From the NCBI RefSeq assembly GCF_004348525.1, contig NZ_SMKG01000010.1, positions 1-64,000 on the forward strand: a DNA stretch of 64,000 bases. The letters are read 5' to 3'. The notes under the pieces are model-generated. The model searched no databases, had not been told where the DNA came from, and saw only the letters and a program-made list of their open reading frames with translations. The DNA comes from Micromonospora sp. 15K316 (GTDB lineage: Bacteria > Actinomycetota > Actinomycetes > Mycobacteriales > Micromonosporaceae). Shown here one piece after another: positions 1 to 64,000 of the stretch (its first letter is position 1; every line of letters starts with the position of its first letter). Made by a program: the position numbers and the translations under genes.

Positions 1-2
1 GG

Positions 3-1226
3 TTAGGTGGGGGTGGGGGTCCAGCGGCGGAGCTCGCGCTTGGCCAGGGAGGCGCGGTGCACCTCGTCGGGCCCGTCGGCGAGGCGCAGGGTGCGTGTGG
101 CGGCCCAGAGGGCGGCCAGCGGAGTGTCCTGGCTGACGCCGGCACCCCCGTGCGCCTGGATGGCCTTGTCGATCACCCACTCGGCCATCGCCGGCGTGGC
201 GATCTTGATGGCCTGGATCTCCGTGTGGGCGCCCTTGTTGCCGACGGTGTCCATCAGCCAGGCGGTCTTCAGCACGAGCAGGCGGGCCTGCTCGATGCGG
301 ACGCGGGACTCGGCGATCCACTCCCGCACCACGCCCTGCTCGGCGAGGGGCCGACCGAACGCGACCCGCTCGCTGACCCGTCGGCAGAGCAGTTCGAGGG
401 CCCGCTCCGCCATGCCGATCAGCCGCATGCAGTGGTGGATCCGCCCCGGGCCGAGCCGGGCCTGGGCGATGGCGAAGCCGCCCCCCTCCACGCCGACCAG
501 GTTCGCCGCCGGCACCCGCACGTCGGTGAAGTCGATCTCGGCGTGCCCGCCGTGCGCCGCGTCGCTGTACCCGAAGACCGTCATGCCCCGCCGGACGGAG
601 ACGCCCGGGGTGTCCCGCGGCACCAGCACCATGCTCTGCTGGCGGTGCCGGTCGGCGCCCGGGTCGGTCTTGCCCATCACGATGAAGATCTCGCAGCGCG
701 GGTCCATCGCCCCGGACGACCACCACTTGCGGCCGTTGACCACGTAGTCGTCGCCGTCGCGGACGATCCGGGTGGCGATGTTGGTGGCGTCGGAGGAGGC
801 GGCGTCCGGCTCGGTCATGCAGAACGCCGAGCGGATCTCGCCCGCCAGCAGCGGAGCGAGCCACCGCTCCCGCTGCCGCTCGGAGCCGAACTCGGCCAGC
901 AGCTCCATGTTGCCCGTGTCGGGGGCGGCGCAGTTGAGCGCCTCGGGGGCCAGGTGCGGGCTGCGGCCGGTCAGCTCGGCCAGCGGCGCGTACTGGAGGT
1001 TGGTCAGCCCGGCACCGTAGCGCCGGTCGGGCAGGAAGAGGTTCCACAGCCCCCGCTTGCGCGCCTCGGCCTGCAACTCGGCCATCACCGGCGGACGCGC
1101 CCACGGGTCGCCCGCCTCGGCGACCTGCGCGGCGTGCAGCGCCTCGGCCGGGTACACGTGCTGCTCGAGAAACGCGGTCAGCTCGACCCGTAGCTCTTCG
1201 GTGCGGCTGTCGTACGCGAAATCCAT
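3..1226 (-). CDS. Acyl-CoA dehydrogenase
   Basis: A 407-residue flavoenzyme predicted to oxidise an acyl-CoA to the trans-2-enoyl-CoA in the cytoplasm. The order is typical for the family: an N-terminal helical domain, the flavin/substrate segment [12 protein letters not shown] near residue 136, a beta domain, and a C-terminal helical domain with [15 protein letters not shown] and [16 protein letters not shown]. The DGPDEVHR ending is characteristic of the ACAD10/ACAD11-like and related bacterial subfamily. The stop TAA lies at the very left edge, so the gene is complete. Its ATG overlaps the stop of the upstream phosphotransferase by one base (TGATG), so the two are translationally coupled. 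In animals ACAD10/11 carry a kinase-like domain and a dehydrogenase in one protein; here they are two adjacent genes. Substrate is not predictable. Confidence 0.92.
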
Positions 1227-2326
1227 CAGCGCTCCCCGGCGGCGGTCAACCCGTACGCGATCAGCGGCGCCACCATCTCGCCGATCCGGTCGAATCCCTC
1301 GCCGAGCGTCTGCCCGAGCGTGTGCCGGTAGTGGATCCCCTCGCAGATCACCGCGAGCTTGAAGCAGCCCAGCGCGACGTGCCAGTGCAGCGGGCCGACG
1401 TCGACCCCGCTGCGCTCCGCGTAGCGGGCGATCAGTTCCGCGCCGGTGGGGAAGCCGGCCCGTGGCCCGAGACCGTCGGCGACCGGGTTGCCCTCGGCCG
1501 TCTCACTGCCGCCGAGCACGTCCCAGTACGTCAGCAGCAGGCCCAGGTCGGCGAGGGGGTCGCCGAGGGTGGCCATCTCCCAGTCGAGCACCGCCCGGAC
1601 CGCCACCGGGTCGACGGTGGCGAGGAGATTGTCCAGCCGGTAGTCACCGTGCACGATCCGTCCGGCGTTGGCGCTCGCGGGCACGGAAGCCGCCAGCCGG
1701 TCGCGCAGCTCGTCGATGCCGGGCAGCGGCCGGCTGCGGGACCGCTCCAGCTGCCCGGCCCAGCGGCGTACCTGCCGCTCCAGGTAGCCGTCAGGACGAC
1801 CGAAGTCGGCCAGGCCGACCGCCGCCGGCTCGACCCGGTGCAACGCGGCGAGGGTGTCCATCATGGCCGTCGCCAGCTCGTGGCGGCGCCGCCCGCCGAG
1901 CCTGTCGGTCTGCGCCCGCGTCCGGTAGACCTCGCCGGTGACCCGCTCCATCAGGTAGAAAGGCGCGCCGATCACGTCCGGGTCGGCGCAGAGCAGCAGC
2001 GCGCCCGGCACCGGCACCTCGGTCGGTGCCAGCGCGGAGATCACCCGGAACTCCCGGGCCATGTCGTGTGCGGTGGCCAGCACATGCCCCAGCGGCGGGC
2101 GGCGCAGCACCAGCTCGCGGTCGCCGACGTGCAGCAGGTAGGTGAGGTTCGACTTCCCGCCGGCGATCAGCCGGGCGCGCGGTGGGCCGGCGGCCAGGTC
2201 GGGGCGGTGCCGGGCCAGGTAGCCGGCGAGCCGATCGAGGTCGACCCCGGCGGGCGCGCGAGTGGTGCCGGCGCGGGAGTCCGGGTCGGCCCCCGGCGGG
2301 GACCCATCGACGGCCGGATCGGTCAT
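1226..2326 (-). CDS. APH-family phosphotransferase (ACAD10/11 kinase-like)
   Basis: A 366-residue protein of the aminoglycoside phosphotransferase/choline kinase fold. Visible kinase landmarks are the glycine-rich segment [12 protein letters not shown], the VLRRPP lysine-equivalent region, the catalytic loop [12 protein letters not shown] (HGDxxxxN) and the metal-binding [17 protein letters not shown]. It overlaps the acyl-CoA dehydrogenase start by one base. Homologues next to acyl-CoA dehydrogenases are thought to phosphorylate hydroxyacyl-CoAs before dehydrogenation; that role is inferred from context, not from a diagnostic residue. Antibiotic resistance is less likely given this neighbour. 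The N-terminal 25 residues are Gly/Pro/Asp-rich and probably disordered. Confidence 0.88.
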
Positions 2327-2475
2327 CCGATTAGTTCATGGCAGCGCCCTCACGTTGTCAAGGTCGGGTTTTGCGTCCGGGACATGCCGCGGCAACAGGG
2401 ACGAAATGGGCGTCGCGCAGGCTGGAGTCCAGCCTGCCGGCCGTTCACCCGCCGGCCCGCCGAGCGGAGGGACGC

Positions 2476-3171
2476 ATGTTGCTGCGAGTACGGGTCACCC
2501 TGCCGGACCGTCCCGGCACCCTCGGCCAGATCGCCCGCACGCTGGGTGTGTCCGGTGCGGACATCGTCCAGGTGGTGGTCCTCGAACGGCTCGGCGGGCG
2601 GGCTGTCGACGACTTCACCGTCGTCTGGCCGGGCGAGCCCCGCGTCGAGCGGCTGCTGGCCGGGCTGGCCGCGATTCCCGGCGTACGGGTGGACGGGGTG
2701 TGGCGGGCGATCGGTGCGCCCACCACCACCGGCCAGGACGCCGAACTGCTGGCCCAGGTCGCCGCGAACCCGGCCGACGGTCTCGCGACCCTGGTCGACG
2801 CGGTGCCCGGCCTGCTCGCCGCCGACTGGGCGGTGGCCGCCATGGTGCCGCTGGACTGGGCGTCCCGCTCCGGTGGTGGCGCGGCGGCCGTGGTACGGGC
2901 GAGCTGGCGTGCCCCCGTACCGCCCGCCCTGCCGGAGGTGACCCCGTTGCGCGCCCGCGCGATCTCCTCACCCGAGGGCACCCACCACGCGGTCGCGCCG
3001 TTCGGCCGGGCCGGTCTGGTGCTGGTGGTGGCGCGCCGGCACAGCTCGCCGCTCACCGCCGCCGCGTTCCACGCCACCGAGGTCGACCGGCTGGCGCAGC
3101 TGGTACGCGCCGGCGCGGTGATCCTCGGCGACCGGCTCGACCTGGTCGGCCCGCCCCCGGTGACCGCCTGA
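2476..3171 (+). CDS. ACT-domain protein
   Basis: A 231-residue protein opening with an ACT domain (MLLRVRVTLPDRPGTLGQIA, then a GADIVQVVVLE strand), the small-molecule-binding fold common in amino-acid-regulated proteins. The remainder (about residues 75-231) has no family I recognise, although its last 80 residues look like a degenerate GAF-like sensor. The start is the ATG preceded by GGAGG at 2466-2470; longer readings upstream lack a ribosome site. It is paralogous to the N-terminal half of the next gene: both have DRPG in the first strand and AVDDF about 45 residues in. It is divergent from the phosphotransferase. Function unknown beyond likely ligand sensing. Confidence 0.8.
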   Translation: MLLRVRVTLPDRPGTLGQIARTLGVSGADIVQVVVLERLGGRAVDDFTVVWPGEPRVERLLAGLAAIPGVRVDGVWRAIGAPTTTGQDAELLAQVAANPADGLATLVDAVPGLLAADWAVAAMVPLDWASRSGGGAAAVVRASWRAPVPPALPEVTPLRARAISSPEGTHHAVAPFGRAGLVLVVARRHSSPLTAAAFHATEVDRLAQLVRAGAVILGDRLDLVGPPPVTA

Positions 3172-3443
3172 GCCGTCGCCGGCGGCGCCCGCTCCTCACC
3201 TCGGGGCGACGGTCGGCCTCCCGGAGGCTTTGGCGCTGAATCGTTCGTGACATCGAGGGTCGGCGCTGAGGCGTCACGACCCTGACGCGTTCGCGACATC
3301 AGCTCCGAAGGCCACGAGGTGGAGGTCGGTGGGCCGGGCCGGAGGAGAGGCGCGTCGTTCCCGTCGGGACCGGCCGGGACCTGCCGTGCCGTTCCCCCGG
3401 CGGTTCTCGACACCATCCGGTCGAGCGAGGAAGGAAGCCGACC
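3172..3443. other. Intergenic region between the paralogous ACT genes
   Basis: No coding region with good codon bias is visible. It holds two imperfect direct repeats: GGCGCTGA at 3232-3239 and 3262-3269, and CGTTCG(T/C)GACATC at 3242-3254 and 3288-3300. Between them is a short inverted repeat, GCGTCA/TGACGC (3271-3288). These could be regulatory for the downstream ACT-GNAT gene; no clear promoter hexamers are evident. Confidence 0.4.
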
Positions 3444-4475
3444 ATGACGTTGTGGCGGATCCGGGCCACCGTGGACGACCGGCCCGGTTACCTGTCGGTG
3501 CTCACGGCGAGCCTCGCCCTGCGCGGGGTCAACATCCTCGCCGTGCAGGTGCACACCACCGAGCGGGGCGCGGTCGACGACTTCCTCGTCGACGCGCCGG
3601 ACGCACTCGGCGAGGACGACCTGATCGCGGCGGTCGAGCGTGGCCGGGGACGGGACTGCTGGGTGGCGCGCAGCGAGGCGCGCGGCCTGGCCGACGAGCC
3701 CACCCGGGTGCTCGGGCTGGCCAACCGGCTGGTCCGCGACCCGGACGCGACAGGTGAAACCCTGCGTGCGCTGCTCGGCGCCGACGCGGTGACGTGGCGG
3801 CCGGAGCCGGCGGGCGCCCACGTGGGGATCGCGGGCGGCACCATGCTGATCGCCGAGCCGGGTGGCGGCTGCTACACGCTGGGCCGGGCGGTGCCGGAGT
3901 TCACCCCCGCCGAGCACGCCCGCGCCCAGGCGCTGGTCGAGCTGGCGGCCACCGTCGCGCGCCGGGCCGCCGAGCAGGTCACCCTGGTGCTGCCCGACGG
4001 CGCCGAGGTGTCCGTCCGACCGTCCGTCGTCGAGGACCTCCCCGGCGTACGCGAGCTGCACCTCGCGTGCGCGCGGCGCGGGCGTCCACCGGGCGGGGCG
4101 TCGGTGTCCACGCCGGAGCGGATGCGCCGGCTGCTGGCGCCGGCCCGCGGACTGACCCTGGTCGCGGTGACCGGCGACCGGGCGGCGGAGACGGTGGTCG
4201 CCACGGCGAACCTGGTCGTCGAGGGGGACGAGGCCGAGGCGGCGCTGCTGGTACGCGACGACTGGCGGCGTCGCGGGCTGGGCTCCGCGCTGCTGCGCCG
4301 GCTGGTGCAGCACGCCGACCAGGCCGGGTACGCCGCACTGGTGCTGCACGTGCCGGCCGGGAACACCGCGATGCTGGGCACCGTACGCCGCTTGGGGCGA
4401 CCGACCCGCACCGAGGCCGACGGCGCGATGCGCACCCTCACCCTGCCGCTCGACACGTCCGCGGCGGTGCGGTGA
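3444..4475 (+). CDS. ACT domain-GNAT acetyltransferase fusion
   Basis: A 343-residue protein. Residues 1-75 form an ACT domain (DRPGYLSVLTASLALRG and ERGAVDDFLVD), followed by a middle segment like that of the preceding ACT gene. Residues about 185-335 form a GNAT acetyltransferase domain, with the acetyl-CoA pyrophosphate-binding motif DDWRRRGLGSALLRRLV near residue 270. Inference: a ligand-regulated N-acetyltransferase, since ACT domains commonly gate catalytic partners; the acceptor is unknown. The ATG follows AAGGAAG at a normal distance. The gene ends on a strong hairpin shared with the convergent aldehyde dehydrogenase. Similar ACT-GNAT fusions are seen in actinobacteria but I know of no characterised one. 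Confidence 0.82.
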   Translation: MTLWRIRATVDDRPGYLSVLTASLALRGVNILAVQVHTTERGAVDDFLVDAPDALGEDDLIAAVERGRGRDCWVARSEARGLADEPTRVLGLANRLVRDPDATGETLRALLGADAVTWRPEPAGAHVGIAGGTMLIAEPGGGCYTLGRAVPEFTPAEHARAQALVELAATVARRAAEQVTLVLPDGAEVSVRPSVVEDLPGVRELHLACARRGRPPGGASVSTPERMRRLLAPARGLTLVAVTGDRAAETVVATANLVVEGDEAEAALLVRDDWRRRGLGSALLRRLVQHADQAGYAALVLHVPAGNTAMLGTVRRLGRPTRTEADGAMRTLTLPLDTSAAVR

Positions 4476-4507
4476 GGCAGGGGCACGCCGTCGACCGCCC
4501 CTGCCTC
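4474..4507. terminator. Bidirectional hairpin terminator
   Basis: An 11-bp perfect stem (GAGGCAGGGGC paired with GCCCCTGCCTC) with a 12-nt loop sits between the convergent ends of the ACT-GNAT gene and the aldehyde dehydrogenase. No U-tract, as usual for GC-rich actinobacteria. Confidence 0.7.
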
Positions 4508-4514
4508 CGGCCGG

Positions 4515-6080
4515 TCAGGTGGTGGGGTAACGGCTGTAGTCGGGGAAGTTGCCGTAGAGCCGCTCGTCGCCGCCCTGCGTGACCGCCTGCACGAGCAGGT
4601 CGCCGCCGACGAACGCCCCCTTCCAGGAGGCGCCCCGACCGCCGAACGGCTCCTCCCGGTCCCCGCGCGAGCGCGGCTTGTTGATGCCCACCTTGAACGC
4701 CTGGAGGTCGACCGCCAGCTTGCCGGCCAGCTCCTCGTCGTCGCAGGCGAGCGAGGCGACCAGCGCGCCGTTGGAGGCGTTCATCTGGGCCAGCAGCTCG
4801 TCGGTGGTGTCGACCACGACGATCGTGTCGACCGGCCCGAACGGCTCGGCGTGCATGAGCCGGGACCGGCCGGGCGGGGCCAGCAGCACCGCCGGCGCGA
4901 CGTACGCGGAGGTGTCCTGCCCGTCCAGGAACGGCGCGCCGGCCAGCTTCCCCCGGTGCAGCGGCACGGCGCCGCCGCGTACCGCCTCGTCCACCTTGCG
5001 GCGCAGCTCGTCGGCCTTGGCCGCGCTGATCAGCGGACCGAAGTCCAGTTCGGGCAGCGCGTCGCCCACCTGCCAGTCCTCGCCCACGGCGAGCGGATGC
5101 CCGAACCGGACCGAGCGGACCACCGGCAGGTACATGTCGAGGAACTCGTCGACCAGGTCCCGCTGCACCACGAACCGGGGGTACGCGGTGCAGCGCTGCT
5201 TGCCGTACTCGAAGCCCTTCTTCAGGTGCGCGGCGAGCAGGTCCCACTGGGAGAAGTCCCAGATGCCCCAGGCGTTCAGCCCCTCCTGCTCGATGAAGTG
5301 GCGCTTGTCGGAGTCGAGCAGCGCGGCGGCCACCTTCCCGCCGTTGGAGCGACCGCCCACGAAGGCGACCGCGCCGATCTCCGGCGCGCGGACCAGCACC
5401 TCGGAGAGTTCCTCGCCGCCGCCGGAGAGCAGCGTCGCGGGCAGCCCGGCCCGCCGCATCAGCGCGTGCGCCACGGTCAGGCAGACGGCGCCGCCCTGGG
5501 ACGGGGTCTTGGCGATGACCGCGTTGCCGGCCAGCAGCTGCACGAGCTCGGCGTGCACGAGCACGCTCATCGGGTAGTTCCAAGAGGCGATGTTGCTGAC
5601 CGGGCCGGGCAGCGGCTCCCGACCGCCGGTCAGCATCCGGTCGATCTCACCGACGTACCAGCGGACACCGTCCAGCGCCCGGTCGACGTCGGCGCAGGCG
5701 AGCCGCCACGGCTTGCCGATCTCCCAGACCAGGAGCAGGGCGAGCAGGTCCCGATGCGCGGTGAGGGCGTCCAGGGCCTCGGTGACGCGGGCCTTCCGCT
5801 CGGCCAGCGGGGTGTCCGCCCAGGCGCGGTGCGCGCCGGCGGCGTGGGCGACGGCGGCCCGGGCGGCGTCCGCGTCCAACCGGAGCAGGTCGACCAGGAC
5901 GGTGTTGTCGACCGGGGTACGCACGGGGGTGGGCGCGCCGACCGCACGCCAGTCACCCTCGATGAGGTTCCGCACGGCGGCCACCCCGTCGACCTCGGCG
6001 CGGAACGCCTCCGGGGTGGCGGCCACCGCACGGGCGAGAGTGTCCGGCCAGCCGGTGCCCTCGGCGAGTCGTAGAGCCAT
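4515..6080 (-). CDS. Aldehyde dehydrogenase family protein
   Basis: A 521-residue NAD(P)-dependent aldehyde dehydrogenase that should oxidise an aldehyde to the acid. Landmarks: SNIASWNYPMSV (about 163-173), the cofactor lysine in VIAKTPS (K191), the general-base region FIEQEGLNAW (E266) and the nucleophile in GKQRCTAYPR (C297). ELGG of the classical enzymes is replaced by EQEGLN, and a long segment precedes the cysteine, so this is a divergent ALDH subfamily whose substrate I cannot name. The start is the ATG at 6080, preceded by GAGGAGG; a longer in-frame reading to 6128 has no such site. Transcribed alone. Confidence 0.88.
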   Translation of the reverse strand: MALRLAEGTGWPDTLARAVAATPEAFRAEVDGVAAVRNLIEGDWRAVGAPTPVRTPVDNTVLVDLLRLDADAARAAVAHAAGAHRAWADTPLAERKARVTEALDALTAHRDLLALLLVWEIGKPWRLACADVDRALDGVRWYVGEIDRMLTGGREPLPGPVSNIASWNYPMSVLVHAELVQLLAGNAVIAKTPSQGGAVCLTVAHALMRRAGLPATLLSGGGEELSEVLVRAPEIGAVAFVGGRSNGGKVAAALLDSDKRHFIEQEGLNAWGIWDFSQWDLLAAHLKKGFEYGKQRCTAYPRFVVQRDLVDEFLDMYLPVVRSVRFGHPLAVGEDWQVGDALPELDFGPLISAAKADELRRKVDEAVRGGAVPLHRGKLAGAPFLDGQDTSAYVAPAVLLAPPGRSRLMHAEPFGPVDTIVVVDTTDELLAQMNASNGALVASLACDDEELAGKLAVDLQAFKVGINKPRSRGDREEPFGGRGASWKGAFVGGDLLVQAVTQGGDERLYGNFPDYSRYPTT

Positions 6081-6208
6081 CGCGTCCTCCTCAGGATGTG
6101 TCCAGGGGAGCGGCGGCGTCGATGGCACCGCTGGTGTCGCGTACTGTCGCGCGTTCCGTGGCGGGGCAGCAACCGTACGCTCGTATGTCAGGACGGCACG
6201 TCCCGCCC

Positions 6209-6721
6209 TCAGCCGACCAGCTCGTCGGCGAGCAGGTCCATCAGCAGCCCGTCACGCCAGCGCCCATCCTCGCCGCGTTCGTAGCGGCGCAGCACGCCGA
6301 CCGGACGGAAACCGACCTTGGCGTAGCTGCGGATCGCCTGGGTGTTCGCGGCGGCCGGGTCGATGGTGAACCGGTGGTGGCCGTACGCCTCGACGAGGTG
6401 GCGCACCAGCGTGCGGATCGCGTCCGGGCCGAGGCCGAGCCCGTGCACGTCCGGGTCGAGGAAGATGTCGAGGTTCGCGTGCCGGTAGTCCGGGTCCTCC
6501 TCGGCGTACCACTGGACGGCCCCGATCAGCCTGTCGTCGTGGTCGACGGTGTAGACGGTCGTCGTCTCGTCGGCGAGGTCGGCGCGGACGGCCGCGCTCA
6601 CGTCGTCGCCGCCGCGCCACCAGCGTCGGACCTCCGGGGTGGCTCGGATCTTCGCGAGCGCCGACACGTCCGCGTCCGTGGCCGGGCGCAGCGTCACCGC
6701 CCGTCCCCGCAGCTCCGGCAT
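6209..6721 (-). CDS. GNAT N-acetyltransferase, AAC(6')/RimJ-like
   Basis: A 170-residue single-domain GNAT protein. It starts with the typical GRAVTLRPATDADVSAL strand-helix and has an acetyl-CoA site variant DVHGLGLGPDAIRTLVRHL near residue 90. The closing NTQAIRSYAKVGFRPVG segment is standard for the RimJ/RimL and AAC(6') groups. The sequence resembles aminoglycoside 6'-N-acetyltransferase-like proteins; true drug acetylation cannot be told from peptide or polyamine acetylation by sequence alone. It starts at ATG, divergent from bioD with about 210 bp between. Confidence 0.85.
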   Translation of the reverse strand: MPELRGRAVTLRPATDADVSALAKIRATPEVRRWWRGGDDVSAAVRADLADETTTVYTVDHDDRLIGAVQWYAEEDPDYRHANLDIFLDPDVHGLGLGPDAIRTLVRHLVEAYGHHRFTIDPAAANTQAIRSYAKVGFRPVGVLRRYERGEDGRWRDGLLMDLLADELVG

Positions 6722-6934
6722 CGGACTCAGCCCCCGATCTCGTCGCGCTCGACGTGGGTCGTCCGTACCCTACAAGGCTTCCGCCCGCGGCAGCGCCCGC
6801 TCACGGGCGTGACCTGACGGCGGGTGGGCCGAGAGGATCGGTGTGCGGGATCCGGCGGGTGGTAACTTCGCCCGGCGGAGCGGTCGGCAGCGACCGCGAA
6901 CGAGGTGGTTCGGGGGCGTCGTGGAGAGTGCGCC

Positions 6935-7672
6935 GTGAGCACGGAGGCCGAGCCGTGGCAGGGACCGGTGGTGGTGACCGGCACCGACACCGCGGTGGGC
7001 AAGACGGTGGTGACCGCGGCGATCACCGCCGCGGCCCAGGCCGCGGGGCTGCGGGTGGCGGTCGTCAAACCGGGCCAGACGGGCACGGCGACCGGGGAGC
7101 CCGGCGACGTGGACGCGGTGCAGCGTCTCGCCGCCCCGCTCACCGGGCGGACCCTGGCCAGTTTCCCGGACCCGCTCGCCCCGCTCACCGCGGCCCGGGT
7201 GGCGGAGCTGGAGCCGCTGGAGCTGTACACGGCTGTCGACGCGGTCCGCGAGGAGGCCGAGAAGCACGACCTGGTGCTCGTGGAGGGCGCGGGCGGGCTG
7301 CTCGTACCGATGGGGCTGCGCCCGTCGGGTGAGCCGTGGACGGTGGCCGACCTGGCCGTCTCGCTGGGCGCGCCGGCCGTGGTGGTGGCGCGGGCGGGGC
7401 TGGGGACGCTCAACCACACGGCGCTCACCCTGGAGGCGCTGGACCGCCGCGCGGTACCGGCCGGGGTGGTCGTCGGCGCCTGGCCGGCCGCGCCCGAGCT
7501 GGTCCACTGGACGAACCTCGGGGACCTGGTGCCGAAGCTGCTCGGCGCGCTGCCGGCCGGTGCCGGCGCGATGGACCCGGGGGTGTTCCGCCGCTCGGCG
7601 CCCGGCTGGCTCACCCCGGCGCTGCACGGGGTGCTGGACGACTGGCGCGCCTGGGCCGAGGAGATCGGCTGA
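6935..7672 (+). CDS. bioD: Dethiobiotin synthetase
   Basis: A 245-residue cytoplasmic enzyme that closes the ureido ring of dethiobiotin from diaminopelargonic acid, CO2 and ATP, the penultimate step of biotin synthesis. The P-loop GTDTAVGKT (residues 16-24) is the BioD form, followed by VVKPGQTG and the second nucleotide/metal motif VEGAGGLLVPM. The GTG at 6935 is preceded by GGAGAG with 6-nt spacing, better than the GTG at 6905. No other bio gene is adjacent, so bioD is separated from any bioA/F/B locus. It ends 55 bp before the histidine kinase. Confidence 0.93.
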   Translation: MSTEAEPWQGPVVVTGTDTAVGKTVVTAAITAAAQAAGLRVAVVKPGQTGTATGEPGDVDAVQRLAAPLTGRTLASFPDPLAPLTAARVAELEPLELYTAVDAVREEAEKHDLVLVEGAGGLLVPMGLRPSGEPWTVADLAVSLGAPAVVVARAGLGTLNHTALTLEALDRRAVPAGVVVGAWPAAPELVHWTNLGDLVPKLLGALPAGAGAMDPGVFRRSAPGWLTPALHGVLDDWRAWAEEIG

Positions 7673-7673
7673 A

Positions 7674-7689
7674 CACCTGACTTTCGTCG
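7674..7689 (+). promoter_or_regulatory. Putative response-regulator box upstream of the kinase operon
   Basis: CACCTGACTTTCGTC at 7674-7688 is identical over 15 bp to a site upstream of the ABC exporter (12817-12831). The core TGAC-TTTC-GTCG is nearly an inverted repeat. It lies upstream of a -10-like TAGCGT at 7715-7720 that is spaced for a leaderless transcript starting at the GTG of the kinase. Confidence 0.55.
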
Positions 7690-7727
7690 GTGCCGGCCCC
7701 GGACCGGCGGTGGGTAGCGTGGCCGCC

Positions 7728-9401
7728 GTGACCGATCGGCAGCGAACCCGGGCGGGCCGCGGGGAACGCGGTCCGCTGGTCCACCGGCCCCGGCGATGGG
7801 CGCGTACGGCCGGCCGCGCGCTGGCCGGGCGGGCGGCCACCCTCCGGGACGCGCTGCTCTTCGGCGTGGTCGCCGCGCCGGTCGGTTACGCCGGCGTCAC
7901 CCCACCCCTGCCCCGGTACGCGCTGCCGCTGCTCGCGGCGAAGCTGCTGGTGCTCGCTGCCGCGGTGGTCGTGGGCCGGCGCCGACCGCTGGTCGCGTTG
8001 GTGCTGGTGGTGCTCGGCTCGGTGGTCGACGGCAACTTCGTCTTCGCCATCCCGCTGCTCAGTTACCTCGTCGGTCGGCGCAGCGCCGGCACCGCGCCGG
8101 CGGTCGTCGTCTTCGCGTTGATCGCGGCGGGCGGCACCGTGCTGAACCTGTGGGTGCTCGGCACCGCGGCGGCGACGTGGTTCCTGCTCGCCTCGGTGCT
8201 GCTCTTCGCGGGGGTCTTCCCGTGGTTGCTCGGCCGGTACCGGCGGCAGCAGCAGGAGCTGGTGGAGGCCGGTCGGCGGCACGCGGACGCGGCGGCCCGG
8301 GAGCAGCGCGGCGCGGCCGAGCGGATCCGGCTGCGGGAGCGGGCCCGGATCGCGCAGGAGATGCACGACTCACTGGGGCACGACCTCAGCCTGATCGCGC
8401 TGCGCGCCGCCGCCCTGGAGGTCGCGACCGACCTCGACGATCGGCACCGGAGCGCGGCGGGTGAGCTACGGGCCAGCGTCGCTGCCGCCACCGAGCGGCT
8501 CCACGAGATCATCGGGCTGCTCCGGGAGGAGGAGGCCGGCCTCCGACCGGCCGACGAGAGCGTCGCCGAGCTGGTCGACGGCGCACGCGAGGCCGGGATC
8601 GCGGTACGCCTGGAGGCCGAGTTCGACGCCGACGAGCTGCCGACGGTGGTCGGTCACGCCGCGCACCGGGTGGTCCGGGAGGCGCTGACCAACGCGGCCC
8701 GGTACGCGCCCGGCGCACCGGTGACGGTCCGCCTCACCCGGGTGGGTGAGCGGCTCGAGGTGTCGGTGCGCAACGCGCCGCCGCCGGCGGGCCCGCTGCC
8801 CGGCCCGCCGTCGCACGGCAGCGGCCTGCTGGCGCTCGCCGAGCGTGTACGCCTCGCCGGCGGTGCCCTCGACGCCGGCCCGGCCGAGGGCGGTGGCTTC
8901 GCCGTGCGGGCCTGGCTGCCCGTGCGGGCACGGGACGGGTGGGGGCCGGAGCGGGCCGACGTCCCCGTCGACCCGCCGGTCGCGGCGTCAGCGCCGGGAC
9001 GGCCGGCCGAGGATGCGGGGCTCACGCCGGACGGCGCCCGGCCGGCGGAGGAGCCGGCCGACGCGGAGCGGCGCCTGCGCGACGCCCGCCGGCGGGTCCG
9101 GCGGAGTCTGCTGGCGGCGCTGGGCGCTCCGGCGGGCTTCGCGCTGGTGCTCTCGCTCGTCCACTACCCGGTGGCGACGGCCGGTACGGTGCTCGACCGG
9201 GCGACCTTCGACGGGCTGCGGGTGGGCGCGCCGCGCGCGGACCTGGTCGGGCTGCCCCGCCGCCAGCTCGACCGTCCGGCCGGGGTCGACAGGCGCGGAT
9301 GCGAGTACTACACGGACGGCAACTTTCCACTCGCCCAGCCCACCTGGCGGCTCTGCTTCGCCGGGGACCGGCTGGTCAGCAAGGAGAAGATCGACCAGTG
9401 A
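7728..9401 (+). CDS. Sensor histidine kinase (DesK/NarX type) with C-terminal extension
   Basis: A 557-residue membrane kinase. Residues about 40-168 hold several hydrophobic helices. A coiled linker (about 170-208) leads to the HisKA_3 dimerisation helix RARIAQEMHDSLGHDLSLIAL, with H213 as the phosphorylated residue. A short HATPase domain follows (HRVVREALTNAARYAP, then GSGLLALAERVRLAGG). Unusually, about 150 more residues follow: a low-complexity acidic linker, one further hydrophobic helix (residues about 465-485) and a compact tail with two cysteines near the end. The GTG at 7728 sits about 7 nt after TAGCGT, suggesting a leaderless start. It overlaps the response regulator by 4 bp (GTGA). 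Confidence 0.88.
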   Translation: MTDRQRTRAGRGERGPLVHRPRRWARTAGRALAGRAATLRDALLFGVVAAPVGYAGVTPPLPRYALPLLAAKLLVLAAAVVVGRRRPLVALVLVVLGSVVDGNFVFAIPLLSYLVGRRSAGTAPAVVVFALIAAGGTVLNLWVLGTAAATWFLLASVLLFAGVFPWLLGRYRRQQQELVEAGRRHADAAAREQRGAAERIRLRERARIAQEMHDSLGHDLSLIALRAAALEVATDLDDRHRSAAGELRASVAAATERLHEIIGLLREEEAGLRPADESVAELVDGAREAGIAVRLEAEFDADELPTVVGHAAHRVVREALTNAARYAPGAPVTVRLTRVGERLEVSVRNAPPPAGPLPGPPSHGSGLLALAERVRLAGGALDAGPAEGGGFAVRAWLPVRARDGWGPERADVPVDPPVAASAPGRPAEDAGLTPDGARPAEEPADAERRLRDARRRVRRSLLAALGAPAGFALVLSLVHYPVATAGTVLDRATFDGLRVGAPRADLVGLPRRQLDRPAGVDRRGCEYYTDGNFPLAQPTWRLCFAGDRLVSKEKIDQ

Positions 9402-10075
9402 CCACCGAGGCAGCCGGGGCGCCGCCCGTCCGGGTGGTACTCGCCGACGACGAGGCGATGATCCGCGCCGGTGTCCGGGCGATCCTGGCCACCGACCCGA
9501 CCATCGAGGTGGTCGCCGAGGCGGGTGACGGCCGGGCGGCCGTCGAGCTGGTCCGGGCGCACCGGCCCCGGGTCGCCCTGCTGGACATCCGGATGCCCAA
9601 ACTGGACGGGCTGAGCGCGGCCGCCGAGATCCGCCGGCTGGTGCCGCAGACGGCTGCGGTCATGCTCACCACGTTCGGCGAGGACGACCACATCGCCCGG
9701 GCGCTCGGCCACGGGGCGAGCGGTTTCCTGCTGAAGGCCGGTGACCCGCGCGAGCTGATCGCCGGGGTGCACGCGGTCGCCGACGGCGGGGCGTACCTGT
9801 CGCCGCGGGTGGCGCGCCGGGTGATCGAGCTGGGCGGCGGGCGGCTGGCCCGGCGGCCGGCGGCCCGGGACCGGACGGCCACGCTCACCGACCGGGAGCG
9901 GGAGGTGCTGGCGCTGGTCGGCGCGGGGCTGTCGAACGCCGAGATCGCCCGCCGGCTGCACCTGGTCGAGGGGACCGTGAAGACGTACCTGACCAGCATC
10001 TTCACCCGGCTGGAGGTGCGTAACCGGGTGCAGGCAGCGATCATCGCCTACGAGGCGGGGCTCGTCGCTCCGTGA
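9398..10075 (+). CDS. LuxR/NarL-family response regulator
   Basis: A 225-residue cytoplasmic regulator, cognate to the overlapping kinase. The receiver domain (residues 11-130) has the acidic pair ADDEAM, phosphoacceptor D63 in LLDIRMPKLDG, the switch threonine in VMLTTFGE and the lysine in GFLLKAGDP. The GerE/LuxR HTH occupies about 160-220 (LTDREREVLALVGAGLSNAEIARRL). The GTG start has AAGGAG (9381-9386) upstream within the kinase gene. Because the same 15-bp box precedes both this operon and the ABC exporter at 11-12.8 kb, that exporter is the likely target; this is inference. Confidence 0.93.
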   Translation: MTTEAAGAPPVRVVLADDEAMIRAGVRAILATDPTIEVVAEAGDGRAAVELVRAHRPRVALLDIRMPKLDGLSAAAEIRRLVPQTAAVMLTTFGEDDHIARALGHGASGFLLKAGDPRELIAGVHAVADGGAYLSPRVARRVIELGGGRLARRPAARDRTATLTDREREVLALVGAGLSNAEIARRLHLVEGTVKTYLTSIFTRLEVRNRVQAAIIAYEAGLVAP

Positions 10076-10096
10076 CGGCGCGGCCTGGCGCTGCCG

Positions 10097-10963
10097 TCAC
10101 CGGATGTAGTCCTCCAGCAGCGCCGGGGTGAGCCCGGACCTGTGGATCGCGCGCAGCGCGGCGAGCAGGTCGTCCATGAGCGCCGGGCGGAAGTGCATCA
10201 GCAGGATCTCGCCGGGCTTCACCACCTTCGTCGGGGTCTGGTAGCGCACCTTGCCCTTGTCGACGGTCTCGCGCCAGTGCAGGGCCGCGATCATCCCGCA
10301 GTCGCGGGCGGCCTTCAGCGTGTTCGTGTCGCGTTCGCCGAACGGTGGGCGGAACAGCGTCGGTCGCTTGCCGAAGAGCTGCTCCAGCTTGTCGGCCGCC
10401 CCGCAGATCTCGTGCTTCTGGTAGGCGTAGGAGCGGCCCCGTAGGGACGTGTGCGTGATGGTGTGGTTCTCGACGACCCCGCCCGCCGCCTCGATCTGCC
10501 GGAAGTAGTCGGTGTGCGCGGCCGCGGCGGGGGAGTTCAGGAACATCGTGACCGGGATGTGCGCCTCCCGGATGAAGTCGATCACCGCGGGCGGGCGGGC
10601 CAGCCCGCCGTCGTCGATGGTGATGAAGGCGACCTTCTGGTCGGTCGGCACCTGGAACCAGAGCGGGACGGTGGGGCCCGGGGTCGGCCGCACCGGTCGC
10701 GGTGGCGGTGCCGGAGGGAAGTCCGGCACCTGGGCGAGGTACCAGGGCAACGTCTTGGGTGCGGGTGGGGACGACGGCGAGCCGGCGGTGGGGGTCGCCC
10801 CGGCGGCCGGCGAGGACGCGGCCGACGAGCTCGGCACACCTCCGGCGGGCGGGCTGCCGAGGGCGTGCCGAGGCTCGTGCGCGCAGGCGGTGAGCGCGAG
10901 GAGGGTCAGTGACGTGATGACGGCGAGAGCGCTTCGGACGCGACGAGCGCGGTGTGACGACAC
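10097..10963 (-). CDS. Lipoprotein polysaccharide deacetylase (NodB domain)
   Basis: A 288-residue exported lipoprotein. The signal peptide ends in a lipobox (LLALTAC, cysteine near residue 27), then a Pro/Ala/Ser-rich linker to about residue 85. The NodB domain shows VAFITIDDGG (a TFDDG variant carrying the catalytic and metal aspartates), NHTITHTSL (HxxxH-like metal site) and RPPFGERD. It probably removes N-acetyl groups from peptidoglycan or another surface glycan, as PgdA-type enzymes do. The start is GTG at 10963. It converges with the response regulator (about 20 bp apart), so it is not part of that operon. Confidence 0.88.
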   Translation of the reverse strand: MSSHRARRVRSALAVITSLTLLALTACAHEPRHALGSPPAGGVPSSSAASSPAAGATPTAGSPSSPPAPKTLPWYLAQVPDFPPAPPPRPVRPTPGPTVPLWFQVPTDQKVAFITIDDGGLARPPAVIDFIREAHIPVTMFLNSPAAAAHTDYFRQIEAAGGVVENHTITHTSLRGRSYAYQKHEICGAADKLEQLFGKRPTLFRPPFGERDTNTLKAARDCGMIAALHWRETVDKGKVRYQTPTKVVKPGEILLMHFRPALMDDLLAALRAIHRSGLTPALLEDYIR

Positions 10964-11030
10964 GCCGGTGAAGGGTACTCACGAACCATAAGGTTCCTGT
11001 CAGTGCGCGGACGACGCCCCGCGTCGCCGT

Positions 11031-11828
11031 TCACGCGTCGCGGCGGCGCAGCGCGGCCCGCCCGATCCCGAGCGCGGCGCACGCCCAACCGGCCAGCAGC
11101 AGCAGGCCGGCCAGCGCCGGGTAGGGCTCCGCGTCCCCGGCCATGAAGTGCCCGCCCGCCACCGCGGGAAAGCCGTCCGCGATCCGGTTGAGCACGGTGA
11201 TGTCCGGCTCCTGGAGCGACAGCGGCACGACCATCAGGGTGGCCAGGAGCACGATCAGGGTGAGCACCGCGCTGCGCAGCGCCGCGCCCAGCCCGAGGGC
11301 CAGCACCCCGACCAGCGCCAGGTAGGTGGCGACCGCCAGCAGGTCACGCAGGGTGTCCGCCACCGGGGCGGCGCCCCACTCGCCGAGCACCGGCCGGGCC
11401 ACCAGCACGCCGACTCCGCCGAGCAGCAGGCCGAGCGGGAAGGTCACCGCCGCGGTGACGACGGCCTTCGCCAGCAGTACGCGGCCGCGCGACGGCGTGC
11501 ACTGCAACGTCGTACGGATGGTGCCGCTGGTGAACTCGCTGGTGACGGCGAGCAACCCGAGGGCGAGCACGGCGTACTGGGTGAGCTCCATCGAGTCGAC
11601 CAGGACGCTGCCGACGGTGACGATCCCCCGGTCGTCGGCCGGGTCGTCGTTGGTGTTCGCGTTCGCCGCGTAGATCGCCAACTGCCCGGCGGAGGCGGCG
11701 GTCACCAGCACGGCGGCGAGCAGCGTCCACCAGGTGCTGCGGACGGACCAGAGCTTGGTCCACTCGGCGGCGACGGTGCCGCCGAACCCCGCCGACCGGC
11801 TGGCGGAACGGGTGCGGGTGGTGCTCAT
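11031..11828 (-). CDS. ABC-2 type transporter permease
   Basis: A 265-residue integral membrane subunit with about six hydrophobic segments. It begins with a cytosolic TVAAEWTKLWSVRSTWW segment typical of actinobacterial ABC-2 permeases and has SEFTSGTIRTTLQCTPSRGRVLLAK in the first cytoplasmic loop. It overlaps the ATP-binding subunit by 4 bp (ATGA) and is clearly its partner. Such pairs export antibiotics, lipids or peptides; the substrate is unknown. The C-terminus is rich in Arg/Ala and cytosolic. Confidence 0.88.
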   Translation of the reverse strand: MSTTRTRSASRSAGFGGTVAAEWTKLWSVRSTWWTLLAAVLVTAASAGQLAIYAANANTNDDPADDRGIVTVGSVLVDSMELTQYAVLALGLLAVTSEFTSGTIRTTLQCTPSRGRVLLAKAVVTAAVTFPLGLLLGGVGVLVARPVLGEWGAAPVADTLRDLLAVATYLALVGVLALGLGAALRSAVLTLIVLLATLMVVPLSLQEPDITVLNRIADGFPAVAGGHFMAGDAEPYPALAGLLLLAGWACAALGIGRAALRRRDA

Positions 11829-12760
11829 CGGTGCTCTCCTACCGTGCCGGGGACCCCGGCGTACTCGACGCTGTCGGCGGTCAGTTCCATGAACGCGCGC
11901 TCCAGGGACGCGCCGTGCGGGCTGAGCTCGTGCAACCGCACACCCGACTCGTACGCCAGATCGCCGACCCGGTCGACGGTGGCGCCGGTGACGGTCAGCT
12001 CGTCGGGGCCGGCCGGTTCGACGGTCGCGCCGGCCGCGGTGAGCCGCTCGGCGAGCTTCGCCAGCCCGTCCGGGTGCGGGCTGCGTACCCGCACCGCCAC
12101 CGCGCTGCCCGCGACGACCTCGTCGACGGGCGCGTCGACGAGCAGCCGCCCGCGCCCGATGACGACCAGCTGGTCGGCGGTGAGCTGCATCTCGGTCATG
12201 AGGTGGCTGGAGACGAAGACGGTCCGCCCCTGTTCGGCGAGGCGACGCATGAGCTGCCGTACCCAGCGCACCCCGTCCGGGTCGAGCCCGTTGACGGGTT
12301 CGTCGAACATCAGCACCGGCGGGTCGCCGAGCAGCGCACCGGCGATGCCGAGCCGCTGACCCATGCCGAGCGAAAGGGTACGTCCCGGCTTGGCGGCGGC
12401 GCGGTCGTCCAGCCCGACGGTGGCGAGCACCTCGTCGACCCGCCGCGCCGGGATGCCGTTGCTGCGGGCCGTGGCCAGCAGGTGCGCCCGCCCGGAGCGG
12501 GCCGGGTGGATGGCCTTGGCGTCGAGCAGCGCGCCCACCTCGTACAGCGGGTGCCGCAGCTCCCGGTACGCTCGCCCGCCGATCAGCGCCTGCCCGGCGG
12601 TGGGCCGGTCGAGCCCGAGGATCATGCGCATGGTGGTGGATTTGCCGGCGCCGTTCGGGCCGAGGAACCCGGTGACCCGGCCGGGTGCGATGTCAACGGT
12701 CAGGGAGTCGACGGCGGTGGTCCGCCCGAACCGTTTCGTCAACCCACGGAGTGTGATCAT
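11825..12760 (-). CDS. ABC transporter ATP-binding protein (drug/bacitracin type)
   Basis: A 311-residue ATPase: Walker A GPNGAGKS near residue 37, signature LSLGMGQRLGIAGALLG, Walker B VLMFDEP, and the switch histidine in VFVSSHLM. The 80-residue C-terminal extension is that of the BcrA/CcmA-like exporter group (DUF4162-like). It forms an operon with the overlapping permease. Its ATG lies 6 nt downstream of TAGCGT (12767-12772, minus strand), so the transcript is probably leaderless. A TGACTTTCGTCA palindrome (12821-12832) lies further upstream and matches the site before the kinase/regulator operon at 7.7 kb. Confidence 0.92.
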   Translation of the reverse strand: MITLRGLTKRFGRTTAVDSLTVDIAPGRVTGFLGPNGAGKSTTMRMILGLDRPTAGQALIGGRAYRELRHPLYEVGALLDAKAIHPARSGRAHLLATARSNGIPARRVDEVLATVGLDDRAAAKPGRTLSLGMGQRLGIAGALLGDPPVLMFDEPVNGLDPDGVRWVRQLMRRLAEQGRTVFVSSHLMTEMQLTADQLVVIGRGRLLVDAPVDEVVAGSAVAVRVRSPHPDGLAKLAERLTAAGATVEPAGPDELTVTGATVDRVGDLAYESGVRLHELSPHGASLERAFMELTADSVEYAGVPGTVGEHR

Positions 12761-12766
12761 GCGCCG

Positions 12767-12832
12767 ACGCTAGGCGTTCACCTGGGCGCTCCACCGCGCC
12801 CGAACGGCATCACCGGCACCTGACTTTCGTCA
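12767..12832 (-). promoter_or_regulatory. Exporter promoter with shared response-regulator palindrome
   Basis: The palindrome TGAC-TTTC-GTCA (12821-12832) is embedded in a 15-bp block (12817-12831) identical to 7674-7688. On the minus strand it is followed about 48 bp downstream by the -10-like TAGCGT (12772-12767), which is 6 nt from the ATG. The same hexamer and leaderless spacing occur at the kinase gene. Confidence 0.55.
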
Positions 12833-12892
12833 GGCGCAGTGGCTGCGGCTGCTGCGCCGCGGGCCGCGGGACAGCGGCGGACCGCGCCCGGC

Positions 12893-13579
12893 CTAGCCGT
12901 CGGCCTTCGGCAGGCCGGGCCGCAGCTCCCACACGGTGGTGCGCTTCACCGTGGCGCTCTCCAGCGCCGGTGGCACCGGTACGTCGTACGTCGCCAGTTC
13001 GTCGAAGCGGTCCCGGGGCAGGAACGCCCGCCCGGGGTCGCCGACCAGCACCCGCGCCCCGGCCCGGGCGGCGCGCAGCAGGAAGCGCAGCATCCGCCGG
13101 GCCATCGCCTCGCTGTAGAAGACGTCCCCGGCGAGCACCACCTCCGCCCCGGCGGCGTCGCCGTCGAGGATGTCGCCGAGCTCGACGTCGACGCGCACGC
13201 CGTTGGCCTCGGCGTTGAGCGCGACCGCCGCCACCGCCAGCTCGTCCACCTCGACGGCGCGAACGGTGGCCGCGCCGACGCGCGCGGCGGCCACGGCGAC
13301 AAGTCCGGACCCGGAGGCGAGGTCGAGCACCCGGCGGCCGGCCACCAGCTCGGGGTGGTCCGTCACGTAGCGGGCGAGCGCCTGCCCGCCGGCCCAGGCG
13401 AAGGCCCAGAAGGGTGGCGGCTGGTCGCTGCGGAACTCGCCCTCGGTCAGTTCCCAGAGCCCGATCGGCTCGTCCGCCTGGTGCAGCCGCACCTCGGGGA
13501 CGAACGCCACCGGGGCGAGTCGCGCGTGCAGGCGGACGAAGGTGCTGTTGAGCTCGGACACCCGCCGATTCTGCCTCAC
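12893..13579 (-). CDS. Class I SAM-dependent methyltransferase (ETFB-KMT/Nnt1-like)
   Basis: A 228-residue Rossmann methyltransferase. The SAM-binding glycine motif is RRVLDLASGSGLVAVAAA (about residues 83-100), followed by the acidic VRAVEVDELA and the post-motif VVLAGDVFYSEAMARR. The N-terminal PPPFWAFAWAGGQALARYV is characteristic of the COG3897 group, which includes animal electron-transfer-flavoprotein lysine methyltransferase; a protein lysine substrate is therefore plausible but unproven. Two GTG starts are possible (13579, or 13561 six codons in). It is encoded downstream of the M36 peptidase gene but separated by two hairpins. Confidence 0.82.
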   Translation of the reverse strand: MRQNRRVSELNSTFVRLHARLAPVAFVPEVRLHQADEPIGLWELTEGEFRSDQPPPFWAFAWAGGQALARYVTDHPELVAGRRVLDLASGSGLVAVAAARVGAATVRAVEVDELAVAAVALNAEANGVRVDVELGDILDGDAAGAEVVLAGDVFYSEAMARRMLRFLLRAARAGARVLVGDPGRAFLPRDRFDELATYDVPVPPALESATVKRTTVWELRPGLPKADG

Positions 13580-13640
13580 CGGCGACGGCCGCCCGCCGGG
13601 GCGACCCGGGAAGCCCGCGACGGGTGGGCGGCACGCGACC

Positions 13641-13667
13641 GGCCCCGCCCGGTACGAGGGCGGGGCC
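13641..13667. terminator. GC-rich hairpin
   Basis: A 10-bp perfect stem (GGCCCCGCCC / GGGCGGGGCC) with a 7-nt loop, upstream of the methyltransferase and downstream of the M36 peptidase. With the next hairpin it likely isolates the two transcripts. Confidence 0.5.
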
Positions 13668-13682
13668 GACGGGTGGTGCGGT

Positions 13683-13717
13683 CCGCCGGGGCCGGCGGCG
13701 AACGCCGGCCCCGGCGG
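13683..13717 (-). terminator. Terminator of the M36 peptidase gene
   Basis: A 15-bp perfect inverted repeat (13683-13697 with 13703-13717) and a 5-nt loop begins 3 bases beyond the peptidase stop codon on the minus strand. Confidence 0.7.
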
Positions 13718-13720
13718 CGG

Positions 13721-16660
13721 TCACTTCGAGAACACCTGGAACTCGGCGATCCGGACCTGGTCGCGCGCCGGACTGGCGGTCGCGCAGTCGGTAGTGGTCG
13801 CCGGATCGGCGTCCTGCTCACCGGCGTACGCCGGGCCGCCCGTGCACTGGCTGTCCAGGACCTCCAGCCGCAGGTGGGTGGCGAGCGTGGTGGAGACCCG
13901 GAACTCCCGGAGGTTGATGTCCCGGGTGTACGCCCGGTACGCCCCGCCCGGGAACGCGTCGCTGCGGCTCGTGTAGATCCGCTTGAAGTTCGCCGAGTCG
14001 GTGCAGTCGGCCTTCTTCGCGTTGCAGGCCAGCACCGCGAACGAGCGCAGCGCGCTGAGCGCGTTCTGGCTGCCGGCGTCGGCGTCCCCGCTGATCCCCG
14101 GGCGCAGCATGGCGCTGACGTTCACCCGCTTCACCACGTGCGGCTTGTCGCCGGGCAGCGCCACGGTGACCTGCTTGCCGGCCACCCCGTCGAGCGAGGC
14201 CCAGTTCGTCGCCTCGGTGTCGTCGGCGATCCGGTCGAGGTTGACCCCGTCGCCGGCGACCGTGGCACCGGACGCCGTGGAGGCGAGGTTGCGGTCGAGC
14301 TTCAGGTCGAGGTGCTGCACCTTGTGTCCGGCCTTGGCGGTGACCCGCATCCGCTGGTGCCCGAAGCCGGGCGCCACCGCGATCAGGTCGTACGTGCCGG
14401 GCACGAACTCGACAGTGTCCCCGAGCGGGGTCGCCGGGTCGGTGTCCGCGATCGGCGTGGCCCGTGCCTCGTACGCCCCGACGTAGAGCCGGATCGGCGC
14501 GTCGGCGCTCTCCCCGCGCGGGCGCAGGACGAACGTCGCGTTGCCACCGGTCGGCGAGGCGAAGCTCGGCGTGGGGTCGGTGTCGGCGGCGCCGTTGGTG
14601 ACGGCGTCTCGACCCATGCCGGAGCGGGCGAACTCGGTCCAGATCAGGTTCTGGTTCGCCCCGCCGAAGCGCAGCAGGTCGGCGGTGAGCATGTTGTCGC
14701 GCATGTCGAGCATGCTCACCTGACTCGCCGCCTGCAGCAGGAACGAGTCGAAGACCAGCTGCGACCAGCGCCGGTTGCCCGGGCAACGGTCCGCCGGCAC
14801 CTTGCCCTGCGCGCACGCCAGCTGGAGCTTCGGCGTGCCGAGGCCGTACCGCTTCACGAAGGCGGAGCGGACCCGGTAGTTGGTGGCGCCCCAGATCTCC
14901 CCGTCGGCGTGCACGGCCGGGCCGCCGGTGTTGTACCCGACGTCGGAGTAGTTCAGCGGGCTGCGGCTGAGGTCGTAGTTCCGGATGCCGCTCACCAGGT
15001 TGCCGGTGACGTAGCCGCCGACGATGAACGGCGTCTCGCCCGGCGCCCGCAGGCCGTGCTGGAAGAGGTACTCGGTGGCGAGCAGGTCGCTCCACGACTC
15101 ACCCATCGAGCCGCCCTGGTGGCCGCCGATCCCGCTGTCCGGACCGGCGATCATCCGGTTGCTGATGGCGTGGGTGTACTCGTGACCGATCACGGTCATG
15201 TCGTAGTCGCCGTCGACGCAGGGCGGGTACGGACCGCCGGCCTGCGGCTGCCACAGGTACATGTTGGTGGTCGGCGGCAGACCGTCGCGCGGCGTGCCCT
15301 GGTTGGCGTTGTTCCGGTTGCCGCTCAGCGCGCCCTGCTGGGCCCGGCCCTGCTCCGCGTCGCCCCCGAGGCCCTCCGGGGTCAGGTTGACCGCCTGCAG
15401 GTTCCACGCCGACTCGGTGAAGCCCAGGTGGTAGGCCCAGTCGTGCATCCGGTTGTGCATGGCGAAGAGGTTGCCGATCGCGGCGTCGGCGTCGTTGCGC
15501 TGCGCCGAGGTGAACACCTCCGGGTTGCACTTCGCCTGGTGCCACTGGTCGGTGAACGGGTACTCGTAGCGCCGCTCCGGGCTGGTCGTGGCCGGCAGCA
15601 TCGGGCTGCCGGCGCCCCAGGAGACCACGGTGTTGGCCGAGTTCCCGCGGGAGGTGAACGTCGGCGTGCCGGTGGCGGCGTCGACGTCCCACGTGTTGCC
15701 GGTGACCGGGTCGTGGTAGGACGCCTTGCAGCCCGGCGCCGGCTCCCCGCACCAGCGGACCCGCGGGTCCTGCCCCGGGCCGAGGTTGCGCGGCGGGGTG
15801 GCCGGGAAGACCGCCCAGCTCGGGTTCTCCGAGTCGAAGTCGACGAGGTCCTCGCGGACCAGCACCTTTCCGGTGATGCCGTCGATGTAGGTGGTGAAGG
15901 CGGCCGGGTGATCGGTGTCCGACCCGATGAGCGTCACCTCATACGCGCTGCGCGGCCCCTCCAGTGGGGTGGGCACCGCGACCGGGCGGACGGTGTGGTC
16001 GGCCACGCCGGAGGCGTCCAGACCGGCGTCGGCGAGCGCCGCGGCGTACGCCTGCTCCTGGGTGAGCGTGGCCGGCGCCGGCGTCGCGGCGTCCCGGGAC
16101 AGCGAGGAGCTGACCGAGAGCACCTTGCCCCCGCTGATGGCGAGGGTGACCAGGCCGTCGTGGCCGGCGGGCAGGTCGCCGAAGCGCTGCCGGAGGGTGA
16201 CCACCGCGCCGCTGCCGATCGGGCGGACCAGCACCCGCTCCATCTCGGCCACCGCGTCGGCGTCCAGCCCGAACAGGTCGCGATTGCCGGTGAGGTAGGC
16301 GCGGGCGGCGGCCTCCGGTTCGGCGGGCAGCCCGGTGGCGAGCGGGGTGGTGCCGGGGCCCAGCGAGTGCGGGGTGCCCAGCTTGTTCCACCGCACGTCC
16401 GGGTCGGCCTTGCTGGCGAGCCCGCGCTGGCGGGCGTCGGGCGCGGCGCTGCCGGCGCGGTTGTCGACGTCGGCGTGCTGGTGCTGCCCCTCGGCGAAGG
16501 GGCCGGAGCGGCGCTCCGCGGGGGCGGCGGCGCCGCCGGTGGGCGCCGCGGAGCTGACGCCGGTGGGCAGCAGCGCGGCGACCACCGCGGTCGCCGCCAG
16601 GACGGGGACGAGCCGGCGGCGTCGCCGGCTCATCCAGGGTGACCACTGGGGGTGTGGCAC
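13721..16660 (-). CDS. Secreted M36 (fungalysin-like) metallopeptidase
   Basis: A 979-residue exported zinc endopeptidase. An arginine-rich signal sequence (SRRRRRLVPVLAATAVVAALL) is followed by a fungalysin/thermolysin-type propeptide (about 60-300) and the M36 catalytic domain. HEYTH (H493, E494, H497) supplies zinc ligands and the general base, and GESWSD (E521) supplies the third ligand. A PEGA-like or Ig-like segment (about residues 660-760) and a C-terminal discoidin-like beta domain (about 770-979, three Cys) follow. I chose the GTG at 16660 because GGAGG lies 5 bases upstream; a longer reading to 16726 lacks a site. Likely role: extracellular protein degradation. It has its own promoter region and terminator. 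Confidence 0.9.
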   Translation of the reverse strand: MPHPQWSPWMSRRRRRLVPVLAATAVVAALLPTGVSSAAPTGGAAAPAERRSGPFAEGQHQHADVDNRAGSAAPDARQRGLASKADPDVRWNKLGTPHSLGPGTTPLATGLPAEPEAAARAYLTGNRDLFGLDADAVAEMERVLVRPIGSGAVVTLRQRFGDLPAGHDGLVTLAISGGKVLSVSSSLSRDAATPAPATLTQEQAYAAALADAGLDASGVADHTVRPVAVPTPLEGPRSAYEVTLIGSDTDHPAAFTTYIDGITGKVLVREDLVDFDSENPSWAVFPATPPRNLGPGQDPRVRWCGEPAPGCKASYHDPVTGNTWDVDAATGTPTFTSRGNSANTVVSWGAGSPMLPATTSPERRYEYPFTDQWHQAKCNPEVFTSAQRNDADAAIGNLFAMHNRMHDWAYHLGFTESAWNLQAVNLTPEGLGGDAEQGRAQQGALSGNRNNANQGTPRDGLPPTTNMYLWQPQAGGPYPPCVDGDYDMTVIGHEYTHAISNRMIAGPDSGIGGHQGGSMGESWSDLLATEYLFQHGLRAPGETPFIVGGYVTGNLVSGIRNYDLSRSPLNYSDVGYNTGGPAVHADGEIWGATNYRVRSAFVKRYGLGTPKLQLACAQGKVPADRCPGNRRWSQLVFDSFLLQAASQVSMLDMRDNMLTADLLRFGGANQNLIWTEFARSGMGRDAVTNGAADTDPTPSFASPTGGNATFVLRPRGESADAPIRLYVGAYEARATPIADTDPATPLGDTVEFVPGTYDLIAVAPGFGHQRMRVTAKAGHKVQHLDLKLDRNLASTASGATVAGDGVNLDRIADDTEATNWASLDGVAGKQVTVALPGDKPHVVKRVNVSAMLRPGISGDADAGSQNALSALRSFAVLACNAKKADCTDSANFKRIYTSRSDAFPGGAYRAYTRDINLREFRVSTTLATHLRLEVLDSQCTGGPAYAGEQDADPATTTDCATASPARDQVRIAEFQVFSK

Positions 16661-16788
16661 GGGACCTCCTCGTGGGAGCGGTGGCCGGCGATCCGCCGGC
16701 CGCGCAGCATGACGATGCATGCGCATCTGTAAATACCAGGAGGTAGGTCGGGCGGCAAGGTCCGGAACGGCGCGCCGGTCCTTTCAGT

Positions 16789-18915
16789 TCATTCGAGTTC
16801 GGTGCGCAGGGCATCGCGGACCCGGGGCGCCAGGCTGCGTGCGTACGTCGCGGTGAGATGTCCCTGGTCCCGATAGATGAGCACGCCGCCGATGACCGGG
16901 GCGCATCGTTGAGCGGGGCAGATCGAGTCGTTGAGATCGACCAGGCGTACGCCCTTGAGGCCCTTGGCGGCCTCGACCTGCGGCTCGCTCAGCCGCAGGG
17001 CCTCCGCCCGGGGGACGGCGCAGCGGGTGAGCTTGGTCCGGTTCTCCGAGACGCACTCGGGTACGTCGATGCCGGGGTAGGGCACGTCCCGGATCACCAG
17101 GGTCCGCAGACCGGCCTGGGCGTACCGGTCCCAGGTGTCCCGCATGGCCTGAGTCCGGGCCCGCTGGCCTGCGGCGCCGGTGAGCGCCTGGCCGTCCGGT
17201 GCCGGGTAGTAGGTGAGGCTGGAGAGGATGAGCAGCTGAGGGCGTTCGGTTCCGGTCAGCGCGGTGCGCAACCGTTCGTTCCACTCGGTGCAGGTGTCGA
17301 AGGGCTTGTCCCGGTAGAGGATGGGCTCGCTGAGCACCGGACAGCTTCCCTTGATGTGTGTGACCAGCCGCCACTTGTTCGCCTCGGCGACGGGCTGCAG
17401 CGCCGGCAACCAGTGCGCGGCATGGGAGTCACCGGCGAGCACGACCGTGAAGTTCGAGGTGGGGTCGCCGTAGACGCACGGCTTCAGCGCCGCCTCCGTC
17501 ACCTGGAGCAGGCACCGCTCGCGGTACGTCGCCGGCAGGTCCTCCCGGGCGGCGAGGGGGTCCGGTGTCATCGTCTCGACCCGGTCGGCCGGCTCGCCGG
17601 CGGCGCTGCTGCGTGGATCGTCGCCGAGCACGCCGGCGCCGAAGGTCGGCTGTCCCGCCTCGGCGGAGCCGGTGGTGGTCACGGTCAGCGGCGGCATCGC
17701 CGCGGTCAGATCGGCCGGGGAGCGGGCCGGCGGCCAGATGGTCAGCTGGAACAGGATGGCCGCGACGACGGGTATGCCGGTGGCCGCCGCCCCGAGTTTG
17801 GCGGCCTGGTGGGGGAAGTGGAGCGAGAAGCGGATGGGGTTCTCGACGAGCCAATACGTGAGCGCGGCCGGCACGAACGACAGCGCCACCACCACGGCGC
17901 CCTGCGCCGGGGTCAGCTCGCCGAACTGCGCCTCGGCGGCCACCAGTAGCGGCCAGTGCCACAGGTACAACGAGTACGAGAGGGCGCCGATGAGGCGGAT
18001 CGGGGCCAGGCTGAGTAGGGCGGTAGGGCCGGCGCGTCCGGCGGCCGGGCCGGCAGCGATCACAGCCGCGGTGCCGAGCGTGGGCAGCAGGGCGGTGTAG
18101 CCGGGGAAGGCCAGGTCAGGTGTGATGATCAGGCCGGCGGCGATGACCGCGGCGACGCCGCCCCAGCCGAGGGCCGCGGCGAGCCAGCGCGGCAGCCGTG
18201 TCAGGTGGTGACTGAGGATGGCCAGACCGCCGCCGAGCGCGAGCTCCCACATCCGCGTGGTGCTGTGGAAGTACGCCTGGGAAGGGTTGGCCTGGGAGAG
18301 GTGGATCGACCACGCCAGTGACGGGAGGGCCACCAGCGCCAGCCCGATCAGCAGGCGTCGCTCGAAGCGGCGCCGGCTCGTCGGTCCGGTACGCCGGCTG
18401 CTCCGGAACAGCGTCCACGTGACGCCTACCAGCAGCATGGGCCAGACCAGGTAGAACTGCTCCTCGACGGCGAGCGACCAGAAGTGTTGCAGGATGCTCG
18501 GCGCCTCGTCCGCCTGCAGATAGTCGACCGCCTGTTCGGCCAGCCGCCAGTTCATCACGTACAGACCGCTGGCGACGACGTCCCAGCCCGTGCTCGACCA
18601 CCGCAACCGGGGTAGGAAGAGGTACGCCAGCACCAGGCTGGCGACGAGGACCACGGCCGCGGCCGGGAGGAGTCGGCGGACGCGGCGGGCGTAGAAGCCG
18701 GCGATCGAGATCCGGCCGGTCTCCGACAACTCCTTCACGAGGAGCCCGGTGATCAGGAAGCCGGAGATGACGAAGAAGACGTCCACGCCGACGAAGCCCC
18801 CGGGCAGGGCCGCGAGTCCGGTGTGACCGACGAGCACGAGCAGCACCGCGAGGGCCCGCAGGCCTTCGATGTCACCGCGGAAGGCCGATCGGCCGGCGCG
18901 CTCCTGCTGCCTCAT
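16789..18915 (-). CDS. Acyltransferase 3 family protein with SGNH domain (OafA/YrhL-like)
   Basis: A membrane O-acyltransferase of about 708 residues. Residues about 10-380 form the ten-helix acyltransferase-3 domain (DIEGLRALAVLLVLVGHTG with the catalytic histidine, and GVDVFFVISGFLITGLL). A linker of about 90 residues leads to a periplasmic-side SGNH hydrolase-like domain, with VVLAGDSHAAHWL (block I serine) and DQGHLTATYA (the Asp-x-x-His pair). Such proteins acetylate cell-wall or secreted glycans and some antibiotics. The ATG at 18915 has GGGGCAGGA upstream; a GTG four codons earlier (18927) is the alternative. No other glycan gene is adjacent, so the substrate is open. Confidence 0.88.
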   Translation of the reverse strand: MRQQERAGRSAFRGDIEGLRALAVLLVLVGHTGLAALPGGFVGVDVFFVISGFLITGLLVKELSETGRISIAGFYARRVRRLLPAAAVVLVASLVLAYLFLPRLRWSSTGWDVVASGLYVMNWRLAEQAVDYLQADEAPSILQHFWSLAVEEQFYLVWPMLLVGVTWTLFRSSRRTGPTSRRRFERRLLIGLALVALPSLAWSIHLSQANPSQAYFHSTTRMWELALGGGLAILSHHLTRLPRWLAAALGWGGVAAVIAAGLIITPDLAFPGYTALLPTLGTAAVIAAGPAAGRAGPTALLSLAPIRLIGALSYSLYLWHWPLLVAAEAQFGELTPAQGAVVVALSFVPAALTYWLVENPIRFSLHFPHQAAKLGAAATGIPVVAAILFQLTIWPPARSPADLTAAMPPLTVTTTGSAEAGQPTFGAGVLGDDPRSSAAGEPADRVETMTPDPLAAREDLPATYRERCLLQVTEAALKPCVYGDPTSNFTVVLAGDSHAAHWLPALQPVAEANKWRLVTHIKGSCPVLSEPILYRDKPFDTCTEWNERLRTALTGTERPQLLILSSLTYYPAPDGQALTGAAGQRARTQAMRDTWDRYAQAGLRTLVIRDVPYPGIDVPECVSENRTKLTRCAVPRAEALRLSEPQVEAAKGLKGVRLVDLNDSICPAQRCAPVIGGVLIYRDQGHLTATYARSLAPRVRDALRTELE

Positions 18916-19149
18916 GTCCTGCCCCACCCGTTCGCACGATGCCTCGCCGCAACGGCGGCGGGGGAAGTGATTCGTACATCCCGGTATAAAACGCGCCAGC
19001 GCCGTCCTGGCTATGGGCCACGTCCTTTTCGGCCGGCGGAAGCGTCGCGCGGACGGCCAGGTCGCCGAGCGGGGTCGCCGAACGGCCCGCGCCGGGGTGG
19101 GTCACCAGGTGACCGGCGACGTGCGGCGCCTGCCGTCGGGACGGAGCGG

Positions 19150-19731
19150 TCAGCCGGCCGATGTCCAGCGAGGATCGCGACCGAAGGCGGCGATCAGCCG
19201 GTCCTGCTCGTCGGCGTCGGCGGGCGGGTCGACGCCGGGGCGGGTCAGGTTCGCGCGCTGGTAGTCGCCCACGTGCGCCGCGAACCACCTCCCGCACTCC
19301 CGCACCGCGTCGGTGTCGAGCCGGGGGTCGTCGCCGATGGCGACGGCCAGGTCCCAGCCGTGGACGAGGTGCTCGGCGAGGAGCTGGTGCAGGTACTCCG
19401 ACGCGGGGGCGCCGCCGGAGGAGAGCTGAACGGTGCGCTCCAGCGTGCCGGGGTGGAACGCGGCGATCTCCGCCTGCGACGCGGCGTCCCGGGCGGCCGC
19501 CACCGGCTCGTCCCCGAGCTGGTCGCCGTCGAAGCGGTCACCCACGTCGGCGATCGTGCGGCCGGCGAGCAGCGGGACGCTCCACCGGGCCTCGCCGACC
19601 ACGTGGTTGACCAGTGTGCGGACGTCCCAGTCCGAGCAGGGGGTCCGGGCCGACCACTGCCGGGGGCTGACCCGCTCCACCCGGTCGATGAAGTCGGCCA
19701 GGCTGCGGCGGTAGCTCTCCAGCAGGTCCAT
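19150..19731 (-). CDS. TIGR03086/DinB-like metal-binding protein
   Basis: A 193-residue helical-bundle protein of the actinobacterial TIGR03086 family, related to mycothiol-dependent maleylpyruvate isomerase and DinB. Putative metal-site histidines are in DVRTLVNHVVGEARW (about residue 43) and LLAEHLVHGWDLAVAIG (about residues 118-125), in the DinB triad arrangement. SPRQWSARTPCSDWDVR near the start is typical. These proteins are thought to use mycothiol or a metal in thiol-dependent chemistry; no specific substrate is known. It lies 70 bp downstream of the TetR gene on the same strand and may be its regulatory target. Confidence 0.82.
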   Translation of the reverse strand: MDLLESYRRSLADFIDRVERVSPRQWSARTPCSDWDVRTLVNHVVGEARWSVPLLAGRTIADVGDRFDGDQLGDEPVAAARDAASQAEIAAFHPGTLERTVQLSSGGAPASEYLHQLLAEHLVHGWDLAVAIGDDPRLDTDAVRECGRWFAAHVGDYQRANLTRPGVDPPADADEQDRLIAAFGRDPRWTSAG

Positions 19732-19800
19732 GCCGCCGATTGTCCCGGCCGCCGGGTGGAACCGAGCCGGTTTGCCCGGTCTCGGCGCCGGGGTCTCGGG

Positions 19801-20403
19801 TCAGTCCAGCTCGGCCGGGTCCAGGCCGAGCTCCCGGGCGGTGAGCAGACGGACCCATTCGGTGAACTGCCGCCGGGAGATCACCCGGTCGTGGACCGCC
19901 AGCTGCACCGCCAGCCCGTCCATCACCGCGCTGATCCGCCAGGCCGCCCCGGCCGGGTCGGCGCACTCGAAGGTGCCGTCGCGTACCCCGTCGGCGATGA
20001 CCGCGGCGAGATCCTCCCGCCAGCGCAGGTCGAGCCGGCGGGAGACGCGCTCCAGCTCCGGCGTACGCAGCGACTCCGACCATCCGTCGATCCACATCGG
20101 CCAGGAGGTCGGGCGCCCGGCGGGGGCGTAGAGCTTCAGGATCCGGCGCAGCTTCGCCAGCGGCGGGGCGGGGGAGCGGACCACCGCGTCCAGGCGGGCC
20201 AGGTCCTGCTCGACCGCGTACTCGAAGGCCTGGGAGAGGAGCCGTTCCTTGGTGGCGAAGTGGTAGAAGACAAGCGCCTGGCTCACCCCGGCGGCCTGCG
20301 CGACGTCGGCCGTACGGGTGTTGGCCAGACCGCGTTCCGCGATCACGTCGCAAGCCGTGCGCAGCAGGGCATCCAGGCGGATCTCGGCCGCACGTCTCGT
20401 CAC
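19801..20403 (-). CDS. TetR-family transcriptional regulator
   Basis: A 200-residue repressor-type protein. The N-terminal HTH is canonical: LLRTACDVIAERGLANTRTADVAQAAGVSQALVFYHFATKERLL (roughly residues 10-55, given here as consecutive landmarks of helix 1, the HTH and helix 4), followed by an all-helical ligand domain. The GTG at 20403 places the HTH at the usual distance from the N-terminus; the reading frame stays open far upstream but has no coding character there. Five bases before the GTG is a perfect GTTAC-C-GTAAC palindrome, suggesting autoregulation. The downstream DinB-like gene is in the same direction. Confidence 0.88.
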   Translation of the reverse strand: MTRRAAEIRLDALLRTACDVIAERGLANTRTADVAQAAGVSQALVFYHFATKERLLSQAFEYAVEQDLARLDAVVRSPAPPLAKLRRILKLYAPAGRPTSWPMWIDGWSESLRTPELERVSRRLDLRWREDLAAVIADGVRDGTFECADPAGAAWRISAVMDGLAVQLAVHDRVISRRQFTEWVRLLTARELGLDPAELD

Positions 20404-20407
20404 GACC

Positions 20408-20447
20408 GTTACCGTAACCCATCCGGATGAACACGGGCAGTTACCGT
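20408..20447. promoter_or_regulatory. Putative TetR operator
   Basis: GTTACCGTAAC (20408-20418) is a perfect inverted repeat immediately upstream of the tetR start, and a second half-site GTTACCGT lies at 20440-20447. Location and symmetry suggest the autoregulatory site of the adjacent TetR protein. Confidence 0.5.
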
Positions 20448-20640
20448 CCGGCGTTGATCGGCTTGTCGAAGAGTCGGAAGACGGACACTTCGTCCCGGGT
20501 TCGACAGGTGCGTTCGCGGCTCGCCGGGCCCATCCGGCACCGGGGCAGTCTCCTAGGACGCCATGCGAACCGCGGTGCGCGACCCGCCTGCCCGGGAATC
20601 GGGCAAAGAGGGTGCGGACGCGCCGAGTGGGCACCCCGAG

Positions 20641-20670
20641 TTGGCAACCTTTCGCCGCCTCGGCTAGAGT
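20641..20670 (+). promoter_or_regulatory. tRNA operon promoter
   Basis: TTGGCA (20641-20646), an 18-bp spacer and TAGAGT (20665-20670) form a housekeeping-type promoter about 33 bp upstream of tRNA-Gly. The -10 TAGAGTTC recurs at 25557-25564 before the second tRNA-Gly copy. Confidence 0.55.
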
Positions 20671-20702
20671 TCTCATCCGTCACCGGGGAACGCCGGTGAC
20701 AC

Positions 20703-20775
20703 GCGGACGTAGCGCAGTTGGTAGCGCATCACCTTGCCAAGGTGAGGGTCGCGGGTTCGAGTCCCGTCGTCCGCT
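20703..20775 (+). tRNA. tRNA-Gly(GCC)
   Basis: A 73-nt cloverleaf. The acceptor stem GCGGACG pairs with CGTCCGC, the anticodon arm is CACCT-TGCCA-AGGTG with anticodon GCC, and the T arm is GCGGG-TTCGAGT-CCCGT. CCA is not encoded. Nearly identical to the copy at 25594. Confidence 0.97.
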
Positions 20776-20809
20776 CGGAGCTGCCGCCACGCATGACGGG
20801 GGCAACCTC

Positions 20810-20880
20810 GGTGGGGTGGCCGAGAGGCGAGGCAACGGCCTGCAAAGCCGTGTACGCGGGTTCAAATCCCGTCCCCACCT
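20810..20880 (+). tRNA. tRNA-Cys(GCA)
   Basis: A 71-nt cloverleaf. The acceptor stem GGTGGGG pairs with CCCCACC, the anticodon loop CTGCAAA carries GCA, and the T loop is TTCAAAT. No CCA encoded. It is the middle member of the Gly-Cys-Val cluster and has no copy in the second cluster. Confidence 0.97.
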
Positions 20881-20897
20881 CGGCAAGACACAAACTC

Positions 20898-20972
20898 GGG
20901 CGATTGGCGCAGTGGGAGCGCGCTTCCTTGACACGGAAGAGGTCACTGGTTCAAACCCAGTATCGCCCACCA
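20898..20972 (+). tRNA. tRNA-Val(GAC)
   Basis: A 75-nt cloverleaf including an encoded CCA (20970-20972). The acceptor stem GGGCGAT pairs with ATCGCCC, the anticodon loop TTGACAC carries GAC, and the T loop is TTCAAAC. Identical in the visible sequence to the copy at 25721. Confidence 0.97.
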
Positions 20973-20989
20973 GCTTCATGAACAGGCAG

Positions 20990-21027
20990 AACAGCTCGTC
21001 ACCGGATTCCTGGTGACGAGCTGTTTC
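20990..21027 (+). terminator. tRNA operon terminator
   Basis: A 14-bp perfect stem (AACAGCTCGTCACC / GGTGACGAGCTGTT) with an 8-nt loop, followed by TTCGTT, 18 bp after tRNA-Val. The core GCTCGTCACC/GGTGACGAGC is reused in the terminator of the second tRNA cluster. Confidence 0.85.
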
Positions 21028-21075
21028 GTTCGTGCCCCCACCGGGCGGGCGGCCCGGCGGCCGCGACCGCGGCGG

Positions 21076-22011
21076 TCAGAGCTTGGGGATGACCGCCGCG
21101 ATCGAGGTCGCGAGGAGCGGGCCGATGATCACCAGCCCCGACTGGAGTTCGCTGAGGCTGGTGCGGTTGACCCCGAGGATCTCCTCCAGCTTGATCCGAT
21201 CCTCCGCCGCCGTGATCAGGTCGGCTTTCGACACGTGGGCGATGTCCGAGAACTCGTCCACGTACACCTGGCAGCGCCGACGTAGCAGGGTCGCCGACGG
21301 TATGTGCATCAGCGCGATGAGGATCGAGCCGGCGGCGCCGATGACGAGCGCGGTGGACTGGGGGATCGTCTCCGAGCTGCCCCAACCGACGGATGCCGCG
21401 CCGATCAGCACCAACACGAGCAGCAACGAGCCCATCATCTGCAACACCCGGGTGAGGATCCGGCGTAGCCGCATCAGCGCGGCGAGCTGCTCGCCGGGGG
21501 TGCCGGTGAGACCGCGCATCGCGACGACCCGCAGCCCCGCGAGGGTCGCCCCGGCCGGCAGGGCGCCGAGTATGACGATGCCGAGGAAGACCCCGAACCG
21601 CCAGGTGAGCCCCCGGCCGAGGATGGCGTGCGCGGCGGCCACCGCGCCGGCCACCAGCACGAGGAAGACCAGTATCGACGACACGACCCGGCGGACCGGG
21701 ACGTGCTGGATCTGCTGGAGGTCGTGCCAGCGGGCCACGCCGGAGCCGACTGTCGAACCGCTGAGGGCGCCGAGCAGCCCGGCGGCGGAGGCCCAGAGCA
21801 GCCACTCGTTGCGGGACTCGGGCAGGAGCCGGTCCGGGCTGGTGTACGCGACGCCGAGCGCCACAGCCGCGCCGAACATCATCATGAGCGTACGCACGAC
21901 CCGCGGCCAGCCGGCGAGACCCAGCGGGCGGGGTGTGCTCACCGGTGGGGGTGTGGCTGCTTCCGTCGGGGCGGTGGGCATCGGCGCGACAGGCGCCTCC
22001 ACGGCGGTCAT
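21076..22011 (-). CDS. Predicted integral membrane protein
   Basis: About 311 residues. A Pro/Ala-rich N-terminus (residues 1-35) is followed by around six to seven hydrophobic segments (for example VVRTLMMMFGAAVALGVAY, SSILVFLVLVAGAVAAAH, FGVFLGIVILGALPAG, GSLLLVLVLIGAASVGW). It ends in a short cytosolic stretch, LITAAEDRIKLEEILGV, and a final hydrophobic helix. I recognise no family. I chose the ATG at 22011 because the reading upstream to 22182 is Arg/Pro-rich without coding bias; the ribosome site is weak either way. It converges on the tRNA terminator. Confidence 0.7.
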   Translation of the reverse strand: MTAVEAPVAPMPTAPTEAATPPPVSTPRPLGLAGWPRVVRTLMMMFGAAVALGVAYTSPDRLLPESRNEWLLWASAAGLLGALSGSTVGSGVARWHDLQQIQHVPVRRVVSSILVFLVLVAGAVAAAHAILGRGLTWRFGVFLGIVILGALPAGATLAGLRVVAMRGLTGTPGEQLAALMRLRRILTRVLQMMGSLLLVLVLIGAASVGWGSSETIPQSTALVIGAAGSILIALMHIPSATLLRRRCQVYVDEFSDIAHVSKADLITAAEDRIKLEEILGVNRTSLSELQSGLVIIGPLLATSIAAVIPKL

Positions 22012-22488
22012 GGCCGGGGACTCTAGTCGATCTCCCGCCCGGCAGCCGTCCCACGGGTGGCGACGCGAGGCCACCCGTGCGGCGTACGCGACAGGTGCCG
22101 GCCCGACAACGCTGCACAGTGGCAGTGGACCTGTCGCAATTGCTGGCTTTCCTGCAGGTGCCCCGCGACACGTAATTGCCATTTCCCGTGAGATTCTTCA
22201 CCGCGGCAGGCCGCCCCCGGTACGCCGACAGGCAGAGCCGGATCGAGGCCGGTCTCCCCGCTGGTGGCACCGGGTCGACCGGATTCCCTTCGCCAGCAAG
22301 GGATTCGCCTTCGGCAGGGGCCGGAAATGGGTGCCCGGCGCCGGTTTCGGCCACTCGTCGTCATCAGTTCGATTCACGTCGACGTGAATTCGACACGCCT
22401 TATTCTGAGCGCTCGGGGAGGCGTCCGCAGGCCTCGCGGCACGTGACGACGAGCGACCGGGCGGACCCGAAGGTCAGGGAAGGCGCAA
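22012..22488. other. Divergent intergenic region with an 18-bp palindrome
   Basis: 477 bp between the membrane protein and the YceI gene, somewhat less GC-rich than its surroundings. No convincing ORF, RNA or promoter pair is visible. The notable element is the perfect palindrome at 22372-22389, annotated separately. Confidence 0.5.
22372..22389. promoter_or_regulatory. Perfect 18-bp palindrome, putative operator
   Basis: ATTCACGTC-GACGTGAAT is perfectly symmetric with no spacer, about 100 bp upstream of the YceI-family gene and followed by the AT-richer TTATTCTGA. The half-site resembles operators of MarR- or TetR-type repressors, but no cognate regulator is adjacent. Confidence 0.45.
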
Positions 22489-23163
22489 GTGATGACGGGT
22501 CCCGCCACGCGGGTGTGGAAGGGCATGACGATCCCGACCGCCGGCACCTACCAGCTCGACCAGGCGCACAAGCGAGTGGGCTTCGTGGGCCGGCACATGA
22601 TGGTGAGCCCGGTGCGCGGCGAGTTCACCGAGGCGAGGGCCTCGATCGTCGTCGACGAGGATCCGCTGCGCTCGTCGGTGCGGGCCAGCATCCGATCGGC
22701 GAGCATCGTCACCGGGCACGACGAGCGGGACGTGCACCTGAAGAGCCCCGACTTCCTGGACGTGGAGCGCTTCCCCACGCTCGAGTACCGCAGCACCGGG
22801 ATGGTCCCGCAGGACGAGACCGACCCGATCTTCTTCTGGGCGCGGCTGCGCGGCAACAACCGTCTCCTCGGGCGCCGGGGCGGAGGTGGCGTCGAGCCGC
22901 CGCCGGTCCGCGCCTCCGGTCGGTTCGTGCTCACCGGTGAGTTGACGATCAAGGACGTCACCCGGCCAGTCGATCTTCAGGTGGAGTTCGGCGGCACCCG
23001 GACCGACCTGTCCGGGCAGGAGATCTTCGGGTTCACCGCGACCGCCGAGTTCGATCGCGAGGACTACGGCCTGCTGTGGAACGTCGCCCTGGAGGGTGGC
23101 GGCGTGCTCGTCGGCAAGAGTGTCCGCATCGAGATCGCGGCCGAGGCGATCCGCCAGTCCTGA
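22489..23163 (+). CDS. YceI-family protein
   Basis: A 224-residue lipocalin-like beta-barrel protein of the YceI family, which binds polyprenoid lipids in characterised members. Typical landmarks are GTYQLDQAHKRVGFVGRHMM near residue 18, IRSASIVTGHDERDVHLKSPDFLDVERFP, and the closing VTRPVDLQVEFGG and SVRIEIAAEAI. There is no signal peptide, as in many actinobacterial YceI proteins. The start is GTG 22489 or the ATG directly after it; AGGGAAGG lies just upstream. Residues about 120-140 hold a Gly/Arg-rich insertion not usual in the family. Confidence 0.88.
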   Translation: MMTGPATRVWKGMTIPTAGTYQLDQAHKRVGFVGRHMMVSPVRGEFTEARASIVVDEDPLRSSVRASIRSASIVTGHDERDVHLKSPDFLDVERFPTLEYRSTGMVPQDETDPIFFWARLRGNNRLLGRRGGGGVEPPPVRASGRFVLTGELTIKDVTRPVDLQVEFGGTRTDLSGQEIFGFTATAEFDREDYGLLWNVALEGGGVLVGKSVRIEIAAEAIRQS

Positions 23164-23194
23164 CGGCGTCCGGTTGCTCCGGGCCGGTCGGGCG

Positions 23195-24172
23195 TCACCC
23201 GGCGGCGGCGAGCAGCGCCTCGGCGACCTCCGTGCGGGTGCTGAGCAGCAGCCGACCGCGCCGATGTGTCACCACGAGCCCGGCCGCGCGTAGCACGGTG
23301 AGGTGCTGGGACACGCCGCCGGCGGACATGCCGGTACGGCGGGCCAGCTCGGTGGTGCTGAGTGGGGCGGCGAGCTCGGCCAGCAGCCGGGCCCGGCCGC
23401 GGCCGACCACGGCGGCCAGGGCGTTCGGGGTGGCGGCCGGACGTTCCCACACGGCGCCGATCCCCCGGGCCGGGTAGGCGAGCTGAGGGGTCTCCCCGGC
23501 GGAGATGCTGAGCACCGACGGCCAGACGAACACCGACGGGACCAGCACGAGGCCCGGGCCGTCGTGGACGTCCGGGGCCAGGCAGTGCCGCTGCGCGATC
23601 AGCAGGATCTCGTCCTCCCAACGGACCTGCTGGTGCAGGTCGTTGAGGAGTTCGGCCGCGCCCCTGTCGGCGAGGAGGCGGGCGCGGGCGCTGACCTCCG
23701 CGTCGAGCAGCGCCCGGATCCGGGACCAGTCCGGTGCCAGGGCGATCCGCCAGTACGCCTCGATCTCGTCGGTCAACCGGCGGAGCCCGGTCTCGGGGTC
23801 GTCGTACAGGGCGGCCACGGCTGGGCCGGGCGTACCGGGGTAGAGATCGAGGTGCGCGCGGACGGTGTCGGCGCTGGTGGCGCGCAGGGCGGCGAGTTCG
23901 GTGGGGAGGTCCGGGTCGAGGCTGGCGGCCGGTGGGGTGAGGAAGTCCGCCAGGTAGCCGGGCGGGGCGGGTACGAGCTGCCAGAGCAGGCCGCCGTCGA
24001 GCCCGGCCCCGGCCAGTCGCGGACGTACCCGGCGTGCCCAGGGGAGGTGGACGGCGTGGTCGCCCGGGTCGCGCAGCACCCGGACGCTCGCGACGACCTC
24101 CCACAGGCAGGAGACGGCGAACCGGATGCGGGCGACGGCGCCTGCCGACAGGCCGATCGCGACCACGTGCAC
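23195..24172 (-). CDS. ArsR-like winged-helix transcriptional regulator
   Basis: About 325 residues. The C-terminal 75 residues are an ArsR-type winged helix (LLAELAAPLSTTELARRTGMSAGGVSQHLTVLRAAGLVV, as consecutive helix landmarks, then HRRGRLLLSTRTEVAEALL). The N-terminal 240 residues form a helical domain like that of actinobacterial DUF5937/ArsR proteins (PWARRVRPRLAG, LTDEIEAYWRIALAPDWSRIRALLDAE). The frame remains open to 25063, but that reading runs antisense through the next gene; the GTG at 24172 is the natural start. It is divergent from the PEP mutase-family gene with 66 bp between, so it may control that enzyme. Confidence 0.8.
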   Translation of the reverse strand: MHVVAIGLSAGAVARIRFAVSCLWEVVASVRVLRDPGDHAVHLPWARRVRPRLAGAGLDGGLLWQLVPAPPGYLADFLTPPAASLDPDLPTELAALRATSADTVRAHLDLYPGTPGPAVAALYDDPETGLRRLTDEIEAYWRIALAPDWSRIRALLDAEVSARARLLADRGAAELLNDLHQQVRWEDEILLIAQRHCLAPDVHDGPGLVLVPSVFVWPSVLSISAGETPQLAYPARGIGAVWERPAATPNALAAVVGRGRARLLAELAAPLSTTELARRTGMSAGGVSQHLTVLRAAGLVVTHRRGRLLLSTRTEVAEALLAAAG

Positions 24173-24238
24173 CCCCGGTGGATTCAGCTGGGACTGAAAC
24201 AGTACTTCCCGGCGGTGGGGCGGGCCGAGACTTGCCGG

Positions 24239-25057
24239 GTGAGCGAACAACACACCCGAGCTGAGTTCTTCCGGTCCCTGCACACTCCTGGATCGCCGCT
24301 GGTCCTCGTCAACGTCTGGGACGCCGCGAGCGCCCGGATCGTGGCAGCGGCGGGTGCCCGCGCCGTGGCCACCACCAGCGCCGGTGTCTCGTGGAGCGTG
24401 GGCGCTCCGGACGGGGACGTCCTCGGTCGTGACGCGGCCGTCGAAGTGGTGCGCCGGGTGGCCGCCGGCGCGGGGCGGCTGCCGGTCACCGCGGACATCG
24501 AATCCGGGTACGGCGCGACCTCGGCGGAGGTCGCCGAGACCGTGCGGGAGGTCATCGCCGCCGGTGCGGTCGGCGTGAACATCGAGGATGCCCGAGGCGA
24601 GGCCGGTGCACCGCTGCGCGACGTGGCCGACCAGTGCGGCCGGATCGCCGCGGCCCGGGCCGCTGCCGAGGGGGCCGGGGTGCCGCTGTACGTCAACGCC
24701 CGGGTCGACACGTTCCTGGTCGGCGCGGGCGGCCTCGACGAGACGGTGGCCCGCGCGCGGGAGTACCTGGCGGCCGGTGCGGACGGTGTCTTCGTGCCCG
24801 GGGTGGTCGATCCCGGGACCGTCCGTGCCCTGGTCGATTCGGTGCCGGCGCCGCTGAACGTGCTGGCCGGGCCGGGCGCCCCGGCGGTCGCCGAACTGGC
24901 CGCGCTCGGGGTGGCAAGGGTCAGCCTCGGCTCGTCGGTGGCCGAGGCCGCGTACGCGGTGGCACGCCGTGCGGCCGACGAGGCGTTCGGCGCGGGCACC
25001 TATGGCGCGCTGGCGGACGCGATCGACTACGGCACGTTCAACGAGTTGATGCGCTGA
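24239..25057 (+). CDS. Isocitrate lyase/PEP mutase family protein
   Basis: A 272-residue TIM-barrel enzyme of the PEP mutase/isocitrate lyase superfamily. Landmarks are LVLVNVWDAASARIVAAAG (about 20-38), the metal-binding ADIESGYG near residue 85 and VNIEDARGE near 115, and VNARVDTFL near 150. The KKCGH catalytic loop of true isocitrate lyases is absent, so it belongs to the short oxaloacetate decarboxylase/phosphonopyruvate hydrolase/methylisocitrate-lyase-like group; the exact C-C or C-P substrate is unknown. The GTG at 24239 is preceded by TTGCCGG without a clear ribosome site. A strong hairpin follows the stop. Confidence 0.85.
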   Translation: MSEQHTRAEFFRSLHTPGSPLVLVNVWDAASARIVAAAGARAVATTSAGVSWSVGAPDGDVLGRDAAVEVVRRVAAGAGRLPVTADIESGYGATSAEVAETVREVIAAGAVGVNIEDARGEAGAPLRDVADQCGRIAAARAAAEGAGVPLYVNARVDTFLVGAGGLDETVARAREYLAAGADGVFVPGVVDPGTVRALVDSVPAPLNVLAGPGAPAVAELAALGVARVSLGSSVAEAAYAVARRAADEAFGAGTYGALADAIDYGTFNELMR

Positions 25058-25070
25058 CGGCACGACGGGG

Positions 25071-25107
25071 GCGGGCCGACCCCCTCGTCGGGAGGGGGTC
25101 GGCCCGC
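25071..25107. terminator. Bidirectional terminator
   Basis: A 16-bp perfect stem (25071-25086 with 25092-25107) and a 5-nt loop between the convergent PEP mutase-family and DUF6458-like genes. Confidence 0.8.
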
Positions 25108-25154
25108 GATATGCCCGGTTCGGTGGCCCGGCGCGCCGGAAGCGGGGGCCGGTG

Positions 25155-25442
25155 TCACAGCGGCGGGGCGACGTCCCGGCGCTCCTCCACCCGGCGGTAC
25201 TGCACGGGCTCCTCGACGCGGCGGTACTCGACGGGCTCCTCGACGCGGCGGACCGGCTCGTCGGCGGCGACCACGGAGCGACGGCGGCCCCAGATGAGCG
25301 TGGTCATGATGAGGCCGAGCACGCCGGCCGCCATCAGGATCCAACCAACGACGTCGAGGTCGATTCCGCCGACGCTCGCGTCGAGCGCGAAGGTGAGGAT
25401 CGCGCCGACCGCGATCAGGAAGATGCTGGTTCCGATACCCAT
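25155..25442 (-). CDS. Small DUF6458-like membrane protein
   Basis: 95 residues with two membrane helices (GIGTSIFLIAVGAILTFAL and VGWILMAAGVLGLIMTTLIW) joined by DASVGGIDLDV, the signature of the actinobacterial DUF6458 family. The C-terminal cytosolic tail holds three near-tandem copies of a (Y/V)RRVEEPV(E/Q) unit, a charged repeat that probably extends as a flexible or coiled segment. Function unknown. It starts with ATG preceded by AGGAGGG. Confidence 0.85.
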   Translation of the reverse strand: MGIGTSIFLIAVGAILTFALDASVGGIDLDVVGWILMAAGVLGLIMTTLIWGRRRSVVAADEPVRRVEEPVEYRRVEEPVQYRRVEERRDVAPPL

Positions 25443-25593
25443 GACAGCCCTCCTTCTGGCGGGATGTGGTGCGCTGTCGGGGGACTCAGTACCCCGCTGT
25501 CGAAGTGCGCAACCACGTAACGGCCGGGTGCCGCGTCGGCCGATCTTGGGATCGGGTAGAGTTCACGTCGTCGCCGGCGCTCGCCGGGGATGT

Positions 25594-25666
25594 GCGGACG
25601 TAGCGCAGCTGGTAGCGCATCACCTTGCCAAGGTGAGGGTCGCGGGTTCGAATCCCGTCGTCCGCT
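25594..25666 (+). tRNA. tRNA-Gly(GCC), second copy
   Basis: A 73-nt cloverleaf differing from the copy at 20703 only at scattered D-loop and T-loop positions (GCAGCTGG for GCAGTTGG, TTCGAAT for TTCGAGT). Anticodon GCC; acceptor GCGGACG/CGTCCGC. TAGAGTTC at 25557 is the likely -10 element. Confidence 0.97.
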
Positions 25667-25720
25667 CGCAGATCCGCCTGACGGAAGCCGGAGTTCTTCC
25701 GGGCTCCGGGCGATCACCAC

Positions 25721-25795
25721 GGGCGATTGGCGCAGTGGGAGCGCGCTTCCTTGACACGGAAGAGGTCACTGGTTCAAACCCAGTATCGCCCACCA
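25721..25795 (+). tRNA. tRNA-Val(GAC), second copy
   Basis: A 75-nt cloverleaf with an encoded CCA and anticodon GAC, apparently identical to 20898-20972. It follows tRNA-Gly by 54 bp; tRNA-Cys, present in the first cluster, is missing here. Confidence 0.97.
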
Positions 25796-25812
25796 GCACC
25801 CGCGGCAGCTCC

Positions 25813-25845
25813 ACGGCTCGTCACCGAAGACCGGTGACGAGCCGT
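25813..25845 (+). terminator. Terminator of the second tRNA cluster
   Basis: A 14-bp perfect stem (ACGGCTCGTCACCG / CGGTGACGAGCCGT) with a 5-nt loop, 17 bp after tRNA-Val. It shares the GCTCGTCACC core with the hairpin at 20990, consistent with duplication of the whole transcription unit. Confidence 0.82.
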
Positions 25846-25881
25846 AGTGCGTTCGGGGCTCTGCGGGTGGCCTCTGCGTGG

Positions 25882-25917
25882 TGGTGGTCCTCCCCACGTT
25901 CGCGGGGAGGACCACCA
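25882..25917 (-). terminator. Terminator after the secreted NIKPG protein
   Basis: A 14-bp perfect inverted repeat (25882-25895 with 25904-25917) and an 8-nt loop, 12 bp beyond the stop of the minus-strand gene. Its inner part resembles a type I-E CRISPR repeat, but only one copy exists. Confidence 0.75.
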
Positions 25918-25929
25918 GCGGGTCCGACG

Positions 25930-27255
25930 TCAGGGGACGATGCGGACCGGTCCGCAACCGAAGAAGGTGAAGGTGCCGGTCGAGTCGGCGAATTCGCCGA
26001 TCAGGCAGCCTTCGGTGTCTCCGGGTGTGAAGCCGCCGTCGGCGGCCCGGAAGTGCAGGACGGCGTCGAGGTCGGCGTCCCGGGTCCGCTCGTCGAGCTC
26101 GTAGCTGCGCTCGTCGTGCCGCCGGTTGTGCGTCTCCGCGGCGCCTCCGCCGCCGAGCACCACCGCGCGGTTCCCGAAGCGGGCCGTCGTGGCGACGACG
26201 GTCCGGGCGTCGAAGGCGAGCGGGTTGCCGTACTCGCCGGCCGCCGTCGTGAGCACCGCCAGGGGCGCGTTGTTCCCGCCGGCGCCCAGGTTGATGCTGT
26301 TCGGGTCGCCACCGGGTTTGATGTTGACGGTGACCGGCACCGCGCAGTCGATGGTGTGGGTCGTGGACCTGGTGTTGTTGGCGGCCACCAGGTCGACGTC
26401 GGCCGCGTGGACGGTCGCCACCGTCGAGGTGAAGGTGACGGTGTGCTTGCCCGGGGTGTCGCACCGCACGGTCCACTGGTCGGGTTCGGTGACGTCGGTG
26501 TTCACCGCGACGCCGGGCAGCGTCGCCGTCTGGGAGGCCGGTGTCACCGTCACGCCCGGGCCGACCGCGGCGGTCGTCGTGAGCGCGGCGTCCGCCGGGC
26601 CGTCGGGGCCGTTGTTGGTCACGACGGTCTCGACGGTGATCGTGGCGTCCGCGCCGACCAGGCCGATCGGCGGCGCGGCGGTCACGGTGACCGCCTCGAC
26701 CGCGAGGTCGGCCCGGAGGCAGTCCTCGTCGTCGGGGTTGGCCAGGCAGAAGTCGTGGATCGCGTCGGTGAGGTCGGCCCGGACGATCTCGTCGGCGGCG
26801 GCGATGTCGGTGACGACGACGGTGGTCGCGTCCCGGTCGAACGGGGCGATCCACCGTCCCGACGCCTGCGGGTTGAGTCGACGGGTCTCGCCGCCGCCGG
26901 TCTCCTCGCCGAGCTCCCACATCGGGTGCCAGTCGTTGAAGGTGCCGATCAGGCCGGTCTCGCCCAGCACGTCCACCTTGGCCAGCGGTGGCGCCCCCAG
27001 GTGCGACGGGGCGCGCTCGTCGACCACCTGGATGCCGGTGACGGTGGCGTGGGCGCGACCGTTGAAGGAGACCCGTACGACTATCGACTTGGCCTCGTCC
27101 GCCGCGGCGTCGGCGGCGAAGTCGGGGATCGGTTGGATCGTCGGGTCGTTCGCGGGGTCCGAGAGGGCCGGGGCGCCGACCCAGAGCGCCCCGCCGACGG
27201 CGACCGGCAGCAGCCACCAGGCCAGCCGGCGGCGCGAGTTGGTTGTTCCGCGCAT
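25930..27255 (-). CDS. Secreted protein with a CARDB-like and a NIKPG domain
   Basis: About 441 residues. An Arg-rich signal peptide (LAWWLLPVAVGGALWVGAPAL) is followed by an unknown beta-rich region (about 40-170). Next comes a CARDB/DUF11-like Ig domain (about 180-295, VTNNGPDGPADAAL and ANNTRSTTHTIDC) and a C-terminal domain opening VTVNIKPGGDPNSINLG (about 300-441). The NIKPG...NSIN motif recurs in exported bacterial proteins of unknown function. Six or so cysteines suggest disulfides. The ATG at 27255 is preceded by GAGGGG and AGGA; another ATG at 27264 abuts the previous gene. It is 13 bp downstream of the M64-like gene, so probably co-transcribed and co-secreted. Confidence 0.72.
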   Translation of the reverse strand: MRGTTNSRRRLAWWLLPVAVGGALWVGAPALSDPANDPTIQPIPDFAADAAADEAKSIVVRVSFNGRAHATVTGIQVVDERAPSHLGAPPLAKVDVLGETGLIGTFNDWHPMWELGEETGGGETRRLNPQASGRWIAPFDRDATTVVVTDIAAADEIVRADLTDAIHDFCLANPDDEDCLRADLAVEAVTVTAAPPIGLVGADATITVETVVTNNGPDGPADAALTTTAAVGPGVTVTPASQTATLPGVAVNTDVTEPDQWTVRCDTPGKHTVTFTSTVATVHAADVDLVAANNTRSTTHTIDCAVPVTVNIKPGGDPNSINLGAGGNNAPLAVLTTAAGEYGNPLAFDARTVVATTARFGNRAVVLGGGGAAETHNRRHDERSYELDERTRDADLDAVLHFRAADGGFTPGDTEGCLIGEFADSTGTFTFFGCGPVRIVP

Positions 27256-27268
27256 CGTCCTCATCCCC

Positions 27269-28837
27269 TCAGCACTTCGCGCCGCGGCACTCGGCGAAGT
27301 ACCACTCGATGCGTCTGGTGTCCGCCGCCTGCGCGGTGGTGTTGTCGACCATCAGGTCGTTGGTGGCCGGGTCGGAGACCGACCAGTCGAAGTCGTCCCA
27401 GTTCTCGATCTCCTCCTCGAACTCGCGGCAGTCGGAGGCGGTCCGGCCGAGGTCCGGCGCGTCCTCGGCGCAGTCCTCCGGCTCCTCGTAGACGTTGGGG
27501 TAGACGTCCTGCTGGTAGTAGCCGCCGTCGCAGCAGTACTCGTCGGCGAGCCCGAACGGGCGGTGCCCGGATTCGTGGCGGATGGTGCTGAAGCTGGTGT
27601 TCTCGCCCGAGAAGACGTTCGAGCCGCCCATGGCGCAGTCGCGGAACGAGTCGACGTGCACCACCATCACGCTGTCGGCCCAGCCCGAGTCGGGCACCTC
27701 GTGGTCGCAGCCGTCCTCGGCCGGATCCGCCTGGCCGGTGCCGACCTGGAGCCAGAAGTTCATCGCGTCCTGGTGCACGAGGAACGGGTCGTAGCTGTAG
27801 AACGAGTTGTAGATGATCTGCTGCACGTCCGACTGGAACTGCGGGTCGGCGGCGCCGCTGTAGTCGTCGGAGTCGCCGACGAACACCCAGTCCACCCGGC
27901 TGTAGGTGCTGCCGGTGTAGAGCACCTGGACCTCGTCGCCGGCGCCGGCGGTCGCCGCCACCGACCGCCACCCGGTGAAGATGGGGACGCTGTCGTCGAT
28001 GCCGCGACAGCCGTAGCTGAAGCTGCCCCCGCCGGTGATGGTGTGGTTGTACGTGAGGGTGAGCGAGTTCGTCACGCTCGTCTCGGGAGCGGTGCGGTCG
28101 TTGACCCAGATCTCCAGGGTGTCGGCCCGGGTCGGGTTGAGTGAGCCGTCGAGGAACTCGGCGGTGATGGTGACGGTGTCGCCGACCTGCGGGAAGAGCG
28201 GTGTGTGCAGGCATCGGATCCGGATGCCCGGGGCGGCCGGGGGTTCGGTCACCTCGACCCGTAGCCGGACGGAGGCCGACTCGTCCGGCGTGCCGGTGCT
28301 GGTGAACACGCCGCAGCCGCCGTTCAGGTCGCCGGTCACGGTGCAGGCGTTCAGGTCGACCGTGAAGCTGAGCGACTGGTCGGTGTCGTCGTCGTTGTCC
28401 GAGGGGTCGTCCGGGTCGTCGCCGTCGGGATCGAGGTCGGCGAGGTCGTCGTCGAACCGGAGGAACCCGTCCTCGTCGCGGATCTCCAGGTAGATGGGGA
28501 CGGTGCCGCTGGAGAGGGCGACCTGCTTGGAGAACTCCCAGTTCGGTTCGATCGTGTAGGTGTCCTCGAAGGGGTCGGTGGCCGGCGTGTCCTCGTTGTT
28601 GAACGACTCGCCGGCGATCTCGACGTAGCTGTAGAAGTCGGGGTCCTCGCCGAAGTCGTGGCCTTCGACGCGCTCGACGGTCACCCGGACCGTCATGTTG
28701 AGATCGGCCGCCGCCGCCGGGCTGCTCAGCACCAGGACGGGCAGTAACGCGCTGACGAGAACCGGGACGATCGGTATCGCCCCCAGACGTCGTCGCCAGC
28801 CCGGAACGGGCGCGGCGGTGTGCACCACTGTGGTCAT
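27269..28837 (-). CDS. Secreted putative zinc peptidase, M64-like
   Basis: About 522 residues. After a signal peptide (residues about 20-48, ending SSPAAAA) comes a beta-rich N-terminal half, with PLAT/C2-like acidic patches rich in DDDPDDPSDNDDD that may bind calcium. The C-terminal half contains HESGHRPFGLADEY (H421, E422, H425). This matches the HExGHxxxGLADEY pattern of M64 IgA-peptidase-like enzymes, and DSVMVVHVDSF and NVFSGENTSFS precede it. A cluster of cysteines (CC at 435-436 and others) probably forms disulfides. The ATG at 28837 has GAGG six bases upstream; the upstream extension to 28918 is unlikely. Peptidase activity is inferred from the motif only. Confidence 0.72.
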   Translation of the reverse strand: MTTVVHTAAPVPGWRRRLGAIPIVPVLVSALLPVLVLSSPAAAADLNMTVRVTVERVEGHDFGEDPDFYSYVEIAGESFNNEDTPATDPFEDTYTIEPNWEFSKQVALSSGTVPIYLEIRDEDGFLRFDDDLADLDPDGDDPDDPSDNDDDTDQSLSFTVDLNACTVTGDLNGGCGVFTSTGTPDESASVRLRVEVTEPPAAPGIRIRCLHTPLFPQVGDTVTITAEFLDGSLNPTRADTLEIWVNDRTAPETSVTNSLTLTYNHTITGGGSFSYGCRGIDDSVPIFTGWRSVAATAGAGDEVQVLYTGSTYSRVDWVFVGDSDDYSGAADPQFQSDVQQIIYNSFYSYDPFLVHQDAMNFWLQVGTGQADPAEDGCDHEVPDSGWADSVMVVHVDSFRDCAMGGSNVFSGENTSFSTIRHESGHRPFGLADEYCCDGGYYQQDVYPNVYEEPEDCAEDAPDLGRTASDCREFEEEIENWDDFDWSVSDPATNDLMVDNTTAQAADTRRIEWYFAECRGAKC

Positions 28838-29246
28838 ACGGACCTCATTCGAGCAGGTGGCCCGGATCCCGGGATCGGGCTGCCGACGGGGAAAATGCCT
28901 GGTGGGACGGGCAGGCACGTCGGAGCGTATGCGTCCGGTGACCGGAGCTTCGCGTACAGTCAGCTACTCGATAGGCGCACCGGCGGGGGTCCGGACGGGC
29001 GGTGGAGGGGCCGTCGACGTCCGCCGTGGACGGCGGGCCGGTCGGGTCGGCCGGAGGTGGCTGAACGGTCCCTCGACGTGCCTCGTGGTCCGCGAAATGA
29101 CATGGAAAGTACCCGTGACGTTACGAGACTGTTTCCAAGGTAACGGCTGGATTACGGTCGCTTTCGCATGATCGTCCGTCGCTCCTACGTTTCGGCCACC
29201 GTCACCATTCGCGTGACGGGCGGCACACGACGCGGAGGACAACGAC
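28838..29246. other. Divergent promoter region of the secreted protease genes
   Basis: 409 bp between two divergent secretory genes. It is locally AT-richer around 29090-29170. A small hairpin, CCGTCAC/GTGACGG (29199-29205 with 29213-29219), lies just upstream of the subtilase ribosome site. No ORF with good bias is seen, and no promoter pair can be assigned confidently. Confidence 0.45.
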
Positions 29247-32200
29247 GTGCCAGAACCGAACGTGCAACGGTCCGGACGTACCCGGCGTGGGGTCGGCATG
29301 CTTGCCGCCGCGACACTGGTCGCGGCCGGCCTCACGACCCTGACCGGGGGCGCCGCCACCGCCGCCGGGTCGACCGGTGGCGAACCGACCGCCCGGTACC
29401 TCGTCCAGCTCGACGGCGAGCCGCTGGCGACCTACACCGGCGGCGTGGCCGGGATCGCGGCGACCAAGCCGGCCCGGGGCGGCAAGCTGAACCGGGACTC
29501 CGGCAGCGCCACGGCCTACCGGGAGCACCTGCGCCGCCAGCGCACCGACGTGCTGAAGGGCGTGGGCGTCACCGGCCAGCCCCGGGTGACGATGGAGACG
29601 GCGTTCAACGGCTTCGTGGCGGAGTTGACCGGGCCGCAGGCCGCCCGGCTGCGCGCCAGCCGAGGTGTGCGGGCGGTGTACGCGGACCGCAAGGTGCACG
29701 CGCTCACCTCCCACACCCCTGACTACCTGGGCCTGACCGGCCGCTACGGGGTGTGGCGGGAGCAGTTCGGCGGCACCGACCACGCCGGCGAAGGCATGAT
29801 CATCGGGGTCATCGACAGCGGCTTCTGGCCGGAGAGCGCGAGCTTCGCGCCGCTGCCCAGCCCCCGTCCCGACCAGGCGGTCATCGACGGCAAGTGGAAG
29901 GGCGCCTGCGACGTCGGCATCGAGGCGCCGGTCACCTGCAACAACAAGGTGATCGGGGCGCGCTGGTACAACGACAGCGGGATCGCCGACGCGTTCCCCG
30001 ACGACTTCCTCTCGCCCCGCGACCGCAACGGCCACGGCACCCACACGGCGAGCACCGCCGCCGGCGACACCGGAGTCCGGGCGACCTCCGGCGGCCGTGA
30101 CCTCGGCACGATCTCCGGCATGGCGCCGGCCGCCCGGCTCGCCGTCTACAAGGCGCTCTACGACGACGGCGCCGGCTCGGCGGTGGGCAGCGAGATCGAC
30201 ATCGTGCACGCCATCGACGACGCGGTCGCCGACGGCGTCGACGTGATCAACTACTCGGTCGGTGACGACAACGAGACCCTCAACGCGATCGACGCGGCGT
30301 TCTTCAACGCCGCCGTGGCCGGGGTGTTCGTGTCGGCGGCCGCCGGCAACGCCGGCCCGACGCCGAGCACCGTCGACAACTCCAGCCCGTGGGTGACCAC
30401 GGTGGCCGCGACCGCCACCGACCGGCAGTACACCCGCAAGCTCACCCTCGGCAACGGCACCACCGTCGAGGGCGTGGGCATGGGTGAGACCGGCGTCGGA
30501 CCGGCGCCGCTGGTCACCGCGCGGGACAGCGCGATCGACCCGAACAACACCTACGCGGCCGAGCTCTGCGCCGACGACGTGCTGGACCCGGCCAAGGTCA
30601 AGGGCAAGATCGTGATGTGTCTGCGCGGCGAGATCCCGCGCACCGACAAGAGCATCGCCGTCGCGCGGGCCGGCGGAGTCGGCATGGTGATGTACAACGA
30701 CACGTTGAACTCGCTCAACGCCGACGTGCACGCCGTGCCGTCCGTGCACATCGACGAGGTCGACGCGACGGCGGTCCTCGCGTACGTCGCCGGCGGCAAC
30801 GCCACGGCGACCATCTCGCCGAGCACCCTGGAGACCGTCGAGGCCCCCTCCGTCGCCGCCTTCTCCGCGGCGGGTCCGTCGAAGTTGAGCGCCGGTGACC
30901 TGCTGAAGCCGGACATCAGCGCCCCGGGGGTGGACGTCCTCGCGGCGTTCTCGCCGTCGGCCGGCGGCAACGACTTCGCCCTCGAGTCCGGTACGTCGAT
31001 GGCGGCGCCGCACATCGCCGGCATCGCCGCGCTGGTCCTGGCCAAGCACCCGGACTGGTCGCCGTCGGCGGTCCGCTCGGCGTTGATGACCAGCGCCGTC
31101 GACCGTACCGACAAGGGCAACCCGATCAAGATCGGCAGCTACGACGCGACCCCGCTGAACTACGGGGCCGGTGAGGTGCAGCCCGGCGGGGCGTTCGACC
31201 CGGGCCTGGTCTACGACTCCACCGCGCAGGACTGGCTGCGCTACCTGTGCGGGCTGGACAAGGACCGGGCGAGTGAGACCGGCGCGAACGTGGAGGACTG
31301 CGACACGATCGGCGCGATCGACACCACCCAGCTGAACTACCCGTCGATCGCCCTGGGCCGGATGGTCGGCACGCAGAAGGTCACCCGTACCGTCACCAAC
31401 GTCAGCGACCGGACCAGCACGTACGCCGCGTCGGTCGAGGCGCCGTCGGGCTACAAGGTGAAGGTCACCCCGGCCAAGCTGACGATCCGCCCCGGCAAGA
31501 CGGCCCGCTTCACGGTCGAGGTCACCAACACCGGCGGCGCGTTCGACACCTGGGCCGACGGTGCGCTGACCTGGCGCGACCAGTACCGGCACGACGTGCG
31601 GATCCCGCTGGTCGTGCACAACAGCGGGCTGATCGCGCCCGACTCGATCACCGGCTCCGGCACCTCGGGCAGCGTCAAGATCGCCACCGAGGTCGGCTAC
31701 AAGGGCAGGCTGATCTCGCAGCTCACCGGCCTGACCGCGGGCACCGCCGACGCGGTCAGGCTGCGCGGCGAGGGAGCGTCGTGGGACTGGTCCTCGCTGG
31801 ACAACCTGCCGACCCCGCTGCCCGCGTCGATGTACCGCAGCACCGTGCACGTGCCGGCCGGCACCCGCGACCCGCACGTGCTGGTGACCTCGCAGCTGCC
31901 CGCCTGCTCGGCCATCGACTGGGAGGACGAGGAGGGGGTGATGGCGTGCACCGAGTACAGCGTCTACGTCTACGACACCGCCGGTAAGTTCGTCACCGCC
32001 ACGGTCAGCGGCCGCCGCGGCGCCAAGGTGGACCTGCCGGCGGCCGGGGACTACGTCCTCGTCGTCGAGCAGGAGTTCGTCGAGAACCTGCCCGCGGATC
32101 AGGACGGCGTCGGATACACCGTCACCACCTACCTGCCGGGCGCGCCGGGCAGCTCCACCGGCAAGCTCACCATCGACCCGAAGCAGCGCTCGGTCCAGCC

Positions 32201-32327
32201 GGGCGCCGACGTGAACCTGACGCTGCGCTGGTCCGGCCTGAAGCCGGGCGTCCGCTACGTCGGGCAACTCGAGTTCCGCAACGGTGACGGTCCACTGAAG
32301 ACCGTGCCGATCACCGTCCAGTCCTGA
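29247..32327 (+). CDS. Secreted subtilisin-family (S8) serine peptidase
   Basis: 1026 residues. It has a signal peptide (about 15-41), an I9 inhibitor propeptide (about 48-155, ending in RAVYADRKVHAL) and an S8 catalytic domain with D190 in GVIDSGFWPE, H263 in NGHGTHTAST and S584 in SGTSMAAPHIAG. A PA domain is inserted between His and Ser (about 400-530, AVARAGGVGMVMYND). A C-terminal Fn3-like domain follows (TVTNVSDRTSTYAASVEAP), then about 250 further residues of beta structure. The layout is that of plant-type subtilases, which is also common in actinobacterial exoenzymes. The GTG is preceded by GGAGGAC. It ends on a nested hairpin terminator. Likely a nutritional extracellular protease. 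Confidence 0.93.
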   Translation: MPEPNVQRSGRTRRGVGMLAAATLVAAGLTTLTGGAATAAGSTGGEPTARYLVQLDGEPLATYTGGVAGIAATKPARGGKLNRDSGSATAYREHLRRQRTDVLKGVGVTGQPRVTMETAFNGFVAELTGPQAARLRASRGVRAVYADRKVHALTSHTPDYLGLTGRYGVWREQFGGTDHAGEGMIIGVIDSGFWPESASFAPLPSPRPDQAVIDGKWKGACDVGIEAPVTCNNKVIGARWYNDSGIADAFPDDFLSPRDRNGHGTHTASTAAGDTGVRATSGGRDLGTISGMAPAARLAVYKALYDDGAGSAVGSEIDIVHAIDDAVADGVDVINYSVGDDNETLNAIDAAFFNAAVAGVFVSAAAGNAGPTPSTVDNSSPWVTTVAATATDRQYTRKLTLGNGTTVEGVGMGETGVGPAPLVTARDSAIDPNNTYAAELCADDVLDPAKVKGKIVMCLRGEIPRTDKSIAVARAGGVGMVMYNDTLNSLNADVHAVPSVHIDEVDATAVLAYVAGGNATATISPSTLETVEAPSVAAFSAAGPSKLSAGDLLKPDISAPGVDVLAAFSPSAGGNDFALESGTSMAAPHIAGIAALVLAKHPDWSPSAVRSALMTSAVDRTDKGNPIKIGSYDATPLNYGAGEVQPGGAFDPGLVYDSTAQDWLRYLCGLDKDRASETGANVEDCDTIGAIDTTQLNYPSIALGRMVGTQKVTRTVTNVSDRTSTYAASVEAPSGYKVKVTPAKLTIRPGKTARFTVEVTNTGGAFDTWADGALTWRDQYRHDVRIPLVVHNSGLIAPDSITGSGTSGSVKIATEVGYKGRLISQLTGLTAGTADAVRLRGEGASWDWSSLDNLPTPLPASMYRSTVHVPAGTRDPHVLVTSQLPACSAIDWEDEEGVMACTEYSVYVYDTAGKFVTATVSGRRGAKVDLPAAGDYVLVVEQEFVENLPADQDGVGYTVTTYLPGAPGSSTGKLTIDPKQRSVQPGADVNLTLRWSGLKPGVRYVGQLEFRNGDGPLKTVPITVQS

Positions 32328-32339
32328 ATCCACCCCCGG

Positions 32340-32389
32340 GGCCCGGCGGGCCGGCTACGTGACCCAGGTCACCACCGGCCCGCCGGGCC
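32340..32389 (+). terminator. Nested hairpin terminator of the subtilase gene
   Basis: A 15-bp perfect outer stem (32340-32354 with 32375-32389). The 20-nt loop contains its own 6-bp stem, GTGACC/GGTCAC. It starts 12 bp past the subtilase stop. Confidence 0.8.
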
Positions 32390-32427
32390 GCCCTCGTTCG
32401 GGGCCGAGGTGATGTGCTCGCCACACG

Positions 32428-34851
32428 GTGACCGGCGGCGGTGAGAACGACGTGCGGGGCGGCGGGGTGGCATCCCCGAACCGCGCCGCACGCCTGCGCG
32501 GGCCCGTCGAGTTCGTCGGGCGTACCGACGAGCTGGCCCTGCTGCGCCGGCTCGTCGCCACCCCACCGTGCCTGGTCCTGCTGGAGGGCGAGCCGGGCAT
32601 CGGCAAGAGCCGGTTCGTCCGCGAACTGCTCGCCTCGCTGCCCGGTCAGCTCCTCATCGGCGAGTGCGACGACGTTCCCGAGCCCTTCCCGCTCGGTGTC
32701 CTGCTGGACGCCGTCCGGGCACACGCCGATCGGCTCGGCCCGCTCAACCCGGTGGCCGGGGCGCTCGCCGCACTGCTGCCCGAACTCGCCGACGTGCTCC
32801 CCGCCGCGCCGCCGCCGCTGGCCGACCCGGCGGCGGAGCGGCACCGGCTGCTGCGTGCCGTCAGCGCCGTGCTCGCCGGGCTGGCCCCCGCCGTGCTGGT
32901 CCTGGAGGACCTGCACTGGGCGGACCCGGCGACCTGCGACTTCCTCGCCTACCTGAGCGGCCACCCGGTGGACGGTCTGGCCGTGCTGCTCACCGCCCGC
33001 CCGCCGGCGCCCGGCGGCAGCACCCCGATCCACGACGCGCTGGCGCGTACGCCGCCCGGCGCGGTGACCCGCGTTCCGCTGGGCCCGCTCGGGGCCGACG
33101 ATGTACGCCGGCTCGCCGCCGGGGCGCTGCGCCTCGGCGAGCCGCCGCCGCAGCTCACCAGCGCCCTGCTCGACCGCACGGCCGGCATTCCGTTCGTGGT
33201 GGAGGAGGTGCTGCGGACGCTTGCCGAGCGGGGCGGCGACCCGCTCGCGGACGACAGCGTCCCGTTCGTCCTGCGCGACGTGCTGCTGTGGCGGCTGCGC
33301 CCGCTCGACGAGGCCACCCGGGACGTGCTCGGCGCCGCCGCCGTGCTCGGCCGCGCACCCGATCCGCGCGTCCTCGCGGCGGTGCTGGGACAGGACCGCG
33401 CCGCCGTCGGCGCGGCGTTGACCGCGGCGCACCGGGCCGGGTTGCTGCACGACGCCGGGGAGGGGCTGCGGTTCCGGCACGACCTCGCCCGGCAGGTCGT
33501 CTACGACCTGGTGCCCCGGCAGACCCGCGAGTGGCTGCACCTGCGCATCGCGCGGGTGCTGGAGCAGAAGCTGCCCCGACCGGTCGCCCAGCTGGCGCAC
33601 CACTACCGGTTGGCGGGCAGCGACGCCGATTTCGTCCGCAACGCCGAGGCCGCCGCCGACCTGGCCACCGAGCGCGGCGACGACGCCACCGCCGCCGGTT
33701 TCCTCCTGCAGACGATGGACGTCGCGGAGCTGCCCCGACCGGTACGGGTCCGGCTCGCCGGCAAGCTCGGCCGCTCGGCCATCGACGGGCTCAGCCAGGC
33801 CACCGCCATCCCGGTGCTGGAACGGCTGCTGGCCGACCGGCGGCTGCCGCCCGGCGCTCGGGGCGAGCTGGGGCTGGTGCTCGGGCGTCTGCTGCGCCAG
33901 CAGGGGGAGGCGCTGCGCGGGTACACCGAGATCGAACGCGCGGTGCCGTACCTGCGGGCGCCACGCCGGCGGGCTCCGGCGCTCGCGGTGCTGGCGGCCC
34001 CGGACACCGTCGTCGGCCGGCACGCCGACGACCACCTCGCCCGCTGCGCGGAGGCCGAGGCGGCGGCGGAGGCGAGCGGTGACCCGGCCGCGCATCTCGC
34101 GGTCCGCATCGCCCGGGCCTCGCTGCTGCTGGAGCTGGGCGACCCGGCGGCCTGGGCGGTCATCGCGGAGCTGCGCGCCTCCGCCGCGCTGGCCGACCGG
34201 CCCCGGGAACACGCGCGGGCCTGCCTGAACTGGGCGCAGGGTGCGCTGCACGCGGGGCATCTGGACCAGGCGGCGGCGCTGCTCACGGCCGGCCGGGAAC
34301 TGGTGGAGGAGACCGGGTACGAGCGGTTGACCGCCCTGGTGGAGGCGACCGGGCTGTCGCTGCAACGGGCCGCCGGGCGGCTGGACGGGCTGGCCGAGCG
34401 GATCGAGCGGCTGATCGCCGCGGCGCGGCGGATGCCGGTCACCCTGCTCGACGCGCGGGCGGAGCTCGCCACCGTGCTGGCGCTGACGGCGACGGGCACG
34501 GGGGTGGAGCGGGCCGAGCGGACGCTGCGGGAGGTCGTCGAGGCCGCCGAGCGGGTCGGGGCGATCTGGCCGCTGGTGCAGGCGCGCTCGGCGTGGGCCC
34601 GGCTGGTCCTCGGCACGCGGCCCGAGGAGGCCGTCCGGCACGCGACCGGCGCGTTGGCGCTGGTGCGCGCCAAGGGCATCTGGGCCTGGGCCGCCGAGGC
34701 GGTCCTGGTGCTGGCCGAGGCGGCGGTGGCGGCGGGTGAGCCGGCGCGGGCGGTGCCCGCGGTGCGCGAGTTCGCGGCCGGCATCGAGGGGCGCGACGCT
34801 CCCGTCGCCCTGGCCGCCCTGCGCCGCTGCCGGCGGCTGATGGCGGGTTGA
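32428..34851 (+). CDS. MalT/LuxR-type AAA ATPase lacking an HTH
   Basis: 807 residues. The N-terminal STAND-like ATPase has FVGRTDELALLRRLV, Walker A LEGEPGIGKSRFVREL near residue 53 and Walker B VLVLEDLHWADPATCDFL near 155, followed by a winged-helix-like segment. A long alpha-helical TPR-like repeat region (about 400-807) makes up the rest. Full-length relatives end in a LuxR HTH, but this protein stops at CRRLMAG without one. It may therefore act by protein contact, or be a truncated regulator. The exact start is uncertain: the GTG at 32428 lacks a ribosome site, and GTG codons a few residues in are alternatives. Confidence 0.78.
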   Translation: MTGGGENDVRGGGVASPNRAARLRGPVEFVGRTDELALLRRLVATPPCLVLLEGEPGIGKSRFVRELLASLPGQLLIGECDDVPEPFPLGVLLDAVRAHADRLGPLNPVAGALAALLPELADVLPAAPPPLADPAAERHRLLRAVSAVLAGLAPAVLVLEDLHWADPATCDFLAYLSGHPVDGLAVLLTARPPAPGGSTPIHDALARTPPGAVTRVPLGPLGADDVRRLAAGALRLGEPPPQLTSALLDRTAGIPFVVEEVLRTLAERGGDPLADDSVPFVLRDVLLWRLRPLDEATRDVLGAAAVLGRAPDPRVLAAVLGQDRAAVGAALTAAHRAGLLHDAGEGLRFRHDLARQVVYDLVPRQTREWLHLRIARVLEQKLPRPVAQLAHHYRLAGSDADFVRNAEAAADLATERGDDATAAGFLLQTMDVAELPRPVRVRLAGKLGRSAIDGLSQATAIPVLERLLADRRLPPGARGELGLVLGRLLRQQGEALRGYTEIERAVPYLRAPRRRAPALAVLAAPDTVVGRHADDHLARCAEAEAAAEASGDPAAHLAVRIARASLLLELGDPAAWAVIAELRASAALADRPREHARACLNWAQGALHAGHLDQAAALLTAGRELVEETGYERLTALVEATGLSLQRAAGRLDGLAERIERLIAAARRMPVTLLDARAELATVLALTATGTGVERAERTLREVVEAAERVGAIWPLVQARSAWARLVLGTRPEEAVRHATGALALVRAKGIWAWAAEAVLVLAEAAVAAGEPARAVPAVREFAAGIEGRDAPVALAALRRCRRLMAG

Positions 34852-34925
34852 GCTTCTGCCGTCGGCAGATACGCCCGCCGTGAACAGTGCTCGATCCCCG
34901 GCCGGCGACCGGGCACGGTGGGGCC

Positions 34926-35939
34926 ATGAGACTTCTGGTGTTGGGCGGTACGGGATTCGTCGGCGCGGCGACCGTCGCGGAGGGGGTGCGGCGGGGCTGG
35001 TCGGTGACGGTGTTCAACAGGGGATTGCACGGCGAGGTGCCGCAGGGTGTGCACCGGCTGCGCGGCGACCGGACGGCACCCGGTGGGCTGACCGCGCTGG
35101 CCGGCGGCGAGTGGGACGTCGTGGTGGACACCTGGGACGGCGCGCCCCGGGTGGCCCTCGACGCCGCCCGCGCGCTGGCCGGCTCGGTCGGGCACTACGT
35201 CTACGTGTCCAGCGCGTCGGTCTACGCCGAACCGGTCGAGCCGGGCTCGGACGAGGACGCGCCGGTGGTCGAGGCCGCCCCGGACGCCGAGGACGGCGAC
35301 TACCCGCAGAACAAGGCCGGCGCCGAACGGGCGGTGCGGGAGGTCTTCGGGGAACGATCCCTGCTCGCCCGCGCCGGGCTGATCCTCGGTCCGGGCGAGG
35401 ACATCGGCCGGCTGCCCTGGTGGTTGGGGCGCGTCGCCCGGGGCGGTGACGTGCTGGCCCCCGGCCCGCCGGAGCTGCCGGTGCAGTACGTCGACGTACG
35501 TGACCTCGCCCGCTGGCTGCTCGATGCGGGCGCGCGGGCGCACGGCGGGGCGTACGACGTCGTCAGCCGCACCGGGCACGCCACGATGGGCGAGGTGCTC
35601 GACGCCTGCGTGCGGGTCACCGGGGCGGACGCGCGGCTGTGCTGGACGCCGCCGGAGCCGATCCTGGCCGCCGGGATCATGCCCTGGATCGACCTGCCGA
35701 TCTGGGTCCCGCGTGGTCACGAGTACCGGTGGTTGCAGGAGCGTGGCGTCGAGCGGGCTCACTCGGCCGGGTTGACCTGCCGTCCGCTGATCGAGACGGT
35801 CGCGGACACCTGGAGCTGGCTGTCCGCGGTGGGTACGGTGCCGCCGCGGGCGGGGCGTCCGGCGCGGGCCCTGGTCGGCCTGGACCCGGCGCGGGAGGCG
35901 GCCCTGTTGGCTGCGGTTGAGGGCACCGAGAGTGTCTGA
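34926..35939 (+). CDS. NAD-dependent epimerase/dehydratase (extended SDR)
   Basis: 337 residues with an N-terminal Rossmann nucleotide site, MRLLVLGGTGFVGAATVAEG. The segment HYVYVSSASVYAEP carries the catalytic Ser, and the Y-x3-K pair is in DYPQNKAGAERAV. The C-terminal substrate domain runs from about 170. It resembles the atypical/extended SDRs annotated as reductases or epimerases in actinobacteria; substrate unknown. The ATG at 34926 has GGTGGGG upstream and starts exactly at the nucleotide-binding strand, so the longer upstream reading is rejected. It lies 74 bp after the ATPase gene in the same direction. Confidence 0.87.
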   Translation: MRLLVLGGTGFVGAATVAEGVRRGWSVTVFNRGLHGEVPQGVHRLRGDRTAPGGLTALAGGEWDVVVDTWDGAPRVALDAARALAGSVGHYVYVSSASVYAEPVEPGSDEDAPVVEAAPDAEDGDYPQNKAGAERAVREVFGERSLLARAGLILGPGEDIGRLPWWLGRVARGGDVLAPGPPELPVQYVDVRDLARWLLDAGARAHGGAYDVVSRTGHATMGEVLDACVRVTGADARLCWTPPEPILAAGIMPWIDLPIWVPRGHEYRWLQERGVERAHSAGLTCRPLIETVADTWSWLSAVGTVPPRAGRPARALVGLDPAREAALLAAVEGTESV

Positions 35940-36131
35940 TCCGCCGCGTTCCTCCGATCGGCGAGCACGGCGACCGTTTCGGCCGGCAAATTGATCACTT
36001 AGTGGTTGCTCGGGGCCCCTTCTTCGTGGGCTTTGCCGGGTTTGTGGTTACGGGTTGTGACTGGTGTGGACAGTAGCGTGATCGCCGCTTACAGTTCGCG
36101 CGTCTGGTTCACATCCTTCACGGGGGTTGCG

Positions 36132-39100
36132 ATGGTGTCCGGCCGCTCGATGCTGCCTGCCCTTTCGCTGAGAGGTCGTCGTCGATTCGTCGCTGCCGGT
36201 GTGGTGGCGGCGGTGGTGGGTTCGGTTCTGGTGGCGCCGTCGCCGGTGGTGGCGGCGGGGCCTGTGTCCGCGCCGGGGAGTGGGTCGGTGGCGCCGGATG
36301 CGGCGTCGGCGGCTGCGCGGGCGGCGCGTTCTGGTGTGCGGGTCGAGGTAGGTTCGGCGCGGACCGAGTTGACGCAGGTGTTCGCGAATCCGTCGGGTGG
36401 GTTCACGGCGGAGTCGGCGGTGGTGCCGCAGCGGGTGATGCGCTCGGACGGTTCGTGGGTGGATGTGGATCTGTCGTTGCGTCCGGCGGCGGGTGGTGTG
36501 TTGCGGCCGGTGGCGTCGGTGGCGGATGTGCGGTTCTCCGGTGGTGGCGCGGGTCCGGCGGTGACGTTGGTGCGGCAGGGCCGGTCGTTGACGCTGTCGT
36601 GGCCGGGTGGCCTGCCGGCGCCGAGTGTGTCGGGTGATTCGGCGACGTACGCGGAGGTGTTGCCGGGTACGGATTTGGTGTTGCGGGCGACGCGGACGGG
36701 TTTCACGCATGTGTTCGTGGTGAAGTCGGCGCTGGCGGCGGCGAACCCGGTGCTGCGGAGCCTGCGTTTCGATCTCGGTGGTGACGCCCGGGTGGTGCGG
36801 GGTTTGGACGGGCGGTTGACGGCCGTCGCCGGTGACCAGGTGATCGCCTCGGCCGAACCCGCCGTCATGTGGGACTCGAACACGACGCCGCCGGCGGCCG
36901 CCGCGCGATCGCTGGCGCCCGTCGACGGCGGTGGTCAGCCGAGCCCGTCCACCGCCACCGCCCCGGGTGACGTCGCCAGGACCTCGCCCGTCGGCGTGGC
37001 CGTCACCGACGGTGACCTGGTGCTGCGACCGGATCCGACCCTGCTGGCCGAGGACGCGGCCTTCCCCGTCTTCATCGACCCGGCGTGGTCGACGGGCAAG
37101 TCCCGGTGGGCGTACGCGACGAGCAACAACACCAACAACACCGACACCTCGGTGGCCCGGGTCGGCCGGGACCCGGACAGCGGCAAGCTCTACCGGTCCT
37201 ACTTCGACTTCCCGTTGACCTCGATGAAGAGCAAGCACATCGAGTCGGCGTACGTGCAGATGAAGCTCGACCACTCCTGGTCGTGCGGGAACACCCCCAC
37301 GTACATGTACCACTCCGGGGGCATCGCCTCCACGCCCCGCACGGCGTGGGCGCCGAAGCTGAACAGCCTGAAGTCCTCAGCCAACTCGCACGCCAACGAG
37401 GGATCCGGCTGCTCCGACTCGCCGCAGCCGGACATGACCGTCAACTTCACCGGTTCGGCGGTCACGAGTGTCATCCAGTCGCACGCGACCAGCAACGCCA
37501 CCAACATCACCTTTGGCTTCTGCGCGTGCAGCGCCACCAGCGGCACTGGCGAGTCGACGACCGACCGGTGGAAGAAGTTCTTCCCCAACAACGCCAAGCT
37601 CGTCGTCGACTTCGACAACATCCCCGGTAAGCCGAACAGCCTCCAGATCGCCGGCGTGGCCTGCTCGACGACCTCGACGAAGGTCATCGGCAGCACGAAA
37701 CCGACGTTCTCGGCGATCTTCCCGGACGCGGACAGCACCCAGGCGCTGACGACCGGCTACGAGTGGGTGCAGGTACCCGCCGACGGCGTCATCGTCGACT
37801 CGACGCCCCGGCGAACGGCGCCCGCCGGAGCGTCCGTCCCGGCCGGCGGTCGATCCACCACCGCCGCGATCACCGTCTCCGAGGGGATCACGTACGCCTT
37901 CCGCGCCAAGGCCACCGACCCCGCCCCGTACAGCCGCACCAGCCCGTGGTCGGACTGGTGCAAATTCCTCGTCGACACGACAGTGCCGGACGTGAACGTG
38001 CTGGTCACCGGTGGTCGGCAACTCCCGGGTGAGCAGGTGACCTTCACGATCTACTCGAAGGATTTGACCGTGCCGAAGTTCCGGTACGGGTGGGTCGACC
38101 CGGCCACCACCGAGGTCGCGGCGGTGCAGGGCACCGTCCAGGACCCGACCTCCGGTCTGATCACGGTCAAGAAGGCCGATGTCAACCTGGTCGTGCCGAA
38201 GTACGGGATCAACGTGCTCTACGTTCGCGCGTTCGACGGGGTGGGCAACCTCAAGGACGGTTCCGCCGAGTTCACCGCCGAACGACCGTCCCCGGCGATC
38301 GCCCGGTGGGGTCTGGAGACGTACCCGGGCGTCACGACGGGCAGCGCGCTCAAGGACAGCCAGCCGACCCTGGGCGGGGACAACTCGCTGACCAGCGGCA
38401 GCGTGTCGTGGGCCGGTGACCTGCGACTCATCCGGGGCGAGACGGCGTCGTTCAACGGGACGTCGTCGTCGCTCAGCACCACGGCCAAGGTCGTCGACAC
38501 CACCGACTCGTTCAGTGTGGCCGCCTGGGTACGGCTGAACGCCCTGCCGACCACGGACGACACGGTGGTCGCCGCCCAGGAGGCCGCGAACGCGGCCGGG
38601 TTCCACCTCGGCACCCGGCTGGTGGGATCCCCGCTGACGCCACGGTGGTCGTTCCTGATGAAGGACAGCGACGTGCAGGCCAGCACGACCCGGGCCGCGT
38701 TCAGCAGCACCGCGCTGACCACGGCCGACGTCGGCCGGTGGACGCACATCGCCGGGGTGTACGACAGGACCGCGAACAAGGTGCGGCTCTACGTGAACGG
38801 CGCGCTCGCCGCCGAGGTCGACCGGACCGTGGCGCCCTGGAGCGCGGGCGGGAAGTTCACCATCGGCCGCGGATGGTCCTTCGGCGCGCCGGGCAACTGG
38901 TTCAAGGGGAACCTCGTCGACGTGCAGGTCTACGACCGGGTCCTGGTCGGTCACGACTTTACCGGCCAGCTCGCCGAGGATCCGAGCTCGGGTGGCTTCG
39001 ACGAGCCCGGCATGCTGAGCGCCGTCAAGGTCGGCGACTGGGACTTCGCCGGTGCCACTCCCTGCTACGAGGAGTCGACCGACCCGTTCCTGTGTGGCGC

Positions 39101-39854
39101 GCGGGAGGCCGGGCAGTTCGGCCGCCGGTTGGCGCTCGCCCAGGGCAGCAACGTCGGCTCCGGTCACCGCGACGACGGCCTCTCCCTCGACTCGGTCCAC
39201 TGGGTGGAGGACCCGAACGACCCGTACTTCGGCCTGGCGACCCGGGAGTACGGCCGTTCCCAGGACAACCTCGGCGAACCCCAGAACCCCACCTGGCAGG
39301 ACGGGCGGGTGCTGCGCACGAACGAGTCCTTCTCCGTGTCGGTCTGGGTGCGCCCGTCCTCGCTCGGGACGCAGACCGCGGTCTCCCAGCTGGGCGTGAA
39401 GCAGTCCGCCTTCTACCTCGGCCAGCGCCCGGTCGTGGAGAACGGAACCACCCAGAACCGGTGGTCGTTCACCACCTTCAACGCGGACAGCGACGTCAAG
39501 AACTCTCACACCGCGCTCATGAGGTCGCGAGCGATGAATGAGGAGGACGACCTGTCCCGGTGGACCCACCTGGTGGGCGTCCAGGACGTCGCGCGGCGGG
39601 AGATCCGGCTCTACGTCAACGGCGTCCTCGAGGACACCCTCACCTTCGGGGCGGACGTGGCCTTCGACTCCACCGGCCCGCTGATGGTGGGCGCCGCCCA
39701 GTTCACGCCGGTGGGCGGGGGAACCGTGAAGCCCACCGACCGCTGGCAGGGCGACATCGACGACCTCGGGCTCTACCAGGGCGTGCTGACCGACGCCGCC
39801 GTCAAGTCGCTCTTCGAAGCACAGTCCGTCGAGGCCGTCGAACCGGTCGACTGA
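36132..39854 (+). CDS. Secreted LamG-domain protein, partner of the RHS toxin
   Basis: About 1240 residues, exported (signal peptide RRRFVAAGVVAAVVGSVLVAPSPVVAA). An N-terminal beta region (about 45-290) is followed by a DNRLRE-like beta domain (about 315-500, FIDPAWSTGKSRWAYATSNN and SYFDFPLTSMKSKHIESAYVQ) and Ig-like segments. Two LamG/concanavalin-like jelly-roll domains follow: about 759-941 with FSVAAWVRLN and VRLYVNGALAAEV, and about 966-1233 with FSVSVWVRPS and IRLYVNGVLEDTL. Such proteins regularly precede secreted RHS proteins in actinobacteria and may bind surface glycans. The first roughly 650 bp use G/T-ending codons far more than the remainder, hinting at recombination. The ATG at 36132 is the signal-peptide-proximal start, with GGGGG upstream. 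Confidence 0.85.
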   Translation: MVSGRSMLPALSLRGRRRFVAAGVVAAVVGSVLVAPSPVVAAGPVSAPGSGSVAPDAASAAARAARSGVRVEVGSARTELTQVFANPSGGFTAESAVVPQRVMRSDGSWVDVDLSLRPAAGGVLRPVASVADVRFSGGGAGPAVTLVRQGRSLTLSWPGGLPAPSVSGDSATYAEVLPGTDLVLRATRTGFTHVFVVKSALAAANPVLRSLRFDLGGDARVVRGLDGRLTAVAGDQVIASAEPAVMWDSNTTPPAAAARSLAPVDGGGQPSPSTATAPGDVARTSPVGVAVTDGDLVLRPDPTLLAEDAAFPVFIDPAWSTGKSRWAYATSNNTNNTDTSVARVGRDPDSGKLYRSYFDFPLTSMKSKHIESAYVQMKLDHSWSCGNTPTYMYHSGGIASTPRTAWAPKLNSLKSSANSHANEGSGCSDSPQPDMTVNFTGSAVTSVIQSHATSNATNITFGFCACSATSGTGESTTDRWKKFFPNNAKLVVDFDNIPGKPNSLQIAGVACSTTSTKVIGSTKPTFSAIFPDADSTQALTTGYEWVQVPADGVIVDSTPRRTAPAGASVPAGGRSTTAAITVSEGITYAFRAKATDPAPYSRTSPWSDWCKFLVDTTVPDVNVLVTGGRQLPGEQVTFTIYSKDLTVPKFRYGWVDPATTEVAAVQGTVQDPTSGLITVKKADVNLVVPKYGINVLYVRAFDGVGNLKDGSAEFTAERPSPAIARWGLETYPGVTTGSALKDSQPTLGGDNSLTSGSVSWAGDLRLIRGETASFNGTSSSLSTTAKVVDTTDSFSVAAWVRLNALPTTDDTVVAAQEAANAAGFHLGTRLVGSPLTPRWSFLMKDSDVQASTTRAAFSSTALTTADVGRWTHIAGVYDRTANKVRLYVNGALAAEVDRTVAPWSAGGKFTIGRGWSFGAPGNWFKGNLVDVQVYDRVLVGHDFTGQLAEDPSSGGFDEPGMLSAVKVGDWDFAGATPCYEESTDPFLCGAREAGQFGRRLALAQGSNVGSGHRDDGLSLDSVHWVEDPNDPYFGLATREYGRSQDNLGEPQNPTWQDGRVLRTNESFSVSVWVRPSSLGTQTAVSQLGVKQSAFYLGQRPVVENGTTQNRWSFTTFNADSDVKNSHTALMRSRAMNEEDDLSRWTHLVGVQDVARREIRLYVNGVLEDTLTFGADVAFDSTGPLMVGAAQFTPVGGGTVKPTDRWQGDIDDLGLYQGVLTDAAVKSLFEAQSVEAVEPVD

Positions 39855-39860
39855 ACCGCG

Positions 39861-39897
39861 CGCGGTGTGCCGGCCCACCTCGGGTCGGCACGCCGCG
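39861..39897 (+). terminator. Intercistronic hairpin between LamG and RHS genes
   Basis: A 16-bp stem with two G-U pairs (39861-39876 with 39882-39897) and a 5-nt loop, 6 bp after the LamG stop. It could terminate or attenuate transcription before the RHS gene. Confidence 0.65.
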
Positions 39898-39943
39898 TCG
39901 ACCACTGACCTTCCCGTCCCGACCACACCTTCTGGAGACGTGG

Positions 39944-42900
39944 GTGAAACGTACGCTTCTGCATCCCCTCAGGTCCCTACGGAGTCCCGCCAGCCGCATC
40001 CGGGCCGCCGTCGCCGCGCTGCTGAGCGGCGTCCTGGTCGTGTCGGTCCTCACCGTTCCGACGCAGGCGGCGGCGAAGCCCACGCCGCATCTGGCGGCGC
40101 AGCAGGAGAAGGTCGACACCGACGGCGCGCCGGCCAAGGGGCGGGCGTGGCCGACGAAGGAGGTACGCAGCGCGCAGCTCGCCGCGCCGGTGTGGCCGGA
40201 GCCGGGTAGGGCATCGGTGACATTGCCGGCGACCCCGACCGGTGAGCGGCGGGCCGCCGCGCCGACGGCGCGGGCCGGGAGCCTGCCGGTGTCGGTGGGC
40301 CGGGCCGGGGGAGAGGCCGGGGCGCGTACCCAGGCCGTGACGGTCGAGGTGTTGGACCGGGCGTCGGTGCCGGCGCAGTGGCGCGACGGGTTGCTGCTGC
40401 GGGTGGCCGGCGAGAACGGGCAGGTGGCGGCCGGGACTGCGGCGACCGGGAAGGCGGCGGCCGCGACTGCGGCGGCCGGGCCGGGCGCGGCGTCGGTCTC
40501 GGTGGACTACCGCGGCTTCGCGAACGCGTACGGCGGCAGCTGGTCGTCCCGCTTGCGGCTGTGGCAGGTGCCCGAGTGCGCGCTGACCACGCCCGGCCGG
40601 TTGGGATGCGCGGCGACGCCGTTGGAGTCACGCAACCAGGACGGGACGGTCAGTGCCGACGTGCCGCTGGCGCCGGTCTCCCCGGCCGCCCGGAGCGCCG
40701 GCACGACGTCGACGCTGGTCGCGCTCGCGGCCGGCGTGTCGGGTGACGAGGGCGACTTCTCCGCGACGCCGCTCTCCCCCTCCTCGACCTGGTCGTCGGG
40801 CGGCTCCACGGGTGACTTCTCGTGGACCTACCCGTTGCAGTCCCCGCCGTCCGCCGCGGGTCCCACCCCGTCCATCACGCTCGCCTACTCCAGCAGCGCG
40901 GTGGACGGCAAGTCGGACGCGTCGAACAACCAGCCGTCCTGGATCGGTGAGGGCTTCGACTTTTGGCCCGGGTACATCGAGCGCAGTTACGTCGAGTGCG
41001 CCGACGACATGGGCGACGGCGCCAACAACACCCGGAAGACCGGCGACCACTGCTGGCGCTCCGACAACGCCACCATGTCACTCAACGGGCGCGGCACCGA
41101 GCTGGTCTTCGAGACGGGCAAGGGCTGGCACGGCCGCAGCGAGGACGGCTCCAGGATCGAGAAGCTCACCGGTGCCGGCAACGGCGACGACAACGGCGAG
41201 TACTGGAAGGTCACGACCAGCGACGGCATGCAGTACTTCTTCGGCCGGCACAGCCTGCCCGGCGAGACGGAGAAGACCCGCTCCACCTGGACCGTGCCGG
41301 TCGCCGGCAACAACTCCGGCGAGCCCTGCCACGAGTCCGGCTTCACCGCCTCCTTCTGCGACCAGGCGTGGCGGTGGAACCTCGACTACGTGGTGGACCC
41401 GCACGGCAACACCATGTCGTACTGGTACACGCCGGAGACCAACTACTACGGCCGGAACTTCACCGCCACCGACAAGGCCGACTACGTCCGCGGCGGCACG
41501 CTCGACCGCGTCGACTACGGCACCTGGGACCGCAAGCGCGCGGACGGCACGGTCGACCGTTCGGTGAAGCCGACCGCGCAGGTGCTCTTCTCCACCGGCG
41601 ACCGGTGCACCGCGGACTGCGGCAAGCACGACGCGGCGCACTGGAAGGACGTCCCCTGGGACCAGGAGTGCACCGAGGCGGCGGCGGACTGTGGCACCAA
41701 CTACGCCCCGACGTACTGGTCGACGAAGCGACTGACGAAGATCACCACGCAGGTGTGGGACACCACCCGGTCGACCCCGGACTGGCAGCCGGTGGACTCC
41801 TGGACGCTGGGCCAGGCCTGGCCGGCGGTCGGGGACGGCAGCGACTACGCGGGCATGTTCCTGACCTCCGTCGTCCACGCCGGGCACGTGGGTGGCACGA
41901 GCACCATGCCGCCGGTGACCTTCGAGCCGGTGTCGCTGCCTAACCGGGTGTTGACCAAGCACAACACCACCAACAACCGGATGCGTATCGGCAACATCGT
42001 CACCGAGACCGGCGCCAAGATCCAGGTGACCTACAGCCTGCCCGACTGCGCCTCCGGCAACCTGCCGGCGACGACGTACGGGAACACGAAGCGCTGCTAC
42101 CCGGTGGTCGGGCCCGACCCGTACGACCCGGACGGGCCGGACATCACCGAGTGGTGGCACAAGTACGTGGTCACCAAGGTCTCCGAGTCGGACCTGATGG
42201 TGATGGTCGACGGCACCGACCACGGGCAGCCGGTCAAGAACACCTTCTACACCTACGTCGGCGACGCGGCCTGGCACTACGCCGACGACAACGGCCTCAT
42301 CAAACCCAAGCGCAAGACCTGGAACCAGTTCCGCGGGTACGCCACGGTCGAGACCCGGGTCGGCGACGCGCCGAGCCAGACGCTTGTCCGCACCAGCTAC
42401 CTGCGCGGCATGCACGGTGACCGGGCGTCCACCTCCGGGGGCAGCCGTACGGTGACGGTGCCCGCGTCGCTGGGCAGCGAGACGGTCTACGACGAGGACC
42501 AGTTCGCCGGCATGGTCCGCGAGCAGGTGACCTACAACGGCGTCGACACCAAGCCGGTCAGCAAGGTCGTCAACGTGCCCTGGATGTCGCCGGCGCTCGC
42601 CAGCCGCACCATCAACGGCGACACCGTCACCGCGCGGTACACCAACACCAAGGCCACCTACTCGGGCACCGCGCTCGGCGTCGACGGCGCCGCCGGCTGG
42701 CGGGTCGCCCGGACCCAGTCGTGGTTCGACGACCGGTACGGCACCGTCGACCGGCTGCAGGACGACGGCGACCTGAACAAGACCGGCGACGAGCGGTGCA
42801 CCACCTACAGCTACAACCGCAACACCGGCGTCAACCTGCTCACGCTGGTCAAGGAGACCACCGTCACCGCGCTGGCCTGCGGCAGCGCGCCGCAGTCCAC

Positions 42901-45900
42901 CGACGACGTGATCTCCGACGAGCGGGTCTACTACGACGGCGCGACCAGCGTCGACACGCCGCCGACGATAGGCGCCGTCACCCAGACGGAGAAACTGAAG
43001 GACTGGAGCAAAGCGGCCGGCACCACCTGGCAGGTGGTCGGCAAGGGCACGTACGACGTGTTCGGTCGGCCGCTGACCAGCACCGACGTCCGGGGCAACG
43101 TGACCAGCACCGCCTACACGCCGGCCTCCGGTGGCCCGCTGTTGAAGGTGAGCACCACCGTCCCGGACCCGAACGGCGGCACCGCCTGGACCTCCACCGT
43201 GGAGTCCGAGCCGTACCGGGGTTCGCCGACGAGGGCGACCGACCCGAACGGGCGGGTCAGCGACCGCGAGTACGACGCGCTCGGCCGGCTGGCCCGAGTC
43301 TGGCAGGTGGGCTGGCCGAAGGCGGATCACCCGACCAGCCCCTCGGTGCAGTACACGTACGTCTTCGCGCCGAACCGTGACGCGTACCCGTACACGAAGT
43401 CGCAGACCCTGCACGCGGGCGGCGGCTACCTGGTCTCGTACCAGATCCAGGACGCGCTGTTGCGTCCCCGGCAGACGCAGAGCGCGGCGGTCGGCGGCGG
43501 TCGGCTGGTCACCGACACGATCTACGACAAGGCCGGTCGGGCGGTGACCGGCTACTCGCCGCACGTCGAGCCGGGCGAGCCGGCGGGCGGTCTGTGGTGG
43601 GAGCCGGAGTGGTCCGTGCCGGCGCTGACGAAGACGGTCTACGACGACGCCGGTCGCGCCACCGACGCCATCTTCTTCGGCACCGACGGCGTCACGAACC
43701 TGGTGGAGAAGTGGCGCACCAGCACGAAGTACCTCGGCGACTCGACCACCGTCACCCCGCCCGGCACGAGCGCGGCGACGACCGCGGTCACCGACGTCCG
43801 CGGTAACACCGTCGAGCTGCGCCAGCACGTGACGCCGGTGCACTCGACAAGCTACGTCTACGACCGCAAGGGGCAGCTGGTCACCGTCCGGGACACCAAG
43901 GGCGACGAGTGGACGTACACCTACGACGTCCGTGGCCGCCAGGAGTCGGCGAACGACCCGGACAAGGGCCTGCTCACCACGAAGTACAACGACTACGGCG
44001 ACGTCGAGCAGACCACCGACGCCAACGGCAAGGTGCTCGTCTACGACTACGACAAGACCGGACGCAAGATCGGCCTGTACGAGGGCAGCAAGTCGGCCGC
44101 CACCAAGCGCGCCGAGTGGAAGTACGACAAGCTGTACAGCGGGCCGACCGTGCGTGGCCAGCTCACCGAGAGCACCCGCTTCGACCCGCCCGGGTCGGCG
44201 AACGCATACACGATCCGGACGACCGGCTTCAACACCCGCTACCAGCCGACGGGTGTGGATTACGTGATCCCCTCGACGGAGGGCGCCGGACTCTCCGGCA
44301 CCTGGTCGTACGGCTACGGCTACTCGCCGTACGACGGCAGTCCGGCGAGTGTCGCGTATCCGGCCGGCGGCGGACTGACCACCGAGAAGGTCACCACCAA
44401 CTACGACAGTGTGACCGGTCTGCCGACGTCGCTGGACACGAACCGGATCAACGTCGGACGGTACGTGATCGGCCAGCAGTACACCGCGTACGGCGAGCCG
44501 ACCGTCAACACCCGCAAGATCGACGGCGGGGTCTACGTCGAGCAGGCGTTCGACTACGACCTGACCACCCGGCGCCTGGCCCGCAGCCGCGTGCAGCCGG
44601 AGACCGCGGCGGGCACCGTCGCCGACATCCGGTACGCCTACGACGACGCGGGCAACATCACCTCCATCGCCGACGCTCCCGCCGTCGGCCCGGCCGACAC
44701 CCAGTGCTTCCGCTACGACGGGCTGCGGCGCCTCACCTCGGCGTGGACGCCCAAGTCGGGAGTCGCCTGCGACACCGATCCGGCGGTGATCGACCTCGGT
44801 GGACCGGCGCCGTACTGGAACGACTGGACCATCGACGAGATCGGCAACCGGACGAAGGAGATCTCTCACGCCCTCGCCGGTGACACGACGCGCACCTACG
44901 CGCTGCCGACGCCGGGCAAGGGCGTCACCCGCCCGCACGCGGTGACGTCGGTGACCGTCGCCGAACCGGGGAAGGCCCCGGTGACCACCCGCTACGCCTA
45001 CGACAATGCGGGCAACACCACCTGCCGTCCCAGCGGCGCCACCGCCAACGCCTGCCCGCCCGACGCCAACTCCCAGGCGCTGAGCTGGGACGCGGAGGGC
45101 CGGTTGGTCTCCGTGTCGGGCAGCGGGGACGCGGCGGGTAGCAACATCTACGACGCCGAGGGCACCCGGCTCATCCACCGGGACGCCACCAGCAGCACGC
45201 TCTACCTGCCCGGCCAGGAGGTACGCCGGGAGGGCGGTCTCACATCGGGCACCCGCTACTACCAGTTCGCGGGAAGTGCCGTCGCGTCCCGCAACGGCAG
45301 CGGCCTGACCTGGCTCTTCGACGACCACCAGGGCACCCAGAGCGTGGCCGTCGACGCGCTGAAGCAGACGGTCACGGTCCGGCGGCAGACCCCGTATGGC
45401 GTGCCGCGCGGGGAACAGTCGACTCCCTGGGTCAACCGGAAGGGCTTCGTCGGCGGAGACATCGACAGCAACGGCCTGACCCACATCGGCGCGCGGGAGT
45501 ACGACCCGCAGCTGGGCCGCTTCATCTCCGTCGACCCGGTGCAGGACCTGACCGACCCGCAGCAGTGGAGCGCGTACGCCTACGGCAACAACAGCCCGAT
45601 CACCTTCTCCGACCCGTCCGGTCTCAAGTTCTGCTCGGACGACGCCTGCGGGCCGGGCGCGGACTACGTGGACTCCCAGGGCAACTACCACTACGTCGAG
45701 GGGCACAACGACGGCTGCAACGGGTGCAGCGGGGCCAAGGACCCGAACGCGCACATCAAGCCGCCGACGATCAACGACGTGCTGGGCCACCGGTTCCCGG
45801 TGCCGGACAAGTTCAAGCCCGTCCTGAAGGCCCGAGGCTACGAGGGCTCCTCCCAGTACACGTGGGGGGAGATGCTCAAGTGGGCGGCGCAGAGCGGCGA

Positions 45901-46918
45901 GAACTGGGTCTTCATGTGCTCGACCCTGATGGGCGGTGACGCGCTCAAGTGCGACCTGCAGAACCCGCTGCGCCCGAAGCGCACCATCCTTCAGGACCTC
46001 ACGCTAGGGGCGCTGATCCTCGGGGCGCTGGCCTGCGGAATGACGGGCATCACCTGCATCGGTGAGGCCGCCCTCGCCGAGGGCGAGTTCGCGGCCACCG
46101 GCTCCTTGATCGGTTCGAGCACCGGCTCGCTCGCAGTGTTGCGGAACTTCATCGGCCGGGAGGCGGTGAACGTCGAGGCGATCGTTGCGAGCCTCTGCAG
46201 CTTCAGCGGTGACACCAAGGTGCTCATGGCCGACGGCACCGCCAAGCCGATCAGCGAGGTCAAGGTCGGCGACGAGGTCGAGGCCGCCGACCCCGAGACC
46301 GGCGAGAGCGGCGACCGGAGGGTGAGCAACCTCTGGGTCCACGAGGACGACCTGCGCACCCTGGAAGTGGCCGGCGCCGTCCTCACCACGACCGAGGACC
46401 ACCCGTTCTGGAACGCCACGGACCAGGAGTGGCAACCAGCCGACGCCCTGGAGCCCGGAGACCGGCTGACCGACTCCGACGGCCGCGCGGTCGTGGTCAC
46501 CGGCCGGGTCTCGGAGTCCTCCAGTCGTGCTGCCGCCTACAACCTCACCGTCGATGGCCTGCACACGTACTACGTGGTCGCCGACGCCACGTCGGTCCTC
46601 GTCCACAACACTCCCTGCGATTCGCTCAAGCGTCTGTCCGACCCCCTACCGCAGGGAATGTCCAACAAGATCGTCAAGGCCTACGACGACATCAACGCCG
46701 GCAATCTCAGCCCGCATGACACCTTCCAGGGCCGGAAGCCGCACGAGAAGTGGTGGGCTGGCTCAGCGGAGTATCGAGTTCCGGGTGCAAACGACAAGAC
46801 GCGGATCCTGGTCAAGAGGCTCCCGAACGGTCAGACTGTGATGGGCTGGACAACCGACCACTACACGACCATCCATAAGTTCTCGGCACCGCACTTCCCC
46901 GATTCCGGTTGGAATTGA
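39944..46918 (+). CDS. Secreted RHS-repeat polymorphic toxin with HINT domain and barnase/RNase Sa-like tail
   Basis: 2324 residues. It has a signal peptide (about 20-48), an N-terminal beta region and a typical actinobacterial RHS plug segment (GDFSWTYPLQSPPSAAG, PSWIGEGFDFWPGYIERSYV). YD/RHS repeats run from about residues 1000 to 1760 (YDALGRL, YDKAGRAV, YDDAGRAT, YDYDKTGRK, YAYDDAGNI, YAYDNAGNT). The RHS core terminus is LTHIGAREYDPQLGRFISVDPV (about 1845-1866). A HINT autoproteolytic domain (C2085 to N2222, ending VLVHN) then precedes a 102-residue toxin tail. The tail has FQGRK (2261-2265), AEYRVPG (E2276), TRIL (R2287) and TTDHYTTI (H2306). These align with the Glu, Arg and His catalytic positions of RNase Sa/barnase. 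GTG start with GGAG upstream. Confidence 0.9.
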   Translation: MKRTLLHPLRSLRSPASRIRAAVAALLSGVLVVSVLTVPTQAAAKPTPHLAAQQEKVDTDGAPAKGRAWPTKEVRSAQLAAPVWPEPGRASVTLPATPTGERRAAAPTARAGSLPVSVGRAGGEAGARTQAVTVEVLDRASVPAQWRDGLLLRVAGENGQVAAGTAATGKAAAATAAAGPGAASVSVDYRGFANAYGGSWSSRLRLWQVPECALTTPGRLGCAATPLESRNQDGTVSADVPLAPVSPAARSAGTTSTLVALAAGVSGDEGDFSATPLSPSSTWSSGGSTGDFSWTYPLQSPPSAAGPTPSITLAYSSSAVDGKSDASNNQPSWIGEGFDFWPGYIERSYVECADDMGDGANNTRKTGDHCWRSDNATMSLNGRGTELVFETGKGWHGRSEDGSRIEKLTGAGNGDDNGEYWKVTTSDGMQYFFGRHSLPGETEKTRSTWTVPVAGNNSGEPCHESGFTASFCDQAWRWNLDYVVDPHGNTMSYWYTPETNYYGRNFTATDKADYVRGGTLDRVDYGTWDRKRADGTVDRSVKPTAQVLFSTGDRCTADCGKHDAAHWKDVPWDQECTEAAADCGTNYAPTYWSTKRLTKITTQVWDTTRSTPDWQPVDSWTLGQAWPAVGDGSDYAGMFLTSVVHAGHVGGTSTMPPVTFEPVSLPNRVLTKHNTTNNRMRIGNIVTETGAKIQVTYSLPDCASGNLPATTYGNTKRCYPVVGPDPYDPDGPDITEWWHKYVVTKVSESDLMVMVDGTDHGQPVKNTFYTYVGDAAWHYADDNGLIKPKRKTWNQFRGYATVETRVGDAPSQTLVRTSYLRGMHGDRASTSGGSRTVTVPASLGSETVYDEDQFAGMVREQVTYNGVDTKPVSKVVNVPWMSPALASRTINGDTVTARYTNTKATYSGTALGVDGAAGWRVARTQSWFDDRYGTVDRLQDDGDLNKTGDERCTTYSYNRNTGVNLLTLVKETTVTALACGSAPQSTDDVISDERVYYDGATSVDTPPTIGAVTQTEKLKDWSKAAGTTWQVVGKGTYDVFGRPLTSTDVRGNVTSTAYTPASGGPLLKVSTTVPDPNGGTAWTSTVESEPYRGSPTRATDPNGRVSDREYDALGRLARVWQVGWPKADHPTSPSVQYTYVFAPNRDAYPYTKSQTLHAGGGYLVSYQIQDALLRPRQTQSAAVGGGRLVTDTIYDKAGRAVTGYSPHVEPGEPAGGLWWEPEWSVPALTKTVYDDAGRATDAIFFGTDGVTNLVEKWRTSTKYLGDSTTVTPPGTSAATTAVTDVRGNTVELRQHVTPVHSTSYVYDRKGQLVTVRDTKGDEWTYTYDVRGRQESANDPDKGLLTTKYNDYGDVEQTTDANGKVLVYDYDKTGRKIGLYEGSKSAATKRAEWKYDKLYSGPTVRGQLTESTRFDPPGSANAYTIRTTGFNTRYQPTGVDYVIPSTEGAGLSGTWSYGYGYSPYDGSPASVAYPAGGGLTTEKVTTNYDSVTGLPTSLDTNRINVGRYVIGQQYTAYGEPTVNTRKIDGGVYVEQAFDYDLTTRRLARSRVQPETAAGTVADIRYAYDDAGNITSIADAPAVGPADTQCFRYDGLRRLTSAWTPKSGVACDTDPAVIDLGGPAPYWNDWTIDEIGNRTKEISHALAGDTTRTYALPTPGKGVTRPHAVTSVTVAEPGKAPVTTRYAYDNAGNTTCRPSGATANACPPDANSQALSWDAEGRLVSVSGSGDAAGSNIYDAEGTRLIHRDATSSTLYLPGQEVRREGGLTSGTRYYQFAGSAVASRNGSGLTWLFDDHQGTQSVAVDALKQTVTVRRQTPYGVPRGEQSTPWVNRKGFVGGDIDSNGLTHIGAREYDPQLGRFISVDPVQDLTDPQQWSAYAYGNNSPITFSDPSGLKFCSDDACGPGADYVDSQGNYHYVEGHNDGCNGCSGAKDPNAHIKPPTINDVLGHRFPVPDKFKPVLKARGYEGSSQYTWGEMLKWAAQSGENWVFMCSTLMGGDALKCDLQNPLRPKRTILQDLTLGALILGALACGMTGITCIGEAALAEGEFAATGSLIGSSTGSLAVLRNFIGREAVNVEAIVASLCSFSGDTKVLMADGTAKPISEVKVGDEVEAADPETGESGDRRVSNLWVHEDDLRTLEVAGAVLTTTEDHPFWNATDQEWQPADALEPGDRLTDSDGRAVVVTGRVSESSSRAAAYNLTVDGLHTYYVVADATSVLVHNTPCDSLKRLSDPLPQGMSNKIVKAYDDINAGNLSPHDTFQGRKPHEKWWAGSAEYRVPGANDKTRILVKRLPNGQTVMGWTTDHYTTIHKFSAPHFPDSGWN

Positions 46919-46930
46919 CGTTCCGTGCCT

Positions 46931-46968
46931 GGCGGGGTGTGCCGCTTTGAGACGCGGCGCGCCCCGCC
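46931..46968 (+). terminator. Hairpin between toxin and immunity genes
   Basis: A 15-bp stem with two G-U pairs (46931-46945 with 46954-46968) and an 8-nt loop, 12 bp after the toxin stop and 34 bp before the immunity ATG. It suggests the immunity gene is at least partly transcribed from its own promoter. Confidence 0.6.
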
Positions 46969-47002
46969 CCTGCTCCACGCTCTTCGGATTGGCAAATAGC
47001 TG

Positions 47003-47749
47003 ATGTCAGAAGCTTTTCCGTTATTTCGTCTAGTCGATGAGGATTCGGGCTCTCTGCTCGTGACGGCTCAAGAAATACGAGGGTTCTTCGTGGCGCCGGG
47101 TCGGCGGAAGCGGTCTGACGTGTCCTTGGTTGGCGTCCCTCGCCAAGGTGCGCCGAGCGGGCAAAGAGATGGTGTAGAGCTCCAAGTCTCGGCAATCGAC
47201 GGGAGAGTCATCGGCTCCTACTACATTGGGCGAGTGGACTTCTGTGGCGTCAAGCCGAGCGCGCAGGGGGACGCATTCGTTGATCTTGCCACCTCGTTCT
47301 ATGGGTACTCATGCGAGTACCCACATGCCGGCCTGCTCTGGCGCCGGTGGGCCACCGGGGAACCCGTGCGATCCGCGGAATGGATGCTTTACAGCCCGGA
47401 CTTCCGTTCTAGCTGGCTGCACGTTGTGCAAACGGCTTGGTTCGAGCCGGGCCGTCTTGCGACCCGGTATGAGAGCACACCGGTCGTAACTCTCTCGGCG
47501 CAGAACATGCCTGACCAGGATGCCTTTTACTGTGCCTTGGGCGAGGCGATGAACGGCCCGGGTGGTTACTTCGGGGCCAACCTGGACGCGGTTGTCGACT
47601 GCCTGCGTTCGAGCCGCCGCGACTCGACACTCCCACGGCGCATGCTGTGGAAGGGCTTCTCGATGTCCCGAACCCTCTTGGGTGAGGAGTTCGTAGACTC
47701 GGTGGTCGGCCTCATGCAGGAGTTCGGGGTGGACGTGCTTCCGCAGTAG
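47003..47749 (+). CDS. Barstar-domain immunity protein for the RHS toxin
   Basis: 248 residues, no signal peptide, so cytoplasmic. Residues about 158-246 form a barstar-like domain: VVTLSAQNMPDQDAFYCALG, then GGYFGANLDAVVDCL (189-201), then the closing helix-strand VDSVVGLMQEFGVDVL. The inhibitory aspartates of barstar (D35, D39 in NLDALWDC) correspond to D195 and D199 here. Residues 1-155 are a separate domain I do not recognise. The gene is visibly less GC-rich than its neighbours, and its position immediately after the toxin tail is diagnostic of an immunity gene. There is no good ribosome site before the ATG. The predicted partner is the RNase-like tail of the RHS protein. Confidence 0.85.
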   Translation: MSEAFPLFRLVDEDSGSLLVTAQEIRGFFVAPGRRKRSDVSLVGVPRQGAPSGQRDGVELQVSAIDGRVIGSYYIGRVDFCGVKPSAQGDAFVDLATSFYGYSCEYPHAGLLWRRWATGEPVRSAEWMLYSPDFRSSWLHVVQTAWFEPGRLATRYESTPVVTLSAQNMPDQDAFYCALGEAMNGPGGYFGANLDAVVDCLRSSRRDSTLPRRMLWKGFSMSRTLLGEEFVDSVVGLMQEFGVDVLPQ

Positions 47750-48197
47750 GTGTTCCCCGGGTCACTTGCTCCGCTTGGGCATCGCCCGCGTTGACGTCGA
47801 CGCGGAGGATCGCCTTGTACGAGGCGCCCCTGGGCGAATACCTCAACTTCGCCTTGATGGTGCCGGGTGCGTGGGTTAGTGCCGAAGAGCGAGAGGCCGT
47901 TGGACACGCCCAGGGCGGAGAGGTTGCCCGGCCGTTAGGGATCGCCGGCCCCGGTGGCTAGCTTGTAGCAGGCCTTGGCAGAGGCGATCTTGGCGCAGGC
48001 GACTGCGTATCGGTGCTGGTGCAGTTGACGAGGCAGACCATCACGGTGAGGGCCCGTCGTGGGCGACCAGATCGGGTGCGCCGTCGTCACCGTTACGTGG
48101 CCCGGCGAGGTCAGGAGATCGGATCGGTGCCAGCTCATGGTGCTCGGCTGCCAGCGAGCGGGTTGATGAGACGGGCGGTGGCACCGGTCCGACCGGG
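47750..48197. other. Degenerate or non-coding segment after the immunity gene
   Basis: 448 bp of lower-GC sequence with no full-length ORF of good bias. Short plausible peptide stretches occur in broken frames: on the plus strand an in-frame run reading LGEYLNFALMVPGAWVSAEE near 47825-47885, and on the minus strand TIKAKLRYSPRGASYKAILR near 47790-47860 and YAVACAKIASAKACYKLATG near 47945-48015. They look like remains of displaced RHS tails or immunity genes, as expected beside a polymorphic toxin, but the relationship is a guess. Confidence 0.35.
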
Positions 48198-49061
48198 TCA
48201 GCGTTCCCGGACCACCCCCACCGGGCACCGCGCGTGCTGGACGAGCTGCTGGCTCACCGAGCCGAGCAGCATGCCGCGCAACCCGCCCCGCCCGCGCGTG
48301 CCGACGGCGACCAACTGCGCCCCGTCGCTCGCCTCGACCAGCAGGGACGCGGGAGCACCGGCCGTCACCTCGACGACGGCGTCCAGCTGCGGGAACGTGC
48401 GCTGCCAGGGCGCGAGGGACTCCGCCAGCGCGGCACGTTCGGCCGCCACCGCCTCGTCGGCGTCACCCGCCGCCTCCGGCGACCAGGCCCGGACCACCCA
48501 CAGCCGTACCCGTCGAGCGGCGGCCCGTTCGGCGGCGAAGCCGAGCGCCACCAGTGACTGCTCGGAGCCGTCAACGCCGACCACCACCGGTCCGTCGGGC
48601 GACCCGACCGGCACGTCCCCGGCGGGGGAGCGGACCACCACCACCGGGCAGTGCGCGTGGGCGGTGACCGTGACGGCGGTGGAGCCGACGAGGAGTCCGG
48701 TGAAGCCGCCGTGTCCCCGGCTGCCGAGCACCAGCAGCGCGGCGTCCGCCGACCGTTCCTGGAGCAGGAGCGCGGCCGGGCCGTCGAGCACCTCGCCGGT
48801 GACCTCCAGGCCCGGGTGCGCGTTGGCCGCGTCGGCCGCCGCCTGGTGCACCAGGTGGTCGACCTCGTTGCGGGCGGTCTCGTCCGGCCAGAATCCGGGG
48901 GCCACGCCGGGGCCGAGCCAACCGACCACTGTCGACCATTCGAAGACGTACGCGAGGCGGACCGGCCGGCCGGTGAGCCGCGCCTCGTCCAGTGCCCAGC
49001 GCAGGGCCACTCCCGCGTCGGGTGAGCCGTCGTAGCCGACCAGGATCTCGTTCCCGCTCAC
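48198..49061 (-). CDS. Universal stress protein, two tandem USP domains
   Basis: 287 residues comprising two UspA domains (about 1-145 and 150-287). Each begins with an ATP-site strand ([33 protein letters not shown]) and ends with the nucleotide-binding loop [20 protein letters not shown] or [20 protein letters not shown]. These G-2x-G-9x-G(S/T) loops indicate ATP-binding USPs of the kind induced by hypoxia or stress in actinobacteria. The GTG start overlaps the phosphoketolase stop by 4 bp and has GGAG upstream, so it is the second gene of that operon. Confidence 0.92.
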
Positions 49062-51460
49062 GTACCGCTCCGCAACTCCGGATCGGTCTCCCGGATCCAG
49101 CGCCACTCCGCTACCCGTGGGTCGTCCTCCCCGTGCCGGCGGGTGTAGTCGCGGCACGCCTGACGGCTGTCGACCATGTACTGGCGCAGGTGGGCGGCGC
49201 GGGCGGCCAGCCCGGGCACCCGGTCGATGACGTCGATGACCAGGTGGAAGCGGTCCAGGTCGTTGAGCATCACCATGTCGAACGGCGTCGTGGTGGTGCC
49301 CTCCTCCTTGTAGCCGCGTACGTGCAGGTTGTCGTGGTTGGTGCGGCGGTACGTGAGGCGGTGGATCAGCCACGGGTAGCCGTGGTACGCGAAGATGATC
49401 GGCCGGTCGGCGGTGAAGATGGTGTCGAACTCGCTGTCCGGCAGGCCGTGCGGGTGTTCGGTGGGCGGCTGGAGCCGCATCAGGTCGACGACGTTGACCA
49501 GTCGCACCTTCAGCTCGGGCAGGTGCTGGCGGAGCAGGTCCGCGGCGGCCAGCGTCTCCAGTGTCGGCACGTCGCCGCAGCAGGCGAGCACGACGTCGGG
49601 TTCGCTGCCGGTGTCGTTGCTCGCCCAGTCCCAGATGCCCAGCCCGCGCCGGGTGTGCTGGATCGCCTCGGACATGGTGAGCCAGTTCGGGGCGGGCTGC
49701 TTCCCGGCGACCACCACGTTGATGTAGTGCCGGCTGCGCAGGCAGTGGTCCATGGTGGAGAGCAGGGTGTTGCCGTCCGGCGGCAGGTAGACGCGGACCA
49801 CCTCGGCCTTCTTGTTGACCACGTGGTCGATGAAGCCCGGGTCCTGGTGCGAGAAGCCGTTGTGGTCCTGCCGCCAGACGTGGCTGGAGAGCAGGTAGTT
49901 CAGCGAGGCGAGCGGGCGTCGCCACGAGATGCCCCGGGTGACCTTCAGCCACTTCGCGTGCTGGTTCACCATCGAGTCCACGATGTGGATGAAGGCTTCG
50001 TAGCTGGTGAAGAGCCCGTGCCGTCCGGTCAGTAGGTAGCCCTCCAGCCAGCCCTGGCAGAGGTGCTCGGAGAGCACCTCCATCACCCGCCCGTCCGGGG
50101 AGAGGTGGTCGTCGCTCGGGAACGTCTCGGCGACCCAGGTCCGCCCGGTGACCTCGAAGGCGGCGCCGAGCCGGTTGGAGGCGACCTCGTCCGGCCCGAA
50201 GAGCCGGAACGTCTCCGGGTTGGCGGCGATCACGTCGCGGATCCAGTTGCCGAGCACTCCGGTGGCGCCGGCCATCGGCTCACCCGGGCGGGGCACGTCG
50301 ACGGCGTACTCACGGAAGTCGGGGAGGTCGAGTTCCCGGAGCAGGAGGCCGCCGTTGGTCACCGGGTTGGCGCTCATCCGCCGGTCGCCGCGGGGTGGGA
50401 GGGCGGCCAGTTCGGTGACCGGCGCGCCAGCGGCGTCGAAGAGCTCCTCCGGCCGGTAGCTGCGCAGCCAGCGCTCCAGCTCGGCGAGGTGCGCCGGATT
50501 GGTGCGGACCTCGGAGAGCGGCACCTGGTGGGCGCGGAACGTGCCCTCGACGGGCGCGCCGTCGACCTCGCGCGGACCGGTCCAGCCCTTCGGCGTCCGC
50601 ATGATGATCATCGGCCAGCGGGGGCGTTCGACCGGTCCGCCGGAGCGGGCCAGCTGCTGGATGGTCGCTATCTCGTCGAGCGCCCGGTCCAGCGTGGCGG
50701 CGAGCGTCCGGTGCACCCGCGCCGGGTCGTCGCCGGCGACCACGTACGGCTGGTAGCCGTTGCCGCGCATGAGTTCGAGCAGGTCCTGCTCCGGGATCCG
50801 GGAGAGCACCGTGGGGCCGGCGATCTTGTAACCGTTGAGGTGCAGGATCGGCAGGACGGCGCCGTCGCGGGCCGGGTTGAGGAAGACGTTGGAGAGCCAG
50901 CTGCCGGCCAGCGGGCCGGTCTCCGCCTCGCCGTCGCCGATCACGCAGGCGACCAGCAGGTCGGGGTGGTCGAACGCGGCGCCGTACGCGTGGCTGAGCG
51001 CGTACCCCAGCTCGCCGCCCTCGTGGATCGAGCCCGGTACCTCCGCGGCCACGTGGCTGGGGATGCCGCCGGGGAAGGAGAACTGCCGGAACAGGCGGCG
51101 CATGCCGGCCTCGTCACGGCCGACCCCGGGATAGCGCTCGGTCCAGCTCCCCTCGAGCCAGGTGTTCGCCACGATCGCCGGGCCGCCGTGACCCGGCCCG
51201 GTGATGAACATGGCGTTCAGGTCGCGGTCGACGATGACGCGGTTGAGGTGGGCGTAGAGCAGGTTCAGGCCGGGGCTGGTGCCCCAGTGGCCGAGCAGGC
51301 GGGGTTTGAGGTGCTCGGGTGCGAGCGGCTGGCGCAGCAGGGGATTGTCCAGCAGGTAGATCTGCCCGACGGTGAGGTAGTTGGCCGCCCGCCAGTACGC
51401 GTCCAGCCGGCGCAGCTCGTCCTCGGTCAGCGGGCTCTGCGCATCGAGAGCGGTGTCCAT
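49058..51460 (-). CDS. xfp: Xylulose-5-phosphate/fructose-6-phosphate phosphoketolase
   Basis: 800 residues, full length for the family. This thiamine-diphosphate enzyme splits xylulose 5-phosphate (or fructose 6-phosphate) with phosphate into acetyl phosphate plus glyceraldehyde 3-phosphate or erythrose 4-phosphate. Landmarks are [19 protein letters not shown] at the N-terminus, [36 protein letters not shown], the TPP-binding region [16 protein letters not shown] and [11 protein letters not shown]. The C-terminal half includes [14 protein letters not shown] and NKHDNLH-like [14 protein letters not shown]. Flanked by universal stress genes (one overlapping), it probably serves energy conservation under low oxygen or carbon stress; this is inference. 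Confidence 0.95.
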
Positions 51461-51566
51461 GGTGACTGAGCCTCTCGTGGTTCGGGGAGTGCTGCATCCG
51501 GAAGCGCATCTCCTGGTGGCGGCTCGGCCGGCGCGCGGGCCGGCCGCCGGTCCCGCCGGGCGGACG

Positions 51567-52397
51567 TCATGACCCCTGCGGCGCGGTGTCGGTCATGCCG
51601 CGGACGATGATCACCGGTGAGGGCGCGTGGTAGAGCAGCGCCTGCGCCACCGCGCCGAGCATGCCCCGGCCGGGCTCGTCGCCGCGCGGCGCGACCATCG
51701 TCACCTGCGCCGAGCGGGACTGCTCGACGAGTACGGTCTCCGGGGCGCCGCGGACGGTGTGGCATTCGACGGGCACGTCGCGGTGCCGGCCGGCATACCG
51801 GTCGACGGCCTCGGTGAGCTGCCGGGAGATCTCCTCGTCCTGCTCGTCGGGTTCCACCACCCGGATGGCCAGCAGCCGGCTGCCGCGCCGCTTCGTGCAC
51901 TCGAACGCCCACTCCAGGGCCTCGTGCGAGCTGGGTGAGCCGTTCACCCCGATCAGTACGGGTCCCTGCGGCGGCGGTTCGCGGCGGGTCACCAGCACCG
52001 GGCAGCTGGCCTGGGCGGCGAGTTGTACGGCGGGCGCGTCGGACGGTACGCAGTCGTCGCAGGTGCCCATGCCGCCGTCGCCGACGACGAGGAGGAACGC
52101 CCGCTGGGAGCGGCGCAGCAGGATGGGAACCCGGGGCCCCTCGACGATCTCGCCGGTGACCGTGAGCTCCGGTTCGACGTCGCGGGCCAGGTCGTTGGCG
52201 CGGGCGAGCAGATCCTCGGCCTCGTCGCGTGGCGCGGCCACGGTCTCCGCCTCGAACGCGGAACGCCAGTCGAAGGCGTGCACCAGGTGCAGGGGCCGGC
52301 CGTGCGCGACGGCTTCCTCGGCGGCGAGCCGCACCATCGCGAGGTTGCGCTCCGAGCCGAGGCCGACCAGCACGGGCCGTTCGGTGGCTGCGGTCAT
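51567..52397 (-). CDS. Universal stress protein, tandem USP domains (degenerate ATP loops)
   Basis: 276 residues with two UspA domains ([19 protein letters not shown] at the start; [20 protein letters not shown] near residue 145). Unlike the copy at 48.2 kb, the glycine loops are altered ([19 protein letters not shown] in domain 1; [21 protein letters not shown] in domain 2), so ATP binding by domain 1 is doubtful. It lies 106 bp upstream of the phosphoketolase gene on the same strand and probably belongs to the same stress regulon. The ATG is preceded by a strong GGAGGTGAT site. Confidence 0.9.
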
Positions 52398-52496
52398 CGG
52401 ACATCACCTCCCGGGCGTCGCGCCCGGCACGACCACGCTCCCTCGCCCCGAGGGTAGTCGCGTGACGGTGGGTGGCGGGTCGGTTCGCGGCCGGAA

Positions 52497-52541
52497 TGTC
52501 AACATGGGTTGACAGGCTCCCGTCGTCAACGTACGTTGACA
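52497..52541 (+). promoter_or_regulatory. Leaderless promoter with twin palindromic operators
   Basis: Two copies of an inverted repeat occur 27 bp apart: TGTCAAC-N4-GTTGACA (52497-52514) and CGTCAAC-GTAC-GTTGACA (52524-52541). The -35 TTGACA (52509-52514) is inside the first. With a 17-bp spacer the -10-like TACGTT (52532-52537) is inside the second, and the predicted start coincides with the ATG at 52544. The layout implies autorepression by the HTH protein encoded directly downstream. Confidence 0.7.
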
Positions 52542-52543
52542 GC

Positions 52544-52780
52544 ATGACTCAGGCGACGGAACTCGCGGCGGCCGCCGGCAGCCCCGACCCCCGGGTCGGG
52601 CTGCGTGCCGTCCGCGCGCTGCGCCGGCTGCTCGAGCGGCTGGAAGTGGTCCAGGTCGACAACGCCCGCCGACAGGGCTGGTCCTGGCAGGAGATCGCCG
52701 ACGCGCTCGAGGTCAGCCGGCAGGCGGTCCACAAGAAGCACGCCGGACGACCGGCGGTCCCCACCTCCTGGGAGGCGTGA
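52544..52780 (+). CDS. Small HTH regulator
   Basis: 78 residues. An amphipathic helix with a leucine-rich pattern (VGLRAVRALRRLLERLEVVQ), possibly a dimer interface, precedes a compact HTH at residues 46-68 (GWSWQEIADALEVSRQAVHKKHA). I chose the ATG at 52544 because it coincides with the predicted transcription start; the upstream reading from 52472 runs through the operators. It overlaps the ClpC N-domain gene by one base (TGATG). Short HTH proteins coupled to Clp N-domain proteins recur in actinobacteria and may control heat or protein-quality responses. The likely targets are the two palindromes in its own promoter. Confidence 0.82.
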   Translation: MTQATELAAAAGSPDPRVGLRAVRALRRLLERLEVVQVDNARRQGWSWQEIADALEVSRQAVHKKHAGRPAVPTSWEA

Positions 52781-53358
52781 TGTTCGAACGGTTCACCGAC
52801 CGCGCCCGCGACATCGTCCGCCGGGCGCTTGACGAGGCCCGAGCCGAGGGGCAACGGCCGGTCGGGACCGAGCACCTGCTGCTCGCCCTGCTCGCCGACG
52901 AGGCGAGCCTCGCCAGCCGGGTGCTCACCGAGGTCGGCGTCGACGCCGACGACCTGCGGGCCCGCATCCGCCGGCACGTCGAGACCGGTGGCGTCGGCCT
53001 CGGCGACGCCGACGCGGCGGCGCTGCGCGAGATCGGCATCGACCTGGCCGCCATCGTGGCCCGCGTCGAGGAGACGTTCGGCCCCGACGCGCTGCGCGAG
53101 GCGGCACCGGAGCCGCGCCGCCGCTGGCGCCGGCGCCGCTACGCCGGCGGTCCGTTCTCACCCCGGTCGAAGAAGGTCCTGGAGCTGTCGCTGCGGGAGG
53201 CGATCCGGCTGCGGCACCACCACATCGGCAGCGAACACATCCTGCTCGGTCTGCTCCGCGAGGGCCACGGCCTGGCGGCGCTGGTGCTCACCGAGGCCGG
53301 CGCCGACCTCGACGACCTGCGTCGCCGGGTGGAACAGGCGCTGCGTACGGCCGCCTGA
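52780..53358 (+). CDS. Clp N-terminal (R) domain protein
   Basis: 192 residues carrying two Clp R repeats, MFERFTDRARDIVRRALDEAR (1-21) and GTEHLLLALLADE, then FSPRSKKVLELSLREAIRL and GSEHILLGLLREG, separated by an Arg-rich linker. This is the substrate/adaptor-binding module of ClpC/ClpA without any ATPase domain. It could act as a stand-alone adaptor or decoy for ClpC, or as a partner of the HTH protein to which it is translationally coupled. GGGAGG lies just before the ATG. Confidence 0.88.
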   Translation: MFERFTDRARDIVRRALDEARAEGQRPVGTEHLLLALLADEASLASRVLTEVGVDADDLRARIRRHVETGGVGLGDADAAALREIGIDLAAIVARVEETFGPDALREAAPEPRRRWRRRRYAGGPFSPRSKKVLELSLREAIRLRHHHIGSEHILLGLLREGHGLAALVLTEAGADLDDLRRRVEQALRTAA

Positions 53359-53531
53359 ACGGCGTCCCGGACGGTCGCCCCGCGGCTACGAACCTCGGGG
53401 CGGCCGAGCCGACCGGCGAACGGGTCCGCCGCCCGGGCGAGGCGCACGCCGTCGCAAACCTCTCTGTGGCGCTTACGACCCCGACCCCGGCACGGCTCGC
53501 TGAACGACGCCGGTTGCTGCACACTGACGCC

Positions 53532-54536
53532 GTGAATGGTGGACGGCGTGCGCGGCCCGCGCGTGACGACGGCGGGCTGCGCTCCGCCGTCGTGGTCAAC
53601 CCGGTCAAGGTGGCCGATCTGGAGCGGCTGCGTCGCACCGTGACCGACGCCCTCGCCGCCGCCGGCTGGCCCGAACCGCTGTGGTACGAGACCACCGTCG
53701 AGGACCCGGGCCGGGGCCAGACCGAGGCGGCCGTCGACGCCGGTGTCGACGTGGTCTTCGCCTGCGGCGGCGACGGCACCGTCATGTCCTGCGTGAGCGC
53801 GCTGGTCGGTACCGACGTGGCGCTCGCCGTGCTGCCCCAGGGCACCGGCAACCTCCTCGCCGCCAACCTCGGGCTCTCCACCGACCTGGCCGCCGGGCTG
53901 GAGGTGGCCGTCGAGCGCGGCCGCCGGCTGCTCGACGTGGGCGAGGTCGACGGGCGCTACTTCACCGTCATGGCGGGCATGGGTTTCGATGCCCAGATGC
54001 TCGCCGCCACCAGCGAGGCGACCAAGGCGCGGATCGGCTGGCCCGCGTACGTCGTGGGGGCCGCACGGCACCTTCGGGACCGCCCGATGCGGGTGTCGAT
54101 CCGGGTCGACGACCGGCCCCCCGTGCGCCGGCGCGCCCGCTCGGTGCTGGTCGCCAACGTCGGGCGGCTGCAGGGCGGCATCCGGCTGCTCACCGAGGCC
54201 GAACCGGACGACGGCTGGCTCGACGTCGCCGTGCTCACCCCGCGTTCCCTGCGGGACTGGCTCTCCCTCGGCTGGGCGGTGATCCGCCGCCGGGGACGGG
54301 TGCCGAGGATGGAGGTGTTCCGCGGCCGCCGGGTGCTGGTCACCGCCAGCCGCGCCCAGCCCCGGGAGCTCGACGGTGACCTCATCGCCCCCGGCCGGCG
54401 GCTGCGCGCGGTGATCCGGCCGAAGTCGCTCTGGTTGTGCGTGCCGCAGCCCGAACGGGCGCGGGACCTCGCCGTCGACGTGGACCGCGCCGCCGAGCGG
54501 GGTGAGGAGCTGGTCGAGGAGGCGCGTCGTGAGTAG
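53532..54536 (+). CDS. Diacylglycerol/lipid kinase family protein
   Basis: 334 residues of the DagK/YegS fold. The signature CGGDGTVMSCVSAL (about 77-90) and LPQGTGNLLAANLGL (about 102-116) form the ATP site, and the second domain has the typical MAGMGFDAQML and a C-terminal QPRELDGDLI strand. It phosphorylates diacylglycerol or a related lipid at the membrane. The GTG at 53532 is preferred over the upstream reading from 53466, which lacks conserved sequence. It overlaps the start of the YihY gene by 8 bp and heads a four-gene membrane-lipid cluster. Confidence 0.87.
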   Translation: MNGGRRARPARDDGGLRSAVVVNPVKVADLERLRRTVTDALAAAGWPEPLWYETTVEDPGRGQTEAAVDAGVDVVFACGGDGTVMSCVSALVGTDVALAVLPQGTGNLLAANLGLSTDLAAGLEVAVERGRRLLDVGEVDGRYFTVMAGMGFDAQMLAATSEATKARIGWPAYVVGAARHLRDRPMRVSIRVDDRPPVRRRARSVLVANVGRLQGGIRLLTEAEPDDGWLDVAVLTPRSLRDWLSLGWAVIRRRGRVPRMEVFRGRRVLVTASRAQPRELDGDLIAPGRRLRAVIRPKSLWLCVPQPERARDLAVDVDRAAERGEELVEEARRE

Positions 54537-55572
54537 TACCCGCATCGTGCCGGAGACCCGCCTCATGGCCGACGAGGAGCTCTCCGCCGACGACGCCTGG
54601 CACACCCTGCGCCGGCAGGGCGGCTGGCACCTGCTGCGGGACGCGTTCATCCGGTTCCGCTACGGCGACGGGTTCAGCCACTCCCGCGCCTTCGCGCTCC
54701 AACTCTGCCTCGCCGTGGTGCCGTTCCTGATCGCGCTCACCGGCCTGATCAGCGAGCTCGGCGTGGAGGAGGGCGGGCGGGTGGTCGCCGACACCGTACT
54801 GGCGGTCACCCCCGGGGCGAGCGAGCCGGTCGTGGCCGAGCTGCTCGGCGAGGGGGAGAGCACCGAGCGCGCCGGCGAACTGGCGCTCACCCTCGGCCTG
54901 CTCACCGGGCTGGTGTCGCTCACCACCACCATGGCGCAGATCGAGCGCGGCGCGAACCGGATCTACGGCGTGGAGCGGGACCGGCCCGCCCTGCGGAAGT
55001 ACCTGCGGGCCGCCGTCCTCGCGGTCACCGCCGGCGTCCCGGCGCTGACCGGGTTCCTGATCCTGGTGGGCGGCGGCCCGATGGGCGACTCCGTGCAGCG
55101 GCACTACGCCTGGGGCGTGTGGGTGCACGGCGCCTGGGCGGTGATCCGCTGGCCGCTCAGCCTGGCGCTGACCGTGCTCGCGGTGGCCGTGCTCTTCCGC
55201 CACGCGCCCCGGCGCCGGCAACCCGGGCTCTCCTGGCTCTTCTTCGGCGCCGGCATCGCGACCGCGCTCTGGTGGCTGACCAGCCTGCTGCTGGCCGCGT
55301 ACGTCAACTTCAGCGACGCGTTCGGCCAGACGTACGGCGCGTTGACGGGGATGATGGCGCTGCTGCTCTGGGCCAACCTCACCGGTGTGGCGCTCTTCGG
55401 CGGGCTCGCGTTCGCCGCGCAGCTGGAGGCGCTGCGCATCGGTGTGCGGGAGCCGGCCGAGCCGGACCTGTGGGAGCCGGAGACGGTCCGCGCGGAGACG
55501 CTCGACCCGCTGGAGCTGCCCGCCCCACCCCGGCCACCGGCGCCCCGCCGCACGCGCGACAGTGCGGTGTAG
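54529..55572 (+). CDS. YihY/BrkB-family inner membrane protein
   Basis: 347 residues with about six transmembrane helices. It carries the family's signature start (FRYGDGFSHSRAFALQLCLAVVPFLIALTGL, as consecutive landmarks), LVSLTTTMAQIERGANRIYGVER and the C-terminal TYGALTGMMALLLWANLTGVALFGG. The function of YihY proteins is unsettled; lipid transport has been suggested for related families. It starts at GTG with GAGGAGG upstream, inside the end of the kinase gene. A Pro/Arg-rich cytosolic tail closes the protein. Confidence 0.9.
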   Translation: MSSTRIVPETRLMADEELSADDAWHTLRRQGGWHLLRDAFIRFRYGDGFSHSRAFALQLCLAVVPFLIALTGLISELGVEEGGRVVADTVLAVTPGASEPVVAELLGEGESTERAGELALTLGLLTGLVSLTTTMAQIERGANRIYGVERDRPALRKYLRAAVLAVTAGVPALTGFLILVGGGPMGDSVQRHYAWGVWVHGAWAVIRWPLSLALTVLAVAVLFRHAPRRRQPGLSWLFFGAGIATALWWLTSLLLAAYVNFSDAFGQTYGALTGMMALLLWANLTGVALFGGLAFAAQLEALRIGVREPAEPDLWEPETVRAETLDPLELPAPPRPPAPRRTRDSAV

Positions 55573-55626
55573 CCGCCGAGCGAACCGGGTAAAGCCGCCT
55601 CGCCAGGGAGACCAGGGAGGTGCGGG

Positions 55627-57117
55627 GTGACCGCGGTCAGAGAGGCGGTGCGGCGACCTATCGGGCATTTCGCCGAGCGGAGCGTCGCCGGGCTGGCGGT
55701 GATCACCGGCGCCGGCGCCGCGTTCGGCCTGCTGCTCATGCTGGTCCGGTTCCGGTGGGGCCCGATGTACACCGCCGACCGCGCGGTGGCGGAGTGGTTC
55801 AACGACCTCGTCGCGCCGCACGGCCCCGTGGTGACCGTGCTCCAGGCGGTCACCGACCTCGGTGGACGGCCGGTCCTGATCTGGCTGGTCACCATCGCCG
55901 TGGTGGGGCTGCTCATCCGCCGCCAACCCCGGCTGGCCGTCTACCTGATCGTCACCGGGGTGGGCGGGCTGATCCTCGACCCGTCGCTGAAGACGCTGGT
56001 CGGCCGGCTCCGGCCGATCGTCGACGTGCCGGTCGCCAGCGCACCCGGCAACAGCTTCCCCAGCGGCCACGCCCTGGGATCGTTCGTCGCGTACGGGGCG
56101 CTGCTGCTGGTCTTCCTCCCGGCGCTGGCACCGCGCTGGCGTAAACCGGCGATCGCCCTTGTCGCCGCGCTGGTGGCCGTCATCGGGCTGACCCGCATCG
56201 CGCTGGGCGTGCACTTCGTCTCCGACGTGCTCGCCGGGTGGCTGCTCGGCGCCGCCTGGCTCGGTGTCACCGCGTACGCCTTCCGGCTGTGGCGGCGCGA
56301 GCGCGGCCGACCGGCGCCGCCGCTGGCGGAGGGGCTGGAGCCCGAGGCGGGGCACGACATCGCCGCCGCCCCGGCCGAGGAGCACGTGCTGGAGCACCCG
56401 CGCTCCGCGGTCGCCGAGCTTCTCGTCGGGTGGGTGCTGGTCTTCGGCGCGCTCTACGGCTTCGGCATGTACGTCAGCCACCACGCCGGCGGGACGTTCC
56501 TGGCCAGCCTCGACAGCGAGGTGCCGCGCTGGTTCGCGGAGCGGCACACCCCGGCCCTGACCGAGCTGAGCTGGTGGTGGAGCAAGTTCGGCGACACCCA
56601 CGCGATCCTGCTCGTCTCGCTGGTGTTCTGCCCGCTGGTTCTGGCCGTGTGGCGGCGGTGGCGGCCCGTGCTCTTCGTGGCGCTGGCCATGTTCGGCGAG
56701 CTGAGCCTCTTCCTCACGAGCGCCCACGCGGTCGACCGGCCGCGCCCGCCGGTGGAGAACCTGGACGGGCCGATGCCCACGTCGTCGTTCCCGTCCGGTC
56801 ACATCGCCGCGACGATCTGCCTCTACACGGCGATCGCCGTACTGGTCATGGCCCGCACCGACAGGTGGTGGCGCTGGCTGACCGTGCTGCTCGCCGTGCT
56901 GATGCCGCTCGGCGTGGCCACCTCCCGGATCTACCGGGGCATGCACCACCCCACCGACTTCATGGGCGCGATCCTGCTCGGCGCGCTCTGGATCGGCCTG
57001 CTGTACTGGGTCGTCCGGCCCAACGCCGACGTGCACGCGGGCAACCGGCCGAGCATCGAGTCGGAGGACGGGCACACCCTCGACGACGAGCTGGTCCGGG
57101 CCACCCGAACGGAGTGA
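55627..57117 (+). CDS. PAP2-superfamily phosphatase with two PAP2 domains
   Basis: 496 residues with two membrane phosphatase halves. The first (about 20-215) has the full triad of motifs: KTLVGRLRP (K122, R129), SFPSGHALGS (145-148) and TRIALGVHFVSD (R190, H196, D200). The second (about 260-470) has DRPRP, SSFPSGHIAATI and TSRIYRGMHHPTDFMG, but the lysine of the first motif is missing. Likely substrates are phosphatidate or undecaprenyl diphosphate on the outer membrane face. The GTG start has GGGAGG upstream. It sits between YihY and the EEP gene, 3 bp from the latter. Confidence 0.9.
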   Translation: MTAVREAVRRPIGHFAERSVAGLAVITGAGAAFGLLLMLVRFRWGPMYTADRAVAEWFNDLVAPHGPVVTVLQAVTDLGGRPVLIWLVTIAVVGLLIRRQPRLAVYLIVTGVGGLILDPSLKTLVGRLRPIVDVPVASAPGNSFPSGHALGSFVAYGALLLVFLPALAPRWRKPAIALVAALVAVIGLTRIALGVHFVSDVLAGWLLGAAWLGVTAYAFRLWRRERGRPAPPLAEGLEPEAGHDIAAAPAEEHVLEHPRSAVAELLVGWVLVFGALYGFGMYVSHHAGGTFLASLDSEVPRWFAERHTPALTELSWWWSKFGDTHAILLVSLVFCPLVLAVWRRWRPVLFVALAMFGELSLFLTSAHAVDRPRPPVENLDGPMPTSSFPSGHIAATICLYTAIAVLVMARTDRWWRWLTVLLAVLMPLGVATSRIYRGMHHPTDFMGAILLGALWIGLLYWVVRPNADVHAGNRPSIESEDGHTLDDELVRATRTE

Positions 57118-57120
57118 ATC

Positions 57121-57918
57121 GTGCTGCGCGTGATGACCTGGAACATCCGTACCGGTGGTCGCGACGGCGACGGCGCCGACCGACGGGACGAGATCGTCGA
57201 GCTGATCGACGCGCAGCGGCCGGACGTGCTGCTCCTGCAGGAGCTTCGCGGCTTCGACGACCGGATGCTGGCCGGGTTCGCCGCGCGGCTGGGCCTGCGC
57301 CCGTACCGGTCGGCGAGTTGCCTGGGACAGCCGGTGGCGGTGCTCGTCCGCCCACCGCTGCGTACGCTCGCGGCGGCTCCGCTGCGCCGGCCGTTCCACC
57401 ATGCGGCGGGCCGGGTGGTGCTGGCCACCGACGCGGGGCCGCTCACCGTGCTCGGCGCGCACCTTGCCCCGTACTCGGGCGGGTGGCGGCGGGTCGAGGT
57501 GGACTGGCTGGTACGCGCCGTGCGGCGGGCGCCGGGCGAGCTGACCGTGGTCGGTGGCGACCTGAACGCGCTGGACCCGGCGACGGACCACACCGCGCAG
57601 TTGAGCCGGCTCCAGCCGAAGTACCGCCGCCGGCACCTGCGCCGCGACGGGCGCACGGTGGACACCCGGGCGGTGGGGGTGCTGCTCGACGCGGGCCTGG
57701 TCGACCTGCAACGTTGCGTGGGCGGGCCGGACGGGGGGCACACCGTGCCGACCTGGCACGGCGGGGCGGAGTTCGTCGGGATGCGGCTGGACTACCTGCT
57801 CGGCTCCCCGGCGCTGGCCGCTCGGGCGCGGGACGTCCGGGTGGTCCGCGGCGGCACCGCGGACCGCGCGTCGGACCACTACCCGCTGCTGGCCGACCTG
57901 GCGCTGGACCCGGCCTGA
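57121..57918 (+). CDS. Endonuclease/exonuclease/phosphatase family protein
   Basis: 265 residues of the EEP fold (DNase I, sphingomyelinase and inositol phosphatase superfamily). Catalytic landmarks are RVMTWNIRTGG (Asn), LLQELRGFDD (Glu), VVGGDLNALDP (Asp, Asn) and the C-terminal RASDHYPLLADL (Asp, His). There is no signal peptide or membrane helix. Clustering with lipid enzymes suggests a phosphodiesterase acting on a lipid head group, but a nuclease is equally compatible. The GTG lies 3 bp after the PAP2 stop with GGAG upstream, so the genes are co-transcribed. Confidence 0.88.
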   Translation: MLRVMTWNIRTGGRDGDGADRRDEIVELIDAQRPDVLLLQELRGFDDRMLAGFAARLGLRPYRSASCLGQPVAVLVRPPLRTLAAAPLRRPFHHAAGRVVLATDAGPLTVLGAHLAPYSGGWRRVEVDWLVRAVRRAPGELTVVGGDLNALDPATDHTAQLSRLQPKYRRRHLRRDGRTVDTRAVGVLLDAGLVDLQRCVGGPDGGHTVPTWHGGAEFVGMRLDYLLGSPALAARARDVRVVRGGTADRASDHYPLLADLALDPA

Positions 57919-58039
57919 CCGGCGGCTGAGGCCGGGTGGTCCACGGGCCGAGCCGCCGGCGACTCCCGGTGGCGGCCGCCCGGGGCCGGCCTGCCGTCGA
58001 CGGGTGATCTCCCCTGGGCTCCGGCGACCGTGATGGCGC

Positions 58040-58159
58040 TCAGAACACCAGGTTGACCAGGACGGTGAGCACCACCGAGGCGAGCACCGAGAAGAGGATC
58101 ATCAGTAGGCAGCCGAGGCCGCCACCTAGCGGGCGGACCTCCACGTTGCCGATTCGCAT
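58040..58159 (-). CDS. 39-residue single-pass membrane protein
   Basis: A very small ORF: MRIGNVEVRPLGGGLGCLL, then a hydrophobic helix ILFSVLASVVLTVLVNLVF ending at the stop. The ATG has GGGAG six bases upstream and codon use is actinobacterial. It lies 22 bp downstream of the LLM oxidoreductase stop on the same strand, so it may be co-transcribed. Function unknown; a small membrane regulator is possible. Confidence 0.7.
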   Translation of the reverse strand: MRIGNVEVRPLGGGLGCLLMILFSVLASVVLTVLVNLVF

Positions 58160-58181
58160 CGAACTCCCTCCGTCGACCGGT

Positions 58182-59144
58182 TCACAGCTCTCGCAGGCGG
58201 GGCAGGAGCTGTTCCTGAGCCCAGTCCAGGAACATCGGCTGGCGGTCGGCGCCCACCTGCAGGAGCGCCACGTGGGTGAAGCCGGCTTCGACGAAGGCCC
58301 GGAACGCCTCGACGTGCCGGTCGACGTCCGGACCGCAGGTGATGCCCCGCGCCACGTCCTCCTCGCGGACGAACTGGGTGGCGGCGGCGAACGACCCCGG
58401 GTTGGGCAGGTCGGGCATCACCCGCCAACCGAGGCCGAACCAGCGGAACTGCTCGTGCGCGATCCTGCGGCACTCGGCCTCGTCCGGGCCGTAGCAGATC
58501 GCCAGCTGGCCGTAACGGTTGCGGTCGCCGCCGCCCGCGTCCTCGTAGAGCTGGATGATCTGCGGGTCGGGTTCGGTGGCGATGAGGCCGTCGCCGTACT
58601 CGGCGGCGAGGCTGGCCGACTGCGGACCGGAGGCGGCGACCGCCATCCGCACCGGGGTCTCCGGGCGGTCCCAGACGTAGGCGTCGGGCACGTCGAAGTG
58701 GTTGCCGGAGAAGGTCAGCGTCTCGCCGTTGAGCAACGGGCGGATGATCTGCAGCGCCTCCTCGAACATCTCGTGCCGCTGCTGCACGTGCGGCCACTCG
58801 CCCGCCACGTGCTCGTTGAGGTTCTCGCCCGCGCCGAGGCCGAGGGTGAACCGGCCGTCCGAGAGCAGCCCGACGGTGCTGGCCTTCTGGGCCACCACGG
58901 CCGGGTGGTAGCGGCGGATCGGGCAGGTGACGAACGACATCAGTTCGGCCCGGCTGGTGGCGTGCGCCACCGCGCCCAGCACCGACCAGGCGTACGGGGA
59001 GTGGCCCTGCGAGTCCAGCCAGGGGTAGTAGTGGTCGGAGATCACCAACTGGTCGAACCCGGCCGCCTCCGCCCGCACCGCGTGGTCGACCAGCTCCTTC
59101 GGCCCGGACTGCTCGCACAAGAGGGTGTAGCCCACGCTGACCAT
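58182..59144 (-). CDS. LLM-class F420-dependent oxidoreductase
   Basis: 320 residues of the luciferase-like TIM-barrel family, close to the TIGR03557/G6PDH-like F420 group. Landmarks: GYTLLCEQSGPKELVDHAVRAEAAGFD, ISDHYYPWLDSQGHSPYAW (cofactor/proton-transfer region), TCPIRRYHPAVVAQKASTVG and FTLGLGAGENLNEHVAG. It should transfer hydride between coenzyme F420 and an unknown organic substrate; FMN use cannot be excluded. It starts with ATG preceded by GGAGAG. Confidence 0.9.
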   Translation of the reverse strand: MVSVGYTLLCEQSGPKELVDHAVRAEAAGFDQLVISDHYYPWLDSQGHSPYAWSVLGAVAHATSRAELMSFVTCPIRRYHPAVVAQKASTVGLLSDGRFTLGLGAGENLNEHVAGEWPHVQQRHEMFEEALQIIRPLLNGETLTFSGNHFDVPDAYVWDRPETPVRMAVAASGPQSASLAAEYGDGLIATEPDPQIIQLYEDAGGGDRNRYGQLAICYGPDEAECRRIAHEQFRWFGLGWRVMPDLPNPGSFAAATQFVREEDVARGITCGPDVDRHVEAFRAFVEAGFTHVALLQVGADRQPMFLDWAQEQLLPRLREL

Positions 59145-59243
59145 GTGGTATCTCTCCTTCCCCGCCGGCGGATCATCCCCGGATACCCGGTCGGGCCGAG
59201 ATCAACCCTGCCGAGCCGGTTGCGACGAATCGCCGGTCGGGGG

Positions 59244-59564
59244 TCAGTGCGCGCCGTTCAGGTTCACGATGACCACGCCCGCGATGATCAACCCGATGCC
59301 GAGGAGCTTCACCGCGCCGACCGGTTCACCGAGGAAGACCGCGCCGATCGCCACGATCGTCGCGGTCCCCAACCCCGACCAGAGGGCGTACGCGACGCCG
59401 ACCGGGATCTGCTTCACCGCCTGCGACAGCAGCACGAACGCCAGCCCGTAGCCGCCGAGACACGCCAGGGTCGGCCAGAGCCGGGTGAACCCCGCGGTGG
59501 CCTTGAGCAGGCTGGTGGCCATCACCTCGGCCGCGATCGCGATGCCCAGCAGGACGTACGCCAT
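59244..59564 (-). CDS. SMR-family multidrug exporter (QacE/EmrE-like)
   Basis: 106 residues, four transmembrane helices. The essential glutamate is in the first helix (AYVLLGIAIAAEVMATSLLK, E13), with PVGVAYALWSGLGT in helix 3 and GVVIVNL in helix 4. It works as a dimer exchanging protons for cationic compounds or guanidinium. The ATG at 59564 has GAGG seven bases upstream. It lies 11 bp after the sigma factor gene and is likely co-transcribed with it. Confidence 0.93.
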   Translation of the reverse strand: MAYVLLGIAIAAEVMATSLLKATAGFTRLWPTLACLGGYGLAFVLLSQAVKQIPVGVAYALWSGLGTATIVAIGAVFLGEPVGAVKLLGIGLIIAGVVIVNLNGAH

Positions 59565-59575
59565 GTCGTACCTCG

Positions 59576-60847
59576 TCACTCGTCGTCCGGTGCGGACTCC
59601 ACTGCGGCCAGCCGGGCGGCCCGCATGGTCAGGTACCGCTGCTCCGGCAGGCTGTTCGTCCGCCCGGCCGCCTCCCGGTAGTCGGCCACCGCGCGGTCGC
59701 GGTCGCCGGCCATCTCGTGGAGGTGGGCGCGGGCGGCGTGCAGCCGGTGGTGCCCGACCAGCCGGGGATCGTCCGCGAGCCCGGCCAGGGCGGCCAGCCC
59801 GGCGTCCGGCCCGTGCACCATCGCGGTGGCCACCGCCCGGTTGAGCGCCACCACCGGGCTGCCCGACAGCCGTTCGAGGACCTCGTACAGGGCGAGGATC
59901 TGCGGCCAGTCGGTCTGCTCGGCCGAGGGCGCCTCGTCGTGCAGCGCCGCGATGGCGGCCTGGAGCTGGTACGGCCCGACGGGCCCGCGGGGCAGCGCGT
60001 GGGTGACCAGCGCGATCCCCTCGGCGATGGCCGTCGCGTCCCACCGGCTGCGGTCCTGCTCGGCCAGGGAGATCAGCTCACCCGACGGCCCGGTGCGCGC
60101 CGGGCTGCGCGCCTCGGTGAGCAGCATCAGCGCCAGCAGCCCGGCCGTCTCGCTGTCGTCGGGCAGCCGTTCGTGCAGCGCCCGGGTCAGCCGGATCGCC
60201 TCCACCGACAGGTCCACCCGGCGCAGGTCCGGCCCGGCGCTGCTGGTGTGCCCCTCGGTGAGGATCAGGTAGAGGACGTGCCGGACGGCGGCCAGCCGCT
60301 GACCACGGTCTGCCTCGTCGGGCATCCGGAACGGCATGCCGGAGGCCCTGATCCGCTGCTTGGCGCGGCTGATCCGCTGCGCCATCGTGGCCTCGGGGAC
60401 CAGGAACGCGTGGGCGATCTCGGCGGTGCTCAGCCCACCGACCGCGCGCAGGGTCAGCGCGATGGCCGAGGCGGTGGAGAGCGCCGGATGGCAGCAGAGG
60501 AAGAGCAGGATCAGCGTGTCGTCCCGCTCCGCGAGCAACTGCTGGTCCGCCGCCGGGGCGGCCCGCCGGTCGTCCGGCTCGCGGCGCGCCACCAGGTTCT
60601 CCCGGCTGCGCCGGGCGGTCTCCGCGCGGACCAGCTCGATCATCCGGCGGTACCCGACCTGGATCAGCCAACCGCGCGGATTCGCCGGCATCCCCTCGTC
60701 CGGCCACTGGGTGGCCGCGGCGAGCAGCGCCTCCTGCACGGCGTCCTCGGCGGTGGCGAAGTCGCCGAATCGGCGGGCGAGCACGCCGAGGACCTGCGGC
60801 GCCAGCTCGCGCAGCAGGTCCTCGGTGCGTCGGTCGATGGTGGCCAG
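59576..60847 (-). CDS. ECF RNA polymerase sigma factor (YCII-associated, ECF42-type)
   Basis: About 423 residues if read from the CTG at 60847 (402 from the first canonical start, GTG 60784). The sigma2 region is FGDFATAEDAVQEALLAAATQWP; sigma4 is LRAVGGLSTAEIAHAFLVPEATMAQRISRAKQRIR; the rest is the long helical TPR-like C-terminal domain (DUF6596) characteristic of this group. Residues DLLRELAPQVLGVLARR, conserved at the N-terminus of relatives, precede the GTG, so translation probably begins upstream. AGGAG lies nine bases before the CTG. It follows the YCII gene in the same frame, separated by one stop. Confidence 0.85.
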   Translation of the reverse strand: MATIDRRTEDLLRELAPQVLGVLARRFGDFATAEDAVQEALLAAATQWPDEGMPANPRGWLIQVGYRRMIELVRAETARRSRENLVARREPDDRRAAPAADQQLLAERDDTLILLFLCCHPALSTASAIALTLRAVGGLSTAEIAHAFLVPEATMAQRISRAKQRIRASGMPFRMPDEADRGQRLAAVRHVLYLILTEGHTSSAGPDLRRVDLSVEAIRLTRALHERLPDDSETAGLLALMLLTEARSPARTGPSGELISLAEQDRSRWDATAIAEGIALVTHALPRGPVGPYQLQAAIAALHDEAPSAEQTDWPQILALYEVLERLSGSPVVALNRAVATAMVHGPDAGLAALAGLADDPRLVGHHRLHAARAHLHEMAGDRDRAVADYREAAGRTNSLPEQRYLTMRAARLAAVESAPDDE

Positions 60848-60850
60848 TCG

Positions 60851-61252
60851 TCACAGCTCCTGCGGCGGGGCGGACATCACCGGGTGCACCTCGATCGGCA
60901 TGTTCAGTGGGCGGCCACCCGGACCGGGGGCGGTGGAGATGTGCGCGGCGATCTCCACGGCCCGCCGCGGCGTCTCACAGTCGACGATCCACCAGCCGGC
61001 GAGGAACTCCTTCGTCTCCGGGAACGGCCCCTCGGTCACCACCGGCACGCCGCCCTCGCCGGCTCGGACGATCCGGGTCTGCTCCGGGCCGCCGAGCCCT
61101 TCCCCCTGCACCCACTCCCCGTCCGCCACGAGCTTGGCGTTGACGTCGCCCATGAAGGCGATGTGCGCCTGGATCTCCTCCGGCGTCCACGTCCCGATCG
61201 GGGGGAACTCGGTCCCGGCGGCGCTGAACTGCATCAGCAACATGTACTTCAC
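60851..61252 (-). CDS. YCII/DGPF-domain protein, sigma factor partner
   Basis: 133 residues: KYMLLMQFSAAGTEFPPIG, VTEGPFPETKEFLAGWWIVD (the DGPF-like signature) and RRAVEIAAHISTAPGPGG. These ferredoxin-like YCII proteins are encoded next to ECF sigma factors of this type in many actinobacteria, and are thought to sense or modulate the signal. I chose the GTG at 61252 because GAGGAG precedes it. It is the first gene of a YCII-sigma-SMR operon. Confidence 0.9.
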   Translation of the reverse strand: MKYMLLMQFSAAGTEFPPIGTWTPEEIQAHIAFMGDVNAKLVADGEWVQGEGLGGPEQTRIVRAGEGGVPVVTEGPFPETKEFLAGWWIVDCETPRRAVEIAAHISTAPGPGGRPLNMPIEVHPVMSAPPQEL

Positions 61253-61356
61253 GGTCGGCTCCTCACGCCTGCGCACCTCATTCTCGGTGCTCTCACCCTG
61301 AGGTAGAAGCAGCGGCCCGCCGTCTCGACATGCCCGGCCGAAAATCTTCGAAAAAA

Positions 61357-63498
61357 TCAGTCGACCGCGCCGACCTCCAGTAGCAGCGCCTGCTCCGGGT
61401 GCAGGGCCGGCAGTTGTAGGCCCACGGTGCCCAGCGCGGCCCCGGTCAGCGTCACCCCGCCCGGCAGCCACCCCGGCTCGGCCCGCTGCACCGTCGCGGG
61501 CGCCGGCACGCCCTCGGCCGGCCGCACCGTGTACCGGCGTCGCCGGTCCAGGCCGGGCAGCCGGAGCGCGCCCGGGATCTGGGCGACGGAGGTGGTCAGC
61601 CGGCTGACCGCGTACACCGCCCGGGAGCCGTCATGGGCGACCACGCCGTGCGCCCAGACGGCCGGGTCGGGGTGGTCCACCCGGACCGTACGGCCGGTGT
61701 GCAGCAGCGGGCGCAGCCGCTTGTGCAGCGCCACCCAGGTGGCCAGCTCGGTGCGCTGCGCCGGGCTGATCGAGGCGATGTCCCACTCGATGCCGTAGTG
61801 GCCGAAGAGCGCCGTGGTGGCGCGGAAGCCGAGGTCGTGCACCCGGTTGGTGGTGTGCGAACGCTCGGGGCCGATGTGGCTGCCGACCAGCTCCGGCGGG
61901 AGCAGCAGTCCCGTCCAACGTTGGATGGCGAGCCGCTCCAGGGCGTCGTTGCAGTCACTGGCCCAGACCCGGTCGGTACGGGCGAGGATCTCCAGGTCGA
62001 CCCGGGCGCCGCCGGAGGCGCAGCTCTCGATCTCCACGTCCGGGTGGCGGCGGCGCAGCTCGTCGAGGAGGCGGTAGACCGCCTCGGTCTGCGCGTGCAC
62101 CCCGGGCCGGCCGTGGTGGCCCGCCTCGACGAGGTCCCGGTTGTGGTCCCACTTCAGGTAGCTGATCCCGGGATGCTCGGTGAGCAGCGCGTCCAGCCGC
62201 TGCAGCAGATAGGCGTACACCCCGGGGTGGGCCAGGTCGAGTGCCTGCTGGTTGCGCCACGACAGGGGCAGCCGCCCGGCGGTGGCGAGCACCCACTCGG
62301 GGTGGGCGCGGAACAGGTCCGAGTCCGGGTTGACCATCTCCGGCTCGACCCAGAGGCCGAACCGGAGCCCGAGCTTGGTGACGTGGTCGATCAGCGGGTG
62401 CAGGCCGTCGGGCCAGACGCCCTCGTCGACGTACCAGTCGCCGAGACCGGCGGTGTCGGCGCGCCGGCCCCGGAACCAGCCGTCGTCCAGCACGAACCGT
62501 TCGACACCGACCTCCGCCGCCTGGTCGGCGAGCGCGCGCAGCCGGTCCAGGTCGTGGTCGAAGTAGACCGCCTCCCAGACGTTGAGGGTGACCGGTCGCG
62601 GGGTGCCGGGATGCCGCGGCCGGGCCCGCAGGTGGGTGTGCAGGACGTCGCTGAGCCCGTCCAGTCCCGTGTCGGACCAGACCGCGTAGAGCAGAGGGGT
62701 GGCGTACGACTCGCCGGGGCCGAGCACCACCTCGCCCGGGGTGAGCAGTTCGCCACCGCCGAGGGTCGCCGTGCCGGTGGGGTTCCGTTCGGCGAAGGTG
62801 ACGTGGTCGCCGCTCCACGCGGTGTGCACGGCCCACACCTCACCGTCGCGGAAGCCGAATCCGGCCGTACCGGCGACCAGGAGCAGTGTGGCGTCGTGGC
62901 CGGTACGCCCGTGCCGGCCCTCCCGTACCCAGGTGCCCATCGGCCACGGGTGCCGCTGCGGCGACCGTTCCCGGCACCACCTGCCGGTCAGGTCGAGCAG
63001 TTCGGTGGCGACCGCCGGCACCGGCAGCACCGGCGTCAGCTCGCGCAGCTCGTACGGGCTCGCCCCGTCGTTGCGCAGCCGGTGACGCAGCAGCACCAGA
63101 CCGGTCGGGTCCAGGGTGAGCTCCACGGTCAGCGAGAGGCCGGCCGCGGCGTCGCCGGCGTGCACGTCGACCCGGGCGGGCGCCCGCGGGTCCGCGGGGT
63201 CGTCCACGTCGAGCCGGTCCAACCGGAACGCGGTGGACCAGTCCGCCCGGTCACGGTGCCCGGCCAGCGCGGGCCGGCCGCTCCAGCCGGCGCTCGCCTC
63301 AGGCAGCAGGGAGAGCACGGTCGGCGCGTCGAAGCTGCTCGGCACGACCGGCGGCACCGTGGCGTCGGCGAGCTGGCGCAGGCCGTCGTCGTCGAGGTCA
63401 CCGGTGTCGCCGCCCCAGTGCACGACCCGGGGCAGCCCCGGGCCGCGCGCGTCGAGCACCAGGCTGGTCCGCGCGCGGCGCAGGTGCACAACACTCAT
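61357..63498 (-). CDS. Alpha-galactosidase (GH36)
   Basis: 713 residues, full length for GH36. An N-terminal beta supersandwich (1-300) precedes the TIM barrel: VERFVLDDGWFRGRR, GLRFGLWVEPEMVNPDSDL, and LKWDHNRD with nucleophile D451. The acid/base D515 is in VWASDCNDALERL. A C-terminal beta domain ends the protein. It cleaves terminal alpha-galactose from melibiose, raffinose or related sugars. There is no signal peptide, so it acts on imported sugar. The ATG overlaps the stop of the adjacent sugar ABC permease by 4 bp, indicating one operon for uptake and hydrolysis. Confidence 0.95.
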   Translation of the reverse strand: MSVVHLRRARTSLVLDARGPGLPRVVHWGGDTGDLDDDGLRQLADATVPPVVPSSFDAPTVLSLLPEASAGWSGRPALAGHRDRADWSTAFRLDRLDVDDPADPRAPARVDVHAGDAAAGLSLTVELTLDPTGLVLLRHRLRNDGASPYELRELTPVLPVPAVATELLDLTGRWCRERSPQRHPWPMGTWVREGRHGRTGHDATLLLVAGTAGFGFRDGEVWAVHTAWSGDHVTFAERNPTGTATLGGGELLTPGEVVLGPGESYATPLLYAVWSDTGLDGLSDVLHTHLRARPRHPGTPRPVTLNVWEAVYFDHDLDRLRALADQAAEVGVERFVLDDGWFRGRRADTAGLGDWYVDEGVWPDGLHPLIDHVTKLGLRFGLWVEPEMVNPDSDLFRAHPEWVLATAGRLPLSWRNQQALDLAHPGVYAYLLQRLDALLTEHPGISYLKWDHNRDLVEAGHHGRPGVHAQTEAVYRLLDELRRRHPDVEIESCASGGARVDLEILARTDRVWASDCNDALERLAIQRWTGLLLPPELVGSHIGPERSHTTNRVHDLGFRATTALFGHYGIEWDIASISPAQRTELATWVALHKRLRPLLHTGRTVRVDHPDPAVWAHGVVAHDGSRAVYAVSRLTTSVAQIPGALRLPGLDRRRRYTVRPAEGVPAPATVQRAEPGWLPGGVTLTGAALGTVGLQLPALHPEQALLLEVGAVD

Positions 63499-64000
63499 CC
63501 CTTGCTAGCTCCCAAGGTCAGGCCCCGGACGAAGTGCCGCTGGAGCAGGAAGAAGATCACCAGGGTGGGGATCGCGACCAGCACGCTGCCGGCCGAGACC
63601 AGGTTGTTGTCGGTGAAGAACTCGCCGCGCAGGTTGTTCAGCGAGCTGGTGACGGGGAACTTGTCGCCGGTGCGCATGAGCACGGTGGCCCAGAAGAACT
63701 CGTTGTAGATCCAGGTGACCTCGAGCGTGGCGAGCGCGGCGAGGGCCGGCCGGCACAGCGGCATGGTCACCTGCCAGTACTGCCGCCAGATGCTCGCCCC
63801 GTCGACCATCGCCGCCTCGTACAGGTCGCGCGGCAGCGCCTTCATGTAGTTGCTGAGCACGAAGACGCAGAAGCCGCACTGGAACGCGACGTTGATCAGG
63901 ATCAGGCCCCAGTAGCTGTCGTACAGCAGCTCCGAGTCGCTCATGAAGGCGGGCAGCGGCACCTGCGTGAAGAGCCGGAACAGCGGGATGAGCAGGGCCT
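63495..64000 (-). CDS. Carbohydrate ABC transporter permease (MalG-type), truncated by window edge
   Basis: C-terminal part, about 168 residues visible; the frame runs off the right edge (LLIPLFRLFTQVPLP at the visible start). The EAA loop EAAMVDGASIWRQYWQVTMPLCRPAL, which contacts the ATPase, and the final helix LVAIPTLVIFFLLQRHFVRGLTLGASKG are typical of MalG/LacG permeases. With the overlapping alpha-galactosidase it suggests an alpha-galactoside importer; binding protein and second permease should lie beyond the edge. Confidence 0.92.
   Translation of the reverse strand, partial: ALLIPLFRLFTQVPLPAFMSDSELLYDSYWGLILINVAFQCGFCVFVLSNYMKALPRDLYEAAMVDGASIWRQYWQVTMPLCRPALAALATLEVTWIYNEFFWATVLMRTGDKFPVTSSLNNLRGEFFTDNNLVSAGSVLVAIPTLVIFFLLQRHFVRGLTLGASKG

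Follow-up and report, generated by a model that had tools for sequence, protein, structure and literature searches.

What does an actinomycete gain from keeping a free-standing copy of the ClpC receptor domain behind a small helix-turn-helix (HTH) gene whose start codon is crowded by palindromes? Such a pair lies in the 64,000-nucleotide stretch of Micromonospora sp. 15K316 DNA analysed here (the window), with a divergent Usp gene on one side and a diacylglycerol-kinase-like gene on the other; M. avicenniae DSM 45758 encodes the identical HTH protein. We propose, with a probability of about two in three, that the pair is a split homeostatic switch of the ClpC2 type, composed of an HTH autorepressor and a free decoy of the ClpC1 receptor, with ligand lifting the repression. 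The features on which this reading draws are as follows.

52497..52514, no strand assigned: putative operator site 1, TGTCAAC-ATGG-GTTGACA, with perfect arms, kept in 160/160 loci; its right arm overlays the -35 element
52509..52514, forward strand: predicted -35 hexamer TTGACA; the same place holds TTGACA in 111/160 loci and TTGACG in 47/160
52524..52541, no strand assigned: putative operator site 2, CGTCAAC-GTAC-GTTGACA, with one arm mismatch, kept in 160/160 loci; it overlays the -10 element
52532..52537, forward strand: predicted -10 hexamer TACGTT, at a 17-nt spacer from the -35 and 6 nt from the ATG at 52544
52544..52780, forward strand: HTH protein gene, proposed autorepressor, 78 aa (codons 52544-52777 plus TGA)
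52718..52741, forward strand: predicted recognition helix, HTH residues 59-66, from the AF2 model
52780..53358, forward strand: Clp_N (ClpC receptor-domain) protein gene, 192 aa, Pfam Clp_N E=1.1e-28, without an ATPase
52780..52989, forward strand: Clp repeat 1, residues 1-70 (F2, E31), from ClpC N-domain alignments
52996..53109, forward strand: conserved extra segment, residues 73-110, consensus ADAAALR.IGIDL.AIVAR.EE.FGPGAL
53149..53343, forward strand: Clp repeat 2, residues 124-188 (F126, E135, E152), from ClpC N-domain alignments

The two genes are separate open reading frames that overlap by 1 nt, the Clp_N ATG sharing base 52780 with the HTH stop codon, and the single HTH-Clp polypeptide that defines ClpC2 is absent from the window. 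The 1-nt overlap recurs in most of the Micromonospora loci listed, and in the relatives inspected the HTH stop precedes Clp_N. One diverged locus (L237) has a single frame running from HTH into Clp_N, with the end of the recognition helix altered, either by fusion or by frameshift. To gauge conservation we used 160 loci, comprising 79 with the window included, 80 relatives from species genomes (the best 80 of 583) and one Nocardia record, a set that was gathered by HTH similarity and is hence not independent, some of the 79 and the 80 sharing species. When up to 2 of the 12 arm bases were allowed to mismatch, every one of the 160 loci had two sites with a 4-bp spacer (n4 sites) in a span of 75 nt, and in each the start codon (159 ATG, 1 GTG) came immediately after site 2. 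By tblastn, Clp_N came next on the same strand in 159/160; in the exception (L151), the Clp_N reading frame looks frameshifted. The sequence-only reading had coupled a 78-residue HTH protein to a Clp N-domain protein lacking an ATPase and had made its case depend on conservation of the pair; the overlap and the 159 loci uphold a coupled, conserved pair. In Micromonospora marina (L102), Clp_N is only a remnant, and the HTH gene and both operators are intact.

Among 9,030 control windows of 75 nt taken elsewhere in the same loci, 21 held at least one site and none held two. We also took 132 divergent loci, any two of which differ at over 40% of 120 upstream positions. In these, the arm bases are 95-100% kept at the five places farthest from the spacer (GTCAA/TTGAC) and 78-93% kept at the spacer-side place; most flanking positions carry 0.1-0.3 bit, near random. 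The predicted hexamers are spaced by 17 nt in 81 of the 160 loci, by 18 nt in 77 and by 19 nt in 2, the distance from the -10 to the start codon is 5-8 nt throughout, and the -10 fits TANNNT in 149/160, most commonly as TATGTT (38). A central TA is found at site 2 in 149/160 loci and at site 1 in only 4/160, the pattern that a -10 element lying in site 2 would produce. Because only 6 nt separate the -10 from the ATG, a leaderless start is predicted, and the hth-clpN operon would be transcribed leaderlessly on the evidence of this geometry. A generic sigma-70 scan, which demands four matches to TATAAT (TACGTT has 3 of 6), reported no promoter at the operators. The earlier description of palindromes enclosing a -35 and a -10, with a promoter start that meets the ATG, is therefore borne out as geometry, around a promoter that is predicted and that the generic scan does not call.

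For the HTH protein, even the best Pfam matches fall short of their curated cut-offs (23.2 bits for HTH_11, where 25 is required), and the AF2 model is confident (pLDDT 90) and HTH-like, with helices at residues 2-11, 16-43, 48-55 and 59-66 and the helix-turn-helix at 48-66. Q60 and H63 are invariant in a 26-sequence HTH alignment (A1). A loose helix-2 signature fits 154 of the 160 loci, but for want of a fair control it carries no weight here. Foldseek returned nothing for the model at E<=0.001, and VIA-align gave Z values of about 5 for Fis and further HTH proteins, with top-ranked rows in these structure searches that were mostly DNA-binding proteins and none significant; such a Z points to a common arrangement and not to a relative. 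The ClpC2 structure 8ADA was not among the structure-search matches listed for the model, and the HTH profile matches it weakly (E=0.034). The HTH is kept over many genera. Of 396 genomes sampled across the phylum, 77 matched the split HTH at E<=1e-6 and 42 matched the fused N-terminus at the same cut-off, which alone does not establish gene structure. In a family sample the HTH was matched in 270/300 genomes at E<=1e-3, a count that takes in weak matches.

Clp_N, by comparison with ClpC N-domain structures, aligns as a ClpC receptor domain. It scores 99.5 bits against a Pfam cut-off of 20.7, in two stretches that correspond to two repeats, and matches Bacillus ClpC at 118 bits and mycobacterial ClpC1 at about 113 bits. 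Conservation of partner residues was scored on 154 of the 160 loci. The residues that align with the Phe pair and the Glu of the ClpC2 cyclomarin site, by way of the ClpC1 and ClpC2 of the same genome and with motif-based matching of residue numbers, are largely kept (F2 in 145/154, F126 in 146/154, E135 in 131/154); the fourth ClpC2 contact, a Gln, is without a counterpart. E31 (131/154) and E152 (143/154) are likewise kept, and we take them to be the counterparts of the phosphoarginine-site glutamates of Bacillus ClpC.

Between F2 and F126, Clp_N has about 46 residues more than the ClpC1 and ClpC2 of the same genome. Within this stretch, residues 73-110 are as conserved as the repeats themselves (2.79 bits per column, where the Clp repeats have 2.73 and 2.75 and the variable residues 51-72 have 1.94) and are followed by an Arg-rich linker. 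MAFFT sets ClpC1 residues ALESLGISLEGVRQQVEEIIG, the tail of ClpC1 repeat 1, under this segment, which may therefore have come from duplication of a repeat tail and not from insertion of foreign sequence. Residues 73-110 are also the best candidate for a contact with the HTH protein. Clp_N-like proteins are encoded as well by the Mycobacterium phages Myrna and Phabba and by viral contigs (L273-L286), with an identity of about 37% across 98% of Clp_N (E=1.1e-27 for phrog_35667); these could be ClpC decoys.

The closest precedent for the whole arrangement is ClpC2. Taylor et al. (2023, PMC10030653) described autorepression by mycobacterial ClpC2, which acts at CGTCAAC-n5-GTTGACG sites in a promoter that appears to be leaderless. 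In their account, sites of this kind recur in many species, cyclomarin A relieves the autorepression, and ClpC2 serves as a cyclomarin sponge that shields ClpC1 by competing for ClpC1 ligands. Ecumicin and ilamycin compounds are reported to bind ClpC2 without inducing it, with induction by desoxycyclomarin only (PMC12913811), indicating that ligand binding alone need not throw the switch. The genome of the window also encodes a fused, full-length ClpC2 (236 aa, contig C88, L009:964-1674), preceded by two perfect n5 sites with one base between the second site and the ATG. Under one scoring rule, n4 pairs were found at 160/160 split and 0/18 fused loci, and n5 pairs at 18/18 fused and 0/160 split loci; the fused set comprises the 18 of 20 loci with an assignable start, and the other two also show n5 sites. 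When spacers from n2 to n7 were tried at the split loci, those besides n4 turned up at a chance-like rate (n2 in 1 of 160; one n7 match at each of 20 loci and two at each of 3). Profiles of the split and fused HTHs align by hhalign at 96.7% (E=4.7e-10, 46 columns), a homology that covers the third helix and the HTH only, without the N-terminal helices. On this sequence evidence the window pair looks like a split, n4 variant of the ClpC2-type switch.

If so, which part of the switch reads the DNA? The authors of the ClpC2 study assign the DNA contact to the C-terminal Clp domain, where an R185A/R189A mutant binds DNA less well; they also describe weak, unspecific DNA binding by ClpC1 itself, and their dimerisation mutant and C-terminal domain alone support a need for the N-terminal dimer in high-affinity binding (PMC10030653). 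The counterparts of R185 and R189 in Clp_N are R139, kept in 146/154 partners, and R143, kept in 83/154. The solved ClpC2 N-terminal chain (8ADA) comprises residues 4-72 and was proteolysed in the crystal (PMC10030653). By alignment the predicted recognition helix begins just beyond this chain, a possible reason for the Clp domain having been credited with DNA binding. A model of fused ClpC2 has the equivalent helices at 58-76, with a mean pLDDT of about 60 over residues 71-80, part of the predicted recognition helix.

Diverged relatives of the HTH speak to the same question. Of 40 loci fetched, 39 (46-71% identity) were scored, L272 being dropped for want of an HTH at 1e-2. Thirty are accompanied by Clp_N and nine are not, as judged with a profile built from the 154 partners over a distance of 500 nt, and 26/39 have at least two n4 sites. 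Among the nine without Clp_N, eight have at least one n4 site and five have two or more; L251, L252 and L263-L267 are loci of this kind, with one or more n4 sites at the HTH relative and no Clp_N found within 500 nt downstream. In two loci of one genus (L223 and L224, genus g11), the HTH and two n4 sites are followed by a beta-lactamase-family serine hydrolase gene in place of Clp_N, which in L224 matches the Pfam beta-lactamase family at E=1.1e-24 and overlaps the HTH gene at its start. That the n4 operator mostly accompanies the HTH, even with another partner or none, makes the HTH, and not the Clp domain, its probable reader. The RelS-RelI paper already notes an HTH region in ClpC2 (PMC13284704), and that part of the argument is therefore not new.

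The sequence-only reading had also suggested that a genome scan might uncover other targets, such as clp or chaperone genes, an expectation that the scans did not support. In the genome of the window, six n4 sites have at most 2 mismatches, only the two hth operators have 0 or 1, and the other four equal the count of a reversed-pattern control (4). The n5 scan of the same genome found the two clpC2 sites as the sole perfect ones and five more with one mismatch, with a total of 100 against 42 in the reversed control. An exact n4 scan of 61 family genomes gave sites in at least 49. We opened 29 of these loci. Twenty-two proved to be HTH promoters, followed by Clp_N in 20 cases and by the beta-lactamase-like gene in 2; the rest were six other pairs and one single site (L225). 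The six other pairs (L204, L208, L211, L212, L213 and L222) have their sites 28 or 29 bp apart and end just before start codons of genes that by eye are alpha/beta-hydrolase-, FAD-monooxygenase- or DUF998-like. No HTH neighbour was found beside these six pairs, and one of their genomes (G002) gave no HTH match, suggesting that another repressor may use such sites. Clp_N partners apart, no clp or chaperone gene stood behind the site pairs of the 29 loci, the six other pairs included.

In the proposed split switch, the 78-residue HTH protein, presumably as a dimer, would bind the two GTCAAC-N4-GTTGAC operators over its own -35 and -10 and thereby repress the hth-clpN operon. Clp_N would be a free copy of the ClpC1 receptor that occupies unfolded or phosphoarginine-marked proteins and toxic cyclic peptides. 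A build-up of ClpC1 ligands would relieve the repression and yield more receptor, such that its level tracks demand and ClpC1P1P2 is protected or unloaded. For this to happen the HTH would have to meet Clp_N in trans, with ligand on Clp_N weakening DNA binding, a step that we infer from the fused cousin and that is the weakest link of the model. The gene pair, the operators, the promoter geometry, the predicted HTH and the kept ligand-pocket residues support the proposal at the level of sequence, and comparison between loci supports the HTH, not the Clp domain, as the part that reads the DNA. Autoregulation by the HTH, which the earlier reading had asserted, is well supported by these features and by analogy with ClpC2, whose autorepression has been measured (PMC10030653), and at the window locus it is putative. 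HTHs without Clp_N, together with L102, argue that repression itself needs no Clp_N.

That last point leads directly to a simpler account, in which the HTH does no more than hold down the operon, with dilution or some other cause bringing about induction, and in which Clp_N is a passenger outside the sensing, acting as a constitutive ClpC1 competitor or holdase. Such an account is at ease with n4-site HTHs that have no Clp_N or another partner, and with the intact operators of L102 beside a degraded Clp_N. Against it, Clp_N comes next in 159/160 loci and in 30/39 diverged ones, the genes overlap by 1 nt in most Micromonospora loci listed, and in ClpC2 a ligand on the Clp domain is reported to lift repression (PMC10030653). 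We consider this account possible, albeit unlikely. As for the role of Clp_N, decoy or sensor is more likely than adaptor. The known ClpC adaptors MecA, ClpS and McsB bind the ClpC N domain; an adaptor is a ligand of that domain and not a copy of it, and by this measure Clp_N, which aligns as the ClpC N domain itself (118 bits) and has no ATPase, is not one. The suggestion of the sequence-only reading that Clp_N is an adaptor that destroys the HTH protein is thus not sustained. The corresponding proteolysis switch, in which Clp_N would deliver the HTH to ClpC1P1P2 and repressor level would track protease load, is very improbable in our view: that an HTH and a ClpC-type domain are produced together fits it, but the receptor character of Clp_N does not, the C-terminal tail of the HTH varies between loci such that no shared degron is visible, and the ClpC2 precedent acts through ligand competition.

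Gene order, overlap and palindromes would equally suit a toxin-antitoxin-like module, with the HTH as antitoxin to a toxic Clp_N that jams ClpC1, and the antitoxin RelI is indeed related to the split HTH (profile match E=7.8e-5), its authors reporting similarity to the HTH region of ClpC2 (PMC13284704). Pfam and PADLOC gave no toxin family match for the pair, however, and the pair is kept over many genera. Type II toxin-antitoxin modules usually travel on mobile elements, though this does not strictly define them; the split HTH was matched in 0/50,697 phage records and 4/72,556 plasmid records, three of the four plasmids being larger than 1.8 Mb. HTHs without Clp_N also tell against a toxin partner, and we rate this the least probable of the accounts considered. 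The split switch can, on the other hand, be extended into a second, actinobacteria-wide alarm for attack on ClpC1. Clp_N would sense ClpC1-targeting peptides or damaged proteins and control the HTH in trans through its extra segment, the HTH would read DNA both here and in ClpC2, the 4- and 5-bp spacers would keep the two circuits orthogonal, and in some genera the regulon would reach possibly antibiotic-modifying enzymes. We regard this extension as doubtful, a shade more so than the passenger account.

Among the matches listed in the open-access literature, no report of a split HTH/Clp_N pair was found. ClpC1 is a drug target whose inhibitor cyclomarin is blunted by ClpC2, and a second, split decoy with its own operator, if true, would widen the defence of ClpC1 in actinobacteria. 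The pair is also a natural experiment on which part of the switch reads DNA.

Set beside the known systems, the pair most resembles the ClpC2 found in mycobacteria and other actinobacteria. Both have an HTH-type N-terminal part and a double Clp_N receptor domain without an ATPase, and in both, two GTCAAC/GTTGAC palindromes cover the -35 and -10 of a promoter running up to the start codon. They differ in that ClpC2 is one fused protein with n5 spacers, whereas the window encodes two overlapping genes with n4 spacers, and in the roughly 46 extra residues, conserved segment plus Arg-rich linker, between the repeats of the window Clp_N. The N-terminal domain of ClpC1 is similar to Clp_N in sequence and in the aligned pocket residues, but Clp_N is free-standing, without AAA+ modules and longer between its repeats. 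Mycobacterial ClpC3, which reviews name, is another small Clp protein and reportedly has its ligand site in common with ClpC1 (PMC10864484). The protein of PDB entry 8b9o ('Clp amino terminal domain protein'), which may or may not be ClpC3, differs from the split partner in one f2/g45 genome (43 bits). Finally, the RelI antitoxin Rv2664 and the window HTH are both small, related actinobacterial HTHs; the partner of RelI is the RelS toxin, with the toxin gene first, and its authors state that they saw no upstream inverted repeats (PMC13284704), whereas at the window locus the HTH gene comes first, behind its two palindromes.
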